In this document: one piece after another, positions 1 to 64,000 of the stretch
Numbering within the stretch: the first letter of the stretch is position 1
Layout of the letters: every line of letters starts with the position of its first letter
Source of the DNA: Paenibacillus dendritiformis
GTDB lineage: Bacteria > Bacillota > Bacilli > Paenibacillales > Paenibacillaceae
Length of the DNA stretch: 64,000 nt
NCBI RefSeq assembly: GCF_021654795.1
Contig: NZ_AP025344.1
Location: 3,534,501-3,598,500, forward strand
Direction of reading: 5' to 3'
The notes under the pieces: generated by a model
Databases searched by the model: none
What the model was told of the DNA's origin: nothing
What the model saw: only the letters and a program-made list of their open reading frames with translations
Translations under genes and position numbers: made by a program

Positions 1-721
1 TGCTGCGTTTGTCCTCCATGAACGTAGCTTCATGCACAAGAACATCCGCCCCATCCGCCAATCTCACCGCATTCTCGCATGGCCGCGTATCGCCTAATAT
101 CGCAATCGATTTTCCCGGTATTGGCTCTCCCACTACGGCCGCTGCAGCAATGCGCCGCCCATCCGGCAGCATGACATCCTCCCCGCGCTTCAGCTTTCCG
201 TAGACCGGACCGGGTTCGATGCCCATCCTCTCGAGCACCTCGAGACGAAGTTTGCCCGGACGGTCAAGCTCCTGAATCCGATAGCCATAGGAAAGCACAC
301 GATGCTCCAGCGGGAGCGCGGTCACGCGGAAGCTGTCATCGGACCAGATGTCGCCCGGCTCGATCTCCTGGATATGCAGCTCATAGGGCAAATGAGTATC
401 ACTTACGCGAAACGCGGTCTCCATGAATTCGCGCAGCCCGGCCGGTCCGAACACGGTCAACGGATCAACCCCGCCTTGATACGCCCTGCTGGACAGAAGC
501 CCCGGCAGCCCGAACAAATGATCTCCATGCAAATGCGTAATAAAGATGTACTCGCACTTGCCAAGCCTCAATGGAGAGCGGAGAACTTGATGCTGAGTCC
601 CTTCCCCGCAATCGAACATCCAGAACGTTCCCCGTTCTTCTTGCAAGCGCAGCACGAGGCTGCTTACATTGCGCCGGGTAGTCGGCATGCCGGCCCCGGT
701 GCCGAGAAAATAAAGATCCAT
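1..721 (-). CDS. rnz: Ribonuclease Z, 3' part beyond the window edge
   Basis: A metallo-beta-lactamase-fold endoribonuclease that trims the 3' trailer of tRNA precursors. The first 240 codons are visible. The metal-binding motif HLHGDH lies at residues 63-68, preceded by the family's N-terminal block FLGTGAGMPT and by FDCGEGTQHQ, both typical of RNase Z. The ATG at 721 follows a GGGGGAG ribosome binding site. The family is usually a little over 300 residues, so roughly the last quarter is missing only because the window starts inside the gene. It is read in the same direction as metH but is separated from it by a terminator, so it is probably a separate transcript. Confidence 0.93.
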   Translation of the reverse strand, partial: MDLYFLGTGAGMPTTRRNVSSLVLRLQEERGTFWMFDCGEGTQHQVLRSPLRLGKCEYIFITHLHGDHLFGLPGLLSSRAYQGGVDPLTVFGPAGLREFMETAFRVSDTHLPYELHIQEIEPGDIWSDDSFRVTALPLEHRVLSYGYRIQELDRPGKLRLEVLERMGIEPGPVYGKLKRGEDVMLPDGRRIAAAAVVGEPIPGKSIAILGDTRPCENAVRLADGADVLVHEATFMEDKRS

Positions 722-831
722 AGCCCTGTCTCCCCCTTTACTTAATGATATAAAATAATTGCGGTTCCTGATAGTGCATTCGTAGTAAGCTATACCCAAC
801 TCCGCTTCGTTCGATTCTGCCCTTGCCCTGC

Positions 832-884
832 AAAAAGAAAACCTCCGCACCTGCCAATAGAGGAAGCGGCGCGGAGGTGCGGAG
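832..884 (-). terminator. Rho-independent terminator after metH
   Basis: A 10-bp perfect stem (CTCCGCACCT at 843-852 pairing with 875-884) with a 22-nt loop. On the minus strand it is followed by a T-rich run at 832-841. It ends the metH transcript before rnz. Confidence 0.8.
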
Positions 885-918
885 TCGTTATTTGGTATCA
901 AGTATGCTGACAGCCTTG

Positions 919-3900
919 TTAGGCCTTATCCACATTGAAGTATGTTGCTTGCGGATGAGCGAACACCATCGCGGTGACAGAGGCTTCCGGCTCCATCATG
1001 AAGCCTTCGGTCAAGTGCACGCCAATATCCTCGGGCTCCATGAGGCGGAACAGCGGCTCCTGATCCTCCAGGTTCGGGCAGGCCGGGTAACCGAACGACA
1101 CCCGAATGCCCTGGTATCTGGCGCCGAACCGTTCCTTCCTCGTCATCTCGGCCGGATCGGGGATGCCCCATACTTCCCGCATCATATGATGAATCCGCTC
1201 GGCCAGACCTTCCGCCAGTTCCAGCGCCACCGACTGCAGCGCGTGGGAACGCAAATACTCTCCCTGCTGCTTGAATTCATCCGATCGCTCGCGGACTCCC
1301 TTCCCGGCCGTCACGACCAGGAAGCCGACGTAATCCATTACGCCGCTCTCCTTCGAGCGCAAGAAATCGGCCAGACACATAAAAGGCTCGACCTGCTGCC
1401 GCGGGAACGTGAAGGTATGCAGGACTTCATCCTGCCGCTCCGGATTATAGATATGGATGGAATCCCCTTCCGACTGGGCCGGGAAGAAACGGTACATCGC
1501 GTTCGCCTGCAGCACGCCGCTCTCCGCTTCCTCATGCAAAATCCGGTCGACGGTCTCCTTCAGTTCGAACGTCTTCGGATCGCGCTCCTTCAAGCGCTGC
1601 TCGACAGACCCGCGCATGCCGAGATGATGCCCGAGCAGCATCTGCATATTGACGTACGGAATGACTTGCGGCACAGGAATATTGCGCAGCACGTGACGCT
1701 CCAGGTCCGGCGGAAGATGGACGGGCGCTTCCTTAATCGCCGAGCGGACCGCACGAGTCAGCTTCGGCAGCTTCTGCTCCGCTTCCTCTTCCTTGGCGAG
1801 CCGCTCCTTATGCGCGCGCAGCTCGTCTACGAGGAGCTGCCGTTCTTCGGCATTCATCAGCTTGTTCGCCAGATCCAGCCCCTCCATCGCATCCTTCGCA
1901 TAGAGAACAAGCCCGTCATATTCCGGAATGATCCGGGTTTTCGTAAATTTGCGCGTCAGCGCCGCCCCCCCGACCATGATCGGCACATCGATCCCGGCGC
2001 TCCGCAGATCTTGTGCGGTCACCACCATCTGTTGGGCCGATTTGACGAGCAGTCCGGATAAGCCGATCGCATCCGGCTTTTCTTTGCGGTATGCTTCAAT
2101 TAACTGTTCAGGAGGAACCTTGATCCCAAGATTTATAATTTCATAGCCGTTATTGGACAGAATGATTTCAACCAGGTTTTTCCCAATATCATGGACGTCG
2201 CCCTTTACGGTGGCGAGCAATATTTTTCCTTTGACCGCTGTTTCGTTCTTCTCCATATGCGGCTCAAGGAACGCAACGGATGCCTTCATCACCTCGGCGC
2301 TCTGCAGCACCTCGGCAACGATAAGCTCATTATTGTTGAACAAGCGTCCTACCTCTTCCATTCCTTTCATCAGCGGCCCGTTAATAATGTCGAGCGGCGG
2401 ATATTTTTCCAGGGCGAGCGTCAGATCCGGAATGAGTCCTTCCTTTGTCCCTTCCACTATATAGGAAGCAAGACGCTCCTCCAATGGAAGATCGTTTGTC
2501 TTCACCTTCTTTTCTACCGTACGGTTGCGGAAGGCGGCGACAAACTCGGCCAGCGTCTCGTCATTCGTGTCGTAGAGGAGCGCTTCGGACAGCTTCCGCT
2601 CATGCTCCGGTATGGAGGCATATCTCTCCAGCTTTTCTGTATTCACAATCGCATAATCGAGCCCCGCCTTCGTACACTCGTACAGGAAAACCGAGTTCAG
2701 CACTTCCCGGCCGGCTTCCGGCAAGCCGAACGAAATATTGCTGATGCCAAGTATCGTCTGGCAGCGCGGCATCGCCTCTTTGATGAGGCGGATCCCTTCG
2801 ATAGTTTCCTTCGCCGAGCCGATATATTGCTCATCGCCCGTTCCGACCGGGAACACCAGCGGATCGAAAATAATGTTTTCCGGCTCAATGTCGGAGTCTC
2901 TGACGAGGATGTCAAAGGATCGCTTGGCGACCGCCAGCTTCTCCTCCCGGGCAATCGCCTGCCCGCGCTCATCGATCGTGCCGACGACGAGCGATGCCCC
3001 ATAGCGATGAACTAAGGGAACGACGTTCTCGAATTTTTCCAGCCCGTCCTCGAGGTTAACCGAGTTAATAATCGCCTTGCCTTGCGTATATTTTAATGCG
3101 AGCTCCAAGACTTCCGAATCGGTCGTGTCAATGACGAGCGGGACTTTGACCTTCTTTACCACTTCTTGCAAAAACGCGCGCATATCTTCCGCTTCATCCC
3201 GATCCGGGTCCTGTAGACACACATCGATGACATGGGCTCCGTTCTTCACTTGCGCACGCGCTATCTCTGCCGCTTCTTCAATCTTGCCTTCCCGGATTAA
3301 GCGCTTGAACTTGCGTGAACCGAGTACGTTCGTCCGTTCGCCGACCATGTACGGACGGCTCTCATTCTCGATGTATACCGTCTCGATCCCGGATACAGCC
3401 GGCGGATGGCTTCCGGCTTGCCGCCGAGGTTCGTATTGATCCAATTCCTCTTTGAGCACACGGATATGCTCCGGCGTCGTCCCGCAGCAACCGCCTGCGA
3501 TATTCAACCAGCCCCGCTCGGCGAAGGCGGCGATTTTGCGAGCAAGCGATTCCGGGGATTCATGATAATGTCCGTTCTCGTCAGGCAGGCCCGCATTCGG
3601 GTAACAGCTGATCGCCGCCCGGCTTATCGCAGCGAGCGAACGCAAATGATCGCGCATAAATTCCGGACCGGTCGCACAGTTCAAGCCGATCGACACCGGA
3701 TTCAGGTGCTCGAGGGAAATATAGAAGGATTCAATATTTTGTCCGGCAAGGGTCGTTCCCATCGGCTCGATCGTGCCTGAAATCATTAACGGCAGCTTCT
3801 GTCCCATCGCCTCCATCGCCCGTTGAATAGCAATCGAACCTGCCTTCACGTTCAACGTGTCTTGAGACGTCTCCAGCAGCAGGGCGTCGACACCCGCTTC

Positions 3901-4356
3901 AATAAGCGCCAGCGCCTGTTCGTAATAACTATCAACCAGTTGATCGAAGGTAACCCCGCCGGTGACCGACAGAGTTTTTGTTGTAGGGCCCATCGCTCCG
4001 GCGACATAGCGCGGCCATTCCGCCGTGCTGAACTTCTTCGCGGCCTCTACCGCCAGCTTCGCGGCCGCGAGATTTAATTCCCTGGCCCGTTCTTGGAGAT
4101 CGTACTCCGCGAGCACAATGCTGGTGGCCCCGAAGGTGTTCGTCTCCAGTATGTCGGCCCCGGCTTCAAGGTATTGTTCGTGTATACGTGAAATGACGTC
4201 GGGACGAGTCAGTACAAGCATTTCGTTGCATCCGTCCAAATGTTCGCCTCCGAAATCTTCCGGCGATAAATCCGCCTGCTGAATCATCGTCCCCATCGCA
4301 CCGTCGAGAATGAGAATGCGTTCTTGAAGTCGTTCTTCTAATGTTGGTTTCTTCAT
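919..4356 (-). CDS. metH: Cobalamin-dependent methionine synthase
   Basis: Transfers the methyl group of 5-methyltetrahydrofolate to homocysteine through methylcobalamin. All four modules are present. The homocysteine domain carries the zinc ligands Cys227 and Cys290-Cys291 (GGCCGTT). The folate (pterin) domain starts near VGERTN at about residue 338. The cobalamin domain has the DVHDIGKN motif at about 720-727, whose His is the lower cobalt ligand. The C-terminal SAM-dependent reactivation domain has GYPACPN. At 1145 residues it is near the family's usual length. The ATG at 4356 sits behind GGGTGGG/GAAGG; an in-frame GTG at 4368 has little ribosome binding site. It diverges from mtnD, which acts in methionine salvage. 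No S-box leader is visible upstream. Confidence 0.97.
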   Translation of the reverse strand: MKKPTLEERLQERILILDGAMGTMIQQADLSPEDFGGEHLDGCNEMLVLTRPDVISRIHEQYLEAGADILETNTFGATSIVLAEYDLQERARELNLAAAKLAVEAAKKFSTAEWPRYVAGAMGPTTKTLSVTGGVTFDQLVDSYYEQALALIEAGVDALLLETSQDTLNVKAGSIAIQRAMEAMGQKLPLMISGTIEPMGTTLAGQNIESFYISLEHLNPVSIGLNCATGPEFMRDHLRSLAAISRAAISCYPNAGLPDENGHYHESPESLARKIAAFAERGWLNIAGGCCGTTPEHIRVLKEELDQYEPRRQAGSHPPAVSGIETVYIENESRPYMVGERTNVLGSRKFKRLIREGKIEEAAEIARAQVKNGAHVIDVCLQDPDRDEAEDMRAFLQEVVKKVKVPLVIDTTDSEVLELALKYTQGKAIINSVNLEDGLEKFENVVPLVHRYGASLVVGTIDERGQAIAREEKLAVAKRSFDILVRDSDIEPENIIFDPLVFPVGTGDEQYIGSAKETIEGIRLIKEAMPRCQTILGISNISFGLPEAGREVLNSVFLYECTKAGLDYAIVNTEKLERYASIPEHERKLSEALLYDTNDETLAEFVAAFRNRTVEKKVKTNDLPLEERLASYIVEGTKEGLIPDLTLALEKYPPLDIINGPLMKGMEEVGRLFNNNELIVAEVLQSAEVMKASVAFLEPHMEKNETAVKGKILLATVKGDVHDIGKNLVEIILSNNGYEIINLGIKVPPEQLIEAYRKEKPDAIGLSGLLVKSAQQMVVTAQDLRSAGIDVPIMVGGAALTRKFTKTRIIPEYDGLVLYAKDAMEGLDLANKLMNAEERQLLVDELRAHKERLAKEEEAEQKLPKLTRAVRSAIKEAPVHLPPDLERHVLRNIPVPQVIPYVNMQMLLGHHLGMRGSVEQRLKERDPKTFELKETVDRILHEEAESGVLQANAMYRFFPAQSEGDSIHIYNPERQDEVLHTFTFPRQQVEPFMCLADFLRSKESGVMDYVGFLVVTAGKGVRERSDEFKQQGEYLRSHALQSVALELAEGLAERIHHMMREVWGIPDPAEMTRKERFGARYQGIRVSFGYPACPNLEDQEPLFRLMEPEDIGVHLTEGFMMEPEASVTAMVFAHPQATYFNVDKA

Positions 4357-4449
4357 CCTTCTACCCACCCTCTGTCAAACGTTTAGAACTTAGTTTAACA
4401 GAAGTGCAACGTTTAGGAAAGACTTGTGATCTTTTCACTCGATAAGCTC

Positions 4450-4478
4450 TTGCCCATTCATTTCCTGTGTACTATAAT
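4450..4478 (+). promoter_or_regulatory. Sigma-A promoter of mtnD
   Basis: A -35 box TTGCCC (4450-4455), a 17-bp spacer and a perfect -10 box TATAAT (4473-4478), about 40 bp before the mtnD start codon. Confidence 0.75.
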
Positions 4479-4519
4479 ACAATCACAATTATTCTGATTA
4501 TGAAAGTAGGGATTGGCGT

Positions 4520-5062
4520 ATGGCAGAGATTCGGATTCGAAACACGAATGAAAAAATTACGGGAGAAGAGAATGTTCGTGATTTCCTGGAGAGGCAAGGC
4601 GTGCTGTATGAGCACTGGAATCCGAACAAATTAGCCGCTTCCCTGCAAGACAAATTTGTGCTGACGGATGACGAGAAGCAAGCGATTCTTGATGCATTCG
4701 ATGAGGAAATCCGTGATCTGGCCGTGCGCCGAGGGTACCGGACATGGGATATTATCGCACTCTCCGACGCAACGCCGAATATCGAGGAGCTTCTGAAAAA
4801 ATTCGAGCAAGTACACACCCACACCGAAGACGAGGTGAGAGCGATTACGGCCGGCAATGGGATCTTTGTGATTAAAGGATCCGATGACGTCGGCTACATG
4901 GATGTCATTCTGTCCGCCGGCGATGTCATCTCCGTTCCGGAGAACAAGCCGCACTATTTTACCTTAATGGACAACCGCAAAATCGTAGCTGTTCGCCTAT
5001 TCATCGAGACGGAAGGCTGGATCGCCCATCCGTATGCAGATCCGTCTTTCAAAAAAGCGTAA
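4520..5062 (+). CDS. mtnD: Acireductone dioxygenase (cupin)
   Basis: Oxidises the acireductone of the methionine salvage pathway to formate and the 2-oxo acid that is transaminated to methionine. The 180-residue length is typical of the family. The metal-binding cupin motif is HTHTEDEVR, giving two His and one Glu ligand, and the last His ligand is in NKPHYF. The ATG follows a weak GTAGGGATTGG site. The other mtn genes are not in this window, so mtnD stands alone next to divergent metH. The metal (Fe or Ni) decides whether the on-pathway reaction or the CO-producing side reaction occurs, and this cannot be read from sequence. Confidence 0.92.
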   Translation: MAEIRIRNTNEKITGEENVRDFLERQGVLYEHWNPNKLAASLQDKFVLTDDEKQAILDAFDEEIRDLAVRRGYRTWDIIALSDATPNIEELLKKFEQVHTHTEDEVRAITAGNGIFVIKGSDDVGYMDVILSAGDVISVPENKPHYFTLMDNRKIVAVRLFIETEGWIAHPYADPSFKKA

Positions 5063-5079
5063 CGGAAAAAATAGACGAA

Positions 5080-5110
5080 AGCCCTGTCGCCATGACAGGG
5101 CTTCCTATTT
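5080..5110. terminator. Bidirectional terminator between mtnD and the ytkA-like gene
   Basis: A 9-bp perfect stem (5080-5088 with 5094-5102, AGCCCTGTC / GACAGGGCT) and a 5-nt loop. It is flanked by A-rich sequence on the left and T-rich sequence on the right, so it can serve both convergent genes. Confidence 0.8.
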
Positions 5111-5112
5111 TA

Positions 5113-5565
5113 TCATTTCACTTCGAATTGCTTCTTCGGCATCGAATGCATATCGCGTGCCGTTACATGGGAGATCACATTGTAAGTGCCCGCTTTGTCA
5201 AACGTATGCTCGAATTGATATGTACCATCCTGGGTGAAGGAGCCCGCGGCGCGCTCGTGCTGTTCTTCCCCTTCCAGCCAATACTCGAACTCCACGGTAT
5301 CCGCATCATCCACCGCTTGGTCGTTCTGCGTAACACGCGCGGTTATCGTGACAGGCTCATTTACTTTCACTTCCGCAGGAACCTGCAGGTCTACTTTAAT
5401 CAGGTCTGGGATCGCCCCATCTTGTCCGTGCTCTGCGTGCCCGCTGTGATCAATGGAGCCATTGTGGCTCGCATGCTCGCCGCCATTGCTGCTGCCATTG
5501 CCGCAGCCTGCAGCGAAAATAAGCATCATGCAAAGCGACAGCGCCAACATTGCCTTCTTCATCAT
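5113..5565 (-). CDS. YtkA/FixH-like lipoprotein with His-rich linker
   Basis: A lipoprotein signal peptide ends in the lipobox FAAGC, so the mature protein should be anchored outside the membrane by its Cys. A linker of about 25 residues rich in His, Gly and Ser follows (HASHNGS, DHSGHAEHG) and could bind a metal. The rest is a beta-sandwich-type YtkA/FixH-like domain of about 90 residues. The role of the family in Bacillota is poorly defined. ATG 5565 is 9 nt from AAGGAG; an in-frame ATG at 5571 is only 3 nt away. It is transcribed alone, with a TATAAT -10 at 5608-5613 that lacks a good -35 and a palindromic site further upstream. Confidence 0.75.
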   Translation of the reverse strand: MMKKAMLALSLCMMLIFAAGCGNGSSNGGEHASHNGSIDHSGHAEHGQDGAIPDLIKVDLQVPAEVKVNEPVTITARVTQNDQAVDDADTVEFEYWLEGEEQHERAAGSFTQDGTYQFEHTFDKAGTYNVISHVTARDMHSMPKKQFEVK

Positions 5566-5666
5566 GCCCATTCACTCCTTAACTATTTCCAACCACTCTA
5601 TGTATTCATTATAAACAACATCACTCCGCAAGATATGACTCGATCGGGCTAGATTCTGAACGGTTA

Positions 5667-5693
5667 TGTGACGGTTGTGTGACATTCGTCACA
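5667..5693. promoter_or_regulatory. Fnr/Crp-type palindrome upstream of the ytkA-like gene
   Basis: TGTGACATTCGTCACA at 5678-5693 is a perfect TGTGA-N6-TCACA palindrome, the consensus for Bacillus Fnr and for Crp-family regulators. A further TGTGA half-site begins at 5667 in an 11-bp direct repeat. It is centred about 85 bp upstream of the likely transcription start of the ytkA-like gene, whose -35 is poor, as expected for an activated promoter. No regulator of this family is encoded in the window. Confidence 0.55.
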
Positions 5694-5748
5694 TCAGCAA
5701 CTTGACATGCCGGCGCCTCGGCCGGATGGTTTGCTCCCATTAAGCAAG

Positions 5749-5775
5749 AAAGCCCGCCTTGCAAGGCAAGCTTTC
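5749..5775. terminator. Probable terminator after the HAD gene
   Basis: An inverted repeat built on AAAGC...GCTTT with an inner GCC/GGC arm around TTGCAA. It lies just past the HAD gene stop on the minus strand and is followed by a short T-rich stretch. Confidence 0.5.
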
Positions 5776-5789
5776 CTTCATTTTCAGGT

Positions 5790-6599
5790 TTATTTGAGCG
5801 CCGCTTGATTTATCGCTTCAATCACGTTGGTCAATTCCATCAAGTTGGTTATTTGGTGTTCAGGCCTGATCTTGCCGGTCAATGTCACGCCCTTGCGATT
5901 GAGCCAGGCGTGATGCATCCCGACATTCTGGGCCCCTAATATATCAGTAGTCAGCTTGTCTCCAACCATCAGTCCTTCATGAGGGCCGATAGCCAACAAG
6001 GACATAGCATGGCGGAACAGGCTTGGCGCAGGCTTCCCTTCCGGATGATCGCCGGAGATGACGATATGATCGAAGAACGGAATGATATCCGGGATGCCAT
6101 CAAGCTTCTCCTGCTGCAAATCCGGCGCCCCGTTCGTCAAAAGGAGCAGCTGATAATGAGGCTTCAACGTTCGCAAAATATCGTAAGTCTCTTCATAAAC
6201 GTAAGAACGCGCCCGCCGTTCGCTCATGAATCGCTCCGCCAGCTCTGCTCCCAACGACTCATCCTCGCAACCCGAATGGCGAAGACCGGTCGTCCAGGAG
6301 GCAGTGCGGTAAGATGGCGCCAACTGCTGGAGGTAACGGAATTGCTCATGTTCTCCCCCGGTAAAGCGGCCCCACAATGCCTCGAACGGATTGATGCCAA
6401 TGTTGGTCGTGAAGGCGTAGGTTTCATAGCTTTCATATAAAGCTCTTGCCGCGTTTCGCACTTCCGTCTCCAATTGTTCCGCATCAACCCCCGCTTTCGA
6501 GTGTGCGTATTGGCACACGGCGGAAAAGGCTTCTTCCACACACCGCTCATCCCACAGCAGCGTATCATCAAGATCGAATAATACGGCACGAATGGCCAT
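5790..6599 (-). CDS. HAD-superfamily phosphatase (YjjG/NanP-like)
   Basis: A haloacid-dehalogenase hydrolase of 269 residues with all four motifs: DLDDT near the N-terminus (nucleophile Asp), TNG in motif II, the Lys of GKPAPS in motif III and GDKLTTD in motif IV. A helical cap of about 100 residues after motif I places it with C1-cap enzymes such as nucleotide or sugar phosphatases (YjjG, N-acylneuraminate-9-phosphatase). The substrate cannot be told from sequence. The ATG at 6599 follows GGGGGAGTCGCA; an in-frame ATG at 6620 lies inside that site and was rejected. The next gene upstream ends about 30 bp away, so the two may be co-transcribed. Confidence 0.85.
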   Translation of the reverse strand: MAIRAVLFDLDDTLLWDERCVEEAFSAVCQYAHSKAGVDAEQLETEVRNAARALYESYETYAFTTNIGINPFEALWGRFTGGEHEQFRYLQQLAPSYRTASWTTGLRHSGCEDESLGAELAERFMSERRARSYVYEETYDILRTLKPHYQLLLLTNGAPDLQQEKLDGIPDIIPFFDHIVISGDHPEGKPAPSLFRHAMSLLAIGPHEGLMVGDKLTTDILGAQNVGMHHAWLNRKGVTLTGKIRPEHQITNLMELTNVIEAINQAALK

Positions 6600-6630
6600 T
6601 GCGACTCCCCCTTGTCCCACTCCGGCAAAC

Positions 6631-7215
6631 CTACTTCTTCGGCTTCACGAAGACAACCTTGTCCGACTGATCCGTCTCGTTGGCCTTGCCGTTCTTGTCT
6701 TCTTTTGAATTCTCTTCGTACGCTATCCGGTTCTGAGCGGCGAACTGCTGCAGCCGCGCATTCATCGCTTCGATGTCATAGCGGTTCATCATGCGGGAGA
6801 ATACCCAGTTCGAGCCTTTGCCGTTCTTTTCAATAACGATAAAGCCTGGCTGGTACGTTATTTTTTTGATATCTTCCACTTTGAGCGTACGCAGCCGATT
6901 CCATTTTGTCGTGCTTAGTTCGTCTTTCGCGACCCGCAAAAAAGGCCGGCGCAAAAACAGCATCAATGCCAATGCCAAATAACAAATAACAGTTACCCAG
7001 TACAGCGTCGGGGACGGCAGACTCGTACCGACACTGCCAAGCAGCGCATAAATGATCGTAAACCCGGTCAATATCAAAGGAAGAATAAAATTCCGGCCCT
7101 TGAATTCATCGAACGCAACCGTATGGGAAGCGATCCCCGGCTTGCCCTGCTTTTTGCGTTGTTTGTTCAACTGAGCGCTGTTGCGCCGTACTTGGCGTTC
7201 CCAACTACGCGACAT
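6631..7215 (-). CDS. Conserved membrane protein of unknown function
   Basis: 194 residues. The first 35 are basic (NKQRKKQGK). Two transmembrane segments follow at about residues 43-62 and 70-88 with a short loop between, then a basic cytosolic domain resembling a PH-like or DUF-type regulatory fold (LKVEDIKKITYQPGFIVIEKN) and a charged, Asp/Lys-rich tail. Nothing catalytic is visible. ATG 7215 is 9 nt after AGGAGG. It sits between yneA/ynzC-type genes and the HAD gene, all on the minus strand. I do not recognise a named family. Confidence 0.7.
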   Translation of the reverse strand: MSRSWERQVRRNSAQLNKQRKKQGKPGIASHTVAFDEFKGRNFILPLILTGFTIIYALLGSVGTSLPSPTLYWVTVICYLALALMLFLRRPFLRVAKDELSTTKWNRLRTLKVEDIKKITYQPGFIVIEKNGKGSNWVFSRMMNRYDIEAMNARLQQFAAQNRIAYEENSKEDKNGKANETDQSDKVVFVKPKK

Positions 7216-7244
7216 CCATCCAGACCTCCTATATGTTACACACT

Positions 7245-7460
7245 CTAATGAACGATGTTTCCCGATTGATTGTTCTGTTCGCCTTCTTCGTCTTCGACAT
7301 AGCGAATGCTGTCCAACTTGTTGCGGACCTGCTGACGGAACAATTCAAGGTACTGCTCTCTTAGCGCGGCCCGTTCTGCAAGTTCCTCCGAGTTCAGCCC
7401 TGCGCTCTTATGCTTGCGGGCCAGTTCATTGATGCGAGCGATTAATTTATCCATATTCAT
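7245..7460 (-). CDS. ynzC: DUF896 protein (YnzC-like)
   Basis: A 71-residue, highly charged helical protein. The N-terminal INELARKHKSAGLNSEELAER pattern and the following REQYLELFRQQVRNKL helix are characteristic of the DUF896 family, which forms small cytosolic helical hairpins. In B. subtilis, ynzC lies in the yneA-yneB-ynzC operon that is repressed by LexA. Here it is again downstream of yneA, but no yneB recombinase-like gene lies between. ATG 7460 follows GGAGGG; an open frame extends upstream to 7547 without a ribosome binding site. Confidence 0.85.
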   Translation of the reverse strand: MNMDKLIARINELARKHKSAGLNSEELAERAALREQYLELFRQQVRNKLDSIRYVEDEEGEQNNQSGNIVH

Positions 7461-7625
7461 CTTGTACCCTCCATACCATGGTGCATATCTTCTACTTTGA
7501 CATGCTGCATCAGCCTTGTCAAGCAAGCTGACAGCGATGGAATACAAGAAGCGGCTCCTTCGGCCTCAGCCGGTGAGAAGAGCGGTGCTGCGAGAACAAT
7601 GATCCCGGCCTCAGCCGAATTATGG

Positions 7626-8006
7626 TCAAGAAAGTATCGGCACGACAAGGACGATGCCGGATTGCAGCGTATGTCCCCTTAAGTCATTCAACTGAATGAT
7701 CTTGTATATGTACTCCCGGGTATCCATCCCGTTCGGTTTGTATTCCGTCGCGATTTCCCACAGGCTATCCCCAGGCTGAACAAGCACTCGCTCCGTACTT
7801 ACAGAAGGCTGCCCGGATACTGCGTCGTCATCCCCCCATGCTTGTACGATTCCCGCGCACAAAAGGAACAGCAGGCCGGAGAGCAGTACCGCCCGAATCA
7901 ATTTTCTTCTATTATAAGGCTTTGGCTTTACAGGCTGACGCAGCGTTGATCTTGCTTCCGTTCGATATGCGTAACTCCGTCTCGGGCTATATACCATTTC
8001 ACTCAT
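7626..8006 (-). CDS. yneA: YneA-like SOS cell-division suppressor (LysM)
   Basis: A 126-residue single-pass membrane protein with a basic N-terminus, one hydrophobic segment at about 37-57 and an extracytoplasmic LysM domain (VQPGDSLWEIATEY...LQSGIVLVVP). YneA in B. subtilis halts division during the SOS response. Divergent placement from lexA and a LexA box in its promoter fit that role. At 126 residues it is somewhat longer than the B. subtilis protein because of an extended cytosolic N-terminus. The ATG follows GGGGAG. The protein family is recognised by architecture and position, since LysM sequences alone are not specific. Confidence 0.85.
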   Translation of the reverse strand: MSEMVYSPRRSYAYRTEARSTLRQPVKPKPYNRRKLIRAVLLSGLLFLLCAGIVQAWGDDDAVSGQPSVSTERVLVQPGDSLWEIATEYKPNGMDTREYIYKIIQLNDLRGHTLQSGIVLVVPILS

Positions 8007-8049
8007 GTCCGCTCACTCCCCAAACACTTGTTCTATTCTTAATGTCCAT

Positions 8050-8078
8050 AATGTAACACGAACATACGTTCAGGTCAA
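8050..8078 (-). promoter_or_regulatory. yneA promoter
   Basis: On the minus strand: -35 TTGACC (8073-8078), 17-bp spacer, -10 TACATT (8050-8055). The SOS box at 8059-8072 fills the spacer, so LexA binding would exclude RNA polymerase. Confidence 0.75.
8059..8072. promoter_or_regulatory. LexA (SOS) box 1, yneA operator
   Basis: CGAACATACGTTCA matches the Bacillus consensus CGAACRNRYGTTYG at 13 of 14 positions and lies between the -35 and -10 of yneA. Confidence 0.85.
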
Positions 8079-8088
8079 CCGTTTTTGA

Positions 8089-8102
8089 GGAACGTGCGTT
8101 CT
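8089..8102. promoter_or_regulatory. LexA (SOS) box 2
   Basis: GGAACGTGCGTTCT matches the SOS consensus at 12 of 14 positions. It lies just upstream of the yneA -35, 17 bp from box 1. Confidence 0.6.
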
Positions 8103-8181
8103 CTTTTTTTGTTCCCCAAATCCGAATATGGGGCATGCGTTGAAAGAAAACGAATAAACCGCATAAAATCAAGGATTTTTT

Positions 8182-8195
8182 AGAACTTACGTTTG
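8182..8195. promoter_or_regulatory. LexA (SOS) box 3
   Basis: AGAACTTACGTTTG matches the SOS consensus at 12 of 14 positions and overlaps the -35 of lexA. Confidence 0.6.
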
Positions 8196-8221
8196 TGCGA
8201 ACGGAGGTTCTATGGTATAAT
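8193..8221 (+). promoter_or_regulatory. lexA promoter
   Basis: -35 TTGTGC (8193-8198), 17-bp spacer, perfect -10 TATAAT (8216-8221), about 35 bp before the lexA start codon. Confidence 0.75.
8198..8211. promoter_or_regulatory. LexA (SOS) box 4, lexA operator
   Basis: CGAACGGAGGTTCT matches the SOS consensus at 12 of 14 positions and sits in the spacer of the lexA promoter, giving autorepression. Confidence 0.7.
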
Positions 8222-8255
8222 TTTGACAAAAGAGCATTCATTGGAGTTGATATCT

Positions 8256-8882
8256 TTGTCTAAAATATCAAGTCGACAACAAGCGATCCTTGATTTTATA
8301 CGCGATGAAGTCCGCACCAAGGGCTATCCTCCTTCCGTAAGAGAGATCGGGGAAGCTGTCGGCCTCGCATCGAGTTCCACGGTGCACGGTCATCTCGATC
8401 GGCTGGAGAAGAAAGGCTTTATCCGCCGGGACCCGACGAAGCCAAGAGCGATCGAACTGCTAAGCGAACAGTCGGATCGCCATTCAGAGTTCAGCCATGC
8501 CGTAGCACGCGTTCCCGTCATCGGGAAGGTAACGGCCGGCGAGCCGATTACGGCGACCGAGAACATCGAAGATTATTTTCCTCTCCCGGTGCATATGGTG
8601 GGAGACGACGAGAACATCTTCATGCTATCCGTTGTCGGCGACAGCATGATTGAAGCCGGTATACATAACGGAGACTATGTTATCGTCCGCCAGCAGCAGA
8701 CCGCGAACAACGGCGATATCGTCGTGGCCATGACCGAGGAGAACGAGGCAACGGTGAAGACCTTCTACAAGGAACGCGATCATATCCGGCTTCAGCCGGA
8801 GAATCCAACTTTTGAGCCGATCCGGTTGAAGCATGTGACGATCCTGGGCAAAGTGATTGGATTGTTCCGTGATTTTCATTAA
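8256..8882 (+). CDS. lexA: SOS repressor LexA
   Basis: Represses the SOS regulon and cleaves itself when activated RecA is present. The N-terminal winged helix (about 1-65) has the DNA-reading segment [21 protein letters not shown]. The self-cleavage bond is Ala94-Gly95 (VTAGEP), and the catalytic dyad is Ser130 (GDSM) and Lys168 (ATVKTF). At 208 residues it is the usual length. I chose the TTG at 8256 because it follows GGAG by 9 nt and begins with the family N-terminus; the open frame upstream to 8193 overlaps the promoter and operators. It is transcribed alone and ends in a strong terminator. Confidence 0.97.
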
Positions 8883-8910
8883 TCCTTGCTGCATGGGTGC
8901 AAATGTGGAG

Positions 8911-8957
8911 AAAGCCGCTTTGAGTACAGGCATTTCTGTATTCGAAAGCGGCTTTTT
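8911..8957 (+). terminator. Terminator after lexA
   Basis: An 11-bp outer stem (AAAGCCGCTTT / AAAGCGGCTTT, 8911-8921 with 8945-8955) with an inner TACAG/CTGTA arm, running into a T tract. Confidence 0.85.
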
Positions 8958-9056
8958 GACGTGTCAGGGCGGTATAACGTGATTAATTCCGGGAACGATG
9001 TGGTAAGTTACGTTACATGACGAACTTCGAAAAATCCAATCGAGAGGTGAAGCATC

Positions 9057-9929
9057 ATGACATCCCATCAGCAGATGAAGCAGACCCTGCCCGCCCAGCA
9101 TCAGAACCGCCAACCAGGCCTCGAGACGGACATGAATCCGCGTCCGCAATTCGAATGCCATTCCTATTCCGCTGCGGGCAAGCTGAAGAACAAGGTTGCG
9201 CTGATTACCGGCGGCGACAGCGGCATTGGCCGCTCGGTCGCCGTGGCGTTCGCCAAGGAAGGCGCCGACATCGCCATCGTGTATTTGAATGAGCATGACG
9301 ATGCCAAGGAAGCGAAGCGGCATGTCGAGGAGACAGGACGCCGCTGCCTGCTTATCGACGGTGACATCGGAGAAGAATCGTTCTGCGAGCGAGCGGTGGA
9401 ACAGACTGTGAAGGAGCTCGGGAAGCTGGACATATTAGTCAATAATGCCGGTGAGCAGCATCCGCAGGGGCGCATAGAAGACATTACAGACGCACAGCTT
9501 CAACGTACATTCAAGACCAACATATTTGCGATGTTCTATCTGACGAAGGCGGCAATGTCCCAATTGAAACGGCATACTGGCGTTATCATTAACACCGCCT
9601 CCGTCACCGCGTATCGGGGAAGCGCAAATTTGTTGGATTATTCCGCCACCAAGGGCGCGATAGTCGCCTTCACCCGCTCCTTGTCAGCGAATCTGGCACC
9701 GGACGGCATCCGGGTGAACGGCGTGGCGCCCGGCCCGATCTGGACGCCGCTCATTCCGTCCACATTCGATGCGAATCAGGTCAGTCAATTCGGCGGGGAC
9801 ACGCCGATGCAGCGACCTGGACAGCCTCAAGAGCTCGCTCCCAGCTACGTGTATCTAGCCAGCGCGGATTCCTCTTACGTCACCGGACAGATCCTGCATG
9901 TCAACGGCGGCGAAATCATTAATGGCTGA
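9057..9929 (+). CDS. SDR-family oxidoreductase (general-stress type)
   Basis: A classical short-chain dehydrogenase of 290 residues. The cofactor loop is TGGDSGIGRS (about residues 51-60), with NNAG near 130. The catalytic residues are Ser (NTASVTAY) and the Tyr-Lys pair of YSATKG. The 40-residue N-terminal extension before the Rossmann fold (LETDMNPRPQFE) is typical of the YdaD/YghA/YhxC group of stress-induced SDRs, some of which are annotated as glucose or ribitol dehydrogenases. The substrate is unknown. The ATG follows GAGAGGTGAAGC. It starts an accessory-looking stretch after the lexA terminator. Confidence 0.88.
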   Translation: MTSHQQMKQTLPAQHQNRQPGLETDMNPRPQFECHSYSAAGKLKNKVALITGGDSGIGRSVAVAFAKEGADIAIVYLNEHDDAKEAKRHVEETGRRCLLIDGDIGEESFCERAVEQTVKELGKLDILVNNAGEQHPQGRIEDITDAQLQRTFKTNIFAMFYLTKAAMSQLKRHTGVIINTASVTAYRGSANLLDYSATKGAIVAFTRSLSANLAPDGIRVNGVAPGPIWTPLIPSTFDANQVSQFGGDTPMQRPGQPQELAPSYVYLASADSSYVTGQILHVNGGEIING

Positions 9930-9978
9930 CGCATTAAAAGCTTAGGCCATTACTTAGGGAAGCACTCGATTTCGCGCG

Positions 9979-10266
9979 TTAACCTTTATGCCACCAAGAC
10001 TCGACGATTTGATGAGCGACAGCCGGATTATATCCTCTCCCAATCAGATATGATACGGCTGCCGCTTCACGGAGCGCATGCTCAACGGATATTGTTTGCG
10101 CTTCTTTTAGTCCGTTAATCACCCATGGCTCAACGATCTGCAGTGTTTCAATCTTCAAATTTTGCGTCTCCGGATAATAATGCGGACAGAACTGCGAAGA
10201 AGAATAAGGATGAATGTGTGGCCCCGGGTAAACATTCATGGGGTATGGCTGGTATTGGTAACTCAC
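9979..10266 (-). CDS. Small Tyr/Pro-rich protein, unknown function
   Basis: About 95 residues. The first 40 are rich in Tyr, Pro and His (YQYQPYPMN, PGPHIHPYSSS), and a helical second half (about 45-95, LKEAQTISVEHALREAAAVSYLIGRGY) ends in a Trp pair. There is no signal peptide or membrane segment. The GTG at 10266 is 10 nt after AAGGGAG; an in-frame ATG at 10293 has a poorer site. The composition recalls small spore-coat-associated proteins, and the next gene upstream is a sporulation peptide, but this is only suggestive. I do not recognise the family. Confidence 0.55.
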   Translation of the reverse strand: MSYQYQPYPMNVYPGPHIHPYSSSQFCPHYYPETQNLKIETLQIVEPWVINGLKEAQTISVEHALREAAAVSYLIGRGYNPAVAHQIVESWWHKG

Positions 10267-10372
10267 GGAAAAACGTCTCCCTTCATATGTCATACCCCTA
10301 ACATATGCCTATCGCTCGAATGTGCTCCTGGACATGAGGAGAAACGTGCAGCTTGTGCTCAAAAGCCGGACA

Positions 10373-10402
10373 TAAAAAACAGCCCTGCTGACTAAGCAGG
10401 GC
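10373..10402 (-). terminator. Terminator of the yjcZ-type gene
   Basis: A perfect 8-bp stem (GCCCTGCT / AGCAGGGC, 10382-10389 with 10395-10402) followed on the minus strand by six T residues. Confidence 0.85.
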
Positions 10403-10461
10403 CTCGAACAGAAGGGGGCCTTTGCGCGCACATGCGCAAGGCACTGTCTCATCAGGACCTA

Positions 10462-10566
10462 TTAATAAATAAATGCGCGGGAAACGATGACAAGCAGAAT
10501 AAACAACACCAAAATTACGCCTGTCGAGGTCCAGAGCCCTCCAACGCCACAAGTAACTCCACTCAT
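10462..10566 (-). CDS. YjcZ-family small sporulation protein, 34 residues
   Basis: A short gene below the size cut-off of most gene finders. A Gly/Cys-containing N-terminus (MSGVTCGVGG) is followed by one hydrophobic segment (about 16-28) and the ending VIVSRAFIY, the hallmark of YjcZ-type membrane peptides made during sporulation. The start ATG at 10566 is preceded by AAAGGAGGTAACTCAA, an almost perfect Shine-Dalgarno sequence, and the gene ends at a strong terminator. A 144-codon open frame covers the same DNA in another frame but has no such signals. Confidence 0.85.
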   Translation of the reverse strand: MSGVTCGVGGLWTSTGVILVLFILLVIVSRAFIY

Positions 10567-10808
10567 TTGAGTTACCTCCTTTCTCTTGGTACTCCCATGA
10601 TATTAGAATTACGGACGGTTTGACTTGGCTATAACCCATAGGCATAAATTTGGGCCGATCGTACGAACCATGCTCCCAAAAGAGCGACCTGCTCTCTCCC
10701 CAATACCCAAGTGTCTCGCCTAAATTATTCATGTTAATTTTCTTGGAGCTATAGCACAGTCATTTAAAGCATTGGCTCATATTGTAGTATGGAAAGGAGG
10801 TGGCTTGA

Positions 10809-10901
10809 ATGAGACGTCATCGCAAAGCAATCACGGTCATTCTTAAGGAAGGGCAGAAAGTGTTGGTCGTGTGCAAAAAACGGAGAAGACATTTCTGGTA
10901 A
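10809..10901 (+). CDS. Putative 30-residue basic peptide
   Basis: A small ORF behind a perfect AAAGGAGGTGG ribosome binding site 6 nt from the ATG, the strongest site in the region. The product is very basic at both ends (MRRHRK and CKKRRRHFW) with a short hydrophobic centre. A TAGTAT -10-like box lies about 20 bp upstream of the site. No family is recognised. It may be a real small gene, a leader peptide or a fragment left beside the degraded insertion sequence that follows. Confidence 0.4.
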   Translation: MRRHRKAITVILKEGQKVLVVCKKRRRHFW

Positions 10902-11228
10902 TCTCATTTTTTGGAGCGCCGTTGATCCTTAGCGTTGGTGCTCCATCCCCCTTCCGCTGACGGCCTGTTCCAGCCTTTCGGCGTCTTGATTGAAATGCAG
11001 TTTTGCTGCTTTTGGGGCACCTCCCCGTGTATATCCGCAAGAAAAAAGTCTCGGCGTATCCCAATGTCATTGAGTTTAGCTCAAAGACAAGAGCCGAAAA
11101 CATAGGAATCTGAAACGGCCTTGGAAAAGACCCTGTGCCGTTTCTTTTTTTGTATACAAGCAAGGAAAAAGCGTACAGCAAACAAAGCGGACGGAAGATC
11201 CGCTTAAAAAGTGTTCATATGAAACGAA
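10902..11228. other. Gene-free flank of the degraded insertion sequence
   Basis: No supportable gene. It contains a TGGAGC/GCTCCA inverted repeat (about 10912-10946) and the terminator-like hairpin described below. It is probably debris of mobile DNA. Confidence 0.4.
11112..11152 (+). terminator. Terminator-like hairpin beside the IS remnant
   Basis: GAAACGGC (11112-11119) pairs with GCCGTTTC (11137-11144), followed by seven T residues. No clear plus-strand gene ends here, so it may belong to the insertion sequence end. Confidence 0.6.
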
Positions 11229-12302
11229 TTATGCTACTCTATAGACGAAGCTAACAACTGATTTGCAGCGTATTTTGCGCGTATTCTGCTGCCCTGGGCG
11301 AACGGGTCGAATCGGCAAAATGTTTTTGCGGATCAGTGCTTCAACATCGGGCGGGGGTTCATCGTGCCGTACAAACGTGGACGGCAACCGTGAAGTTGAC
11401 TTGGTATGGGTGCCGTTTATCCATTTGGGAAATGACGACGTGCGAGGTCCTCATTTCAGCGAAATTGTACATGATCATTCTTGCGAAAATCTCTTGGGTG
11501 ATGGACTCTCGTCTCTTTGCGTGAAAATTCGTCAGACGGACAGTATACTTTAATGCCCGGAAAGAGGTTTCAATGCCCCATCGCCTGTTATACATAGACT
11601 TGATTTCAACGGGTGGGAAATCAGCGGCAGAATGATTCGTAATGACGGTCTCATAAGCGCCATGAGGCAGGACGAAACGAACCACCCGAAAGGAAATCGG
11701 GTAAAACAAGTTCTCATGCAAATCCAAAAAATCAAAGGTTGACGTGGAAGGAACGAACTTGTACATCTCGGGATTAGCCTTGACCTCTTTGGTTTGTTTT
11801 TTGGTGAGTGTCAGTTAAACATCCCTATCAAACTTTCCGCTAGAGGGCAAACGCAAGCCCGAAAGAATACCATTGGAATCCAAATCCTTTACCCGTATAA
11901 CATAGTTCCACCCTTTGCGCTCCAGATGCGCGAAATTGTTGTAACTTTCATAACCTCTATCGGCAATCACAATGGTTTTGCCCTTGATGGGAGAACGGTC
12001 GACCATCGCAGCCAGCGCCCTTCCCTCGTTGCACAACCTTCGTGGTTGAACAAGGGCATCCACGTACAGTCTGTTGCACAAGTCATAGGCAGCGTTCAAA
12101 TGCAGAAGGTTATAGCCTTTCGTGTTCGGTTGACGCTGTTGCCCCCCATGGAGATCAGGAGTTGTATCACCGTTTCAAAAGAAAGCTTTTTCTTTCGGGT
12201 AAAATCTTTTTCAGGGTTTTTGACATAAGGTGCTGGTGCGGCTGCCATTTCTCGTATGAGGGATGGCAGCGTTTCTTTTAGCGAATTCGCGTACTCATTC
12301 AT
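11229..12302 (-). pseudogene. IS4-family transposase, degraded
   Basis: Reading from 12302, the N-terminal part (about 55 residues, to LISMGGNS) is intact. The frame then breaks near 12117, and the sequence jumps to the KGYNLLHLNAAYDL block, so the region expected to hold the first catalytic Asp is deleted. The second Asp block (IADRGYESYN) follows. A TAA at 11815-11817 interrupts the frame, which otherwise continues without a shift into the YNRRWGIETSFRALK block, the Y-R-E-K signature with the catalytic Glu. A second frameshift near 11359 separates the last 40 residues, which end at the stop at 11229-11231. One deletion, two frameshifts and one nonsense codon mean it cannot make transposase. 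Confidence 0.85.
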
Positions 12303-12759
12303 TGGCGTAACCTCCTCGTTTTTTTAAGGGGCTTCGCCACACATATCCATCTACCTGTTAAGTCTTGATTTTTTTTGAAACAAAAAAAAGAGCGGGCTAT
12401 CTTTTCGATAACCTGCTCTTGTGCTTGATTATGCTTTCCGCGCCTTATCTTAATGACATTGCGGCGTATCCGGCGCTTTTTGTTTTTCTCGGAACAGCAT
12501 TCCGAACCAACGGGGAGAGAGCCATGCTCCATCCATGCGGTCAATCCCCCATATGGTAATGCGGAGTTTGAGTCGATTCATCCAATTCTAGTCGGTGAAT
12601 TAAAAGCCATCGATATGGTCATTAACGAATTTATTCAATTATTTGAAATACACATAAGTGAAGCCGTGGAAGCGTCCAGGATAAACAGTGGAGAAACAGA
12701 AGCTTTTCCCCCGGCAGGCAAAGATTCTAAATCTGATGCTGAGAAAGGACGGGAATGTG
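12303..12759. other. Gene-poor stretch between IS remnant and O-methyltransferase
   Basis: Apart from the hairpin at 12380-12420 no gene is convincing. A plus-strand open frame at 12453-12800 lacks a ribosome binding site and overlaps the start of the methyltransferase. The segment is AT-richer than the rest of the window and may be imported or decayed DNA. Confidence 0.4.
12380..12420 (-). terminator. Terminator-like hairpin at the IS right flank
   Basis: AAGAGCGGG (12389-12397) pairs with CCTGCTCTT (12412-12420) with one mismatch and an inner TATC/GATA arm. On the minus strand it runs into an eight-T tract. It lies upstream of the transposase, where it would block read-through from outside, and may be part of the element. 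Confidence 0.6.
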
Positions 12760-13398
12760 ATGAAACACATAAACAGTTATATCGATTCCGTATTTTCTAG
12801 CCAAGATGATCTTTTGGAAGAAGTTATTTCATCAATACGGGAAAACGGAATGCCTTCTATTTCGGTATCTCCTTCCTCCGGAAAACTCCTAACGATGCTT
12901 GTTTCTATTTCAGGGGCTAAAAATGTGCTGGAAATAGGGGCTTTGGGCGGCTATAGCGGAATTTGTCTAGCGCGAGGCTTCGATGGAGAAGGAAAATTAA
13001 CTTCTCTTGAATTAGAGGAGAGTTACGCAAAATTAGCCTGCAATAATCTTGCTAAAGCAGGCTTTGGCAATCAAGTCACCTATTTTACCGGACCCGCTTT
13101 GCAAAGTCTTGAAAAATTAGTTGCCGAGAATAAAAGGTTTGACTTTTTCTTTATTGATGCTGACAAGGAAAATTATGATCCTTACTTGAACTATTGCATT
13201 CAACTCGCTGAACCCGGCGCTGTAATCGTGGCTGATAATGTTCTGGCAGGCGGCAGTGTAGCGGATCAGGACGCGCTTCCGAAGCGTTATACTGAATTAA
13301 TGAAGAAATTCAATGAAACCGTAGCCCATCATCCTCAATTAGATTCGCTGCTCATTCCGCTAGGCGATGGACTGACCGTCGCAAAAGTAAGGAAATAA
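12760..13398 (+). CDS. SAM-dependent O-methyltransferase (YrrM/COMT-like)
   Basis: A class I methyltransferase of 212 residues in the family 3 O-methyltransferase group (caffeoyl-CoA and catechol types, B. subtilis YrrM). Motif I is VLEIGALGGYSGICLA, with the acidic SLELEE block after it, then FFIDADKENY, whose Asp residues bind metal, and VADNVLAGG. The substrate is unknown; catechol-like metabolites or tRNA wobble uridine (the TrmR role of YrrM) are both possible. ATG 12760 was chosen although GAAAGGA is about 11 nt away; in-frame starts at 12736 and 12688 are alternatives. The gene is clearly AT-richer than neighbours and lies next to an IS remnant, which suggests acquisition. Confidence 0.85.
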   Translation: MKHINSYIDSVFSSQDDLLEEVISSIRENGMPSISVSPSSGKLLTMLVSISGAKNVLEIGALGGYSGICLARGFDGEGKLTSLELEESYAKLACNNLAKAGFGNQVTYFTGPALQSLEKLVAENKRFDFFFIDADKENYDPYLNYCIQLAEPGAVIVADNVLAGGSVADQDALPKRYTELMKKFNETVAHHPQLDSLLIPLGDGLTVAKVRK

Positions 13399-13431
13399 AA
13401 AATACATCATACTGCATGCGATATATTGACA

Positions 13432-13462
13432 AGAGCCTCGGAGGAATCCGGGGTTTTCTTAA
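13432..13462 (+). terminator. Probable terminator after the O-methyltransferase
   Basis: A short stem CCTCGGA / TCCGGGG (one wobble pair) with a 4-nt loop, followed by TTTTCTT. Confidence 0.55.
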
Positions 13463-13531
13463 TTTCGTCTAATTTAAGGTATGGCATATATGAATATATG
13501 GTCATATAATTAAGTCGGAGGGGGCGGAATT

Positions 13532-13978
13532 TTGAAGAAATTAAGTGCATTATTTTTGGTGTGTTTGTTGGTCTTGGCAGGCTGCGGGGGCGGGGGACAG
13601 TCAAAAGACGACGGGCTGGTCCTCGACTATCTCAACACGTTCGTGAATGGAACCGATGTGGATGCCAAGAAGAAGTTTGTCGAAGAGAAGGTTCATCCGG
13701 ACATCAAGCCTCTATTTGCATTAGGGCAAAATAATGTGACCGACGAGAGCAAGATGTACAAAGATCCGAAAGTTATGGAGTCAATTGATTACGAGGAAGC
13801 CGGAAAGAAAGGAACACTCGTACTGGCACGAGGAACCGTTGACGGGAATGAAAAAGAAATCATCGTGCTGGTTATGGAAGGGAAAATCGCCTTCGGATTT
13901 ACCCCTGACGGCGAAGGAGATGTCAAGGCAGGATACGATGAAATGCGCGCCAAATTTAAAACAGAAGCCTTGAAGTAA
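13532..13978 (+). CDS. Lipoprotein of unknown function
   Basis: A lipoprotein signal peptide with the lipobox LAGC and a Gly-rich start of the mature protein. The 125-residue mature part has no cysteine and no recognised motif, and looks like a small DUF-type alpha/beta domain exposed at the cell surface (DYLNTFVNGTDVDAKKKFVEE at its start). The TTG start at 13532 follows GGAGGGGGCGGAATT. The gene stands alone between two terminators. Confidence 0.7.
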   Translation: MKKLSALFLVCLLVLAGCGGGGQSKDDGLVLDYLNTFVNGTDVDAKKKFVEEKVHPDIKPLFALGQNNVTDESKMYKDPKVMESIDYEEAGKKGTLVLARGTVDGNEKEIIVLVMEGKIAFGFTPDGEGDVKAGYDEMRAKFKTEALK

Positions 13979-13984
13979 CCGCTA

Positions 13985-14014
13985 AGCCCCGGACCACTCC
14001 GGGGCTTCTCTCTT
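13985..14014 (+). terminator. Terminator after the lipoprotein gene
   Basis: AGCCCCGG (13985-13992) pairs perfectly with CCGGGGCT (13999-14006), followed by a TC-rich tail. Confidence 0.75.
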
Positions 14015-14127
14015 CCCAAACGCCGTATATTATTGTCTGACATCTCATAAAGAACATGAAGCGAATTTTTTGGGGGCGTTTTGTGGGCATCGACCCTAAC
14101 GCCGCTATCATTCTCTTCAGGCCCCAC

Positions 14128-14163
14128 AATAAAAATCCCCAGAAGCCTTGCGGCTCTAGGGAT
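14128..14163 (-). terminator. Terminator of the glnRA operon
   Basis: A long stem with a TTGC loop (about 14135-14147 with 14152-14163, ATCCC and GCC arms) followed on the minus strand by TTTTTATT. Confidence 0.8.
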
Positions 14164-14170
14164 GAAATAA

Positions 14171-15499
14171 TTAATACAAGGTCATATATTGATCGCGTTC
14201 CCACTGATGAACCTGTGTTCGATACATATCCCACTCGATTTCCTTCAACTCCATGAAGTGCTGCAGCGCATGCTCGCCGAGCGCATCGCAAATGGTCTCG
14301 TCGCGGAGCAAAGCCTCCAGCGCTTCCTTGAGGCTGGATGGCAAGCTCGGGATGCCTTCCGCTTCGCGCTCTTCGTCCGTCATCACGTAGATGTTCCGGT
14401 CGGTCGGCGAAGGCAGAGCGGATTTTTTCTTGATGCCGTCCAAACCCGCTTTCAGAATGGCGGCCAACGCCAAATACGGGTTCGCAGACGGATCCGGGTT
14501 GCGGACCTCGACGCGCGTGCTGAGACCGCGGGATGCCGGAATGCGGACCATCGGGCTGCGGTTGCTCGCGGACCAAGCGACGTAGCATGGAGCCTCGTAT
14601 CCCGGAACGAGCCGCTTGTAGGAGTTGACCGTCGGATTCGTAATGGCCGCGAAGCCGCGGGCATGCTTCAGGACCCCGGCCATGAAGCGGCGCGCATCGT
14701 CGCTCAGGCCCAGCTTATCCTTCTCGTCATAGAACGCATTCTCCTTGCCTTGGAACAGGGAGATGTTGCAGTGCATGCCGGAACCGTTCACGCCGAACAG
14801 CGGCTTCGCCATGAAAGTGGCGTGCAGGCCATGCTGGCGCGCGATGGTCTTCACGACGAGCTTGAAGGTCTGAATCTGGTCGGCCGCCTTGATGGCGTCC
14901 GCGTACTTGAAATCAATCTCATGCTGTCCCGGCGCCACTTCATGGTGGGAAGCTTCGATTTCAAAGCCCATTTCCTCCAGCTTCAAAACGATCTCGCGGC
15001 GGCAGTTCTCCCCGAGATCCGTCGGGGCCAGGTCGAAATATCCGCCCTGGTCGTTCAGCTCCATCGTCGGGTTGCCCTTCTCATCCGTCTTGAACAGGAA
15101 GAACTCCGGCTCCGGTCCGACATTCATCGCCGTATAGCCCATTTCTTCCGCTTCCTTCAGCGCCCGCTTCAAAATGCCGCGCGGACATCCGGCGAACGGA
15201 ACTCCATCAGTTGTATATACGTCACAAATCAACCGAGCTACACGATCTTCCGTTACCCATGGGAATACCACCCAAGTATCCAGATCAGGCACCAGATACA
15301 TATCTGATTCTTCAATCCGCACATAACCTTCGATAGAAGAGCCGTCAAACATCATTTTGTTGTCCAGCGCCTTATTCAATTGGCTTACCGGGATCTCCAC
15401 ATTCTTGATGGTCCCCAGCAAATCCGTAAATTGAAGCCGGATAAATCGTACATTTTGTTCTTCCGCAATGCGTACAATGTCTTCTCTGGTGTAACCCAC
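14171..15499 (-). CDS. glnA: Glutamine synthetase type I-alpha
   Basis: Makes glutamine from glutamate, ammonia and ATP as a dodecamer. At 442 residues it has the length of the short GS I-alpha form. Typical blocks are [20 protein letters not shown], with the Arg that confers feedback inhibition in Bacillus, the metal-binding [23 protein letters not shown] and [13 protein letters not shown]. It lacks the adenylylation-site insertion of GS I-beta. The GTG at 15499 follows AAGGAGATG. It lies 42 bp downstream of glnR and both should be read from the glnR promoter. In Bacillus the feedback-inhibited enzyme also controls TnrA and GlnR. Confidence 0.97.
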
Positions 15500-15541
15500 A
15501 GGGTAACATCTCCTTCTTGTGAACCTGGAATAGAGGCGTGA

Positions 15542-15952
15542 TCACTTGGTAAAGAACCGAGACAGTTCACCTTGAATCAATGACACTTGGCCTGGTCTGT
15601 TTCCGGAAATGAGCTGCTGCTTCAGCATTCGATGCAGTTGAGTCTCCGACAGTTCCTTGCATTTGCTTTCCGAATCATCGCTTAGCACGGTCGCCTCCTC
15701 GGATTCCTTGGAGACCGGTTGCAGCACTTGCTTGATCCCGGCGATGTTCACGCCCTTCTCAATAAGCGCCTTAATCTCCAACAGCCGCTCCACGTCATTG
15801 AACGAAAAGAGACGCTGGTTGCCGGACGTGCGTGCAGGCATAATCAATTCATGCTGCTCGTAATAACGAATCTGCCTTGCGGTCAAATCCGTCAGCTTCA
15901 TTACGATGCCGATTGGAAACAAAGCCATATTTCTGCGAATTTCATCCCCCAC
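15542..15952 (-). CDS. glnR: MerR-family nitrogen repressor GlnR
   Basis: Represses glnRA when nitrogen is plentiful. It has an N-terminal MerR winged helix (PIGIVMKLTDLTARQIRYYEQHELI, with RTSGNQRLFSFNDVERL) and, in 136 residues, a long helix plus a C-terminal regulatory tail ending LIQGELSRFFTK, the segment that senses feedback-inhibited glutamine synthetase. The start is GTG 15952, matching the family N-terminus GDEIRRNMALFPIG. It is first gene of the glnRA operon and autoregulated through the site at 16026-16042. Confidence 0.96.
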   Translation of the reverse strand: MGDEIRRNMALFPIGIVMKLTDLTARQIRYYEQHELIMPARTSGNQRLFSFNDVERLLEIKALIEKGVNIAGIKQVLQPVSKESEEATVLSDDSESKCKELSETQLHRMLKQQLISGNRPGQVSLIQGELSRFFTK

Positions 15953-15992
15953 CGCTCATCAACCTTCCTCTGGTGATCCCTTGCTCCCCTTC

Positions 15993-16021
15993 ATTGTAGC
16001 TCCCGTTCAAATAGGTGTCAA
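15993..16021 (-). promoter_or_regulatory. Sigma-A promoter of glnRA
   Basis: On the minus strand: -35 TTGACA (16016-16021), 17-bp spacer, -10 TACAAT (15993-15998). Confidence 0.85.
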
Positions 16022-16025
16022 CAGA

Positions 16026-16042
16026 TGTCAGAAAAACTGACA
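16026..16042. promoter_or_regulatory. GlnR/TnrA box
   Basis: TGTCAGAAAAACTGACA is a perfect match to TGTNA-N7-TNACA, located just upstream of the glnRA -35. It is the expected operator for GlnR autorepression. Confidence 0.88.
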
Positions 16043-16048
16043 GAAAAA

Positions 16049-17308
16049 TCAGGACAGCTTCAAGAGCCCCCGTTCCACCATGGCGGACAATGCGGTCATC
16101 GCTCCCAGCTTCGCATGGGCATACGTCAATCCGCCCTGCATATATGCCGTATACGGCTCCCGTATCGGCGCATCCGCCGACAGCTCCAGGCTCCCGCCCT
16201 GGATGAAGGTGCCGGCCGCCATGATGACCGGGTGCTCGTAGCCGGGCATATCCCATGGCACCGGCACGACATGGGCGTCGACGGCGGATGCCTTTTGGAT
16301 GCCTTGCACGAAGGCGATAAGATGCTCGGCGGAATCGAAGCGGATCGCCTGGATCAGATCCGTACGCGGCGCCGACCAGTGCGGGGATGATCGGAACCCA
16401 AGCTCTTCGAACATGGCCGCCGCGAAGACGCTGCCGCGCACGGCTTGTCCCACGATGCTCGGCGCGAGGAACAGCCCCTGATACATGGCGCGCGTCATGC
16501 CGAGCATCGCCCCGACTTCGCCGCCGATGCCCGGGGCGGCCAGACGTGCCGCTGCAGCTTCCACCAAGCGGCGCTTGCCGGCGATGTAGCCTCCGGTCTC
16601 GGCGATGCCGCCGCCCGGATTTTTGATGAGCGAGCCGGCAATCAGATCCGCTCCGGCCTCTGTCGGCTCTAGCCGTTCCGTAAACTCGCCGTAGCAGTTA
16701 TCGACGAACACGATCGCATCCGGCAGCAGCCGCTTGACTCGGGTAACCATGTCCGCGATCTCATCGACGCGGAACGAAGTCCGCCAAGCGTAGCCGCGCG
16801 AGCGCTGAATGCCGATTACCTTCGTGCGCGGCGAGATCCTCCGCTCGACCTCCGCCCAATCGACCCGGCCTTCATTCGTCAGCTCCACCTCGCCATAGTG
16901 AATGCCCCAGTCGCGAAGCGATCCGCTGCCATCGCCTTCCTGTCCAATCACCTTGTGCAGCGTATCATAAGGTGTTCCCGTAATATACAGCAGCTCATCG
17001 CCCGGGCGGAGCACCGCGAACAGAGCGGTCGCGATCGTATGCGTCCCCGAGACGAAATGAGGGCGCACCAGCGCCGCCTCCGCGCCGAATACGTCGGCAT
17101 AGACCTCGTCCAGCACTTCTCTGCCCCGATCATTGTAGCCGTAGCCCGTCGAACCGGCAAAATGAAAGTCGCTGACCTGATGCCGTTGAAAGGCCTGAAT
17201 GACCTTCCACTGGTTCTGTTCCGCAATCGACTCGATCTCCCGGACCCGATCCTTGATTTTCTCCTCTACCCGTTCTGCCAGCTTCATCATCTCATCTGTA
17301 AACTGCAT
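16049..17308 (-). CDS. ynbB: PLP-dependent YnbB-like protein (methionine gamma-lyase family)
   Basis: A fold-type I PLP enzyme of 419 residues, annotated elsewhere as aluminum resistance protein or methionine gamma-lyase family. Blocks seen are GSTGYGYNDRGRE, RPHFVSGTHTI, IVFVDNCYGEF (Asp for the pyridine nitrogen) and GSLIKNPGGG, whose Lys should carry PLP. The physiological reaction is not established. The order hflX-ynbB-glnR-glnA is the same as in B. subtilis. The gene ends about 96 bp before glnR, so the GlnR box and glnRA promoter lie just past its stop. Confidence 0.88.
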   Translation of the reverse strand: MQFTDEMMKLAERVEEKIKDRVREIESIAEQNQWKVIQAFQRHQVSDFHFAGSTGYGYNDRGREVLDEVYADVFGAEAALVRPHFVSGTHTIATALFAVLRPGDELLYITGTPYDTLHKVIGQEGDGSGSLRDWGIHYGEVELTNEGRVDWAEVERRISPRTKVIGIQRSRGYAWRTSFRVDEIADMVTRVKRLLPDAIVFVDNCYGEFTERLEPTEAGADLIAGSLIKNPGGGIAETGGYIAGKRRLVEAAAARLAAPGIGGEVGAMLGMTRAMYQGLFLAPSIVGQAVRGSVFAAAMFEELGFRSSPHWSAPRTDLIQAIRFDSAEHLIAFVQGIQKASAVDAHVVPVPWDMPGYEHPVIMAAGTFIQGGSLELSADAPIREPYTAYMQGGLTYAHAKLGAMTALSAMVERGLLKLS

Positions 17309-17365
17309 GTTTCATTGATTCCCCTTGTCCTCGACAACGCACTTCCCAACAAGCTCCCGTTGTAC

Positions 17366-18649
17366 TTATGATTGAAATGGCTCCAGCTTGTAGCTATAGA
17401 GCTCTGCCTCCGCCCGATCCAGCCGAACGGTCAGCCGCACATCCTCGCCGTCCGCTTCCTGTTCCAGCACTTCGCCGATGCGATGGGCAAGCGCGATCAG
17501 ATCCCCCCGCGCGCCCGGCAGCCGATAAGTCACCGTGCGGCCCGACAGATGCGCCTGGACGGCAAGACGCACCTGCTCAAGATCGGCTTCGTCGTATGCG
17601 CTGATCAAGAAATGGCTCTCACCCAAAGGCAGCATCTGGCGCTGCTCCCCGGTGCACATATCCTTCTTATTATACAGCACAATCTGCGGCTTCGCTCCGG
17701 CGCCCAGTTGCTGCAAGATATCGTCGACGACCCGCATCTGCTCCTCCCGCATCAGAGAAGAGGCATCGACGACATGCAGAATAAGGTCCGCCTCATTCAC
17801 TTCCTCAAGCGTCGCGCGGAACGAAGCGACAAGTTCATGGGGCAAATGCTGAATGAACCCGACCGTATCCGTCAAAATCGTCGATTTGCCGTTCGGCAGC
17901 TCCCACTGCCGTGAGGTCGGATCCAGCGTGGCGAACAGCTGATTCTCCACGTAGACATCCGCTTCCGTCAATTGGCGCAGCAGCGTCGATTTGCCCGCGT
18001 TCGTATAGCCGACGAGCGCCACCTGAATCGCGCCGCTCTTCTTCCGGCGCTCGCGGTAGACGCCGCGGTGCCGGACCACCTCTTCGAGCTGCCGCTTCAG
18101 ATCGGAGATGCGCCGCCGGATATGGCGCCGATCGGTCTCCAGCTTCGTCTCCCCCGGCCCGCGCGTTCCGATGCCGCCCCCTAATCGGGACAAATTGCGC
18201 CCGTGGCCCGACAACCGCGGCAGCAGGTAAGACAGCTGAGCAAGCTCGACTTGAATTATCCCCTCTCTCGTCTTCGCGCGCTGCGCGAAAATGTCCAGAA
18301 TCAGCTGAGTGCGGTCAATAATTTTCACATCGAGCGCTTCTTCCAGATTGCGCACCTGGGCGCCGGACAGTTCCTGATCGAAGATGGCGGTCGTCGCGTC
18401 AAGCTCCGCGATGACCGCTCTCAGTTCGGCAACCTTGCCTTTGCCGATGAACCACTTCGGATCGGCGTTCTCCCGCTGCTGCATCATGACCGACAGCACG
18501 GCAACGCCGGCCGTCTCCGCGAGCTTCACCAATTCCTGCAAAGAATCTTCCGGACGAACCCGGCTCCGCCGGATATCATCCGTTATTAAGGTCACGAGGA
18601 CCGCCCGGTCCTGCAACTCCGTGGATGTCTCATAGAACGTTCTTCGCAT
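17366..18649 (-). CDS. hflX: Ribosome-associated GTPase HflX
   Basis: A GTPase that splits or rescues stalled 70S ribosomes, notably under heat or antibiotic stress. The N-terminal HflX domain (about 1-190, ending in the Gly-rich SRLGGGIGTRGPGETKLETD) is followed by a coiled helical linker and the G domain with P-loop GYTNAGKST, switch region, DTVGF and NKKD. The length of 427 is normal. ATG 18649 is 11 nt after AAGGAG. It is next to ynbB downstream and spoVK upstream, a conserved cluster. Confidence 0.95.
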   Translation of the reverse strand: MRRTFYETSTELQDRAVLVTLITDDIRRSRVRPEDSLQELVKLAETAGVAVLSVMMQQRENADPKWFIGKGKVAELRAVIAELDATTAIFDQELSGAQVRNLEEALDVKIIDRTQLILDIFAQRAKTREGIIQVELAQLSYLLPRLSGHGRNLSRLGGGIGTRGPGETKLETDRRHIRRRISDLKRQLEEVVRHRGVYRERRKKSGAIQVALVGYTNAGKSTLLRQLTEADVYVENQLFATLDPTSRQWELPNGKSTILTDTVGFIQHLPHELVASFRATLEEVNEADLILHVVDASSLMREEQMRVVDDILQQLGAGAKPQIVLYNKKDMCTGEQRQMLPLGESHFLISAYDEADLEQVRLAVQAHLSGRTVTYRLPGARGDLIALAHRIGEVLEQEADGEDVRLTVRLDRAEAELYSYKLEPFQS

Positions 18650-18710
18650 GCATTGAAGGTCTCCTTCATGTCATAGTCGCCGCCCTGCCGCTTCTGTACC
18701 CCAGTATACC

Positions 18711-19694
18711 TCATTTGCGGTCCCATTTTAAATCTTCCGGCCGCAGCGTCATCAGCTCCAGCTTGCCCGGCGACTGTTCCGGATAAGTCTGAAGCAAGCG
18801 CACCGCTTGGTTCCGCATCGCCTTCTCCATCACATTCCGCACGAAGCGCGCATTGCTGAACAAGTTGGCGGACATTATCTTCTCGTCCAGAATGACGTTC
18901 TTCAGCTGGGCAAGCGATTGAGGCATCAGCACATAATCCTGCTCCTTGGCAATGGATTCCGCAATCTTCAGGAGCTGATCGACCGTATAATCGGGGAACT
19001 CGACTTGAATCGGAAAGCGGGAGGGCAGCCCGGAATTGGTCTGCATCAACCAGTCCATTTCTTCCGAATAGCCTGCCAAGATCAGAACGAACTGGTTCTT
19101 CTGATCTTCCATCGCCTTTACTAGTGTATCCACCGCTTCCTTGCCGAAATCTTTCTCCCCGCCGCGGGCCAGGCTGTACGCTTCGTCAATGAATAAGACG
19201 CCGCCTATCGCCTTCTTGATTAAATCACGCGTCTTTTGCGCGGTATGCCCAATGTATTCCCCGACGAGATCCGCCCGTTCCACCTCAAGCAGATGGCCTT
19301 TGCTCAGCAATCCAAGCTGCTGGAACATTTTCGCCATAATCCGGGCGACCGTCGTCTTGCCTGTCCCCGGGTTTCCTTTGAAAATCATATGATACACATG
19401 CGGCTGGCACGTGAGGCCCGCTTCCTGGCGGCGGCGGTTCATTTGCAGGATGGCATAGAGCTCAAACGCGATTTCCTTCATATGCTCCAGACCGACGAGC
19501 CGGTCCAGCTCCTTGCGGATATCGGCAAAAGGCCCTTCCGCCGGCATGGCGGACTTATCCTGACCGGCCGCCCGGGCCTGCTCCTGTTGAGCCGCGGACT
19601 CGGCCGGTGTGTCCACCGGACGGATGACGACATTAATTTGACGCGAAGGTCTTGCTTCTGCGTGTGAGCCGGCCGCTTTAAGTCGTACGTTCAT
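18711..19694 (-). CDS. spoVK: Stage V sporulation AAA ATPase SpoVK
   Basis: An AAA+ ATPase of 327 residues needed for spore maturation in Bacillus. It has Walker A GNPGTGKTT, Walker B GVLFIDEAYSL, the sensor block LAGYSEEMDWLMQTN and an arginine-finger region SRF. The N-terminal 60 residues are low-complexity (Ala/Gln-rich) and differ among homologues. ATG 19694 follows AAAGGGTG by 6 nt; the upstream in-frame ATG 19763 has no ribosome binding site. It is placed before hflX as in B. subtilis. No certain sporulation promoter could be read upstream. Confidence 0.92.
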   Translation of the reverse strand: MNVRLKAAGSHAEARPSRQINVVIRPVDTPAESAAQQEQARAAGQDKSAMPAEGPFADIRKELDRLVGLEHMKEIAFELYAILQMNRRRQEAGLTCQPHVYHMIFKGNPGTGKTTVARIMAKMFQQLGLLSKGHLLEVERADLVGEYIGHTAQKTRDLIKKAIGGVLFIDEAYSLARGGEKDFGKEAVDTLVKAMEDQKNQFVLILAGYSEEMDWLMQTNSGLPSRFPIQVEFPDYTVDQLLKIAESIAKEQDYVLMPQSLAQLKNVILDEKIMSANLFSNARFVRNVMEKAMRNQAVRLLQTYPEQSPGKLELMTLRPEDLKWDRK

Positions 19695-19795
19695 ATGCGT
19701 CACCCTTTCGACGTTCAACTCCCGATCCTGCCATCCCGAGGCAGAATCGTCTATAGTGTTCAATATATTCTAGCGTCGAACAGGTTATTAGAAGT

Positions 19796-20431
19796 TTACG
19801 GAATCCACAACTCGTCCCATTTCCATTTCGTATACGCAAGCGATTCGCGGCCCCGATGCCATAGCGGAGACAGGACCTCGCTGCTCACGGTCACGATCTG
19901 CGGCTGCTCATAGCGGAGCGCCTGCGCGATCTCCAATGCGCGCATGCCATGGAAATCATGCGTCACGATGGTGGCCGACGCCCAGCCCCGCTCCTTCATC
20001 ATGCGCTGGCTGAAGCGGAGATTTTCCAGCGTGCTCGTCGATTCGCCTTCCAGCACGACGCGATCTTCGCTTACTCCATGATCAATTAAGTATTTGGCCA
20101 TGCCTTCGGCTTCCGTAAAGTTCGCATCCGGACGATCCAATCCCCCGGATACGATAATATAATCGAATCGCCCTTCCTTGTACAGCTCGAGCGCCTTGTT
20201 CAACCGTTCCCGCAAGCCCGGACTCGGCTCGTCTCCCCAGAGCGAGGCCCCCAGCACGATGCCGATCTCCGTGCGGACAGACGGAGCCGCTTCGGGCACC
20301 GACGCAATCTTCCACTGCGTATAAGCGAGCCACAGGAGGCCTGCGAACAGCAGCGTTCCCGCAAGAGACAGCAGTTTGGCACGCCATCTGCCCTTATTCA
20401 TATGTACGCCAAGCTCTTTTCCTTGGTTCAT
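19796..20431 (-). CDS. YdcF/SanA-like membrane protein (DUF218)
   Basis: 211 residues: a short cytosolic N-terminus, one hydrophobic segment (about 19-38), then an extracytoplasmic DUF218 domain with the family blocks IGIVLGASLWGDEPSPGLRERL, YIIVSGG, EAEGMAKYL, EGESTSTLENLRFS and VTHDFHGMRAL. Members affect envelope integrity (SanA, vancomycin sensitivity in E. coli) and bind nucleotide-like ligands in some structures, but the reaction is unproven. The ATG follows GGAGGAGAAGG. It is 78 bp downstream of the PBP gene on the same strand, but a terminator lies between. Confidence 0.85.
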   Translation of the reverse strand: MNQGKELGVHMNKGRWRAKLLSLAGTLLFAGLLWLAYTQWKIASVPEAAPSVRTEIGIVLGASLWGDEPSPGLRERLNKALELYKEGRFDYIIVSGGLDRPDANFTEAEGMAKYLIDHGVSEDRVVLEGESTSTLENLRFSQRMMKERGWASATIVTHDFHGMRALEIAQALRYEQPQIVTVSSEVLSPLWHRGRESLAYTKWKWDELWIP

Positions 20432-20451
20432 GGATCACCTTCTCCTCCCCT

Positions 20452-20487
20452 TCAAAAGAAAAGCGCGCAATTCTTCATTGCGCGCTT
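20452..20487 (-). terminator. Terminator after the class A PBP gene
   Basis: A perfect 10-bp stem (AAGCGCGCAA / TTGCGCGCTT, 20461-20470 with 20478-20487), then TTTTCTTTT on the minus strand. Confidence 0.85.
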
Positions 20488-20508
20488 CCTCTGCTGCGTA
20501 AATATGCG

Positions 20509-23118
20509 TTACCCATTTCCGTTGCCGTTATTGCCGTTGCGGCCAAAGCCATGGCCGCCGCCCTCTCCGTTATTGTCCGGAACGGCCTGATCCTGCCCCG
20601 TATCGGATTCTTCGAAGCTGTCGTTCTGGTCCGGCGGAGCAGGCGGCTCCGGCTGATCCGGCACCACGGTTCCCGGCACCGTGCCGGTATCATCCCAGCC
20701 GCCGGACGGATCGGAACCGTCCGGGTCTGGAGGAAACGGATCAACCGATCCGTCAGGATCTCCCCCCTGATCCGGAGGATCCACGTTCGGCGGTTCCGGC
20801 GTTTCTGGCGTCTCCGGTATTTGGATTTCTTCTTCCTCGATCTTGACCGTAGCGGCATTGGAACGAGCGGATTCATCGTCCCCGCTTACCGCCGTGACCA
20901 CATAGGAATACGTCTCCCCGGCGAATACGCCGATATCTTCCGCATTCGTTACCTTAAGTCCGGCCAGCAATTTCGTATAATCCTGCTCGGCCGAAGACTT
21001 CCGGTACAGATTGTAGACGATATTATCCCCCTGCACCGGCTGCCAGCTCAGCGACACCGTCTTCGTCGTCTCCGAGTAGGAAGCCGTCAGGCCGCTAACC
21101 TTTTGCACCGGATCAGGCTGCTTCTCGACATGGTCGGGCTTGTTGAAGGAACCGGACTTCCGATCCTTCAGCGCCTTGCCCACCACCTCGCTGAACATGC
21201 GCGAAGGCACCCGGCTGCTCTCATGCAGCACATGATCCCGGTCCGTCTTGTCATAACCCATCCATACCGCGGCCGACCACTCCGGCGTATAGCCGACGAA
21301 CCACGCATCCCGGTCGCCCGGCCCGTCATAGCCCGGAACCGAATGCTGCGTCGTGCCGGTCTTGCCCGCTACCTGGCGGCCGCTGATCTGGGCCTGGGTG
21401 CCGGTGCCGCTCTTCACGACATCCGTAAGCATCTCCGTCATATAATATGCGGACTGCTCGCTCATGACCTTCACCGGCTTCGGCACATGATACGTGAAAT
21501 AATCATGCCCCTTGCGGTCCACAATCTTCGCCACAGCGTAAGAAGGATAATAATTGCCTCCATTGGCGAATGCGTTATATGCGGTGGCCATGTCAATTGG
21601 CGTCACGCCGTGCGTCATCCCGCCCAGCGCGATCGACAGGTTCAAATCGTCGTTCGTTAACGGGATGCCCAGGCTCTTGGCAAATTCAAAGCCGGTCTTC
21701 AATTTGATCTCGTTCAGCAGCCAGACGGCCGGAATATTGATCGAGCGTCTGACCGCTTCCTTCATATCGACGCTGGTCGTATAACCGCCCAGGTTGGTCG
21801 GGCAGTAGCCGTTGAAGCATTGCTTCTCGTTGCTCAGCTTCGACCACGGGAACCATTTGCCGGTCTCCAGAGCCGGGGCGTAGGACACGATCGGCTTGAA
21901 GGCCGACCCCGGCTGCCGCTTGATGGTCGCCCGGTTCAGTCCTTTGCGGGCATAATCCCGTCCGCCCATCATCGCCAGGATCGCGCCGGTCTTATGATCC
22001 GTAATGACCATCGCGCCCTGCACCTTCGTCTCGTCCTTGCTCTTCTCGAACATCTCGTCATTATTGAAGGCATCGTACATAATGCGCTGCGCATTCGAGT
22101 CCAATGTCGTATAGATTTGGTACCCGCCGCGGAACAGCTGGTCTTCGGTAAGACCGGTCCGTTCCACGATCTCCTCTACCATATAATCGAGATAAGAATA
22201 ATACGGTTCTTCGTTGTTATTGTTGGCGGCCCCTTCATCCTTGGACTCCACCGGCACGTAATCGACCGCGGACGCTTCATCCCGTTCCTGCGCCGTAATA
22301 TAGCCCTGCTCATACATCAATTGGAGGACGACCTGGCGCCGCTCCTTCGAGCGTTCCGGATTATTAATCGGGTTGTAATGGGTCGGCGCCTTCGGAATGG
22401 CAGCCAGCGTGGCAATCTGCCACAATTCAAGCTTATTCAGATCCTCCGTGCCGAAGTAAGTTTTCGATGCGGCGATAATGCCATAGGCCCGTTTTCCGAA
22501 GAAAATACGGTTCAAATACATCGTTAAAATTTCGTCTTTCGTAAAATGGTTCTCCAACGCCAGCGCGATGGATACCTCGGTCGCTTTGCGGAAGATGGTC
22601 TTATCGCTGGTCAAGAACATGTTCTTCGCCAGCTGCTGGGTGATGGTGCTGCCGCCCTCCGCCAAGCTTCGCGACACGATATCCTTCACCATGGCGCGGC
22701 CGATGGACCATAGATCGACCCCTCGGTGCTCATTGAAGCGCCGGTCCTCCGTCGCGATGAACGCATCGCGGACGCGCTGCGGAATATCTTCCGGCTCGGC
22801 AATCTCCCGATGTTCAATTCCTTTGCCCAGATGAGCGATAACATTATTATTGCTGTCATATACGGTGGAGATTTCAGCCATCTCGAACATGTCGGCATCC
22901 TTGTACTCGCGCATCAGACGCTCGCCGTTCAGCAAGATGAACAGATAACCGCCCACCGCGATAAAAGCGGCGAACGCAGCCATAAAGAACGACAGCCAGA
23001 AGGTTTTGCGCCAACTCCATTTGCCGCGTTTCTTGGGAGGTTTCCCCTTCCCTTTCCCCTTGGTCGGCACCGGTGTGCGCGTGCGTGTACGCTGGGGAGG
23101 TTGCTTCTCTCTCGTCAT
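20509..23118 (-). CDS. Class A penicillin-binding protein with FnIII tail
   Basis: Polymerises and cross-links peptidoglycan. In order: a basic N-terminus, a membrane anchor (about 40-62), a GT51 glycosyltransferase domain with the catalytic Glu in ATEDRRFNEHRG and GGSTITQQLAKN, and a transpeptidase domain with SAFK (active Ser), SIN and KTGTT. A fibronectin type III repeat follows (about 690-780), then a tail of about 110 residues rich in Pro, Asp, Gly and Asn. The architecture matches B. subtilis PonA, but the family has several paralogues, so I give no symbol. ATG 23118 is 9 nt after GGGAG; the frame opens at 23142. At 869 residues it is normal. Confidence 0.94.
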   Translation of the reverse strand: MTREKQPPQRTRTRTPVPTKGKGKGKPPKKRGKWSWRKTFWLSFFMAAFAAFIAVGGYLFILLNGERLMREYKDADMFEMAEISTVYDSNNNVIAHLGKGIEHREIAEPEDIPQRVRDAFIATEDRRFNEHRGVDLWSIGRAMVKDIVSRSLAEGGSTITQQLAKNMFLTSDKTIFRKATEVSIALALENHFTKDEILTMYLNRIFFGKRAYGIIAASKTYFGTEDLNKLELWQIATLAAIPKAPTHYNPINNPERSKERRQVVLQLMYEQGYITAQERDEASAVDYVPVESKDEGAANNNNEEPYYSYLDYMVEEIVERTGLTEDQLFRGGYQIYTTLDSNAQRIMYDAFNNDEMFEKSKDETKVQGAMVITDHKTGAILAMMGGRDYARKGLNRATIKRQPGSAFKPIVSYAPALETGKWFPWSKLSNEKQCFNGYCPTNLGGYTTSVDMKEAVRRSINIPAVWLLNEIKLKTGFEFAKSLGIPLTNDDLNLSIALGGMTHGVTPIDMATAYNAFANGGNYYPSYAVAKIVDRKGHDYFTYHVPKPVKVMSEQSAYYMTEMLTDVVKSGTGTQAQISGRQVAGKTGTTQHSVPGYDGPGDRDAWFVGYTPEWSAAVWMGYDKTDRDHVLHESSRVPSRMFSEVVGKALKDRKSGSFNKPDHVEKQPDPVQKVSGLTASYSETTKTVSLSWQPVQGDNIVYNLYRKSSAEQDYTKLLAGLKVTNAEDIGVFAGETYSYVVTAVSGDDESARSNAATVKIEEEEIQIPETPETPEPPNVDPPDQGGDPDGSVDPFPPDPDGSDPSGGWDDTGTVPGTVVPDQPEPPAPPDQNDSFEESDTGQDQAVPDNNGEGGGHGFGRNGNNGNGNG

Positions 23119-23214
23119 TATAACCGACTCCCTTTTGTTCACAGAAATGAGTTCTCTACTCTATCTCCTACGATTTGCATGCTATCCAGCACCTGATGGG
23201 ACGTTGAATGAAAA

Positions 23215-23242
23215 GAACAACCCTTCAGGGTTGTTCGGCAGC
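23215..23242 (-). terminator. Terminator of the mutS-to-hfq gene run
   Basis: A perfect 10-bp stem with a 2-4 nt loop (GAACAACCCT / AGGGTTGTTC, 23215-23236), followed on the minus strand by TTTTC. A second weaker GC stem lies at about 23265-23297, right behind hfq. Confidence 0.7.
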
Positions 23243-23310
23243 GGACTATACCATTAGACGCAAAACAGGGGCGAAAAGTTGCATCGCTTCCCTTCGGCCC
23301 CCGTTGAAGC

Positions 23311-23553
23311 TTATTGCGTGTCGTTCTGATGATCCTGCATCAGGGATACGTTACGCTGCGGCGTGAACGTGGAAATGGCGTGCTTATACACCATTTGCTG
23401 GCGGCCGTCGCTGTCTATGACGATGGTAAAGTTGTCAAATGCGCGGATTACCCCGCGAATCTGGAACCCGTTCGTTAAATACACCGTCACCGGGATGCTC
23501 TCCTTGCGCAATTGGTTCAAAAACGTGTCCTGGATATTAATAGATTTATTCAT
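23311..23553 (-). CDS. hfq: RNA chaperone Hfq
   Basis: Hexameric Sm-like RNA-binding protein, 80 residues, near the usual size for Bacillota. The Sm1 block is [23 protein letters not shown] and the Sm2 block is YKHAIST. The Gln near the N-terminus and the FxxF-type RNA site are in the expected region. ATG 23553 follows GGGGGTACGG; the frame opens at 23598 without a site. It lies 49 bp after miaA, the usual neighbour, and ends the cluster with mutS, mutL and miaA. Confidence 0.96.
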
Positions 23554-23602
23554 CGTCCGTACCCCCATAATCATAAGGTTGTGTTGAAATATATTCAACC
23601 TC

Positions 23603-24559
23603 TTACCGAAACTTTCCTGCTATGATTTTACAAATTCGATCGAAATGTTCGTCCGCACGCTCCGGTTCGCTTACATCCACCCATTCAATATCCTGCATCC
23701 GGCGGAACCAGGAGAGCTGACGCTTCGCAAAACGGCGCGTATCGCGCTTCAACCGTTCGACGGCGGCCTCCAGCGACATTTCATTCTCCAAATACGCAGC
23801 GATTTCCTTATACCCCAGCCCCTGCATGGAGACGAGCTGACGGGAGTAGCCTGCGTCCAGCAAGCGGCGCACTTCCTCAATCAGTCCATCCCGGAGCATG
23901 ACGTCGATTCGATCCTCAATACGTTTATATAGCATCTGCCGGTCCATTGTCAAACCGATTAAGCACAGGTCGTACGGAGATGCCTTCTGTTGGCCTTCCA
24001 GCTGCGACGATAGCGTCTGCCCGGTCAGATGGTAAATCTCCAATGCCCGCACGACCCGCCGCTGATCATTCGGGTGCAGCCGATTCGCCGTGACCGGGTC
24101 GACCGCCTGCAGCTTGGCGTGCAGCGCCTCGGGGCCATGGGCGAGCGCAAATTCCTTCATCTCCTGGCGAAAAGCCTCGTCCGAACCGGCATCGCTGAAC
24201 TCGAAGCTGTAGCAGACCGATTCCACATACAAGCCGGTCCCTCCGACAATGAACGGCAGCCGCTCCCGCGCGCTGATAGCGTCAATCAGCTGGCGGCATC
24301 GTTCCTGGAACTCGGCGACGGAGAAGGCATAATCGGGATCATGGATATCCAGCAGATGATGAGGTATCCCCCTTCTCTCGTCCGGCGGAAGCTTCGCGGT
24401 GCCGATATCCATCCCGCGGTACACCTGCATGCTGTCGCCGGAAATAATCTCGCACTCGAAGGCATGAGCCACATCCAGACTCAGCTTCGTCTTGCCAACT
24501 GCCGTAGGACCGACGAGCACGAGCAGCCTTGGCCTAGTTGGTGACGTTGTTGCCGGCAA
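23603..24559 (-). CDS. miaA: tRNA dimethylallyltransferase
   Basis: Adds the isopentenyl group to A37 of tRNAs reading UNN codons. The P-loop [11 protein letters not shown] is at the N-terminus, followed by [44 protein letters not shown] and the [16 protein letters not shown] block near the C-terminus that contacts tRNA. The start is TTG: 24559 is 9 nt from GGAG, and another TTG at 24565 is 3 nt from it. Either way it overlaps the end of the preceding methyltransferase gene by about 26-32 bp, indicating translational coupling. Confidence 0.95.
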
Positions 24560-25328
24560 TGTCAATCACTCCATATGCTAATTTCGTTCCGGTATGCACG
24601 ATCCGTTCGAATCCGAGCCGCGCGAATTCCCCGCTGCCCCGCAATTCCTTCATGACGACCGTCTTCCTGGCCACGCGGCAAGCTTCGCGAACCGCTTCCG
24701 GCAGCACGGCTCCCGGATGGGCCAAGGCCCGCAGCGGGTCGATCGATGCCGATTCCTTCACCGGTTCGCGGAACATCGGATCGAAATAGACGACGTCCAC
24801 TGCACGGTCAGGAAGGCCGCGCAGCCATTCCAGATGATCGGCCTGCTTCACTTCGATGCGGCGCATCGCTTCATTGACGGCTTCAATGCTGCTCTCATAC
24901 AAGAGAAGCCCTTCATGCAGCAGGGTAAAAAGCGCCTGCTGGCTCTCCAGGGCCGTCACGCGGCCCGCTTCGCCAACGGCATGGGAGAAGACGAGCGCAT
25001 CGGACCCGAGTCCGGCCGTGCAGTCCAGCACCGCATCGCCCGGTTGGGCGCGGCTGGCCGTAATCATCGTGTCCCCTTCGCCGGCCAGCAGCCGCTTGAT
25101 GCGGACATAGGCCATGCTGGGGTGATAGATCAGCTCGGTGACTCCCAGCTTCATGTATCGTACATCTTTATTCCGGTAGACGAGGAATTCATCGTCCCCA
25201 TACCGGTTCCGAAGAGCGGGCAGCGTATATTTCTGTCGCTCGACGAACCGGTGGCCGAACATCTCGGCCATCTTCCGGGCGCGTTCCCTTATGTGCGGGG
25301 AGGTCTTGTCCCCCGTAGTTACAATCAT
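24534..25328 (-). CDS. SAM-dependent methyltransferase, RsmJ-like
   Basis: 264 residues with class I methyltransferase motifs: LDCTAGLGSDALVFSHAVG (SAM loop), TALESQQAL, DVVYFDPMFREP in the position of the catalytic DPPY-type motif, then VVMKELRG. The DPMF motif and overall layout recall RsmJ, which methylates a guanosine of 16S rRNA in enterobacteria, but the long N-terminal block (TLPALRNRYGDDEFLVYRNKDV) is different, so the target is uncertain; rRNA or tRNA is likely. Position between mutL and miaA on one strand, with overlap into miaA, supports a role in RNA modification. Confidence 0.8.
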   Translation of the reverse strand: MIVTTGDKTSPHIRERARKMAEMFGHRFVERQKYTLPALRNRYGDDEFLVYRNKDVRYMKLGVTELIYHPSMAYVRIKRLLAGEGDTMITASRAQPGDAVLDCTAGLGSDALVFSHAVGEAGRVTALESQQALFTLLHEGLLLYESSIEAVNEAMRRIEVKQADHLEWLRGLPDRAVDVVYFDPMFREPVKESASIDPLRALAHPGAVLPEAVREACRVARKTVVMKELRGSGEFARLGFERIVHTGTKLAYGVIDIAGNNVTN

Positions 25329-25384
25329 GAGCTCCTCCTCATTATATACGCTTCAGAAAGGGAAACACAAATGCGGCACCCGCA

Positions 25385-27547
25385 TTACATGACCCGCTTG
25401 AACATTTTTTCTAAATCATAGGTCGTGAATTTGACGACGATCGGACGCCCGTGCGGGCAAGTATACGGCTGGCGGCATGCGGCCAGCCGGGCCAGCAGCG
25501 CCTCCGCTTCCGCCTCGGTCAAGCGCTGGTTCGCCTTGATCGAAGCTTTGCAGGAGCACATAATCGCCGAGGCCTCTCTCAGCTTGGCGATCTCCGGCAC
25601 CTTCTCGCGCAGCACCCAATCCGTCATCTCCCGCACCAGATCGGCTTCCTCCCCGTTCGGGAACCAGTGCGGATACGAGCGGACGAGGAAGGTCTGCCCC
25701 CCGAACGGCTCCAGCCGGATGCCGGCCTGCTCCAGCAGGTGCATCCGCTCCCGGATGCGCTCGGCCTCCGCCGTCGTGAATTCCAGCGTCAACGGCAGCA
25801 GCAGCTCTTGCGACGCCTCCTCGGGATGTCCGAAGCGTTCGTAATAATATTCATAATTGATGCGTTCGTGGGCGGCATGCTGATCGATCAGATACAGACC
25901 CTCGGCATTGGATGCGATGAGATACGTTCCGTGCAGCTGCCCGATAAGCTCGACGGCCGGGAACGGCGGCAGCTCCGCCTCTGCCGGCTGGCCTGCGCCG
26001 GCTTGCCATGCCGCCTGGACGCCCGCCTGGCGGGAGACGAACGTCGCCCGGTCCGGAGCCCGGTCCGGAGCCCGGTCCGGCGGTTGCGCCGGCGCGGCGG
26101 AACCGGATCGCGAGCCGCCGTTCGTGCCGGCATAGCTTCCGCGGAGCTCGCGGACCGCATCCGGCTCCCGCATTGACCCGCCAGCCGGTTCAGGCGCCCG
26201 CTTCGCTTGGGCCGCATCCCGGCGGCCATAGTCCGCCTCCAGCAGGGTTGCCTGAGCGCTATCCGCCGGCACCTCCGCCGGCACCTCCGCTGCACCGGAG
26301 CTCCCCTGCGCGCCATCAGCAGCCTGTACGCCGGCACGCGCTGGCTCAGCCCCGGCCGGTTCCGATTCCGGGACGGGCGCTTCGCTCTCGGGCGGCACCG
26401 GCGCCAGATCCGGCTCCTTCGCCGGAACGAGCGCGCCCATCGGCTTGAGCCGGGGCTCGTCCCGGCCGCCGCCGAGCGACGCGGCAGCCCACTGCCATTC
26501 CGTCTGCTCGACATAGGTGCGCACCTTCGCCTTCTCCGGCGCCGCCTGCGGGATGAGCGCCTGCCGCAGCAGAATCTCGCGCAGCGTGGACGCGATGAAT
26601 TCGGACAGCTCCGGCTCCTTGCTGAAGCGGACCTCCAGCTTGGCCGGATGCACATTGACATCGACCAGCGTCGGGTGCATTCGCGCATGGAGGACAATCA
26701 TCGGGAAGCGATTGATCGGCAGCAGCGTATGGTACGCCTTCAGCACCGCCTGGTTCAAGGGGAAGCTGCGCACATAGCGCCCGTTCACGAACCAGGACAT
26801 CGCGTTGCGGTTCGAGCGGGTCAGCTCCGGCTTCCCGATAAATCCCTCCAGCTTGTAATCCAGCTGCTCCGCCTCCACCGGCAGCATGCTCTTCGCCGTC
26901 TGCACGCCGTAGACCGCGGCGATCACCTGCTGCAAATCGCCGTTGCCGATCGTCTGCAGAAGCAGATTGTCATTATGCTTCAGCGTGAACGCAATCTGCG
27001 GATAGGCGAGCGCCAGGCGGTATATGTAGTCGGAGATATGCCCGAGCTCGGTCTGCACCGTCTTCATATATTTCAAGCGGGCCGGCGTATTGTAGAACAA
27101 ATCGCGGACGGCGATATCCGTCCCCTGCATCGACTGCGCCGGCTCGGACGCTTTTACGGTGCCTCCTTCTATCGTCAGCTTCCGCCCCAGGCCGCTGTCA
27201 TCCGCGGAGCTGGTGAGCTCCACCCGCGCCACGGCGGCGATGCTGGGCAATGCCTCCCCGCGGAAGCCGAGGCTGCGGATCGCGAACAGATCTTTGCCGG
27301 AAGCGATCTTGCTGGTGGCGTGCCGCTGGAAGGCGTTCTCCATATCGTCTTCCCCGATGCCGGATCCGTTGTCCTTGACCCGGATCAACTGGAGCCCGCC
27401 CTCCTCGACGGTCACGTCTATCCGGGTGCTCCCGGCGTCGATCGAATTTTCCACCAATTCCTTGACGACGGAGGAAGGCCGTTCCACGACCTCGCCAGCC
27501 GCGATCTGATTGGCGATATGCTCGTCCAATATATGAATGACGGCCAT
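25385..27547 (-). CDS. mutL: DNA mismatch repair endonuclease MutL
   Basis: 720 residues. The N-terminal GHKL ATPase (about 1-330) has ELVENSIDAGS, DNGSGI and GFRGEALPSIA. A long, low-complexity linker (about 360-520, Ala, Pro, Glu and Asp-rich) carries a PDRA triplet repeat. The C-terminal endonuclease has DQHAAHERINYE, with the metal-binding DQHAxxERxxYE motif, and ACRQPYTCPHGRP, typical of MutL proteins from bacteria without MutH. The ATG follows GGGGGAATCC. It begins 13 bp after mutS, so the two are co-transcribed. Confidence 0.96.
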   Translation of the reverse strand: MAVIHILDEHIANQIAAGEVVERPSSVVKELVENSIDAGSTRIDVTVEEGGLQLIRVKDNGSGIGEDDMENAFQRHATSKIASGKDLFAIRSLGFRGEALPSIAAVARVELTSSADDSGLGRKLTIEGGTVKASEPAQSMQGTDIAVRDLFYNTPARLKYMKTVQTELGHISDYIYRLALAYPQIAFTLKHNDNLLLQTIGNGDLQQVIAAVYGVQTAKSMLPVEAEQLDYKLEGFIGKPELTRSNRNAMSWFVNGRYVRSFPLNQAVLKAYHTLLPINRFPMIVLHARMHPTLVDVNVHPAKLEVRFSKEPELSEFIASTLREILLRQALIPQAAPEKAKVRTYVEQTEWQWAAASLGGGRDEPRLKPMGALVPAKEPDLAPVPPESEAPVPESEPAGAEPARAGVQAADGAQGSSGAAEVPAEVPADSAQATLLEADYGRRDAAQAKRAPEPAGGSMREPDAVRELRGSYAGTNGGSRSGSAAPAQPPDRAPDRAPDRATFVSRQAGVQAAWQAGAGQPAEAELPPFPAVELIGQLHGTYLIASNAEGLYLIDQHAAHERINYEYYYERFGHPEEASQELLLPLTLEFTTAEAERIRERMHLLEQAGIRLEPFGGQTFLVRSYPHWFPNGEEADLVREMTDWVLREKVPEIAKLREASAIMCSCKASIKANQRLTEAEAEALLARLAACRQPYTCPHGRPIVVKFTTYDLEKMFKRVM
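26049..26080. repeat. 12-bp tandem repeat in the mutL linker
   Basis: About 2.7 copies of CGGTCCGGAGCC, giving PDRAPDRAPDRA in the MutL linker. The unit is a multiple of three, so copy-number change would keep the frame. Confidence 0.85.
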
Positions 27548-27560
27548 CTCGGATTCCCCC

Positions 27561-30359
27561 TTATTCGTTCTTCAGTCCGCGCGCCCGCTTCATGAACGCG
27601 TGCAAGGCGTTCATCGCCTCCAGCGGCGTGAGCGAGAGCACGTCGACCTCCCGCAGCTCGGCGATCAGCTCGTCGGCCTGCCGGTTCCGCCGCTGCTCCT
27701 CCTTCGCGGGCGGAGCGGCGTGTGCAGTTGGGGCAGCAGAAGCTGCGGATTCCTCCCAGCCGAAGAGCGACAGCTGCTCGACGGCCCCGCTTGCGGCCGT
27801 TCCCGCTTCCGCAACCGGCGCCGCAGCCAGCCCCTCAGCCAGGCCCTCCTCTTCTGCCGCCGCCGGCTCGGCCTGCTCCCGCACCCGATCCCGCTGCCGT
27901 TCCTGCCGCTCCGGAACCGTACGGCCGTTGTCTCCCGGATCGGGTTCCGCGCCAGTCTCCCGCAGCGCCCCCGTCTCATAGGTTTTCAACAGATCATAGG
28001 AGCGGCGGATAATCGAATCCGGCAGCCCGGCCAGCTTCGCGCAGTAGATGCCGTAGCTGGTGCTCGCCGCTCCCGGAATCAGCTTCCGCAGGAAGGTCAC
28101 CTGATTCCCGCTCTCCTGAACCGCCATGCAGACGTTCCGCAGTCCGCCGAGCCGTTCCTCCAGATGGGCCAGCTCGTGGAAATGGGTCGATACGAGCGCC
28201 TTGCAGCCGATCTCGTCGTGGACGAACTCGATCACGGCTTGCGCAATCGACATCCCTTCGCTCGTCGACGTTCCCCGCCCGAGCTCGTCGATAATGACCA
28301 GACTCCGGCGCGTCGCCTTCGCGGTCATCACCTGGATATCCATCATCTCCACCATGAACGTGCTCTGGCCGCCGATCAGATCATCCGCGGCGCCGATGCG
28401 GGTGAAGATCCGATCGACAATCGGCATGACGGCCCGGTCGGCCGGGACGAAGGAGCCCATCTGGGTCAAAATCGACATCAGCGCGACCTGGCGCATATAG
28501 GTGCTCTTCCCGGCCATGTTCGGACCGGTAATGAGAAGCATGCCAGCGGCCTGCTCCTCCAGCGCGGTATCGTTCGCCATGAACGAGCCGCTCTCCATGA
28601 CCGCTTCCACCACCGGATGACGGCCCCCCTCGATATGCATATCATAACCGTCGGTAACCTCCGGGCGGACGAAGCGGTGCGCCGCGGCGACCGCCGCAAG
28701 CGATTGATAGACGTCGATCTCCGCGATCGCCTCGGCCAGCGTCTGCAGCCTCCGGATCTGCTCGCCGATGCGCTGGCGGAGCTGGCTGAACAGCTCATAT
28801 TCCAGCCCGATCATTTTATCCTCCGCTTCCAGGATGAGCGCTTCCTTCTCCTTCAGCTCCGCCGTAATGAACCGCTCGGCGTTCGCCAAGGTCTGCTTCC
28901 GCTCGTAGCGCCCCTCCGGCAGCGCCTGCAGATTCGATCGGGTCACCTCGATATAATATCCGAACACTTTGTTGTAGCCGACCTTCAGCGACTTGATGCC
29001 CGTCTCTTCCCGCTCGCGGCGTTCCAGCTCCGCGATCCACTGCTTGCCGTTCACGCTCGCTTCCCGCAGCTTGTCCAAATACGCGTCATAGCCCGCCTTG
29101 ATAATGCCGCCGTCGCGTACCGACACGGGCGGCTCGTCGACGATGGCCCGAGCGATCCATTCCACGATATCCTGGCAGTCGTCCAGGCCGGACACCCGCT
29201 CGCGCAGCGTCGCCGAATCAGTCTCCGCGCAGCACCGCTTCAAGCCGGGCACGCGCTCCAAGGAATGCTTCAGGGCGATCAGATCGCGGCCGTTCGCCGT
29301 GCCGAACGCGATCCGGCTCACGAGACGCTCCAGATCGTAGACCTGATGCAGCTGCTCCCGGATATCCTCGCGCCAGATCATATGATGGTACAACGTATCC
29401 ACCGCTTCGAGCCGCGCCTCGATCGTCCGCCTGTTCATCAGCGGCTTGTCGATCCAGCGGCGCAGCAGCCGGCCTCCCATCGACGTCTGCGTCCGATCGA
29501 GCAGCCAGAGCAGGGAGCCTTTCTTCGCCCGCTCGCGCACCGTCTCCGTCAGCTCCAGATTGCGGCGGGTGAACGGATCGAGGACCAGATATTGATCCGG
29601 CTCATACGTCCGCACCTGCGTCAATTGGGACAAGGAGCGCTTCTGCGTCTCGGCCAAATACGACATCAGCAGCGCGAGCGCCTGGCGGCGTTCCGGATCG
29701 AGCCGCATCCACGCCGCCTCGCCGAATTGCCGCTGGGCGAGCGCCTCGTCCCGCTTCGTCCAAGGGGTGAACAGAACCGGCTTGCTCCACGCCTTCGTCA
29801 CCGGGCGCGCCTCGTCCAGCACCCGCTCCATGCCGATAATCTCGGTCGGCGCATACACGTTCAGCTCGTCCAGCAGCCACGACTGGCCGGCCGGGGCGGA
29901 AGTGGCCGTCACTTCGCCCGTGGACAGATCGCAGGCGGCCAGCGCGTACATGCCTTCATGCTCCGTCAGACAGAGCAAATAATGATTGGCCTTCTCGTCA
30001 ATCATCTTCCCTTCCATAATCGTGCCCGGGGTAATGATGCGGACGATCTCGCGGCGCACGACCCCTTTCGCGGCCGACGGATCTTCCATCTGCTCGCAGA
30101 TGGCCACCCGATAGCCCTTCTCGATCAGCCGCTGTATGTAACTGTCGGCGGAATGATACGGAACGCCGCACATCGGGATCCGGTCTTCCGTCCCGCTGCT
30201 GCCCCGTCCGGTGAGCGTAATCTCCAGCTCCTTGGCCGCCACAATCGCGTCGTCATTGAACATTTCATAGAAATCGCCGAGGCGGAAAAACAAAATCGCG
30301 TCCTCCGCCTGCTGCTTAATCGCCAAATATTGCTCCATCATCGGCGTCATCTTCGCCAT
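27561..30359 (-). CDS. mutS: DNA mismatch recognition ATPase MutS
   Basis: 932 residues. The mismatch-binding N-terminus has the FYEMF motif (Phe wedge and Glu), then connector, lever and clamp domains, and the ATPase with GPNMAGKST, the VDRIFTRIGA block, DELGRGTST and STHFHEL. Beyond the ATPase is a C-terminal extension of about 130 residues, Ala/Glu/Arg-rich, which contains EQLSLF, a fit to the beta-clamp binding motif QLxLF known in B. subtilis MutS. It ends in a helix likely used for tetramerisation. ATG 30359 follows GGAGGGTG. Confidence 0.97.
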   Translation of the reverse strand: MAKMTPMMEQYLAIKQQAEDAILFFRLGDFYEMFNDDAIVAAKELEITLTGRGSSGTEDRIPMCGVPYHSADSYIQRLIEKGYRVAICEQMEDPSAAKGVVRREIVRIITPGTIMEGKMIDEKANHYLLCLTEHEGMYALAACDLSTGEVTATSAPAGQSWLLDELNVYAPTEIIGMERVLDEARPVTKAWSKPVLFTPWTKRDEALAQRQFGEAAWMRLDPERRQALALLMSYLAETQKRSLSQLTQVRTYEPDQYLVLDPFTRRNLELTETVRERAKKGSLLWLLDRTQTSMGGRLLRRWIDKPLMNRRTIEARLEAVDTLYHHMIWREDIREQLHQVYDLERLVSRIAFGTANGRDLIALKHSLERVPGLKRCCAETDSATLRERVSGLDDCQDIVEWIARAIVDEPPVSVRDGGIIKAGYDAYLDKLREASVNGKQWIAELERREREETGIKSLKVGYNKVFGYYIEVTRSNLQALPEGRYERKQTLANAERFITAELKEKEALILEAEDKMIGLEYELFSQLRQRIGEQIRRLQTLAEAIAEIDVYQSLAAVAAAHRFVRPEVTDGYDMHIEGGRHPVVEAVMESGSFMANDTALEEQAAGMLLITGPNMAGKSTYMRQVALMSILTQMGSFVPADRAVMPIVDRIFTRIGAADDLIGGQSTFMVEMMDIQVMTAKATRRSLVIIDELGRGTSTSEGMSIAQAVIEFVHDEIGCKALVSTHFHELAHLEERLGGLRNVCMAVQESGNQVTFLRKLIPGAASTSYGIYCAKLAGLPDSIIRRSYDLLKTYETGALRETGAEPDPGDNGRTVPERQERQRDRVREQAEPAAAEEEGLAEGLAAAPVAEAGTAASGAVEQLSLFGWEESAASAAPTAHAAPPAKEEQRRNRQADELIAELREVDVLSLTPLEAMNALHAFMKRARGLKNE

Positions 30360-30420
30360 TAAACACCCTCCGATACCTGACCTTGAATCGTCCTCATTAT
30401 ATCAAAAAAAGAGCGCGGAC

Positions 30421-31983
30421 TCACGCCTTCGCCAAGCCTTCCTTCCGGATGGCCCATGCGTGGCGGATATCTTCGCGCTCATTCCAGCGCCAGCCCGAAT
30501 CGATGCGGCGGGCGAAGGAGCGGATAAGGCGCAGCTCCTCCCCGCTTCCCGTTGGCGCTCCGGCCGAGACGGCTTCAAATTCCAGCGCGGCCATCAGTCC
30601 CTGCACCGCCGCCCGGGCAACCGGCAGCAGCTCCTCCGCCGGCCGGCCGGCATGATAGGCGCGGATGACCGGATCGCGCAGACTGTCGCGCCGCTTCAAG
30701 CGATGCTGGAGCCTGGCGGCCGCGTGCAACAGGGCCAGCACTTCCCGCGCCAGCTCGGGCGAGAACAGGAAGCTGGGGAGCGTCCGGTATTCGAAGCCGC
30801 CGGCCCCGCCGTACTCTTGGAGGCGGACGTCGCCGAACGTTCCGTAGCGGGGTCGCCGCGGCGCGCCGGACGGATCCTCCAGCGCCGCGACCGGCAAGGC
30901 GACATACGTGTCCAGCACCCGCGCGAACTCGGACGTGAGCGGGAGCCCGCTCAGATGGATATGCCCGCCGAGCGGGAAGCGGCCCAGCGGCAAGCCGCCG
31001 GCAAGCCACTCCAGCGCGGCGCCGTCCTCCGACGCTTCGAGACAGAGACGGGCCTCTTCCATCGCGGCGGCGATATGATGCACGAGCTCCTCCGGGCCCG
31101 GGGCCGGATCGGGGCGCAGCTCCATCAGCGGGAAGCGCACCCTGCCCCCGATGCGCACCGCATCGCAGCCCGCCCGGCCGCCCCGGGGCAGGTAGCGGCT
31201 CGCCGCAATCAGCTTGCGCCGGCGCGCGTCATGCAGCACGAGCTCCGCGTCGAGCCCGATCAGGAGCTTGCCGGGCCGGGCGCGGGCGGATTGCTGTTCG
31301 GCGGCCGCCTTGGCCCAGGAAGCGGCATAGCTCTCCAGCACCCATGCCGGCAGCGGCGCCGGAACGGGCTCCACCCGCTCGATGGCGTCGCCGGGACGCG
31401 GCTCCTCCAGGACGCCGGCGGGCCCGTCGGTCTCGTCCGCCGCGCGGCGGCAGCGAAGCGTGACCGCTCCCGTGTCGCGGCCGAGCGCATAGACCGCCCG
31501 CACCGCCAGCCGGGCCAGCCGCAAATAGGGCGGCCTCGTCCAGCCTTCCAGCGGACGGTAGAAATAGCCGCCCGTCGGCGACTGGAAGCAATGCGCCGCG
31601 GCGACCGCCTCAAGCTGGCTGACCCAGAAGCAGACCGTGCGCACGAAGCCGGCGCCGTCCGGGCCGCTCCCCGGCTCCGCGCCCCAGGCGGCCCGGTCGA
31701 GCACGGGCAGGCCCCACAGCCGCAGCCGCTCCCGCATCGCTGGCCCGCTCCACCGCCCGGCGTGGCGGTTCAAAATCATCCGCCCGCCGCCTGCGGAGCC
31801 AATCCCCGCTGCCGTGTCCGGCTGACGCGCAGCCTCGGGCGCCTGCAGCCAGAGGACATCGACGCCAGGCTGCGCTCCGGCGGCTTCCGGACGCTGCGGC
31901 GCGGCGTAACGCCGCCATTGACGGTATCCGGCGGCATGATCGGTGTACAGGCGGACACCGCCGCCCAATTCCAGACGCTGCAT
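30421..31983 (-). CDS. Predicted COOH-NH2 ligase (phiEco32-like amidoligase type 2)
   Basis: 520 residues. The N-terminal 220 are poorly recognisable, Arg/Ala/Gly-rich, with NRHAGRWSGP and a GYFYRP block. The second half has the pattern of amidoligases of the glutamine synthetase-like fold: GLDAELVLHD, FPLMELRPDPAPGPEEL, GGHIHLSG and FEYRTLPSFLFSPELAREVL, giving the expected Glu, Asp, His and Arg residues for ATP and metal binding. Such enzymes are predicted to join amino groups to carboxyl groups of peptides or proteins; none in this context has a known substrate that I recall. It lies between cotE and mutS, with a terminator after cotE, so it has its own transcript start or is read with mutS. 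ATG 31983 follows GGGGGACAAGG. Confidence 0.75.
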   Translation of the reverse strand: MQRLELGGGVRLYTDHAAGYRQWRRYAAPQRPEAAGAQPGVDVLWLQAPEAARQPDTAAGIGSAGGGRMILNRHAGRWSGPAMRERLRLWGLPVLDRAAWGAEPGSGPDGAGFVRTVCFWVSQLEAVAAAHCFQSPTGGYFYRPLEGWTRPPYLRLARLAVRAVYALGRDTGAVTLRCRRAADETDGPAGVLEEPRPGDAIERVEPVPAPLPAWVLESYAASWAKAAAEQQSARARPGKLLIGLDAELVLHDARRRKLIAASRYLPRGGRAGCDAVRIGGRVRFPLMELRPDPAPGPEELVHHIAAAMEEARLCLEASEDGAALEWLAGGLPLGRFPLGGHIHLSGLPLTSEFARVLDTYVALPVAALEDPSGAPRRPRYGTFGDVRLQEYGGAGGFEYRTLPSFLFSPELAREVLALLHAAARLQHRLKRRDSLRDPVIRAYHAGRPAEELLPVARAAVQGLMAALEFEAVSAGAPTGSGEELRLIRSFARRIDSGWRWNEREDIRHAWAIRKEGLAKA

Positions 31984-32048
31984 CGCCTTGTCCCCCGTTC
32001 ATCGTGGTGCTCGTGATTGCCGATTGGCGGCAATCCGGCAAATTTTTC

Positions 32049-32073
32049 AAAAAAAAGGAGGGCTCCCGCCCTC
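32049..32073 (-). terminator. Terminator after cotE
   Basis: A 6-bp GC stem (GAGGGC / GCCCTC, 32058-32063 with 32068-32073) and a 4-nt loop, followed on the minus strand by eight T residues. Confidence 0.85.
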
Positions 32074-32180
32074 TTCGATGATGCTGCTGCTGCATATGCA
32101 TAAGTATGAAGTTCAACGGATGAGGGCTTCAGGATGTTATCCGGGATATCTCCGCAGGCGGTGAGGGTCTGCGGACCTAA

Positions 32181-32741
32181 TCACAACTCCTCATCCGTTA
32201 AATCCGGATCCAGATCGTCGAACTCTTCGTCCTGGATGCCGAAATCAAAATCCTTGTCTGCGAAATCGTTGCAACCGTTCGGGCAGACGCGCACACATAC
32301 CTTCGTCTCCGCTACCATCTCTACCGCGAATTCACGCTCCACGCGAATCGTAACCCCTGTCCCGGACGAGGAGACGCTGGCCTCGACGCAGTTCGGCTCC
32401 TGGATCGCCTCAGCCGATACCTCTTCCGTCGTGCGGCGATGCTTCGGATCGATATAAGACAATCCGACGAGCTCGACGTAGGATACCGTCTCCTTGGCTA
32501 CATCCGTCTGGGAGTTGTTGTCGTACGAATACCAGATGTTGATGTCGTACGTGCCGATGACCTCAATTCCATCTCCGGCTCTCACCGATTCATATTGATG
32601 GTTGATAATCCAGGCTCCCAAAATACTGGTCGGATGATGAGGCGGAGTGACGGTATGTGTAACGACGGAGAACTTGCGACCTTTGCCGCAAACTGCTTTC
32701 GTGATTATCTCACGGCAGTGGTGTTTATCTGAAATTGCCAT
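32181..32741 (-). CDS. cotE: Outer spore coat morphogenetic protein CotE
   Basis: Organises the outer coat of the endospore. 186 residues, near the length of B. subtilis CotE. The N-terminal block CREIITKAVCGKGRKFS and the central SILGAWIINHQYE...VIGTYDINIWYSYDNNSQTDVAKETVSYVE are the family hallmark. The C-terminus is strongly acidic (DEEFDDLDPDLTDEEL), as usual. ATG 32741 follows GGAGGAGGT by 7 nt; the frame opens at 32771 upstream. A CATACACT box at 32775-32782 resembles a sigma-E -10. It is followed by the predicted amidoligase and mutS; in B. subtilis, mutS follows directly. Confidence 0.96.
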   Translation of the reverse strand: MAISDKHHCREIITKAVCGKGRKFSVVTHTVTPPHHPTSILGAWIINHQYESVRAGDGIEVIGTYDINIWYSYDNNSQTDVAKETVSYVELVGLSYIDPKHRRTTEEVSAEAIQEPNCVEASVSSSGTGVTIRVEREFAVEMVAETKVCVRVCPNGCNDFADKDFDFGIQDEEFDDLDPDLTDEEL

Positions 32742-33135
32742 CGTGTGGACCTCCTCCATACAATCATTCAATAAAGTGTATGCAGGACGTGGGCGAATGT
32801 TGAATAGACAGATTTAAATATAGAGAAAAAAGATATATGCTTCGGAATCCGGCTTCTATTCCGAAGCGGCGCGGGCGCTGCGCCTGCGGTCTTTATCATG
32901 ATGCCGCGCCGGTGATATGCGGCTCGCGGCCGCCGCGCTTCTCCTTGTTGCCGCAAGAGATTCTAGCGATGCGGCATTTCCGGGAGCCGCTGTTTCTATC
33001 GCGCCTGCACTTCTTCCGCTACTCCATCTTATTGGCAACACAGCGAACAAGAAAGAGAGAGTCCGTTCCGCACCGTCATACATAGTCTATCTTTATGATG
33101 GAAGAGGCTGTCCGCATGCCATCTGGCTGGCCGTT
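32742..33135. other. Gene-free region upstream of cotE
   Basis: No convincing gene. It holds the cotE leader with a sigma-E-like -10 (32775-32782), an inverted repeat CTTCGGAAT/ATTCCGAAG (32838-32864) followed by a T tract on the minus strand that may end a transcript before cotE, and a CTGGCCGT/ACGGCCAG hairpin at about 33127-33150 that overlaps the end of the next gene and has a T tract on the plus strand. Confidence 0.5.
32775..32782 (-). promoter_or_regulatory. Possible sigma-E -10 element of cotE
   Basis: CATACACT on the minus strand, 34 nt before the start codon, fits the sigma-E -10 consensus. The matching -35 is weak (ACATT with 13-nt spacing), so this is tentative. Confidence 0.35.
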
Positions 33136-34122
33136 TCAGACGGCCAGTTGTTTTTTTTGCTTGTCCTTTTTCGCGATCTTCAGGAAGCTGTGCAGTTCCC
33201 GTATCAGCTGCAGCACCGCGGAGCGCACCTCGAATTCCCGCCGCGTCGCCGGCAGTTCCATCGCCCGGAACAGATCCTCCAGTTCCAGCAGCAGCTGCTC
33301 GGTCTTGCCCGTATAGTGCGGCTCCTTCACGTCGCGGCTGAGCTGATCGAACAGCTTGGCCACCAACAGACACTGCGGAAGCTGCTCATATACTTGCGAG
33401 ATAAGCTGCAGCATATTTTGAACATGGTCAAGCTGCGTCTTGCGCATATAGAAATAGACCAGCCACCGTTCATCCTCCCGCACGTCATCGGAACGAAGCA
33501 GCAAATTTTCGAGCGCCCGGGAAGCGAGCCGGATGCCTTCATCCGCCAAAGCGTTCGCCTCGATAATCTCGCGTCCGTCCCATGCGTAAGACGGATCGCG
33601 CAGACAGCGGCCAATCTGCTGAAAAATGCGGGAGAAGCGCTCATCGACATCGCTTCGGATGCGAACGAGCTTGTCCTCCTCGCTCGGCATATAAATGAGA
33701 TTGACCAGAGAAGCGGAGCCGAGGCCGACGAGCAGCAGCAAGACTTCATTGAGCACCCCTTGCAGCGATACAGCGCCGGCGCCATAAATATGGAAGGTGA
33801 CGACCGAGCTCGTGACAATGCCTTCCTTGAAATTGAGCCGCACGATGACCGGAAAAGCCACCAATATGTATAAAGCCAGCACCCAAAGATGAAAGCCGAG
33901 CAGGCCGAACAGAAGCGACGCCATAAGCAGTCCGACGAGCGAGGCGAAAAAGCGGGCCGAGACGGTCTGGATGCTCCGCTTCCGCGTGACATCGACCCCC
34001 AATATAGCCAACAGGCCCGCGCCGAGCGGGTTGGGACTTCCCAGCAGCCCCGCTGCAATGATCGCGCAGATCGAAGCGATTGCCGTCTTGATGACACGAA
34101 TGCCGACAAATCGGAAAATCAT
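33136..34122 (-). CDS. Aromatic acid exporter-like membrane protein (DUF939 type)
   Basis: 328 residues. The N-terminal half has four to six membrane helices with the family pattern IRVIKTAIASICAIIAAGLLGSPNPLGAGLLAILGVDVTRKRS, then a cytosolic helical domain (about 150-328) with a charged, Lys-rich end. It belongs to the ArAE_1/FUSC-related proteins (B. subtilis YqjA-like), for which a role in export of aromatic or organic acids is inferred only from distant homology. ATG 34122 follows AGGAGCAATTCT; the frame opens at 34191 without a site. Its promoter contains a large palindrome. Its last codons form a hairpin. Confidence 0.82.
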   Translation of the reverse strand: MIFRFVGIRVIKTAIASICAIIAAGLLGSPNPLGAGLLAILGVDVTRKRSIQTVSARFFASLVGLLMASLLFGLLGFHLWVLALYILVAFPVIVRLNFKEGIVTSSVVTFHIYGAGAVSLQGVLNEVLLLLVGLGSASLVNLIYMPSEEDKLVRIRSDVDERFSRIFQQIGRCLRDPSYAWDGREIIEANALADEGIRLASRALENLLLRSDDVREDERWLVYFYMRKTQLDHVQNMLQLISQVYEQLPQCLLVAKLFDQLSRDVKEPHYTGKTEQLLLELEDLFRAMELPATRREFEVRSAVLQLIRELHSFLKIAKKDKQKKQLAV

Positions 34123-34143
34123 AGAATTGCTCCTTGCTGTAGA

Positions 34144-34179
34144 GGGATTGTGTAGACTTTTATTATAATCCACAATCCC
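34144..34179. promoter_or_regulatory. Palindrome around the -10 of the exporter-like gene
   Basis: GGGATTGTG (34144-34152) and CACAATCCC (34171-34179) form a perfect 9-bp inverted repeat that flanks TATAAT on the minus strand (34162-34167). A TTGGTG -35 lies 18 bp further upstream. It could be a repressor operator, or a 5' hairpin if transcription starts upstream. Confidence 0.5.
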
Positions 34180-34209
34180 CTTGCACACCAAACATTTTGC
34201 GGCAGCCGG

Positions 34210-34263
34210 CTTCCCTGCCGGAGAGGGCGGCAGCGTGTTCCCTGCCGGAGAGGGCGGCAGCGT
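34210..34263. repeat. 27-bp perfect tandem duplication after the ABC permease gene
   Basis: Two identical copies (34210-34236 and 34237-34263) of a GC-rich unit with internal CTGCCG/CGGCAG hairpin. They lie just past the stop of the permease gene and can also pair with GCCTGCCGCCC at about 34275. It may act as a transcript end, without a T tract. Confidence 0.8.
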
Positions 34264-34291
34264 GTTCCGGGCTCGCCTGCCGCCCTGCGGC

Positions 34292-35131
34292 TTACGATCG
34301 CTTCAACCATGCCCGCTCCAGATAGGCGACTCCCTGGTACATCAAGGTCGCGACGACCGCAATAATGACGAGGGATGCCATGACCAGCGTGAAATTGAAC
34401 ACCTGGAAGCCATAAATAATCAAATAGCCAAGCCCGATCTTGGAGACAAGAAATTCACCGACGATAACGCCGACCCAGGCCAAGCCGACATTCACCTTCA
34501 GCGTCGAGACGATCGCCGGGAAGGAGGCCGGCAGGATAACTTTGCGGAAAATGACGCTTTTGCCTCCGCCGAACACACGTACGACCTTAACATAATTCGG
34601 GTCGACCTCCCGGAAGCTGTTGAATACCACGATCGTCGTGATGATGACCGTGATCGATAACGTCGTGGCGACGATGGCCGCGAAGCCGGCTCCGAAGCCG
34701 ACGATGAAGAGCGGACCGAGCGCCACCTTCGGCATGCTGTTGAACACGACCATGTACGGATCCAGCACCCGCGCCAGGAAGTCCGACCACCAGATGAAGA
34801 CCGCCAGCAGCGTGCCGAGCAGCGTCCCCAGCACAAATCCGGCCACCGTCTCCCCGACCGTCATCCCAAGATGCGGCCAGATCGATCCGTCGGCAAAGTC
34901 CTTCACGATTTGCTGCCATACTTTGCTTGGATAACTGAACAGCAGCACATCGATCCATTTCAGGCGGCCGGCCAGCTCCCACAGCCCGACGCAAGCGATG
35001 AGGATGGCAACTTGGGTTAGCGACACGATCCAGGCCCTCTTCCGCCTTGAGGCCCGATAGCGCGAATACGTCTGTTCCAGCAGCCGGCGGGATTCCTCCG
35101 CCCCGCTGTTCGCGTCAGTTTGGCCCACCAT
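34292..35131 (-). CDS. ABC transporter permease (SsuC/TauC-like)
   Basis: 279 residues, six predicted membrane helices. The N-terminal cytosolic stretch carries Ser/Arg-rich residues, and the EAA-type loop is SFREVDPNYVKVVRVFGGGKSVIFRKVILPASFPAIVSTLKVN, which contacts the ATPase. It belongs to the nitrate/sulfonate/taurine/pyrimidine-precursor uptake group. ATG 35131 follows GAGGG and overlaps the ATPase gene by 17 bp. It should work with the ATPase and the binding protein upstream. Confidence 0.92.
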   Translation of the reverse strand: MVGQTDANSGAEESRRLLEQTYSRYRASRRKRAWIVSLTQVAILIACVGLWELAGRLKWIDVLLFSYPSKVWQQIVKDFADGSIWPHLGMTVGETVAGFVLGTLLGTLLAVFIWWSDFLARVLDPYMVVFNSMPKVALGPLFIVGFGAGFAAIVATTLSITVIITTIVVFNSFREVDPNYVKVVRVFGGGKSVIFRKVILPASFPAIVSTLKVNVGLAWVGVIVGEFLVSKIGLGYLIIYGFQVFNFTLVMASLVIIAVVATLMYQGVAYLERAWLKRS

Positions 35132-35912
35132 GTTCGCCCTCCTTTCCGTCCGAAGCCTCCAGCTCTTTCCACAGCTCGTGGAACATCCCGTTGAAGCCGG
35201 GCCGCTCTCTGGCATAGAAGGGCTGCGCCTCCCGTATCGCATCCGGGATGGCGAAGGCCTTGCGCAGGGTGCCGGGATCGCGGTTGAGCACGATCACCCG
35301 ATCGCTCACCGCGATGGCCTCCGACAGATCGTGCGTCACCAGCACGGCGGTCTTCCGCCGGGCCTTCAATGTATCGACGACCAGATCCTCCAGCTGCAGC
35401 TTCGTCTGATAGTCGAGCGCGGAGAACGGTTCATCCAGCAAGAGCAGCTCGGGCGAGGTCGCCAGCGTCCGCACTAACGCGACCCGCTGCCGCATGCCGC
35501 CGGACAGCTGATGCGGATACAAGGCTTCCGTGCCGCCCAGCCCCATCCCGTTCAGCAAATCCCGCACCCGCTCCTCGGATTCCCGGTTCCACTGCTTCGT
35601 CAATTCCAGGCCGAGGCTCGCATTTTCCAAAATCGTGCGCCATGGATATAAATAGTCGCTCTGCAGCATATAACCGACCCGCGGCGAAGGCCCGGCGACC
35701 GCATCGCCATAGACGCGGACGCTGCCGTGCGTCGGCTCCAGCAGCCCTGCGATAATGGAGAGGATCGTCGTCTTGCCGCAGCCGCTCGGGCCGACCAGAC
35801 TGACGAATTCCCCCGGCATAATCGTGACGGACAGCCGCTCGATTGCAAGCTTCGCTTCGCGTTCCGTCACATAGACATGGGTAACTTGAGACATTTCTAC
35901 CGCTGGGATCAC
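35115..35912 (-). CDS. ABC transporter ATP-binding protein (SsuB/TauB-like)
   Basis: 265 residues with Walker A GPSGCGKTT, Q-loop, signature LSGGMRQR, Walker B LLLLDEPFSALD and the switch His in VTHDLSEA. The family serves uptake of nitrate, sulfonates, taurine or thiamine precursors. It lies between the binding protein and permease genes and overlaps the latter. The C-terminal 60 residues (PFYARERPGFNGMFHELWKELE) are an extension seen in this group. Confidence 0.93.
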   Translation of the reverse strand: MIPAVEMSQVTHVYVTEREAKLAIERLSVTIMPGEFVSLVGPSGCGKTTILSIIAGLLEPTHGSVRVYGDAVAGPSPRVGYMLQSDYLYPWRTILENASLGLELTKQWNRESEERVRDLLNGMGLGGTEALYPHQLSGGMRQRVALVRTLATSPELLLLDEPFSALDYQTKLQLEDLVVDTLKARRKTAVLVTHDLSEAIAVSDRVIVLNRDPGTLRKAFAIPDAIREAQPFYARERPGFNGMFHELWKELEASDGKEGEHGGPN

Positions 35913-35942
35913 GCGTCCGCCTCCTTCTATTTCTTCCGCCGC

Positions 35943-36950
35943 CTACTTCACCTGCCGCTTGGCTTCCTCCGCAAATTCATTACTGACGATCCGGCCGTGC
36001 TCGATCCGCTCCTTCAATTCGCCGGCCGAATCCAGCACATCGAGCAGATTGCTCCATTCCTTGTCGTCCAGAACCGGATCGGATGCGTAAGAGCCCTGTT
36101 CCTTATACCGCTTCACCGAGCTGGCGACGATCTCCCGATCCGTATCCTTGAAGAACGGCATCAGCACATCGGCGATCGCTTCCGGCGATTCCGACTCCAC
36201 CCACTTTTGCGCCTTATAGACCGCGTTGGTGAACTTCTGAACCGTTTCCTTGTTCTTCGTCAGGTAGCTTTGCTTCGCCATGAAGACCGTATACGGGAGC
36301 AATCCGCTCTCCACGCCGAACGAAGCGACGACCGCCCCTTTGCCTTCCTTCTCGAAAATGGACGCCTGCGGCTCGAACAGCTGCACGTACTCGCCCGTGC
36401 CCGAAGCGAATGCGGAAGCGACATTGGCAAAATCAATATTTTGAATCAACTCCAGATCGCCGTGCGGATCGATGCCGTGCTTTTTCAGCGTGAACTCGCC
36501 GGCCATTTGCGGCATCCCGCCTTTACGCTGTCCTAGAAATACCTTGCCCTTCAGATCATCCCAAGCGAATGCGCCGTCGGACTGGCGAGCCATCAGGAAG
36601 GTGCCGTCCGTCTGGGTAAGCTGCGCGAAGTTGATGACCGGATCCTCCGATCCCTGCTGCGCGACATAGACCGACGTCTCCGAGCCGACCAGCGCGACAT
36701 CGATCGCCCCGGAGAGCAGCGCCGTCATCGTCTTGTCCCCGCCGAACGTCGTCTGGAGCTCCACCTCCAATCCCTCTTCCTCGAAAAACCCTTTGCCTAT
36801 CGCGACATACTCGGGCGCATAAAAGATCGACCGGGTCACTTCCCCGACCTTCACCTTCACTTGGGCGCCTTTGTCTCCGCACGCCCCCAGCACTGCCGAG
36901 CACAGCAGCAGCACGGCGAGCACGGTGAAGCCTAACCGTCTACGCTTCAT
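35943..36950 (-). CDS. ABC transporter substrate-binding lipoprotein (SsuA/NMT1-like)
   Basis: 335 residues. The lipobox is LGAC, so the protein is tethered outside the membrane. The binding fold has the family's N-terminal VTRSIFYAPEYVAIGKGFFEEEGLEVEL and the GSETSVYVAQQG block. The ligand could be an alkylsulfonate, taurine or a thiamine-precursor pyrimidine, and sequence alone does not settle it. No TPP riboswitch, S-box or Cys-box was found in the 200 bp upstream, which weakens the thiamine reading. The ATG follows GAGGAGGG; it is first of the three-gene operon. Confidence 0.9.
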   Translation of the reverse strand: MKRRRLGFTVLAVLLLCSAVLGACGDKGAQVKVKVGEVTRSIFYAPEYVAIGKGFFEEEGLEVELQTTFGGDKTMTALLSGAIDVALVGSETSVYVAQQGSEDPVINFAQLTQTDGTFLMARQSDGAFAWDDLKGKVFLGQRKGGMPQMAGEFTLKKHGIDPHGDLELIQNIDFANVASAFASGTGEYVQLFEPQASIFEKEGKGAVVASFGVESGLLPYTVFMAKQSYLTKNKETVQKFTNAVYKAQKWVESESPEAIADVLMPFFKDTDREIVASSVKRYKEQGSYASDPVLDDKEWSNLLDVLDSAGELKERIEHGRIVSNEFAEEAKRQVK

Positions 36951-37103
36951 CGAATAACCCTCCTCTGCGGGAAAAATAAAAACCGTTGCTCCGCTCCTGC
37001 TCCCGCTGTCCTTCCAGCCGCGCCGGCCCGGCCCTGGAGATCATGTTCACGGATATTGCATCGTATGCAGGCGGCGAAAAAATGGTTATTCGCACAGCGC
37101 GAA

Positions 37104-37140
37104 GAAGCCGCATCCTTCCCTTCCGGGGCGACGCGGCTTC
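37104..37140. terminator. Possible terminator after the M32 carboxypeptidase gene
   Basis: A perfect 8-bp stem GAAGCCGC / GCGGCTTC with a 21-nt loop. It lies just beyond the carboxypeptidase stop on the minus strand and lacks a clear T tract. Confidence 0.4.
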
Positions 37141-37164
37141 TCCTCGATTCATCTTTATACGCGT

Positions 37165-38682
37165 TTACAGGCTGTAGACATCCTTCATTTTGGCGGTCAA
37201 GTAATCGACCAAGTATTGCGGGTTCAGCATTTCCCCCGTCACCTGCATCACAATTTCGGCAGGCGTAAGCAGCTTGCCATGCTGATATATCCGCTCGGTA
37301 AGCCACTCCTTAATCGCCAGCAGCTCGCCGCGGGCGATACGGTTATCCACGTCCGGCATGCCCTGACGCAGCGCATGCATGAACTGAGCCGCATACATAT
37401 TGCCGAGCGAGTAAGACGGGAAGTAGCCGAAGCCGCCGCCCGACCAATGGACATCCTGAAGCACGCCTTCTCCCGCATGCTTCGGACGGACGCCGAGATA
37501 GGACTCATATTTTTCGTTCCATACATCCGGAAGATCGTCCACGGACAAGCCTTCATTGAACAGCATCTTCTCGATTTCATAGCGGATTATGATATGTAGG
37601 TTATAGGTGACCTCGTCCGCTTCAATGCGTATCAGCGACGGCTCCACCCGGTTCACCGCCCGGTACACCATCTCGCCGGTCACCTTTCCGAGCTGGGACG
37701 GGAAGGCTTGCTGCACCTGTCCGTAATATCTCGACCAGAAGGAGCGGCTCCGTCCGATCAGGTTCTCCCAGAAGCGCGACTGGGATTCATGGATCCCCAT
37801 CGAGGTGCCGGACGCAAGCGGAGTGCCCGCATATTTGGCGCTAATATTTTGCTCGTACAGCGCATGACCGCCTTCGTGAAGCGAGCTGAAGATGGCGTCC
37901 GCCATATCATGCGTCTTGTAATGCGTCGTAATCCGCACATCGCCCGGGTTAAGCCCGATCGCGAACGGATGAACGCTCTCGTCGAGACGGCCGGCGTCGA
38001 AATCGTAGCCAATCTCCTTCAGCAGGAATTGGCTGACTGCCTTTTGCCCTTCAATCGGGAATTCCTGGTACAGGAATTCGGCCGGCGGCTGGTTGCCCGA
38101 GGCCTGGACCGACTGCACGAGCGGTACGAGTTGATCGCGGAGCTGCCCGAATATCGAGTCGAGCTTCGCGACGGTCATGTCCGGCTCATAAGCGTCCAAC
38201 AGCGTATCATAGCGCGTATCCCGCACGCCCCAGTAATCGATGAATTGCTGCGTCTTCGCCACGATGTCCCGCAAGTACGGCTTGAACGACTCGTAATCTC
38301 CGTTCTTCTTCGCGTCCTCCCACAGCGTCTCGGCATGAGAGGTCAGCACGACATACTCTTGATGAAGCTTCGGCGGGATCAGCCGGCTGCGGTTATATTC
38401 CTTGCGGGCGTCCTTCACCATTTTGCGATCCGCTTGACTCAGCGAATCGAATACGCCGGGCTGCTCCAATTCGTCCAGACATTGCCCCATCTCCGGAGAG
38501 ACGGACAGCGAGAACAGGTCCGCCGACAGCGAACCGATGGCATGGGCCCGCTGCTCCGCCCCTTTGCGCGGGGCGCCTGTCCGCAGATCCCATTGCATCA
38601 GGCCCAGCGCTTCCTCATAACTTTTCATTTTCGTCAACATATCGCGAAATTTCTGCAATACCGGCTGTTCATTTGTGCTCAT
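37165..38682 (-). CDS. Metallocarboxypeptidase, M32 family
   Basis: 505 residues. Removes C-terminal amino acids from peptides; metal-dependent (Zn or Co). The active-site motif HEGGH is in SSLHEGGHALYEQ, followed about 20 residues on by GIHESQSRFWEN, which supplies the third ligand Glu. The DPHxxxx-type C-terminal block GGGFGYFPSYSLGNMYAAQF is also typical. There is no signal peptide, so it acts in the cytosol. ATG 38682 follows GAGGTGAG; an in-frame GTG at 38694 is inside that site. Confidence 0.95.
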   Translation of the reverse strand: MSTNEQPVLQKFRDMLTKMKSYEEALGLMQWDLRTGAPRKGAEQRAHAIGSLSADLFSLSVSPEMGQCLDELEQPGVFDSLSQADRKMVKDARKEYNRSRLIPPKLHQEYVVLTSHAETLWEDAKKNGDYESFKPYLRDIVAKTQQFIDYWGVRDTRYDTLLDAYEPDMTVAKLDSIFGQLRDQLVPLVQSVQASGNQPPAEFLYQEFPIEGQKAVSQFLLKEIGYDFDAGRLDESVHPFAIGLNPGDVRITTHYKTHDMADAIFSSLHEGGHALYEQNISAKYAGTPLASGTSMGIHESQSRFWENLIGRSRSFWSRYYGQVQQAFPSQLGKVTGEMVYRAVNRVEPSLIRIEADEVTYNLHIIIRYEIEKMLFNEGLSVDDLPDVWNEKYESYLGVRPKHAGEGVLQDVHWSGGGFGYFPSYSLGNMYAAQFMHALRQGMPDVDNRIARGELLAIKEWLTERIYQHGKLLTPAEIVMQVTGEMLNPQYLVDYLTAKMKDVYSL

Positions 38683-38826
38683 ACGAGAACTCACCTCATT
38701 TTTCTTGAATCTTCGGGCGATCCTGATGTCCGTGTTCGCTCACCTCTTGATGATACGTGGTGTTCAGGATATAATCAACTTTCAAAAGCGGCAGTCGCGC
38801 TGAGGCTCTGGAGAGGAGTTGAGAGA

Positions 38827-39198
38827 ATGTCAGTCAGCATCGAAGTCACGCCGGTAGCGGCCGAAGCGTTGAGACGGAAGCTGGACGGGCCGTCCGGCGA
38901 AGCAGGATATGTCAAGCTCATCTATGATACAGACGGATGCGGGTGCGCGGTGAACGGGGTTCCCGCCCTATGGCTGGTCAAGGAACGGAGCGCCTTTGAC
39001 GAGGAACTGCCGAACAACGCAAGCCTGCCCATGCTGATCGACCGCCACCAGACCGTGTTTTATGAAGAGCGCATGAAGCTCGATGCCGGCGCGGTTCCCG
39101 GCTCCTTCGTGCTCAGCAGTCCGCAGCAGATTTATTCGACACATGTCGTCTGTTCGGATCGCCGCCAGGCTTCCGAGGCAGCTTCTGAGGAGGAATAA
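38827..39198 (+). CDS. HesB/IscA-like domain protein
   Basis: 123 residues of the iron-sulfur cluster biosynthesis-like fold (B. subtilis YneR/YqkB type). The SIEVTPVAAEALRRKL N-terminus, YVKLIYDTDGCGCAVNGVPALW and LDAGAVPGSFVLSSPQQIYS match the family. It has GCGC but lacks the C-terminal CGC pair of true IscA, so cluster assembly is doubtful and a regulatory or storage role is equally possible. The ATG follows GAGAGGAGTTGAG. It is followed at 2 bp by the carbonic anhydrase gene, whose ribosome binding site is inside its last codons. Confidence 0.8.
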   Translation: MSVSIEVTPVAAEALRRKLDGPSGEAGYVKLIYDTDGCGCAVNGVPALWLVKERSAFDEELPNNASLPMLIDRHQTVFYEERMKLDAGAVPGSFVLSSPQQIYSTHVVCSDRRQASEAASEEE

Positions 39199-39200
39199 CG

Positions 39201-39833
39201 ATGAAGAACAACATGGAATCCATTTTGGAATTCAACAAGGAATTCGTGGACAAGCGGGAGTACGAGCAATTTTTGACGAACAAGTTCCCGGACAAAAAGA
39301 TGGCCATTATCACCTGCATGGACACCCGGCTCGTCGAGCTGCTCCCCCGGGCGATGAATCTGCGCAACGGAGACGCCAAAATCATTAAAAACGCGGGCGC
39401 CATTATTTCTCAGCCGTTCGGCAGCGTTGTGCGCAGCGTGCTCGTCGCCATCTATGAGCTGGGAGCGAACGAAGTCGTCGTCGTCGGCCATTATGGATGC
39501 GGCATGACCGGGCTCAATTCCGAGGGTATTATCGAGAAGGCGAAGGCAAGAGGAGTTCAGGATGTCGTCCTGGACACGCTCACCAATTCGGGCATCAAGC
39601 TGCACCATTGGCTGCGCGGCTTCGACGACGTCCACGAAGGCGTGCTGAACAGCGTGCGCATTTTGCGCAAGCACCCGCTGCTGCCGAACGATATCCCGGT
39701 GCATGGCATGGTTATACATCCGGATACCGGCGCGCTGGAATGGATAGCGGACGGATACCGTTACCTGGAGGATCTCCAATCCGATCCGGGACTGGCGGAC
39801 AAAGAGACGCATACCCCTTCGGCCACCCGTTGA
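39201..39833 (+). CDS. Beta-class carbonic anhydrase
   Basis: 210 residues. Interconverts CO2 and bicarbonate. Zinc ligands are Cys in CMDTR and His-Cys in HYGCG, with the Asp-Arg pair of the active site in CMDTR. It resembles the B. subtilis YtiB-type enzymes. There is no signal peptide. The ATG at 39201 follows GAGGAGGAATAACG. It shares an operon with the HesB-like gene and ends at a long terminator shared with the convergent CobW-like gene. Confidence 0.94.
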   Translation: MKNNMESILEFNKEFVDKREYEQFLTNKFPDKKMAIITCMDTRLVELLPRAMNLRNGDAKIIKNAGAIISQPFGSVVRSVLVAIYELGANEVVVVGHYGCGMTGLNSEGIIEKAKARGVQDVVLDTLTNSGIKLHHWLRGFDDVHEGVLNSVRILRKHPLLPNDIPVHGMVIHPDTGALEWIADGYRYLEDLQSDPGLADKETHTPSATR

Positions 39834-39841
39834 TCTAACGG

Positions 39842-39888
39842 CGAAAGCTCCTGGCACAGAACATTCGGTTCTGCGCCAGGAGCTTTCG
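39842..39888. terminator. Bidirectional terminator between carbonic anhydrase and CobW-like genes
   Basis: A long near-perfect hairpin: a 14-bp outer arm (CGAAAGCTCCTGGC / GCCAGGAGCTTTCG) plus a 6-bp inner arm (CAGAAC / GTTCTG) and a 5-nt loop, with one mismatch. It ends both convergent genes. Confidence 0.85.
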
Positions 39889-39891
39889 TGG

Positions 39892-40866
39892 TTATTGGCA
39901 TATAACGCGGAAGGAACGCTCCAGCTCGGCGACATCCATCTGCTCGCCGATCATGACGATGACATCCTCCACTTCGCCCTGCGGCGTAATAGGGACGAAC
40001 TCGGTCGCCCGGTAGGCGTACTGGAACATATAGCGCTTCGTCGTATCGGTGAAGGTGACGATTCCCTTCGCCCGGTATACGTTCGAGGGCTGTCCGAGCA
40101 GCCACCGCTCGAACCGCTCGCTATCGACCGCTCGCGGAATGGCGCGCGTCCATACGGTAACCTTGTCGTGCGCGTGAGGCCCTGAAGCGCAGCCAGGCTT
40201 CCGCTCTTGCCCGGCGGGAGAAGCGCCCGTCCGAATCGCGTCCAGCCAACGCGAACGGTCGATGGCTGCCCGCTCGGTGACGAGCAAGCCGGCCTCGGCA
40301 TTCCACGTGCGAAGATGGCGCTGCACCGCTTCCAGCTGCGCCTCATTCACCCGGTCGGCCTTGTTCACGAGGATAAGCTGAGCCGCCCGGACTTGCTCCT
40401 GCAGCAGATTCATCAGCTTCCGGTTCGGCGTGTCCCCTTCCAGGAGCGCGGCCAGATGAGCTGCATCGGCCAAGGTCACAATATGATTCAATACGACACC
40501 GGAGTAAAGCGATATCTCCGTAATCGAGTCGACCAGCTCCATCGGCTGGGCGATGCCGGTGCATTCCACATAGATGATGTCGGGACGTTCGGACTGAACC
40601 AGCTCGTACAGCTTGAGGCTGAAGTCGCCCCGCATGGAGCAGCAGATGCATCCGTTCAGCAGTTCCGTCATAGCCACATCCTCGGGCAGCAGCTTCCCGT
40701 CAAGATTCACCTCGCCCACCTCGTTCATGACGACCGCGGGCTTCATGCCGGCCTCAAGGCTCCACTGCAGCCATTGCTGAAGGAGCGTCGTCTTGCCGCT
40801 TCCGAGGAAGCCGGCCAGGATGACGACGGGAATTTTTGGCCTGTTGTCTGATATTTTGTTCGTCAT
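39892..40866 (-). CDS. G3E GTPase, CobW/ZNG1-like metallochaperone
   Basis: 324 residues. The GTPase domain has P-loop GFLGSGKTT, the NEVGEVNLD block, the metal-binding GCICC motif (CxCC), VECTGIAQPMELVD and NKAD. The C-terminal CobW domain spans about 230-324 (EVEDVIVMIGEQMD), and a linker near 225 has HAHD. Family members deliver zinc (ZNG1) or other metals to enzymes. ATG 40866 follows GGGGTAG; the frame opens at 40914. It is divergent from a PadR gene and convergent with the zinc enzyme carbonic anhydrase. No Zur box is evident. Confidence 0.9.
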   Translation of the reverse strand: MTNKISDNRPKIPVVILAGFLGSGKTTLLQQWLQWSLEAGMKPAVVMNEVGEVNLDGKLLPEDVAMTELLNGCICCSMRGDFSLKLYELVQSERPDIIYVECTGIAQPMELVDSITEISLYSGVVLNHIVTLADAAHLAALLEGDTPNRKLMNLLQEQVRAAQLILVNKADRVNEAQLEAVQRHLRTWNAEAGLLVTERAAIDRSRWLDAIRTGASPAGQERKPGCASGPHAHDKVTVWTRAIPRAVDSERFERWLLGQPSNVYRAKGIVTFTDTTKRYMFQYAYRATEFVPITPQGEVEDVIVMIGEQMDVAELERSFRVICQ

Positions 40867-40936
40867 TACGTACTCTACCCCATTTCCACTTGCCTGAACT
40901 CGCAGCAACCGCATTGCGGGTTGATGACGATAAAGC

Positions 40937-40965
40937 TTGCATCTATGTAATCAATTACATATAAT
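40937..40965 (+). promoter_or_regulatory. padR-type gene promoter
   Basis: -35 TTGCAT (40937-40942), 17-bp spacer, -10 TATAAT (40960-40965). The spacer holds the palindrome described separately. Confidence 0.75.
40944..40961. promoter_or_regulatory. PadR-type operator
   Basis: TATGTAATCAATTACATA is a perfect 8-2-8 palindrome, and the core ATGT-N8-ACAT fits the known PadR-family operator. It sits between the -35 and -10 of the PadR gene, so autorepression is likely. Confidence 0.7.
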
Positions 40966-41039
40966 GGAATATGAAATGGTCTGTGCGAATCCGCCCGGAG
41001 GCGGGATGCAGACCCATTCCTGTATTGGAGGTTACCCCC

Positions 41040-41582
41040 GTGCTTAATACATTATCTTACGGACTACTCGGACTTCTTGCAAGCGAGTCTTGCTCCGGTT
41101 ATGATCTGATGCTTCGCATCCAGCCGTTCTGGCAGGCGAAGCACAGCCAGATCTACCCGCTGCTGGCCAAGCTGGAGCGGGAAGGTTACGTGCAATATGT
41201 GCGCATTGAACAGAAGGACAAGCCGGATAAGAAGGTCTATTCGCTGACGGAACAGGGGAAGCAGGCGGTATTGGACTGGTTGGGCGAGCCGCCGGCGGAG
41301 CAGTTGTCCCGCGACGAGCTCAGCCTGAAGGCCAAGTGCATCTGGATGATTGACCGCGAACTCGCCATCCCGTTGTTCTTGACGCGCAAGAAGCAGCTGG
41401 AGACGAAGATCGCATACCATGAAAAGCTGCTGCAGCGCATACCCGAGGACGAACGCCATGTCCGCTCCAAAAAGTTCGGAAGCTACATTTTGCTGCACCG
41501 CGCGATCTCGCTCGCGACGGCCCAGATCGAATGGTGCCGCTGGGTCGTCCGCATGCTGGAGGAAGAAGACTCGACCTCCTGA
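41040..41582 (+). CDS. PadR-family transcriptional regulator
   Basis: 180 residues. The N-terminal winged helix has LSYGLLGLLASESCSGYDL and SQIYPLLAKLEREGYVQYV, followed by the C-terminal coiled helices (about 95-175) typical of the PadR subfamily with the Vir_act_alpha_C domain. The inducer is unknown. The GTG at 41040 follows GGAGG by 8 nt, and the frame opens at 40971 without a site. No transporter or decarboxylase target lies next to it; the divergent CobW-like gene could be one target. Confidence 0.88.
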   Translation: MLNTLSYGLLGLLASESCSGYDLMLRIQPFWQAKHSQIYPLLAKLEREGYVQYVRIEQKDKPDKKVYSLTEQGKQAVLDWLGEPPAEQLSRDELSLKAKCIWMIDRELAIPLFLTRKKQLETKIAYHEKLLQRIPEDERHVRSKKFGSYILLHRAISLATAQIEWCRWVVRMLEEEDSTS

Positions 41583-41628
41583 ATGGAACGGATGCGGACT
41601 GAGGCGCCTCTCCCGGCGGAACGGGAGC

Positions 41629-42174
41629 TTACGTATGCCCCTGCTTCCGGTTCCGCCCCTTCAGGCGCTGGGCTTCCCTTCGCGCTTCCATGACCGGCTC
41701 GCGGTCCCTCAGCTTATGGCGGTGAAGAATGCTCTCGTCTTGCTCGCTGCCCGTGCTGCACCACGGCCAGCCCCGGGCGAGACAACGGGCCTCGCAGAGA
41801 GCCGCCAGCCCGGGATCGGCAAGGGGGAAGTTCCACTCGGCATATGTCCTGTCCCGAAGACCCCCATGACGATATGCCTCCACCCGCTCCGTCAATTGAG
41901 AGACAAGCTCCTTCCCATTGATCCCCAGCTCCGCCCATGCAACCGATGGAGCGTGGGCCAGCGCGCTGCGCAGCATTTTGCCGGCCCCCGCCAGATTGCC
42001 TCTGCGCTCATGGTACAAGCCGACCGCGATCTGGACGAGCGTCAGCCACCAGACTTTGCGTTCGGCCGATGACTCCGCCTTCCATTGTTCCTCCATAATC
42101 TCGTGGCATTCGAACCAATCCCTTGTGCCGTGGAATTCCAGCATATATTCGATGTACGCGGTCGGATACTCCAT
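41629..42174 (-). CDS. DUF309 protein
   Basis: 181 residues. The N-terminal half carries the DUF309 hallmark FHGTRDWFECHEIMEEQWKAE followed by a helical repeat-like stretch (VWWLTLVQIAVGLYHERRGNLAGA). The conserved His, Asp/Glu and Cys suggest a small helical fold, with unknown function. The C-terminal 50 residues, basic and with two Cys, are not part of the domain. ATG 42174 follows GGGGGAG; the frame opens at 42291. The gene ends near a CTCCCG/CGGGAG hairpin. Confidence 0.85.
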   Translation of the reverse strand: MEYPTAYIEYMLEFHGTRDWFECHEIMEEQWKAESSAERKVWWLTLVQIAVGLYHERRGNLAGAGKMLRSALAHAPSVAWAELGINGKELVSQLTERVEAYRHGGLRDRTYAEWNFPLADPGLAALCEARCLARGWPWCSTGSEQDESILHRHKLRDREPVMEARREAQRLKGRNRKQGHT

Positions 42175-42379
42175 TCGGCTCCCCCTCTCATCTATCCGGA
42201 TTCGGCAATCCCGCGAAGCGCGGATGGTAAACCGTAACAAATCCACCTCAACCGTCCGTTTTTTTATGATTTGCAGCACAGACAATTTCATTGTAGCAAG
42301 TTCAATATTTTTTTGAAACCTCTTTCGGGACGGCCCGTATTAGTATCGGATACATCTATTCTACTGGAGGAGGCAGTTC

Positions 42380-42817
42380 ATGCGTAAATGGATTATCGTG
42401 ATGATGGCGTTCCTGCTCGTGTTTGCGGTGACAACGCCATCGCTGGTGGATGCCAAGCGGGGGGGATCATTCCGTTCGGGCGTGAAGAAGTATCAACCCG
42501 CTCCGAAGAAGGCGGAGACGAACAACCAGGTGAATCGTTCGGACTCGACCGGCAATACCAAGACAACCGGCACGAATACGACCGCGAACCGAGGATTTTT
42601 CAGCGGCGGCAGCTTCATGAAGGGCCTGATGATCGGCGGATTGGCCGGTATGCTGTTCGGAGGATTGTTCGGCAACATGGGCTTCTTCGGAGAAATTTTG
42701 GGATTGCTGGTGAATCTCATGGCGCTCTTCGCCCTGTTCATGCTCGTCGTCATGGTCTTCCGCAAATTCAAGGATCGGCGCAAGCCGCCGCGGCCGGAAA
42801 GCGGGCGGTGGGACTAA
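42380..42817 (+). CDS. Membrane-associated protein, unknown function
   Basis: 145 residues: an N-terminal signal sequence (about 1-25, cleaved after VDA), a Lys/Thr/Asn-rich linker of about 45 residues (QPAPKKAETNN, TGNTKTTGTNT), a Gly/Met/Phe-rich hydrophobic segment (about 78-100) and a second hydrophobic segment near the C-terminus, ending in basic residues. The layout is like Tim44/YtpI-like membrane proteins but no family is certain. The ATG follows GGAGGAGGC. It is immediately followed by a DUF2653 gene, so both are one operon. Confidence 0.65.
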   Translation: MRKWIIVMMAFLLVFAVTTPSLVDAKRGGSFRSGVKKYQPAPKKAETNNQVNRSDSTGNTKTTGTNTTANRGFFSGGSFMKGLMIGGLAGMLFGGLFGNMGFFGEILGLLVNLMALFALFMLVVMVFRKFKDRRKPPRPESGRWD

Positions 42818-43108
42818 ATGCAGCTTCGCATCAGCATGGATGAGATCGTGAATGCCGTGTGCTTGCACCTGGCGATGCGCAGACAGGTTCAACCGACGGA
42901 TATTGAAGTCGAGCTCTGTTGGGATGAGGAACACGGATTCACCGCCGAGGTGTGGGTGAACGGCCGGCATCAATACTTGGTCGAGACGAACCTGCTGGAA
43001 GCGATCGAGCAATACGTCTACAAGGAATACGGGCAGCGTGCCTTCCGGCACCAGATTCGCCTGGAAGTAGATGATGAGATCTGGGCTCAAGTCGATACCA
43101 GCCTATAA
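42818..43108 (+). CDS. DUF2653 protein (YxcD-like)
   Basis: 96 residues. The blocks MDEIVNAVCLHLAMRRQVQPTDIEVEL and FTAEVWVNGRHQYLVETNLLEAIEQYV are those of the small DUF2653 proteins in Bacillus and Paenibacillus. It starts right after the stop codon of the preceding membrane protein, which points to translational coupling. No signal peptide. Function unknown. Confidence 0.8.
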   Translation: MQLRISMDEIVNAVCLHLAMRRQVQPTDIEVELCWDEEHGFTAEVWVNGRHQYLVETNLLEAIEQYVYKEYGQRAFRHQIRLEVDDEIWAQVDTSL

Positions 43109-43372
43109 TTGTTGCGGACAGGGAGGGCAGCCCGAGCTTGCCTTCCCTGCCCTGGCATCACATTCATACATGCAGGCGGCAGACAGAAAAACGAATACGT
43201 TTTTCACGTTTCGCCGTTTTTTTTCATTATTTTCTGCCTCCATTTCATGCCTTGCGTAACATTTTTTTTCGATTTGTAACAACATTGTCTTATGATTTTA
43301 ATGTTCATTTAATGTTCCTTTCGTAGAATGACTATAACGGAAATAATCAGAAGTTGAAGGAGGTCCGTTACT

Positions 43373-43606
43373 ATGAAAACTGTCTATATCGATTTTCAGG
43401 AGCGTAAAATTCCCGTGTTTTGCACAAATATATCGCACAAAAATACATTCACGCTGCTAATGGAAGCATTGAACACGAAGGTGCGTACAGGCAAGAAAGC
43501 CATCAAGACCTGCCTCGAATCCTTGATCAGCATCGAGATCATCGGGTCGGAGGCGATCCTGCACTCCAAGCGGGAGATGGACTCGCTCGCGCTGTCACTG
43601 TATTGA
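43373..43606 (+). CDS. Small protein of unknown function, 77 residues
   Basis: Supported by an excellent ribosome binding site, AAGGAGGT 8 nt before the ATG, and by a strong terminator after it. The protein begins with a beta-rich stretch (KTVYIDFQERKIPVFCTN) and continues as Lys-rich helix (TKVRTGKKAIKTCLESL). It faintly resembles the HPr fold but lacks the catalytic His. The upstream 260 bp are AT-rich with a duplicated ATGTTC element. I do not recognise a family. Confidence 0.6.
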   Translation: MKTVYIDFQERKIPVFCTNISHKNTFTLLMEALNTKVRTGKKAIKTCLESLISIEIIGSEAILHSKREMDSLALSLY

Positions 43607-43665
43607 GTCGGCTTGGACATGTCCTCCGCCTCGAATCGAATAGGGAACTTCGCCTGAACCTGAAC

Positions 43666-43700
43666 GCGGCGTCTGTCCTTACATCGGACAGGCGCCGTTT
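43666..43700 (+). terminator. Terminator after the 77-residue protein gene
   Basis: Two-part stem CGGCG-CTGTCC / GGACAG-CGCCG (43666-43677 with 43685-43696) with single-base bulges, followed by TTTTATG. Confidence 0.8.
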
Positions 43701-43784
43701 TATGTCGGAACGCCCCTATCCTGCTTGGGGCGCGTGCAAGAGGCCACTCTCATTCACTTCCTCCTATGAAAACCCAGGTATAGA

Positions 43785-43814
43785 TTGTCATCATCTGACA
43801 ACATTCGCTATAAT
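43785..43814 (+). promoter_or_regulatory. Promoter and operator-like palindrome of the response regulator
   Basis: -35 TTGTCA (43785-43790), 18-bp spacer, -10 TATAAT (43809-43814). TTGTCA and TGACAA (43796-43801) form a perfect inverted repeat with 5-nt spacing that includes the -35. Confidence 0.6.
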
Positions 43815-43843
43815 GGGAAGAAGAGCGGAGGGGATGACCGGTA

Positions 43844-44545
43844 ATGAAGGACGTACGGATATTAATCGTTGATGACGAATGGGAAATCACCGAGCTTATC
43901 TCGTTGTATTTGAGGCGTGAAGGGTATCAGGTCTTCGTGGCGGATAACGGATATTCTGCCTTGCACATGGTCAAGGAGACCAATCCGGATCTCATCATTC
44001 TCGATATTTTGCTGAAGTCGCTGGATGGCTACGAAGTGTGCAAGGAAATACGCAAAACATCCTCCGTCCCGATCCTGTTTATCAGCTGCAAAAGCGAGGA
44101 CATGGATATTATTATGGGTCTGACTGTAGGCGGCGATGATTATATCACGAAGCCGTTCAGCCCCGGCCAGCTGGTGGCCAGAGTCAAGGCTCACTTGCGC
44201 AGAACGCAGCAGTCCTATTCGATCCTGCCTGCACCATCTGCTCACCACTTGCAATATGGCGAACTAGAGATCAATCTGCTCAGCCACGACGTGAAGGTCG
44301 GCGGCAGGACCGTCTCGCTGTCTGCGAAGGAATTCGATCTGTTGACCTATCTCGCCAAATCCCCGAACAAAGTATTCAAGCTCGAACAGCTGTATCAGCA
44401 TATATGGAATTCCGAGAGCTTCGGCGACACGCGCACGCTGATGGTGCACATTAGCAATCTGAGGAAAAAAATCGAGCGCGATCCCGCCCACCCCCGTTAT
44501 ATCGTCACCGTTCGAGGCGTAGGCTACAAGTTTCAATATGAGTAA
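43844..44545 (+). CDS. OmpR/PhoB-family response regulator, orphan
   Basis: 233 residues. The receiver domain has the acidic pair DDE at the N-terminus, the phosphorylated Asp in LIILDILLKSLDG (about residue 54), the Ser of FISCKSE in the switch position and Lys in TKPFSP. The C-terminal winged helix has LSAKEFDLLTYLAKSPNKVFKLEQLYQHIWN and ISNLRKKIERDP. No histidine kinase gene is adjacent, so the cognate kinase is elsewhere. The ATG follows GGAGGGGATGACC. The promoter bears a palindrome that may be autoregulatory. Confidence 0.93.
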   Translation: MKDVRILIVDDEWEITELISLYLRREGYQVFVADNGYSALHMVKETNPDLIILDILLKSLDGYEVCKEIRKTSSVPILFISCKSEDMDIIMGLTVGGDDYITKPFSPGQLVARVKAHLRRTQQSYSILPAPSAHHLQYGELEINLLSHDVKVGGRTVSLSAKEFDLLTYLAKSPNKVFKLEQLYQHIWNSESFGDTRTLMVHISNLRKKIERDPAHPRYIVTVRGVGYKFQYE

Positions 44546-44679
44546 GACCGGCGCGACTGCCCGTATGAAGCCAATGATGCCATGCGGGCATGTTTGCATG
44601 CGGATTTTCTGGCGCCCGCCGTTCGGTTATAGTACAATAACGCTTAGTGACTGAAGTCAGAAAGGAAGTAGTGCACGAT

Positions 44680-45543
44680 ATGTATATGGCAAAAGATTGG
44701 CAAGATTACGAAGTCATCGATACCGGGAGCGGCGAGAAATTGGAACGCTGGGGCGATGTCATCCTGCGCCGCCCGGATCCGCAAATTATATGGCCTATCG
44801 ACCGGGAGACGAAGCATTGGCACCAGGTTCACGGCCACTACCACCGCAGCTCTTCGGGAGGCGGCAGCTGGGAGATGAAGAAGCCGGTTCCGGAACGCTG
44901 GTCGATACAGTACCGAGACTTGAAGTTCCATATCCGTCCGACCAACTTCAAGCATACCGGGCTTTTTCCGGAGCAAGCGGTGAACTGGGCCTGGATGATG
45001 GAGAAAATATCGCAGGCGAACCGCCCGATCAAAGTGCTGAATCTGTTCGCCTATACGGGCGGAGCAACCGTCGCATGCGCTTATGCGGGCGCGGAAGTAT
45101 GCCATGTGGACGCGGCCAAAGGGATGGTGCAGTGGGCCAAAGAAAATGTGCAGTTGTCCGGCCTCGGTTCCCGGCCGGTTCGCTTCATAACGGATGATGT
45201 GTTCAAATTCGTGCAGCGCGAGGAGCGCCGCGGCAATAAGTACGACGCCATTATCATGGACCCTCCATCCTATGGCAGAGGTCCCGGCGGCGAAACGTGG
45301 AAGCTGGAGCAGAGCTTGTACCCGTTCCTCGCCTCCTGCTTGAAAATCATGTCGGACAACCCGCTGTTCCTGCTTATCAACTCCTATACGACCGGGCTCT
45401 CCCCCTCCGTGCTGAGCAATTTGCTCAGCATGACGATGAAGAAGCGGTATGGAGGAAAAATTACGAGCGGCGAGATCGGACTGCCGATCACGCAATCGGG
45501 ACTGGTGCTTCCATGCGGCATCCTGGGACGCTGGGAGGCATGA
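44680..45543 (+). CDS. Class I SAM-dependent methyltransferase, RlmI/RlmK-like
   Basis: 287 residues. The C-terminal methyltransferase has VLNLFAYTGGATVACAYAGA (SAM loop), VDAAKGMVQWAKEN and IIMDPPSYGRGPGGETWKLE, with the NPPY-type DPPSYG motif. The N-terminal part (about 1-90) is a PUA-like or extended beta region, ending PTNFKHTGLFPEQ. Such enzymes methylate rRNA or proteins; the exact target is unknown. ATG 44680 follows AAAGGAAG at 12 nt; an in-frame start at 44647 lacks a site. Its last codons overlap the pseudouridine synthase gene in an ATGA arrangement. Confidence 0.86.
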   Translation: MYMAKDWQDYEVIDTGSGEKLERWGDVILRRPDPQIIWPIDRETKHWHQVHGHYHRSSSGGGSWEMKKPVPERWSIQYRDLKFHIRPTNFKHTGLFPEQAVNWAWMMEKISQANRPIKVLNLFAYTGGATVACAYAGAEVCHVDAAKGMVQWAKENVQLSGLGSRPVRFITDDVFKFVQREERRGNKYDAIIMDPPSYGRGPGGETWKLEQSLYPFLASCLKIMSDNPLFLLINSYTTGLSPSVLSNLLSMTMKKRYGGKITSGEIGLPITQSGLVLPCGILGRWEA

Positions 45544-45548
45544 CTCCC

Positions 45549-46238
45549 GTGCCGAACATAGACATCCTGCATGAAGACAACCATGTGATCGTCGCCGTCA
45601 AGCCGCCGAACCTGCTGTCTCAGGCCGATGATACGGGGGATATGGATATGCTTACGGCGATTAAGCAGGATTTGAAGATACGCCATAACAAGCCGGGCAA
45701 TGTATACCTTGGCCTCGTTCACCGGCTGGATCGCCCCGTCGGCGGCGCGATGGTGTTTGCGAAGACCTCGAAGTCGGCCTCGCGGCTGTCGGATACGGTC
45801 CGCAAGCGGGAGCTGGGCAAGGAATATATCGCCGTCGTGCATGGCGTTCCCGCCTCTCCGCACGGCACCCTGAAGCATACGCTGCTCAAGGATGCCCGGA
45901 CCAATACGGTCCGCGTCGTCCCTGCCGGAACGGCGGGAGGCAAGGAAGCGGTGCTCGACTATGACGTGCTCGGGAGCGCCGAAGGCATGTCGCTTGTGCG
46001 GATTGCGCTGCACACCGGGAGACCCCATCAGATTCGCGTCCAGATGAAGGAATTGGGCTGCCCGCTGTACGGAGATCAGAAATACGGGGCCGAGTTGAAT
46101 CGGCCGGGCCAGCAGCTTGCGCTCTGGTCGCGGCGGTTGACCTTCCCCCATCCAGTTACGAAGATGGAGATGGAGTTCTATTCCGCCCCGCCTCATGAAT
46201 ACCCTTGGACCATATGGAAGGACAGCATCCTTGGCTGA
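45549..46238 (+). CDS. RluA-family pseudouridine synthase
   Basis: Isomerises uridine in rRNA or tRNA. 229 residues with no S4 domain. The catalytic Asp is in LVHRLDRPVGG, followed by VFAKTSKSASRLS, GKEYIAVVHG and HTGRPHQIRVQ. The GTG at 45549 is 9 nt from GGGAGG; an ATG at 45540, overlapping the stop of the methyltransferase (ATGA), is only 1 nt from it, so both are possible. Co-transcribed with the rRNA-type methyltransferase upstream, which suggests both act on the same class of RNA. Confidence 0.9.
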   Translation: MPNIDILHEDNHVIVAVKPPNLLSQADDTGDMDMLTAIKQDLKIRHNKPGNVYLGLVHRLDRPVGGAMVFAKTSKSASRLSDTVRKRELGKEYIAVVHGVPASPHGTLKHTLLKDARTNTVRVVPAGTAGGKEAVLDYDVLGSAEGMSLVRIALHTGRPHQIRVQMKELGCPLYGDQKYGAELNRPGQQLALWSRRLTFPHPVTKMEMEFYSAPPHEYPWTIWKDSILG

Positions 46239-46274
46239 TGCCGCCTTCGTCTCAAGGGAAGGGAGTTGCACACG

Positions 46275-47591
46275 TTGAACAAGTATCGATGGATAGACGG
46301 CAAGAGATTCATTTGCGCCATGCTGGTCATTCTGCTGCTGACGGCCTGCGGATCCCTCGCCCCCAAGCCTCATGCGCATCAGGGGCAGGCAGCCGCGCTG
46401 GAGGCGGGAGAGGAGCAACAGGCGGCCCCGGACACTGCCGGGGAGGCGGTGCCGGCATCGACAGACGAGACTGACGCCGCAGCGGAAGCCGAAGAGCCCC
46501 CTGCTGAAGCCGAACCGTATACGCTGAGCGGCAGGCTTCTGGCCGTGGGCGATATTATGATGCATTCGCCGCAGTTCCCGGCTTATTTGAATCCGAAGAC
46601 CGGCAAGTATGATTTCCGCGGGTTCTTCGCGAACGTGAAGCCGATTTTGCATGAAGCCGACTGGTGCTGGGCGAATCTGGAGACCCCTTTGCTTGGGGGC
46701 GAGAAGGTGTATACGGGCTACCCGATGTTCAATGCGCCGCCGGAGCTGGCCGACGCATTGAAGGACGCCGGCTTCAACATCGTCACCGCCGCGAACAATC
46801 ATACATTGGACCGGCGCGAGCGCGGGGCGCTGCGAACGAGAGAAGTGCTGCAGGATCGCGGATTCGTCACGAAGGGCATCTCGGCTTCCCTGTGGGAATC
46901 CAAACAGCCGACATTGTTGGAGAAGAACGGGATATCGATGGGGATTCTCGCTTATACATACGGGACGAACGGAATCCCGCTTCCCAAGGATAAGCCCTAC
47001 CTCGTCTCCCTTATTGACGAAAAGCGCATGATCGAGGATATTCGGAAGACCCGCTCGGCGGGAGCCGATGTCGTGGTCATCGCCCTGCATTTCGGAACCG
47101 AGTACGAGCCGAAGCCGAACAAGGAACAGATCCGGCTGGCGCGCAAGCTCGTCCAAGCCGGAGCGGATGTCATTCTTGGCTCGCACCCGCATGTGCTGCA
47201 GCCTTATGAGCGCTTGACCGTCAAGGAGAAAGACGGCCAGACGCGGGATGGACTTATTATTTATTCATTGGGTAACTTTATATCGAATCAACGAGGAGAC
47301 GGCACAGATGTCGGTGTCATCTTCGGCGTCACGATCGAAAAGCAGATGCCGGAAGGGACGATCGAGCTGAAGGATATTTCGGCGGAGCCCACTTGGGTGC
47401 ACATTCATGGGCCGCATGAAAAACGCAAATATAGCGTCATTCCTCTATCCCCGGTCTTGAAGGATAAGAAGGATACACGGTTCACCAAGCAGCAGCGGGA
47501 GCAGATGTCCAACATGAAGCAGCGGGCGGCCAGCCACATCGCCTCCATGTCCGAAGTGCCGGTGCTGCTTCAGGCACTGCCGGCCCGCTAA
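46275..47591 (+). CDS. CapA-like lipoprotein (metallophosphatase fold)
   Basis: 438 residues. The N-terminal lipoprotein signal peptide has the lipobox LLTAC; the mature protein starts with an Ala/Glu-rich linker of about 70 residues. The CapA/PGA_cap domain has LLAVGDIMMHSPQ, ANLETPLLGG, AANNHTLDR, LHFGTEY and GSHPHVLQ, giving Asp, Asn and His metal ligands. CapA proteins belong to poly-gamma-glutamate capsule synthesis, but no capB or capC is here, so the function is open. The TTG at 46275 follows GGGAG by 9 nt; another TTG at 46266 lies in that site. Confidence 0.88.
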   Translation: MNKYRWIDGKRFICAMLVILLLTACGSLAPKPHAHQGQAAALEAGEEQQAAPDTAGEAVPASTDETDAAAEAEEPPAEAEPYTLSGRLLAVGDIMMHSPQFPAYLNPKTGKYDFRGFFANVKPILHEADWCWANLETPLLGGEKVYTGYPMFNAPPELADALKDAGFNIVTAANNHTLDRRERGALRTREVLQDRGFVTKGISASLWESKQPTLLEKNGISMGILAYTYGTNGIPLPKDKPYLVSLIDEKRMIEDIRKTRSAGADVVVIALHFGTEYEPKPNKEQIRLARKLVQAGADVILGSHPHVLQPYERLTVKEKDGQTRDGLIIYSLGNFISNQRGDGTDVGVIFGVTIEKQMPEGTIELKDISAEPTWVHIHGPHEKRKYSVIPLSPVLKDKKDTRFTKQQREQMSNMKQRAASHIASMSEVPVLLQALPAR

Positions 47592-47617
47592 CGAGAACGG
47601 CCCCGGCATCACGAGGA

Positions 47618-48076
47618 TTAACGCTTCGTCCCGGCCGCGACCGCCTCTGCATCGGGCGCAGGGGCGGCCGGCTTGTTCGCCAGCTTGCCCAGCAGCAGAA
47701 TGAGCAGCTGCTGATTATGGGTGGAGATGCGATGCAGCGTATCATTCCAATACGATTCCCGAATCTCGATGCCGCGCCGCATCTCTTGTTCTCCGAACGG
47801 GGTAGCCTGAATCCACACGATTCGCCGATCGGCCGAGTCGCGTTCACGCATAATGAGCGCGTTCTTCTCCATCCGATCGAGCAATGTCGTAATCGCTGCC
47901 GGAGTCGTCGCCAGATGAGGCAGCAGATCGGAAGGCTTCACCTTGCCGTACTCCGCCACGAGCTCAAGAACGACGAGCTGGCTTTCGGTCAGACTAGGCG
48001 CCAGAGCTTCATCCATTACCCCCTTGTAATCCTTCGACAACTTCGACCATAGCTTGGCAAATTCGGTTGCATGCAT
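47618..48076 (-). CDS. MarR-family transcriptional regulator
   Basis: 152 residues. A winged helix with helix-turn-helix LTESQLVVLELVAEYGKVKPSDLLPHLATTPAAITTLLDRMEKNALI and wing RERDSADRRIVWIQATPFG, flanked by dimerisation helices. The C-terminus is Ala/Pro-rich. Inducer and targets unknown; it is convergent with the CapA-like gene and divergent from a small gene. The ATG follows GGGGGAAGC. Confidence 0.92.
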   Translation of the reverse strand: MHATEFAKLWSKLSKDYKGVMDEALAPSLTESQLVVLELVAEYGKVKPSDLLPHLATTPAAITTLLDRMEKNALIMRERDSADRRIVWIQATPFGEQEMRRGIEIRESYWNDTLHRISTHNQQLLILLLGKLANKPAAPAPDAEAVAAGTKR

Positions 48077-48321
48077 GTCCGCTGCTTCCCCCTTTTCTCC
48101 GTGCCGAGTTCAATTACGCCAATATCCGATTCCCAAAAACAAGTAAATTATACCACATGATCCACGCGCGGTCATCATGTCTGCCGCGCTCTCGTACTTT
48201 GTTCCCCTCTCCCGCCTCGGCTCCGGGCCGGATTTGCACGCCGCGGGCCTGGTGCGCATACGATAAGACATAGGCGAATGTCCCGATTGATTTCCATACC
48301 GAATAGCGAGGAGGAATGCTG

Positions 48322-48492
48322 ATGAAGTTCACCGATGACGAGCTTATCCATAAGGCCGTGAAGGCCGGGTTCCTGCAGCAAGACCCGCAGTGGGTCGACC
48401 GGCTCGATGAACCGGTGCCCCTGCGGGTCCTGTTAGAATGGATAATCCGAATGCATGATGATCTGCATCCTCCGCACAAGCCGTATGATTAA
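48322..48492 (+). CDS. Small protein of unknown function, 56 residues
   Basis: Below the size limit of many gene finders. A good site GAGGAGGAATGCTG precedes the ATG. The product is a charged helical peptide ([17 protein letters not shown], then [24 protein letters not shown]) with a Pro/His-rich end. It is convergent with parC, and the two stop codons overlap by 4 bp. No family recognised. Confidence 0.6.
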
Positions 48493-50936
48493 TCGCCCCG
48501 CGGGACGATCACGACCGCCGCTGTAATTTCTTCCCCTTTGTCCATAGGCACGAGGGAGCGGCCTTGCGCCTTCCGGTCCATCAATGGCGCTTGTTCGGTC
48601 AGCAGCGTATGGGCATGTCCCGCATCGGTAATAAACGTAATCGGATAGGCGGTCTTGCTGAAGAAGGCGCCGATCAGGCGGGTTCCATTCGGTTTCACCC
48701 GCTTCCCCTCTTTGAACTCGAAGGTAGCGATCCCTTTGCCGCCGCGTCCTTGAGTCGGATAGTCGAGCAGCAGCGAACGCTTGCCCCATCCGAGATCCGA
48801 TATGACCGTAATTTCTCCTTCGTCTCCCATGACTTGAAGCGCCGCAGCGACATCATCGTCTTCCTTCAGTTGAATGCCGCGCACGCCGCCGGCGGCCCGT
48901 CCCATCAGGCTTACCTCTTCTTCGGCGAAGCGGATGGACATCCCCAGCTTCGTGACAAGCATGAGATCGTGCGAACCGTCGCTTGGCAGCACCGTCATCA
49001 CTTCATCGGACTTGGCGACCTTGCAGGCCGCGATCGCCCCGGAACGGTTCGTCTCGTACTCCTTGAGCAAGGTGCGCTTCACCTGGCCCCGCTTGGTGAC
49101 GAACAGCAGGGAGGAGTGCTCGTCGGCGAACGATTTGACCGGAATCACGCTCACGATCCGATCTTCCTTCCCGATCGGAATCACATTCACGATCGCCGTG
49201 CCGTTGTCCTTCCATTTGAATTCGGGCAGCAGATGAACCGGCAGGGAGAAATATTGCCCCCGCTGCGTGAACAGCAGCAGCCGATCCAGCGTATTGACCT
49301 CGAACACTTGGCGGATATAGTCGCCTTCCTTCACGCCGGAGCCTTCCCACTCCCCGCCCGAACGGGTGAACGAGAGCAGACTCGTCCGTTTGATGTAGCC
49401 TTCGTTCGATAAGGTCACGATGACATCCTCGGCATTGACGATCACTTCCAGGTTGACCTTGATCTCCTCGACCTCTCCCTGAATGACCGACCGTCTGTCG
49501 ATGCCGTACTTATTGCGAATCTCGTTCAGTTCCTTCTTAATCACGGAGAGCAGCTTGCGCTCATTGTCCAGTATCGCGCGGAACTCCGTAATTTTTTTCT
49601 GGATGTCGTCCAGTTCCTTCGTCAGGGCCGTCAGCTCCAGATTGGTCAGACGGTATAATTGCAGCGTCAGGATGGCATCGGCTTGCCGCTCCGTGAAGCC
49701 GTACTTGTCCATCAGATTGGCTTGCGCATCCTGACGGTTCTTGGAGCCCTTGATCGTCGCGATGACATCGTCCAAAATATCCAATGCTTTGACCAAGCCT
49801 TCCAGGACATGGGCCCGGTCCTCCAGTTTGTTCAGATCGTAACGGGTGCGATTCGTAACGACTTCCTTCTGATGGCTGATGTACTGCTCCAGCATCGGCT
49901 TGAGGCCGAGCTGCTGCGGCGCCTTGTTCACGATCGCGACCATATTGAAGTTGTAGACGATCTGGAGATCCGTCTTTTTCAGCAAATAATTCAGAATTCC
50001 GTTCGCATCCGCATCCTTCTTCAGCTCGACGACGATACGCAGGCCGTCCCGGCCGCTCTCGTCCCGAACCTCCGCAATGCCGTCCACCTTCTTCTCCAGC
50101 CGGATGTTCTCCATGGAGGTGACGAGCCGCGCTTTAACGACTTGATACGGAATCTCGGTAATGACGATCTGCTGCTTGCCGCCGCGGATATCCTCGATTT
50201 CCGTCTTCGCCCGAATGTAAATCCGGCCCCGTCCGGTCCGATACGCATCGCGAATGCCGTCTTCCCCCATAATAATCCCGCCCGTCGGGAAATCGGGCCC
50301 ATGCACGATCTGCATCAGATCGTCCAACTCCATCCCCGGCTTGTCGATCAGCGCGGTGCAAGCATCGATGATCTCGCGCAAATTGTGGGTAGGAATCTCG
50401 GTGGCGAAGCCGGAAGAAATCCCGCTGACCCCGTTCACAAGCAGATTCGGAAAGCGTGCGGGCAGAACGGAGGGCTCCTTATCCGTATTATCGAAATTCG
50501 GACGGAATTGGACCGTATCCTTCTCAATATCTCTCAGCAGCTCCATCGCTATCGAAGACAGCCGCGCTTCCGTATACCGCATCGCCGCTGCCGGATCGTC
50601 ATCCTGCGAGCCCCAGTTGCCGTGCCCGTCTACGAGCACATGTCCCATCTTCCAAGGCTGGGCCATGCGCACCATGCCGTCATAAATTGACGCATCCCCG
50701 TGCGGATGGTAGTTCCCCATGACGTCCCCGACGGTCTTCGCCGACTTGCGGTACGGCTTGTCCGGGGTATTGCCGGATTCATACATCGCATACAGAATGC
50801 GGCGCTGGACCGGCTTGAGGCCGTCCCTGACATCGGGAATCGCACGATCCTGGATAATATATTTGGAGTACCGGCCGAACCGGTCGCCGACAACATCTTC
50901 CAGAAACGCTGGTTTGAATTGTTCCGATACGCTCAT
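48489..50936 (-). CDS. parC: DNA topoisomerase IV subunit A
   Basis: 815 residues. The breakage-reunion domain has the catalytic Tyr in RYTEARLS and the quinolone-interacting region [19 protein letters not shown], with Ser and Asp at the positions where resistance mutations arise, so it looks wild type. The coiled-coil gate ([22 protein letters not shown]) and a beta-pinwheel C-terminal domain follow. That domain carries a GyrA-box-like QGRGGKG in the first blade; pairing with a ParE-type gene 15 bp upstream favours topoisomerase IV over gyrase. The ATG lies at 50936. Confidence 0.93.
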
Positions 50937-50951
50937 CAGTTTCTCACCTTT

Positions 50952-52943
<1,992 letters not shown>

Positions 52944-53127
52944 TCCAGCTCCTCCTTCAATCCTTCATTCAAATGTATCTGTCATAATCAAAAGAAAATC
53001 TGTCGCATCCGTAGGACAGGAGAACACTCCCACCATGTATATCGTCCGGATGCAAACAGATGTTTCGCATTCTTGATAAGTTTGTCCGAAAATCTATACG
53101 AACAAGGAAAACAAGTACTTGTATATT

Positions 53128-54117
53128 CTAATTCAATATATCCTGTTTCGTAAAGACGCGGAATGCGACAATCAATCCGGCGGCTCCCCATACCGTTAAT
53201 ACGGCGAGGGAGAAAGGCAGCGTCATCCCTTCCACGGGAGCCGGGGTTCCCGCCAAATAATCCGTCAGCTTCAAGTTAATCATGAATAAATATTTCGCTG
53301 TCGGCCAGGAAGAGGCCATATTATATAGAATCGATCCGGCGATCAAGGTGGCCATCAGCGTCACGATGCTGGCTGCCGTGCTGCGGACAAGCACTGAAAT
53401 CATGAAGCCGAGCGCTGCGACGACAATGCTCGAGAACCAGACCAGTCCGAGCTGCATCAACATATAGAGCCAGGAAGGCACCGTATGCACCGCCTCGAAA
53501 TTGACATCCGTTCCGCTTAAAGAAAAACCGGTGAAAATCGGATAGGTCCAGCCGCCGTAACCGAAGATGAGCCCGGAGATAAGATAGGACAGCAGCGCGG
53601 TCAACAATACGATGATGCCGGTGAACATCATGAGCACGATCCATTTGCTGAGCAGCACCTTCCAGCGCCGGATCGGCCGGGTGAGCAGCATCTTGATCGT
53701 GCCCGTCGAACGTTCGGAGGACACGATGTCGCTCGCGATCGCCATGACAAGCAACGGAATGAACAGCGTGACGGCATTGTCCAAAAAGGTACGGGTAAAG
53801 GTAACCCCGTTCGGGTCGCTCGGATTGATATTGTGATCGAGATTATATTGAAGCTGCTGCAGGACGATGCGCCGGTACTTCTTCCATTCCTCCGGCACCC
53901 GGTCGCTGCCGAGCGAGTTCTGGATGTCCGTAATCCGCTGCTGCAGCTCAAGACGCCAGTCTTGCTGGAATTTTTCGCGGTTGTTTTCCGCGATTTTCAT
54001 TTGCGCATAAGTGAAGACCGGAATAATGATGAGGAGGATAAGCAGGATGACATAGAAGCGGTTCTTCCTCAACACTTTGATCGTCTCGTTCTGAACCAAA
54101 GGCAACAGGCTACTCAA
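53128..54117 (-). CDS. ABC-2 type transporter permease
   Basis: 329 residues: a short N-terminal segment followed by a first membrane helix (FYVILLILLIIIPVF), a large extracytoplasmic loop of about 80 residues (LELQQRITDIQNSLGSDR, RRIVLQQLQYNLDHNINPS), then five further helices. It belongs to the ABC-2 family of exporters and resistance transporters. The TTG at 54117 overlaps the stop of the ATPase gene by 8 bp, so the two are translationally coupled. The substrate is unknown; peptide or lipid export are possible. Confidence 0.85.
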   Translation of the reverse strand: MSSLLPLVQNETIKVLRKNRFYVILLILLIIIPVFTYAQMKIAENNREKFQQDWRLELQQRITDIQNSLGSDRVPEEWKKYRRIVLQQLQYNLDHNINPSDPNGVTFTRTFLDNAVTLFIPLLVMAIASDIVSSERSTGTIKMLLTRPIRRWKVLLSKWIVLMMFTGIIVLLTALLSYLISGLIFGYGGWTYPIFTGFSLSGTDVNFEAVHTVPSWLYMLMQLGLVWFSSIVVAALGFMISVLVRSTAASIVTLMATLIAGSILYNMASSWPTAKYLFMINLKLTDYLAGTPAPVEGMTLPFSLAVLTVWGAAGLIVAFRVFTKQDILN

Positions 54118-55075
54118 TGCGCTCCCCCTCCGTTATCTCCAAAAATAGCTGTTCCAGGGTCGGCATGATGCGTTGGATTCCTTCGACTTCGATACCCGCA
54201 TCCAGCAAGCTTCGGTTCAGCCCCGCAATCCGATCCGGAGCCGTCTCCGTCAATATCGCGTCCTCCGGCAGCCCGACAAGCGCCGCGGCGTCGATAACGC
54301 CCTCTTCCCGGCTGTAGAACCGGACCGCTCCGCTGCGCTCCAGAATCTCCCTCGCCTTGGCGGCCGGCTGCGCCTGCCAGATGACGAATTGATTTCTTCC
54401 GGTCAGCAGCCGCTCGACATCATCGACAGCCAGCACTCTCCCGCGGCTAATTATCGCGACGCGATCGCACATCAACTGAATCTCGCTCAGCAAATGGCTG
54501 GAGACGAACACCGCCATGCCGCTGTCGGCCAACTCGCGAATAAAGGCGCGAAGCTCCTTGATGCCGAGCGGATCCAGCCCGTTCGTCGGCTCATCCAGAA
54601 TAAGCAGCTTCGGCCGCCCGAGCAGCGCCTGCGCGATGCCGAGACGCTGCCGCATGCCGAGAGAATAAGTCTTGACCCGGTCATGGATCCGGTTCGACAG
54701 GCCGACGATGTCGACGACCTCCTGAATTCGTTCGGGTCCCAGCTCCGGCATCATGCGGGCGAAATGTTCTAAATTTTCCCACCCGGTCAAAAAGTTATAC
54801 ATCTCCGGGTTCTCGACAATCGAGCCAACATAGCGCAAGGCCCGCTCCGGCTCGCGATTCACATCGAATCCGCACACTTGAATGCGCCCGGTTGTCGGCT
54901 TAATGAGATCGACCAGCATGCGGATAGTCGTCGTCTTGCCCGACCCGTTCGGGCCGAGAAAGCCGAAGATTTCCCCTGCCCGCACGTCGAAAGTGACATC
55001 GTTAATGATGGACTTGCGGCCGATTCGCTTGACGACTTGCTGCACCGACAGTACGATGGATGAATCCATGCTCAT
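54110..55075 (-). CDS. ABC transporter ATP-binding protein (ABC-2 partner)
   Basis: 321 residues. Walker A GPNGSGKTT, Q-loop NPEMYNFLTG, signature YSLGMRQRLGIAQALLG, Walker B LLILDEPTNGLDPLG and switch His in SSHLLSEIQL. The signature is the SLGMRQR variant of the BcrA/drug-resistance type group. A C-terminal extension of about 90 residues (VIWQAQPAAKAREIL) is typical. It lies 24 bp after the SGNH hydrolase gene and overlaps the permease gene. The ATG follows GAGGAGGAAGC. Confidence 0.92.
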   Translation of the reverse strand: MSMDSSIVLSVQQVVKRIGRKSIINDVTFDVRAGEIFGFLGPNGSGKTTTIRMLVDLIKPTTGRIQVCGFDVNREPERALRYVGSIVENPEMYNFLTGWENLEHFARMMPELGPERIQEVVDIVGLSNRIHDRVKTYSLGMRQRLGIAQALLGRPKLLILDEPTNGLDPLGIKELRAFIRELADSGMAVFVSSHLLSEIQLMCDRVAIISRGRVLAVDDVERLLTGRNQFVIWQAQPAAKAREILERSGAVRFYSREEGVIDAAALVGLPEDAILTETAPDRIAGLNRSLLDAGIEVEGIQRIMPTLEQLFLEITEGERIE

Positions 55076-55099
55076 AAGCTTCCTCCTCTCACGCGCTCC

Positions 55100-55915
55100 T
55101 TACCGGATGCTCTGGACGATGCGCTCCGCGATCGCCTGGTAGCCTTCCCCGTTCGGGTGAAAATGATCCGAAGACAAATAACTTCCGATATTTTGCTGGA
55201 ACAAGTCAAACGTCGGGACGAGCAGCATATTCCCGTCCTGATTGATGATGCGGAACGCCTCATCGTTCCATTTCTGAACGACCGTATTTCCGATCTGCTT
55301 CATTTCCTTCAGATCCGCGAACGGATTGTAGAGCCCGACATAGACGATCAGCGCATCCTGATTCCAACGGCGGATGCCTTCCAAAACGCGCTTCAGATCG
55401 GCCGTCCCCTTCTCGGTCTTCGCCAGCAGCGCGCGCTCATCCAAAGCGGATGGACTCATTTGCTCGCTCTGCGCGCTCTGGAACAAATCATTGCCTCCAA
55501 TCGTCAGCAGAATAACATTCGCCTTCTTCAGCACATAGCCGATGCTCTCCTGCTCAACGCGTTCGGCTAGCTGCTCCGCCCTCAAGCCGTTGATCCCCAT
55601 ATTATTAAGCAGCGTGACCGGCTTATCGGTATCTTCCTTCAGCAATGACACCGTCCGGCGCACATAGCCCTCGCCTGTGCCGTCACCGGTTCCTCTCGTC
55701 AGCGAATCGCCGAGCGACGCAATCAATAGCTCCTTCGAACGGCTCGTCTCCTCCACCGGAGGCAGCTTCATCTCCGGCTTATCCGTGAACGGAACGGACG
55801 CCGGCCGCAAAATATCCGCTACCCCGAAGCCAAAACCGATGACGAGCAGAACCGTAGACAAACATCCGAATATAACAATCCAGCTCCATAATTGCGAGAT
55901 CGGTCTGCGATGCAT
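55100..55915 (-). CDS. SGNH/GDSL hydrolase, membrane-anchored
   Basis: 271 residues: a signal-anchor segment (about 10-33) then a GDSL esterase domain with catalytic Ser in ASLGDSLTRG, Gly in NMGINGLR, Asn in TIGGNDLF and Asp-His in DHFHPNGEGY. The active site should face outside. Such enzymes deacetylate or deacylate cell-wall or lipid substrates. It is first in an operon with an ABC-2 transporter, so the transporter may export something that the hydrolase trims, which is inference. ATG 55915 follows GAGGGAGG; another ATG at 55921 lies inside that site. Confidence 0.88.
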   Translation of the reverse strand: MHRRPISQLWSWIVIFGCLSTVLLVIGFGFGVADILRPASVPFTDKPEMKLPPVEETSRSKELLIASLGDSLTRGTGDGTGEGYVRRTVSLLKEDTDKPVTLLNNMGINGLRAEQLAERVEQESIGYVLKKANVILLTIGGNDLFQSAQSEQMSPSALDERALLAKTEKGTADLKRVLEGIRRWNQDALIVYVGLYNPFADLKEMKQIGNTVVQKWNDEAFRIINQDGNMLLVPTFDLFQQNIGSYLSSDHFHPNGEGYQAIAERIVQSIR

Positions 55916-56179
55916 AGCCATCCTCCCTCAACATCATTGCCCGAGCAACCGGAACATCCTCTGCAAATGGCCGACTCGTTACGTATACTGCCATGCGACT
56001 GACAATACATACTTATTTTATTAGAATACCTGTTCGCGTACCGTTTTGCAAACGAGCCCCCCCGCTCCGCAATAAAAAAACCCTCTGGGACAAGCGGGCT
56101 CGTTCATTGACTCCCAAGCCGCAGCAAGTGAGCGGCCGGCATTCTCATTCTCCCAGCCTTTGACTGCTCTTTTCATCAT

Positions 56180-56501
56180 TCTCCCTTTCCGTCAGGTTCA
56201 TTTCGCAGTCAAACTGGTCCATTCTCTTTTGCAACCTCTCCCGTCTCGTCAGGAGAGGTTGTCTTCCATTTGCGCGCTCAGGCCACTTTGTTCTCCTTGA
56301 TGCGCTGTCCCTTCAGTCGGGCCACTTTGTTCTCCTTGATGCGCTCTCCCTTCTAATCAGGCCGTTCTACCTCTTTGATCCGCGGACCCGCGCTGCCTTC
56401 GCGTCACGCTACTCGGCCCGCTATTGGCCTTATCCCTTTTGTTCAGGCACGCCCCGATATGCCGCCTGCATGTCCTTTGCGTACTCTCCCTTTTAATCAG
56501 G
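56180..56501. repeat. Set of six related 16-17 bp motifs
   Basis: Copies of the pattern TCTCCCTTYYRRTCAGG at 56180-56196, 56237-56253, 56306-56321, 56345-56361, 56431-56447 and 56485-56501. TCCC and TCAGG (or TCGGG) are conserved; the middle varies. The spacing is irregular (39-86 bp), so this is not a CRISPR array. Confidence 0.6.
56281..56358. repeat. 39-bp tandem repeat
   Basis: Two copies (56281-56319, 56320-56358) that differ at a few positions, beginning GGCCACTTTGTTCTCCTTGA. A degenerate third copy starts at 56360. On the minus strand the unit is 13 codons and reads RIKENKVARLKGQ-like peptides, but stop codons interrupt it. Confidence 0.75.
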
Positions 56502-56778
56502 CAGCGCATGGTAGTCGTCTCCATCTCCATGGTTGGGATGCTTCAGTGTCTTAATGAAGAATTATGAACCCTTCCACTCTGCACCACTACTTTTTCTCGA
56601 CTGGCGTAATCATAGACAGCAATATTGATCATGGGAATAAAATACCGTGTGATAGCCGGCATTCTGAGCGATAGGGAGAGTATGTATAAGGGGGTAAGAC
56701 AGACGCAATCACCTGCCTCCTGAATGGAGGGGAGAGTGCTTGTAAGCGGCTCATAGCTCCCCTTCTCCGATGTCGCAC

Positions 56779-56850
56779 CAAAAAAGCTCCACTCGCGGAA
56801 CCTCCCCGATCCGCAGTGCGCGGTTCAGGTCGATCCCGAACGAATGGAGC
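56779..56850 (-). terminator. Terminator of the heterodimeric exporter operon
   Basis: GCTCCA and TGGAGC arms (56786-56791 with 56845-56850) close a large, GC-rich internal hairpin; six T residues follow on the minus strand. Confidence 0.6.
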
Positions 56851-56864
56851 CATCTTCATTCCGC

Positions 56865-58727
56865 TTACATATATTTGTATTGGGCGGCGACAAGGCCATA
56901 GTAAGTTCCTTGCTTCGCCATCAGCTCTTGATGCGTGCCCTGCTCTTGAATCACCCCATGATCCAAGACGATGATGTTATCGCAGTGGCGAATGGTTGAC
57001 AGCCTGTGGGCAATGATGAATGAAGTCCGGCCCTGCAGCAGCGTTTTCAGCGCCTCCTGAATTTTCAGCTCGGTCTCGGTGTCAATGCTCGCCGTCGCCT
57101 CGTCCAGAATGAGAATGCGCGGATTCGCCAGCAGCGCCCGGGCGAACGAAAGCAATTGCCGCTGTCCCATGGAGAGCAGATTGCCCCGCTCCTGCACCTC
57201 GGTATCATACCCGTCCTTCAGGTGGACGATGAAGTCATGCGCGAATACCGCCTTGGCGGCTGCCTCGACTTCCGCATCTGTCGCATCGAGCCGCCCGAAG
57301 CGGATGTTGTCGCGAATCGTCCCCGAGAAGATAAATGTATCCTGCAGCACGATGCCAATCTGGGAGCGGAGACTTTCCAGCGTCACATCCCGAATATCGA
57401 TGCCGTCAACGAGCACGCGGCCTTCCGTCGGATCGTAGAACCGGCTGAGCAGGCTGATGATGGTGCTTTTCCCGGATCCGGTATGGCCGACGAGGGCAAT
57501 CGATTCCCCTGCCTGGGCGGACAGGGAGATGTTGCGCAGCGCCGGGCGGCCTTTCTCGTATTCGAACACGATGTTTTCGAAGCTCACGTCGCCGCGCACT
57601 TCCGGCATCGTGCGCGCAAGCTCCTTCTCCGCGATGGTCGGGCGCTCATCCATGAATTCGAAGATGCGCTCCGACGAAGCCATTGCAATCAGCATTTGCG
57701 AATACATCTGGCCTAGCCGGTTGATCGGTTCCCAGAAGTTCCCGATATACTGCGCAAAGGCGAACAAAACGCCGACCGTAATCGCCTCGGTCTGCACGAG
57801 ATGCGAACCGAGCATGAAGAGGATAAACGCCCCGGCAGCGCTCGTAATCTCGATGACCGGGCCGAACGTCTGGTTCATGGCGGACGCCCGATCCCATGAT
57901 TTTTTGTTGACTTGGTTCATGTGCTCGAAATATTCCATGTTTGCTTGCTCTTGCGCATAAGCCTGCGTTACCCGGATCCCTTGAATCGCTTCGTTCAAAT
58001 GAGAGTTGATGCGCGACTGCTTGATGCGCACATCCTGCCAGGCAAAACGGATCTTTTTGCGCAGCTTGGTCGAGATCAGGAACATAATCGGCACGGTAAT
58101 CATGACCGCTACCGCCAACTGCACGTTCAGGAACAGCAAAATGATAATGATCCCGAGCAGCTGCAGGCAGTCAACGAGCGTATTGACAGCGCCGTTCGTG
58201 AACAGATCCTGCAGCGAGTTGACATCGTTGGTAATCCGCACAAGCACGGAACCCGCCGGACGCTTGTCATAGAAATGAAAAGACAGCTTCTGAATGTGCT
58301 TGAACAGGTCCGCCCGGAGATCGTAAATGATCCGCTGACCGATCACGTTCATGAACTTGATGCGGAACGCGTTGGCCGCCCACTGCACAAGGTACAGGCC
58401 AAATACCGTTCCGGCGATAATATAGAGCAGCCGTGTCGACGGATCCCCGACCGCCGGCTGTATCGCATGGTCAATCGCATAGCTGATAAGGAACGGGATT
58501 GCCAGCTTCGTAATGGTGCCCAATACCATCATGACGATAAGGACAGGGAGCAGCTGCTTGCGGTAGGGCTTCATATAGACGAGCAAGCGGCGCATCTGGG
58601 CCCAGTTGAACGGTTTTTCAATGATCTCGTCATCCTGGTAGACGAACCGGGAGCGTGTCTGTGACGGATCCGGCGAATTGTCCCGCCCCTTCCGGCCGGC
58701 GGCAGCCGCATCATTCATCGCGCTCAT
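56865..58727 (-). CDS. yheH: Heterodimeric ABC exporter subunit, BmrD/YheH-like
   Basis: 620 residues: a cytosolic N-terminus, six membrane helices, and an ATPase with Walker A GHTGSGKST, Walker B LILDEATASID with the catalytic Glu present, and a non-consensus signature LLSMGQ in place of LSGGQ. That combination is complementary to its partner, so the pair should form one hydrolytic and one degenerate site, as in BmrCD. Drug or lipid export is likely. It overlaps the partner gene by 4 bp (ATGA). Confidence 0.9.
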   Translation of the reverse strand: MSAMNDAAAAGRKGRDNSPDPSQTRSRFVYQDDEIIEKPFNWAQMRRLLVYMKPYRKQLLPVLIVMMVLGTITKLAIPFLISYAIDHAIQPAVGDPSTRLLYIIAGTVFGLYLVQWAANAFRIKFMNVIGQRIIYDLRADLFKHIQKLSFHFYDKRPAGSVLVRITNDVNSLQDLFTNGAVNTLVDCLQLLGIIIILLFLNVQLAVAVMITVPIMFLISTKLRKKIRFAWQDVRIKQSRINSHLNEAIQGIRVTQAYAQEQANMEYFEHMNQVNKKSWDRASAMNQTFGPVIEITSAAGAFILFMLGSHLVQTEAITVGVLFAFAQYIGNFWEPINRLGQMYSQMLIAMASSERIFEFMDERPTIAEKELARTMPEVRGDVSFENIVFEYEKGRPALRNISLSAQAGESIALVGHTGSGKSTIISLLSRFYDPTEGRVLVDGIDIRDVTLESLRSQIGIVLQDTFIFSGTIRDNIRFGRLDATDAEVEAAAKAVFAHDFIVHLKDGYDTEVQERGNLLSMGQRQLLSFARALLANPRILILDEATASIDTETELKIQEALKTLLQGRTSFIIAHRLSTIRHCDNIIVLDHGVIQEQGTHQELMAKQGTYYGLVAAQYKYM

Positions 58728-60496
58728 GCTCTCACCTGCTCTCTCATGCCTGCCGCAGCGCCCTGCAGCTGGTCTGCATATTGAATCCGGTAAATATCCT
58801 GATATGTGCCCGGCACCTGAATCAATTCATCATGCGTGCCTCGTTGAATTATCTCGCCCTTGTCCAGGACAATAATCTCATCCGCATGACGCAGAGACGA
58901 AATGCGGTGCGCAATGATGAAGACCGTACGCCCTTTCATTACTTCCTGGAAGCCGGCCTGAATCTCATGCTCGGTCTCCATATCTACGGCGCTGGTCGCA
59001 TCATCGAGAATAAGAATCTTCGGATCCTTCAGCAATGCGCGAGCGAGCGCGATGCGCTGCTTCTGACCTCCGGAGAGCCCGAGTCCGCGCTCTCCGACAA
59101 TGGTATCGTAGCCAAGCGGAAGCTCCGTGATGAAGTCATGCGCCTTGGACAGCTTGGCTACCCGAATGACATCTTCCATCGTTACGTCATCACGCCCATA
59201 AGCAATATTATTATAAATGGAAGAAGAGAACAGGAACGTCTCCTGGAAGACGGTCGCCATCTGGCTCCGCAGACTCTGGATATCCAGGTTGCGGATGTCC
59301 TGTCCATCCAACATAATGCTGCCCTGCTTCACGTCATACGCCCGCATCAGCAGTTGGATAATCGTCGTCTTCCCGGAGCCGGTTCCGCCAAGCAGGCCGA
59401 TGACCTTGCCGGGCTCCGCATCGATTGTCACCTTGCGGATGGCGTCGACATCGCCTTCATAGCGGAAGGTTACGTCGTTGAACTGGACGTGGCCTCTGAC
59501 TTGGCTGTCATCGAGCACAATCGCATCCTTCCGGTTCTGAACGTCGATCGGCGTGTCCAGCAGCTCCAGCACCCGTTCTCCGGACGCCTTCGACTGCGTA
59601 TAGTTGTTGATGTGGAAGCCAACGCCCCACATTGGCCCGATAATGTACCAGATCATGCTGAAGAAGGATACCAGTTCGCCCAGAGACATTGAGCCGTTTA
59701 TGACCTTCGTTCCCCCAACCGCGATGAGGAGGACGATACAGAAGCAGGCCAGCATTTCCATTAACGGAAAATAGCGCCCCCACAAGGTCGATGCATAGAT
59801 TTGGTTGGCCTTGTACGCTTCGTTCCGATCGGAGAACTTGTCGACTTCATGGCTCTCCCGGGCGAATGATTTGACGGTGCGCACGCCGGTAATGTTCTCC
59901 TGAACCGCCGTCGTCAATTGGCTGAACGCAATTCGCATTTCCCGAAATGCCGGATGAATCTTCGATTCGAAGCGGAAGGCGACAAAAACGAGCAGCGGAA
60001 TGGAGACAAGGGTAGTTAGCGTTAACCCCCAATCGATCGAGAACATCATCGCGGCGCCGAATACGACCATGAGCACCATGTTCAGGATCTGGGCGAACCC
60101 GAACCCGATGAAGTTGCGAATCGCTTCCAAATCAGCCGTCAAGCGAGACATCAGGTCGCCTGTTCTTGCTTTGTCATAATACCGGAATGATAAAAATTGC
60201 AGCTTGCGGTAGCAGGCGCCCCTCATTTCATAGGCCACATGATTTCCCAGGCGTCCGCCAAAAAATCCGTGCAAAAATTGCAAAGTGCCTTTGATACTGA
60301 CAACGACAACGACCGTTATTGCCAGCCAAGGCACCGATTCGAACCGCTTTTTTGCTATCACGTCGTCGATAAGGATGCGCAGCAGATTGGGATAAACCAA
60401 TCCGAGCGCCGTCGCAACAATCAAGCAAAACACCGATGCGAACAGCAGGCCTCGTTTGGGCCAGTAGAACGAGCCGAGCTGTTTGAAGACGTTCAT
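58724..60496 (-). CDS. yheI: Heterodimeric ABC exporter subunit, BmrC/YheI-like
   Basis: 590 residues: six membrane helices (about 15-310) and an ATPase with Walker A GGTGSGKTT, consensus signature LGLSGGQKQR and Walker B LILDDATSAVD, in which Asp replaces the catalytic Glu. It therefore carries the degenerate site of the dimer, as BmrC does. ATG 60496 follows GGGGAGGAG by 7 nt; the frame opens at 60640 without a site. The 350-bp leader holds two hairpins. In B. subtilis the bmrCD operon is controlled by a leader peptide and attenuation; no clear leader ORF is visible here. Confidence 0.92.
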   Translation of the reverse strand: MNVFKQLGSFYWPKRGLLFASVFCLIVATALGLVYPNLLRILIDDVIAKKRFESVPWLAITVVVVVSIKGTLQFLHGFFGGRLGNHVAYEMRGACYRKLQFLSFRYYDKARTGDLMSRLTADLEAIRNFIGFGFAQILNMVLMVVFGAAMMFSIDWGLTLTTLVSIPLLVFVAFRFESKIHPAFREMRIAFSQLTTAVQENITGVRTVKSFARESHEVDKFSDRNEAYKANQIYASTLWGRYFPLMEMLACFCIVLLIAVGGTKVINGSMSLGELVSFFSMIWYIIGPMWGVGFHINNYTQSKASGERVLELLDTPIDVQNRKDAIVLDDSQVRGHVQFNDVTFRYEGDVDAIRKVTIDAEPGKVIGLLGGTGSGKTTIIQLLMRAYDVKQGSIMLDGQDIRNLDIQSLRSQMATVFQETFLFSSSIYNNIAYGRDDVTMEDVIRVAKLSKAHDFITELPLGYDTIVGERGLGLSGGQKQRIALARALLKDPKILILDDATSAVDMETEHEIQAGFQEVMKGRTVFIIAHRISSLRHADEIIVLDKGEIIQRGTHDELIQVPGTYQDIYRIQYADQLQGAAAGMREQVRA

Positions 60497-60708
60497 CGGA
60501 CTTCTCCTCCCCATAACTGTCTTTCGTCGTGGCTGCTCAAATGATCTGTCCCCGCCGATGCGGCACACCGGAACGAACCGGAAGGCACATATTTTGAACG
60601 CGCACTCATTAGATGTATTGCAGTTTATCATCGGCCCCATTCAACGGCAAAACGGCAATTCGCTCATAATTCCGGGTATGACTTCCTATTTCGAGAATTC
60701 AGAGAACG

Positions 60709-60739
60709 AATCCGATGATCTCTTTTAAATCATCGGATT
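60709..60739. promoter_or_regulatory. Hairpin 1 in the leader
   Basis: AATCCGATGAT (60709-60719) pairs perfectly with ATCATCGGATT (60729-60739) with a 9-nt loop. It could be an attenuator or end the dynA transcript. Confidence 0.5.
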
Positions 60740-60767
60740 TCCTTCGATCCTAGCCGCAATAGACGCA

Positions 60768-60803
60768 ATAACGCTTACCCCGTTCATACGTGGTAAGCGT
60801 TAT
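60768..60803. promoter_or_regulatory. Hairpin 2 in the leader
   Basis: ATAACGCTTACC (60768-60779) pairs perfectly with GGTAAGCGTTAT (60792-60803), loop 12 nt. It is 46 bp from the dynA stop codon and is the likelier terminator for that gene. Confidence 0.5.
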
Positions 60804-60848
60804 CTTCGAATTGATGCCTTTTTGATATAGAAACCCGTTCAACTCATC

Positions 60849-63800
60849 TCAGCTCAACGTGCTCCGCACCGCTTCGATCGCTTCGCGCAGCGGCTCCGCG
60901 TCATAATCTGTCCGCGATGCCTCGTCCAGACGCTCGGCATGGGTGCGAAGCGCAGCCTCCCATTGCCCGCGCAGCTGCCGGACGGTCTGGTCCATCTGCT
61001 GCAGCGCATGCTCCGCGAAGGCGTCGCGATGGTCGCGTACCGTCCTTTGAATCGCTTGCGATGCTTTTTCTTCAAGCGCCCGCCGCAGCTCCTCGCGTCC
61101 GCCTCCTTCGAAGAACGCTTTGGCGCTGCGGAAATAAGAGCGCAGCCAACGGACCGATGCATCCGCCGGCTCGGCTGGCTCCTGTACCTCCGGAGTCGGC
61201 CATGATTCCAGCGGTTCCGCCGCCAAGGCGAAGCCTGGAAGATGCTGCTCGCAATACTCGGTGAGACGCGCGCGCTGATTCTGTATGATTCGCTTCGCCG
61301 CCTGCTCCAAGCGGAGGGATGTCGCATACAGCTCGTTGGACAGCTCCTTACGGAACAGGCGCAGCCATTCGCGATAGCACCGTTCCAGCGCCGCATCGCC
61401 GCCGCGGGCGTCCTGCCGCAGGGAGGCCGGATTGAACGCGTACGCGAAGCTGTCGTTGAACCGGTATAGCATCCGCTGCCGAACGTGGTACAACAGCTCG
61501 TCGGCTTCCTGCTCCAGCCGGGCGCGCTCGTCGGCATGCAGCCATTCGCGGACGCGCGCCTCGCATTCGGCGGCAGCCAGCCGGATATGCTCCGCCTGGC
61601 GCGCCCGCTCCGATGCGTCCGCATGCGCGGCGTCCCACATCGCCTGCAGCTGCGACAACACTCTGCGCAGCTCCTGGCGGGATACTTCCGCGCTCAGGCC
61701 GGCCAGATCATCCGAGGCGAAGCGGAGGAACTGCTCTTCGAAAGCGGCAAGGCCGGAAGCCTGCCATTCTTCCGGATTGCCCGAGAGCCGAGCTTCCAGT
61801 CCCCGCAGGCTCGAGACCGGGAACAAGCGCGGACGGCGGATGCCGAATTCCGTCAGCCGATCCGAGACGTAGCTTACCACTCCATCCAACTCCTCCTCGG
61901 ATGCAGCCAGATCCGAAGCATTGACGAGGAAGAACATTTTATCCAGCTCGAAAGCGTCTTTCACCCGGCCGAGTTGGGTCAGGAACTGGCGATCCGCTTG
62001 GGAAAAGGCATGGTTGTAATAGGTCACGAACAGGATGATATCCGCATTTTTCATATAATTGAAGGACACGCCGGTATGACGGGCATTGATGGAGTCAGCG
62101 CCCGGCGTATCGACGAGCACGAACCCTTCCCGGGTAAGCGGGCTGTCCAGATACAGATCGATCCGCTCGACGAAAGCGGATTTCCATTCATCCTTGACAT
62201 AGGCGCGGTATTCCTCCCAGCCGACATCAAGCGCCGCTCCGAGATGCGGGCGCGCGTCGTCATATCCGCGCTTGACCGCCTGAATGAAGCTGTAATGCGG
62301 ACGCCCGGTCGGATGCAGCGTCTCCGGCGAATGCCGTTCCAGCGCCTTGAGCGCCTCATCCATTTCCATGGCGGCAGCCTCGCGCTCCCCCATGCTCTCC
62401 AGTGCGAAGCGGACATCATCGAGCAGCTTCGCCGCGCTCTTCATCGTAATGCGCGCCGTGCCATGCGGATGCTCTCCGGCCGGCGCCGCGATTGTATTGA
62501 TCGCAGCCGTCGTCGGATTCGGCGACACCGGAAGCGCGTCCTGGCCCATCAGGGCGTTGGCGAACGACGATTTCCCGGCGCTGAACGCCCCGAACAAGGC
62601 GACCGTGAACCGGTTCGCCTCAAGCCGGGCGGCCTTGTCGCGCAGCCCTTGCGCGAGCGGGCGCAACGCCGGCAGCGGCTCCAGCGCCTGCGCGGCCCGG
62701 GTCAGCCGATGCGCCGCATCGCGCAGCAGCCGGCGCGCCCCGGCGGCTTGCACAGCCGCGCCCGCTGGCGCTTCCGCTGCGGCCGGCTTCGGCCTGCGCA
62801 GCGCGGGCGGCGCCGCCTCCGCCGCCGCGGAGGACTCCGCCGGCGGACGGCGCGTCTGCAGCCGCTCCACCGGCGGCAGCAAGCGCTGCGGGTCGTCCGC
62901 TTCAATGGAACGGACAGACTCCCACGAGGCGAGCAGCGCGGCGCGCTCTTCCGCGAGCGCCTGCTCCTGCCCGGCCAGCCGCATATCTTCCGCCAGCTCG
63001 GCGCTCAACTCGCCGGCCTGCACCCGCTCCGCCTCCGCTTCCCGCTCCAGCCGGGCCCGCTGCGCAGCGAGGTACGGCTCCGCCTGAGCCAGGACGGCGC
63101 GGCGTATCAGCGAGCGCGCATCGTCGGCGAGCGCGCGGCAATAATTGAGCGTATACTCCGACGGGGCCCCTGCCCCGGGCTGAACCGCTTGCGCCAGCCA
63201 CGGGCCATCCAGCGCCGGCAGCGCCGCTTCCATCTCCGCGGCCGCCTTCCCCTCGTCCAAGCCGGCGGCGCGAGCCGCATCCCGGATCATGCGCAGCACA
63301 TGGACCTCCACATTGGCGCGGATTCCTTCCCGCCAAGCGTCCGCGAAGGCGGCGAGGCGCCGCTCGCGCTCCTGCTCGGTCTTCGCGGCGGAGAAGAACA
63401 GCCCGACACGGAAGCCGGGCATGCGCGCCTCCAAATACGATTGAGCCAGGTCGCGTGTCGCCGCCGGCGTAATGTTCGCATCGCGCAGCAGCTTCTGCAG
63501 CGCCTCCTGGAAGGCCGAAGACACGGATTGCGCTTCGGCCTCTGCGGCGCGCACGGCTGCCTGCCGCGCCTCCCAGCGCTCCTTCAGCGCCTGTGCCGCT
63601 TCCGTGCCGCCCAGCGCTTCCATCCATGCCTGCCGCGCCTGCTCGATCGGCCTGATACGCATCGCGATATGCGAGACGGCCAGTTCCCTCGCGGCCCGCT
63701 CCACGCCGAACCGGATCAACTCCTCCTTGTCTTCAACGATGCGGAGCATGTATCGCTCCAATGCCGTCCATTCATTAAGCGGGTGATCCGGCTCCTTCAA

Positions 63801-64000
63801 GCTGACATAGAAGATGGCAGCCGGCTTGAGCTGCCAGGCATCCAACGCCCGCTTCACGTCATCCCGGTAAGTGTCGAACGCGATCTCGCGCTCGCGGTGC
63901 TTGTCTATCTGGTTCACGATCCAGATGAGCGGCTTGCCGGCATCGGCCACTTCCTTCGCGAACGCAAAATTATATTCGGATTGAACATGATTGTAATCGG
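60849..64000 (-). CDS. dynA: Bacterial dynamin-like protein with two GTPase heads, 5' end beyond the window
   Basis: At least 1050 residues are visible; the open frame runs off the window edge at 64000. The visible N-terminal part has IVNQID, the nucleotide-binding motif of the first GTPase, whose P-loop is outside the window. After about 400 residues of helices comes the second GTPase with P-loop GAFSAGKSSFANAL and DTPGADSINARH, then a long helical stalk and coiled coil. Two fused dynamin halves are the layout of B. subtilis DynA (YpbR), which fuses membranes and protects them from damage. The linker between the heads is Ala/Arg-rich. Confidence 0.92.
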   Translation of the reverse strand, partial: DYNHVQSEYNFAFAKEVADAGKPLIWIVNQIDKHREREIAFDTYRDDVKRALDAWQLKPAAIFYVSLKEPDHPLNEWTALERYMLRIVEDKEELIRFGVERAARELAVSHIAMRIRPIEQARQAWMEALGGTEAAQALKERWEARQAAVRAAEAEAQSVSSAFQEALQKLLRDANITPAATRDLAQSYLEARMPGFRVGLFFSAAKTEQERERRLAAFADAWREGIRANVEVHVLRMIRDAARAAGLDEGKAAAEMEAALPALDGPWLAQAVQPGAGAPSEYTLNYCRALADDARSLIRRAVLAQAEPYLAAQRARLEREAEAERVQAGELSAELAEDMRLAGQEQALAEERAALLASWESVRSIEADDPQRLLPPVERLQTRRPPAESSAAAEAAPPALRRPKPAAAEAPAGAAVQAAGARRLLRDAAHRLTRAAQALEPLPALRPLAQGLRDKAARLEANRFTVALFGAFSAGKSSFANALMGQDALPVSPNPTTAAINTIAAPAGEHPHGTARITMKSAAKLLDDVRFALESMGEREAAAMEMDEALKALERHSPETLHPTGRPHYSFIQAVKRGYDDARPHLGAALDVGWEEYRAYVKDEWKSAFVERIDLYLDSPLTREGFVLVDTPGADSINARHTGVSFNYMKNADIILFVTYYNHAFSQADRQFLTQLGRVKDAFELDKMFFLVNASDLAASEEELDGVVSYVSDRLTEFGIRRPRLFPVSSLRGLEARLSGNPEEWQASGLAAFEEQFLRFASDDLAGLSAEVSRQELRRVLSQLQAMWDAAHADASERARQAEHIRLAAAECEARVREWLHADERARLEQEADELLYHVRQRMLYRFNDSFAYAFNPASLRQDARGGDAALERCYREWLRLFRKELSNELYATSLRLEQAAKRIIQNQRARLTEYCEQHLPGFALAAEPLESWPTPEVQEPAEPADASVRWLRSYFRSAKAFFEGGGREELRRALEEKASQAIQRTVRDHRDAFAEHALQQMDQTVRQLRGQWEAALRTHAERLDEASRTDYDAEPLREAIEAVRSTLS

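Follow-up and report, generated by a model that had tools for sequence, protein, structure and literature searches.

A COOH-NH2 ligase gene conserved beside cotE in Paenibacillales and its possible role in spore coat modification

The window analysed here, a stretch of 64,000 nucleotides from Paenibacillus dendritiformis, contains a minus-strand open reading frame at 30421-31983 that starts with ATG and encodes a protein of 520 aa, which we call LIG. The gene lies between cotE and mutS, and all three share one strand; the gene upstream of cotE is one that we take to be DUF939. The features needed for the argument are as follows.

27561..30359, minus strand: mutS, assigned with Pfam; downstream of LIG in a conserved order
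30412..30427, minus strand: terminator-like site where LIG ends, ahead of mutS, from a consensus scan only
30421..31983, minus strand: predicted amidoligase gene LIG, 520 aa
30448..31260, minus strand: predicted glutamine synthetase (GS)-like COOH-NH2 ligase domain, residues 242-512, from PF14395, conserved residues, an AlphaFold model and a fold search
31276..31983, minus strand: N-terminal region, residues 1-236, putatively a decayed, truncated ATP-grasp-like domain, on sequence evidence only
31360..31527, minus strand: N-terminal stretch of highest conservation, residues 153-208, A-x-R-A-x-Y-A-L-G-x-D-x-G-x-V ... P-x-P
32046..32116, minus strand: conserved element between cotE and LIG, with CATACTTATGCATATGC followed by a terminator-like hairpin (32058-32073) and a T-run
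32181..32771, minus strand: cotE, outer spore coat protein (PF10628, E 2.7e-82); upstream of LIG

The coding sequence of LIG appears to be maintained, because its dN/dS against three close relatives was 0.27-0.35. Analysed by part against the same relatives, the ratio was 0.22-0.29 for the N-terminal region and 0.31-0.39 for the ligase domain; for mutS it was 0.11 in one comparison.

A preliminary description of this DNA had assigned the C-terminal half of the protein to the phiEco32-like (type 2) COOH-NH2 ligases on the basis of a Glu-Asp-His-Arg pattern, and had proposed a profile search. This assignment was borne out. In Pfam, PF14395 (COOH-NH2_lig) matched LIG with E 3.8e-67 and 226.6 bits (cut-off 25) over positions 1-254 of its 254, was the single Pfam match in the protein, and had no other match in the genome of the window. 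PHROGs also returned a COOH.NH2 ligase (E 2.9e-6); NCBIfam gave no model up to E 1 and a PDB sequence search no match up to E 5. The residue pattern proved to be real, with 27 invariant columns in an alignment of 25 diverse members and with the conserved residues common to LIG and the phiEco32-like profile. We then checked 13 positions in 128 relatives, a set that takes in near relatives and second copies. Nine putative catalytic residues (D245, E247, D274, E288, R290, H341, H343, D358 and R387) were identical in 128/128, and the other four were E398 (127/128), R376 (126/128), R400 (123/128) and E369 (111/128).

To place the domain structurally, we used an AlphaFold model built on an alignment of 22 rows, comprising the window sequence, three near relatives and 18 viral relatives. 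Two further viral relatives of the 20 available, L129 and L141, lacked a suitable open reading frame and were left out, and about half of those remaining were trimmed towards the ligase domain before alignment. Residues 241-510 were modelled mostly with confidence (ten-residue means 57-96). A Foldseek search with the model returned 1tt4, a predicted glutathione synthase, first (E 2.6e-6) and YbdK next (3.2e-6), with GshF, Dop and glutamine synthetase also among the leading entries. The top VIA match was Dop, a hydrolase of GS-like fold (Z 17.7, rmsd 4.1, 273 residues aligned; all Dop structures, 17.7 to 16.2), together with 1tt4 (17.0), YbdK (16.9), plant glutamate-cysteine ligase (16.4), the pupylation enzyme PafA (15.6) and GshF (15.1). 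Identity between LIG and Dop, PafA, YbdK, glutamate-cysteine ligase and GshF was 8-17% over the aligned part. By the model, then, the C-terminal domain is of the GS/Dop/YbdK-type fold; neither the different fold nor the missing catalytic residues that the preliminary description had named as grounds against its assignment were found. LIG is apparently an intact ATP-using, amide-bond-forming enzyme.

The Foldseek and VIA matches begin only at about residues 209-239, and these searches are therefore silent on the N-terminal part, where the model had a pLDDT under 50 (residues 1-225) and four alignment rows. It had been suggested that the first 220 residues have no recognised relative, a view that profile comparisons now argue against. 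When a profile from 26 N-terminal regions was compared with the PDB, RimK (ribosomal protein S6 L-glutamate ligase) came out on top (E 9.5e-4), followed with weak scores by other glutamate ligases and D-Ala-D-Ala ligases mixed with unrelated chains. A profile from 48 N-terminal sequences gave RimK at E 2e-4, unrelated chains appearing from E 0.059, whereas a Paenibacillales-only profile gave 0.036, which is not significant. An hhalign comparison with YheC/D was weak (15.9% over 43 columns). The alignment with RimK passes over about 60 RimK residues, and some members from other classes (L035, L050, L054 and L055) carry a few dozen extra residues at this stretch. The family-wide core of the region reads A-x-R-A-x-Y-x-L-G-L-D-x-G-x-V, then P-x-P.

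ATP-grasp domains are marked by a metal-binding acidic-x-Asn motif close to the domain end. Unlike in RimK, this motif was kept in only 9/128 LIG members, and the window sequence has Arg-x-Glu at those columns. The N-terminus of LIG thus resembles a decayed RimK-type ATP-grasp domain that may have been kept for another role. Such a domain would be an addition relative to the PF14395 phage relatives, some of which are approximately the ligase domain alone (L124, 277 aa; L132, 246 aa); others have extra parts, which were trimmed. GshF, the bifunctional glutathione synthetase, combines a GS-like ligase and an ATP-grasp domain in one protein in the order opposite to that of LIG; it matches LIG in fold, but in LIG the ATP-grasp-like portion seems inactive.

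LIG is flanked by terminator-like sites, which suggest that the gene forms a separate transcription unit; they come from a consensus scan only, which gave 6 sites in 2.9 kb compared with 2.0 expected from shuffles. Between cotE and LIG, a hairpin of the form GGGC-3 to 5 nt-GCCC followed by a T-rich tail was found in 67/71 Paenibacillales sequences, several loci of which repeat a genome, and TATG lay 25-31 nt before it in 66/67. The inner stem and the TATG formed part of the search pattern, and their invariance is by construction. The outer stem pairs, which were outside that pattern, held in 39 and 40 of 40 distinct sequences (one G-T). The pattern had one copy in the genome of the window and was not found in the regions of genus g7 or of genome G157, two Paenibacillales lineages treated below. 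An Rfam search around LIG gave seven matches, all far under the gathering scores. The hairpin could be the cotE terminator, a leader or attenuator of LIG, or a small RNA.

Next, we examined gene order. The cotE-amidoligase-mutS arrangement, for which a survey had been proposed in the preliminary description, was conserved in 39/39 Paenibacillales regions fetched, with all three genes on one strand and cotE upstream; mutS was the next searched-for gene downstream of LIG in each of them, over a gap of more than 1 kb in a few. From other Bacilli families we fetched 29 LIG regions, namely 25 primary regions, sampled from 102 genomes with a PF14395 match, and four (L206-L209) picked for their long open frames. 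A cotE gene was near LIG in 25/25 primary regions, from 25 families, and in eight of these (L186-L189, L195, L197, L199 and L211) YheC/D stood between the two. Among 20 regions from other classes (18 genomes), 12 had CotE, 11 of them on the same strand, and the source genomes of the remaining eight were without any CotE match. YheC/D was present in 19 of these 20 regions, and no MutS match was found near LIG in any. In L082, CotE is flanked by two LIG matches, with YheC/D nearby.

YheC and YheD (PF14398) of B. subtilis belong, like LIG, to a predicted amide-ligase class and are neighbours or fusion partners of LIG in other lineages; unlike LIG they have the ATP-grasp fold, and in the genome of the window they form a separate tandem cluster. 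That genome has 11 YheC/D matches, five of them in tandem at G000:C1:4473003-4478535, and none of the 39 Paenibacillales regions had YheC/D near LIG. Fusions of PF14395 to PF14398 (ATPgrasp_YheCD) were found in five proteins, L206-L209 and, from another class, L068, all single open reading frames of 872-924 aa. L206-L209 had no CotE match nearby, and their genomes hold, at another place, a further PF14395 match that is similar or better.

These arrangements do not support the earlier idea that a ligase gene was inserted beside cotE. The locus is conserved across the family, the order and other Bacilli families, which argues against insertion of a phage-like gene, and a prophage or recent mobile island around LIG is likewise unsupported, the chromosomal neighbours being constant across the order. 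In B. subtilis mutS presumably follows cotE directly, as the preliminary description had it. Since cotE and LIG are kept together in Paenibacillales and in many Bacilli families, the direct cotE-mutS order, as in G157, is more simply explained as a loss. Most simply, cotE, YheC/D and the ligase would have formed an old cluster; YheC/D would then have moved off in Paenibacillales, and LIG would have been lost where cotE abuts mutS.

PF14395 was present in 134/148 genomes of the family, 279/296 of the order, 118/200 of the class and 37/299 of the phylum, which contradicts the statement that such ligases are known mainly from phages. The 14 family genomes without it were 13 of genus g7 and G082, in which contigs end about 1 kb from cotE and about 160 bases from mutS; because both genes adjoin contig ends, we took this absence as an assembly gap. 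The 17 misses in the order were 14 g7 genomes, G157 and two genomes that are 85% and 68% complete. In genus g7, both LIG and SpoIVA, the latter belonging to the core of sporulation, were missing in 14/14 sampled genomes, whereas SpoIVA was found in 18/18 other genomes tested; this co-absence represents one lineage. Genome-wide searches found no CotE in 13 g7 genomes, and the status of the fourteenth, G317, was read from its mutS region only. All 14 g7 mutS regions had neither cotE nor LIG and retained the gene usually upstream of cotE, and the joint absence of LIG and cotE may reflect a single deletion of adjoining genes.

In the phylum draw, SpoIVA was found in 36/37 LIG genomes, the exception, G635, being 61% complete. 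CotE was found in 41/299 genomes, 24 of which had both genes: CotE was present in 24/37 LIG genomes compared with 17/262 others (Fisher p 1.5e-15, with related genomes counted as independent and four CotE matches under the Pfam cut-off included). The other 13/37 had LIG without CotE, one of them, G584, with a partial, weak PF14395 match only. G157 (Paenibacillales; L175) keeps SpoIVA and cotE, the latter abutting mutS and encoding a different acidic tail at its end, and is without LIG; three other Bacilli genomes (G491, G546 and G619) also have SpoIVA and cotE without LIG. These four genomes indicate that cotE does not require LIG. No PF14395 match was found in 14 control genomes, B. subtilis among them.

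The preliminary description had considered the locus a candidate for an undescribed system, which is not supported. The Pfam entry text for PF14395 reportedly mentions a neighbourhood of the family with cotE and YheC/D ATP-grasps, and Iyer et al. in 2009 reportedly gave it the name phiEco32-like COOH.NH2 ligase type 2 and predicted that same neighbourhood. LIG therefore is a further member of a named family, to which it adds a putative decayed ATP-grasp-like domain at the N-terminus. Among open-licence papers, searched by title or abstract opening, we found none on the LIG gene. A later paper mentions ATP-grasp/COOH-NH2 ligase operons seen earlier, citing Iyer et al. 2009 (PMC4431377). YheD of B. 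subtilis is described as a protein on the coat that encloses the spore as a shell and is without known function (PMC7911427), and yheC and yheD are given as sigma-E/SpoIIID genes (PMC517825).

Comparative genomics, through the cotE linkage and the co-absence with SpoIVA, also supports the suggested link to the spore coat. LIG is kept beside cotE in many spore-forming relatives and absent from a lineage without SpoIVA, so it probably modifies coat material; that LIG is persistently accompanied by a coat gene and by further predicted amide ligases again makes coat material the likely target. On balance, we lean towards the view that LIG, together with YheC/D, is a sporulation-made, ATP-dependent ligase that forms amide bonds on a coat component organised by CotE. 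LIG would be made during sporulation in the mother cell. Its GS-like domain would turn a carboxylate into an activated acyl phosphate and join the acyl group to an amine, and together with at least one YheC/D ATP-grasp ligase LIG would form isopeptide or peptide-like amide bonds on a spore coat component whose assembly CotE organises. The N-terminal domain would be an old ATP-grasp whose own catalytic residues have been lost in most members, and would now probably act in docking, in binding the substrate or in contacting YheC/D. Mother-cell expression, the direction of the reaction, the YheC/D partnership in this organism and the coat as the site of action are what we infer. The spore coat is known mostly from B. 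subtilis, which has no PF14395 match, and a ligase kept beside cotE across an order, and in many other Bacilli families besides, speaks for coat chemistry beyond that species. For the YheC/D proteins, LIG is in addition a candidate partner and suggests a reaction that can be tested.

LIG might instead produce a soluble metabolite, a small amide or peptide that the mother cell or spore needs, and have no direct action on coat proteins. The near fold matches include the small-molecule ligases YbdK and glutamate-cysteine ligase, and the 13 phylum genomes with LIG and without CotE also fit this idea, which we nevertheless regard as unlikely given the linkage to the coat gene cotE in primary regions fetched from genomes with both genes. 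Somewhat less probable still is that LIG is an amidase or deamidase that strips coat proteins of a modification, in the way that Dop acts on Pup-tagged proteins. The conserved residues fit either reaction direction, and Dop heads the VIA matches, tied with 1tt4 and YbdK; however, YheC/D ATP-grasp genes that adjoin LIG or are fused with it suggest synthesis, and the name given to the family is that of a ligase. We consider it improbable that LIG is a coat or cell-envelope factor with a structural role and without enzymatic activity: the PF14395 scores in the genus of the window are below those of most other genera and the N-terminal domain looks decayed, but the nine putative catalytic positions are identical throughout the 128 members, the window included, and the dN/dS of the GS-like domain also speaks against it. 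A role with mutS/mutL in DNA repair, the place beside cotE being accidental, is highly improbable and disfavoured, and we do not think that mutS has a functional tie to LIG, since, despite the constant place of mutS downstream in Paenibacillales, 14/14 g7 genomes keep mutS without LIG, the other-class regions have LIG and no MutS match nearby, and terminator-like consensus sites flank LIG here.

Coat modification by LIG could be part of something older. Tentatively, and with less assurance than for LIG itself, we suggest that Bacillota spore-formers ancestrally carry a covalent coat-modification pathway, in which a GS-like ligase and several YheC/D ATP-grasp ligases, their genes lying with cotE, decorate the coat with an amino acid or peptide. 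B. subtilis would then have lost the GS-like half, and the pathway would have stayed unseen because of that loss.

We also considered the acidic C-terminal tail of CotE as a LIG-specific substrate. Tails of the D-L-D-P-D-L type are frequent among LIG-positive genomes; similar acidic tails are also present in LIG-negative CotE (L216-L218), and this feature is not discriminating. For the clostridia examined in PMC3533761, no CotE is reported in the part of that paper dealing with them. In our phylum scan, CotE (PF10628) was above the cut-off in 29 genomes outside the class of the window.
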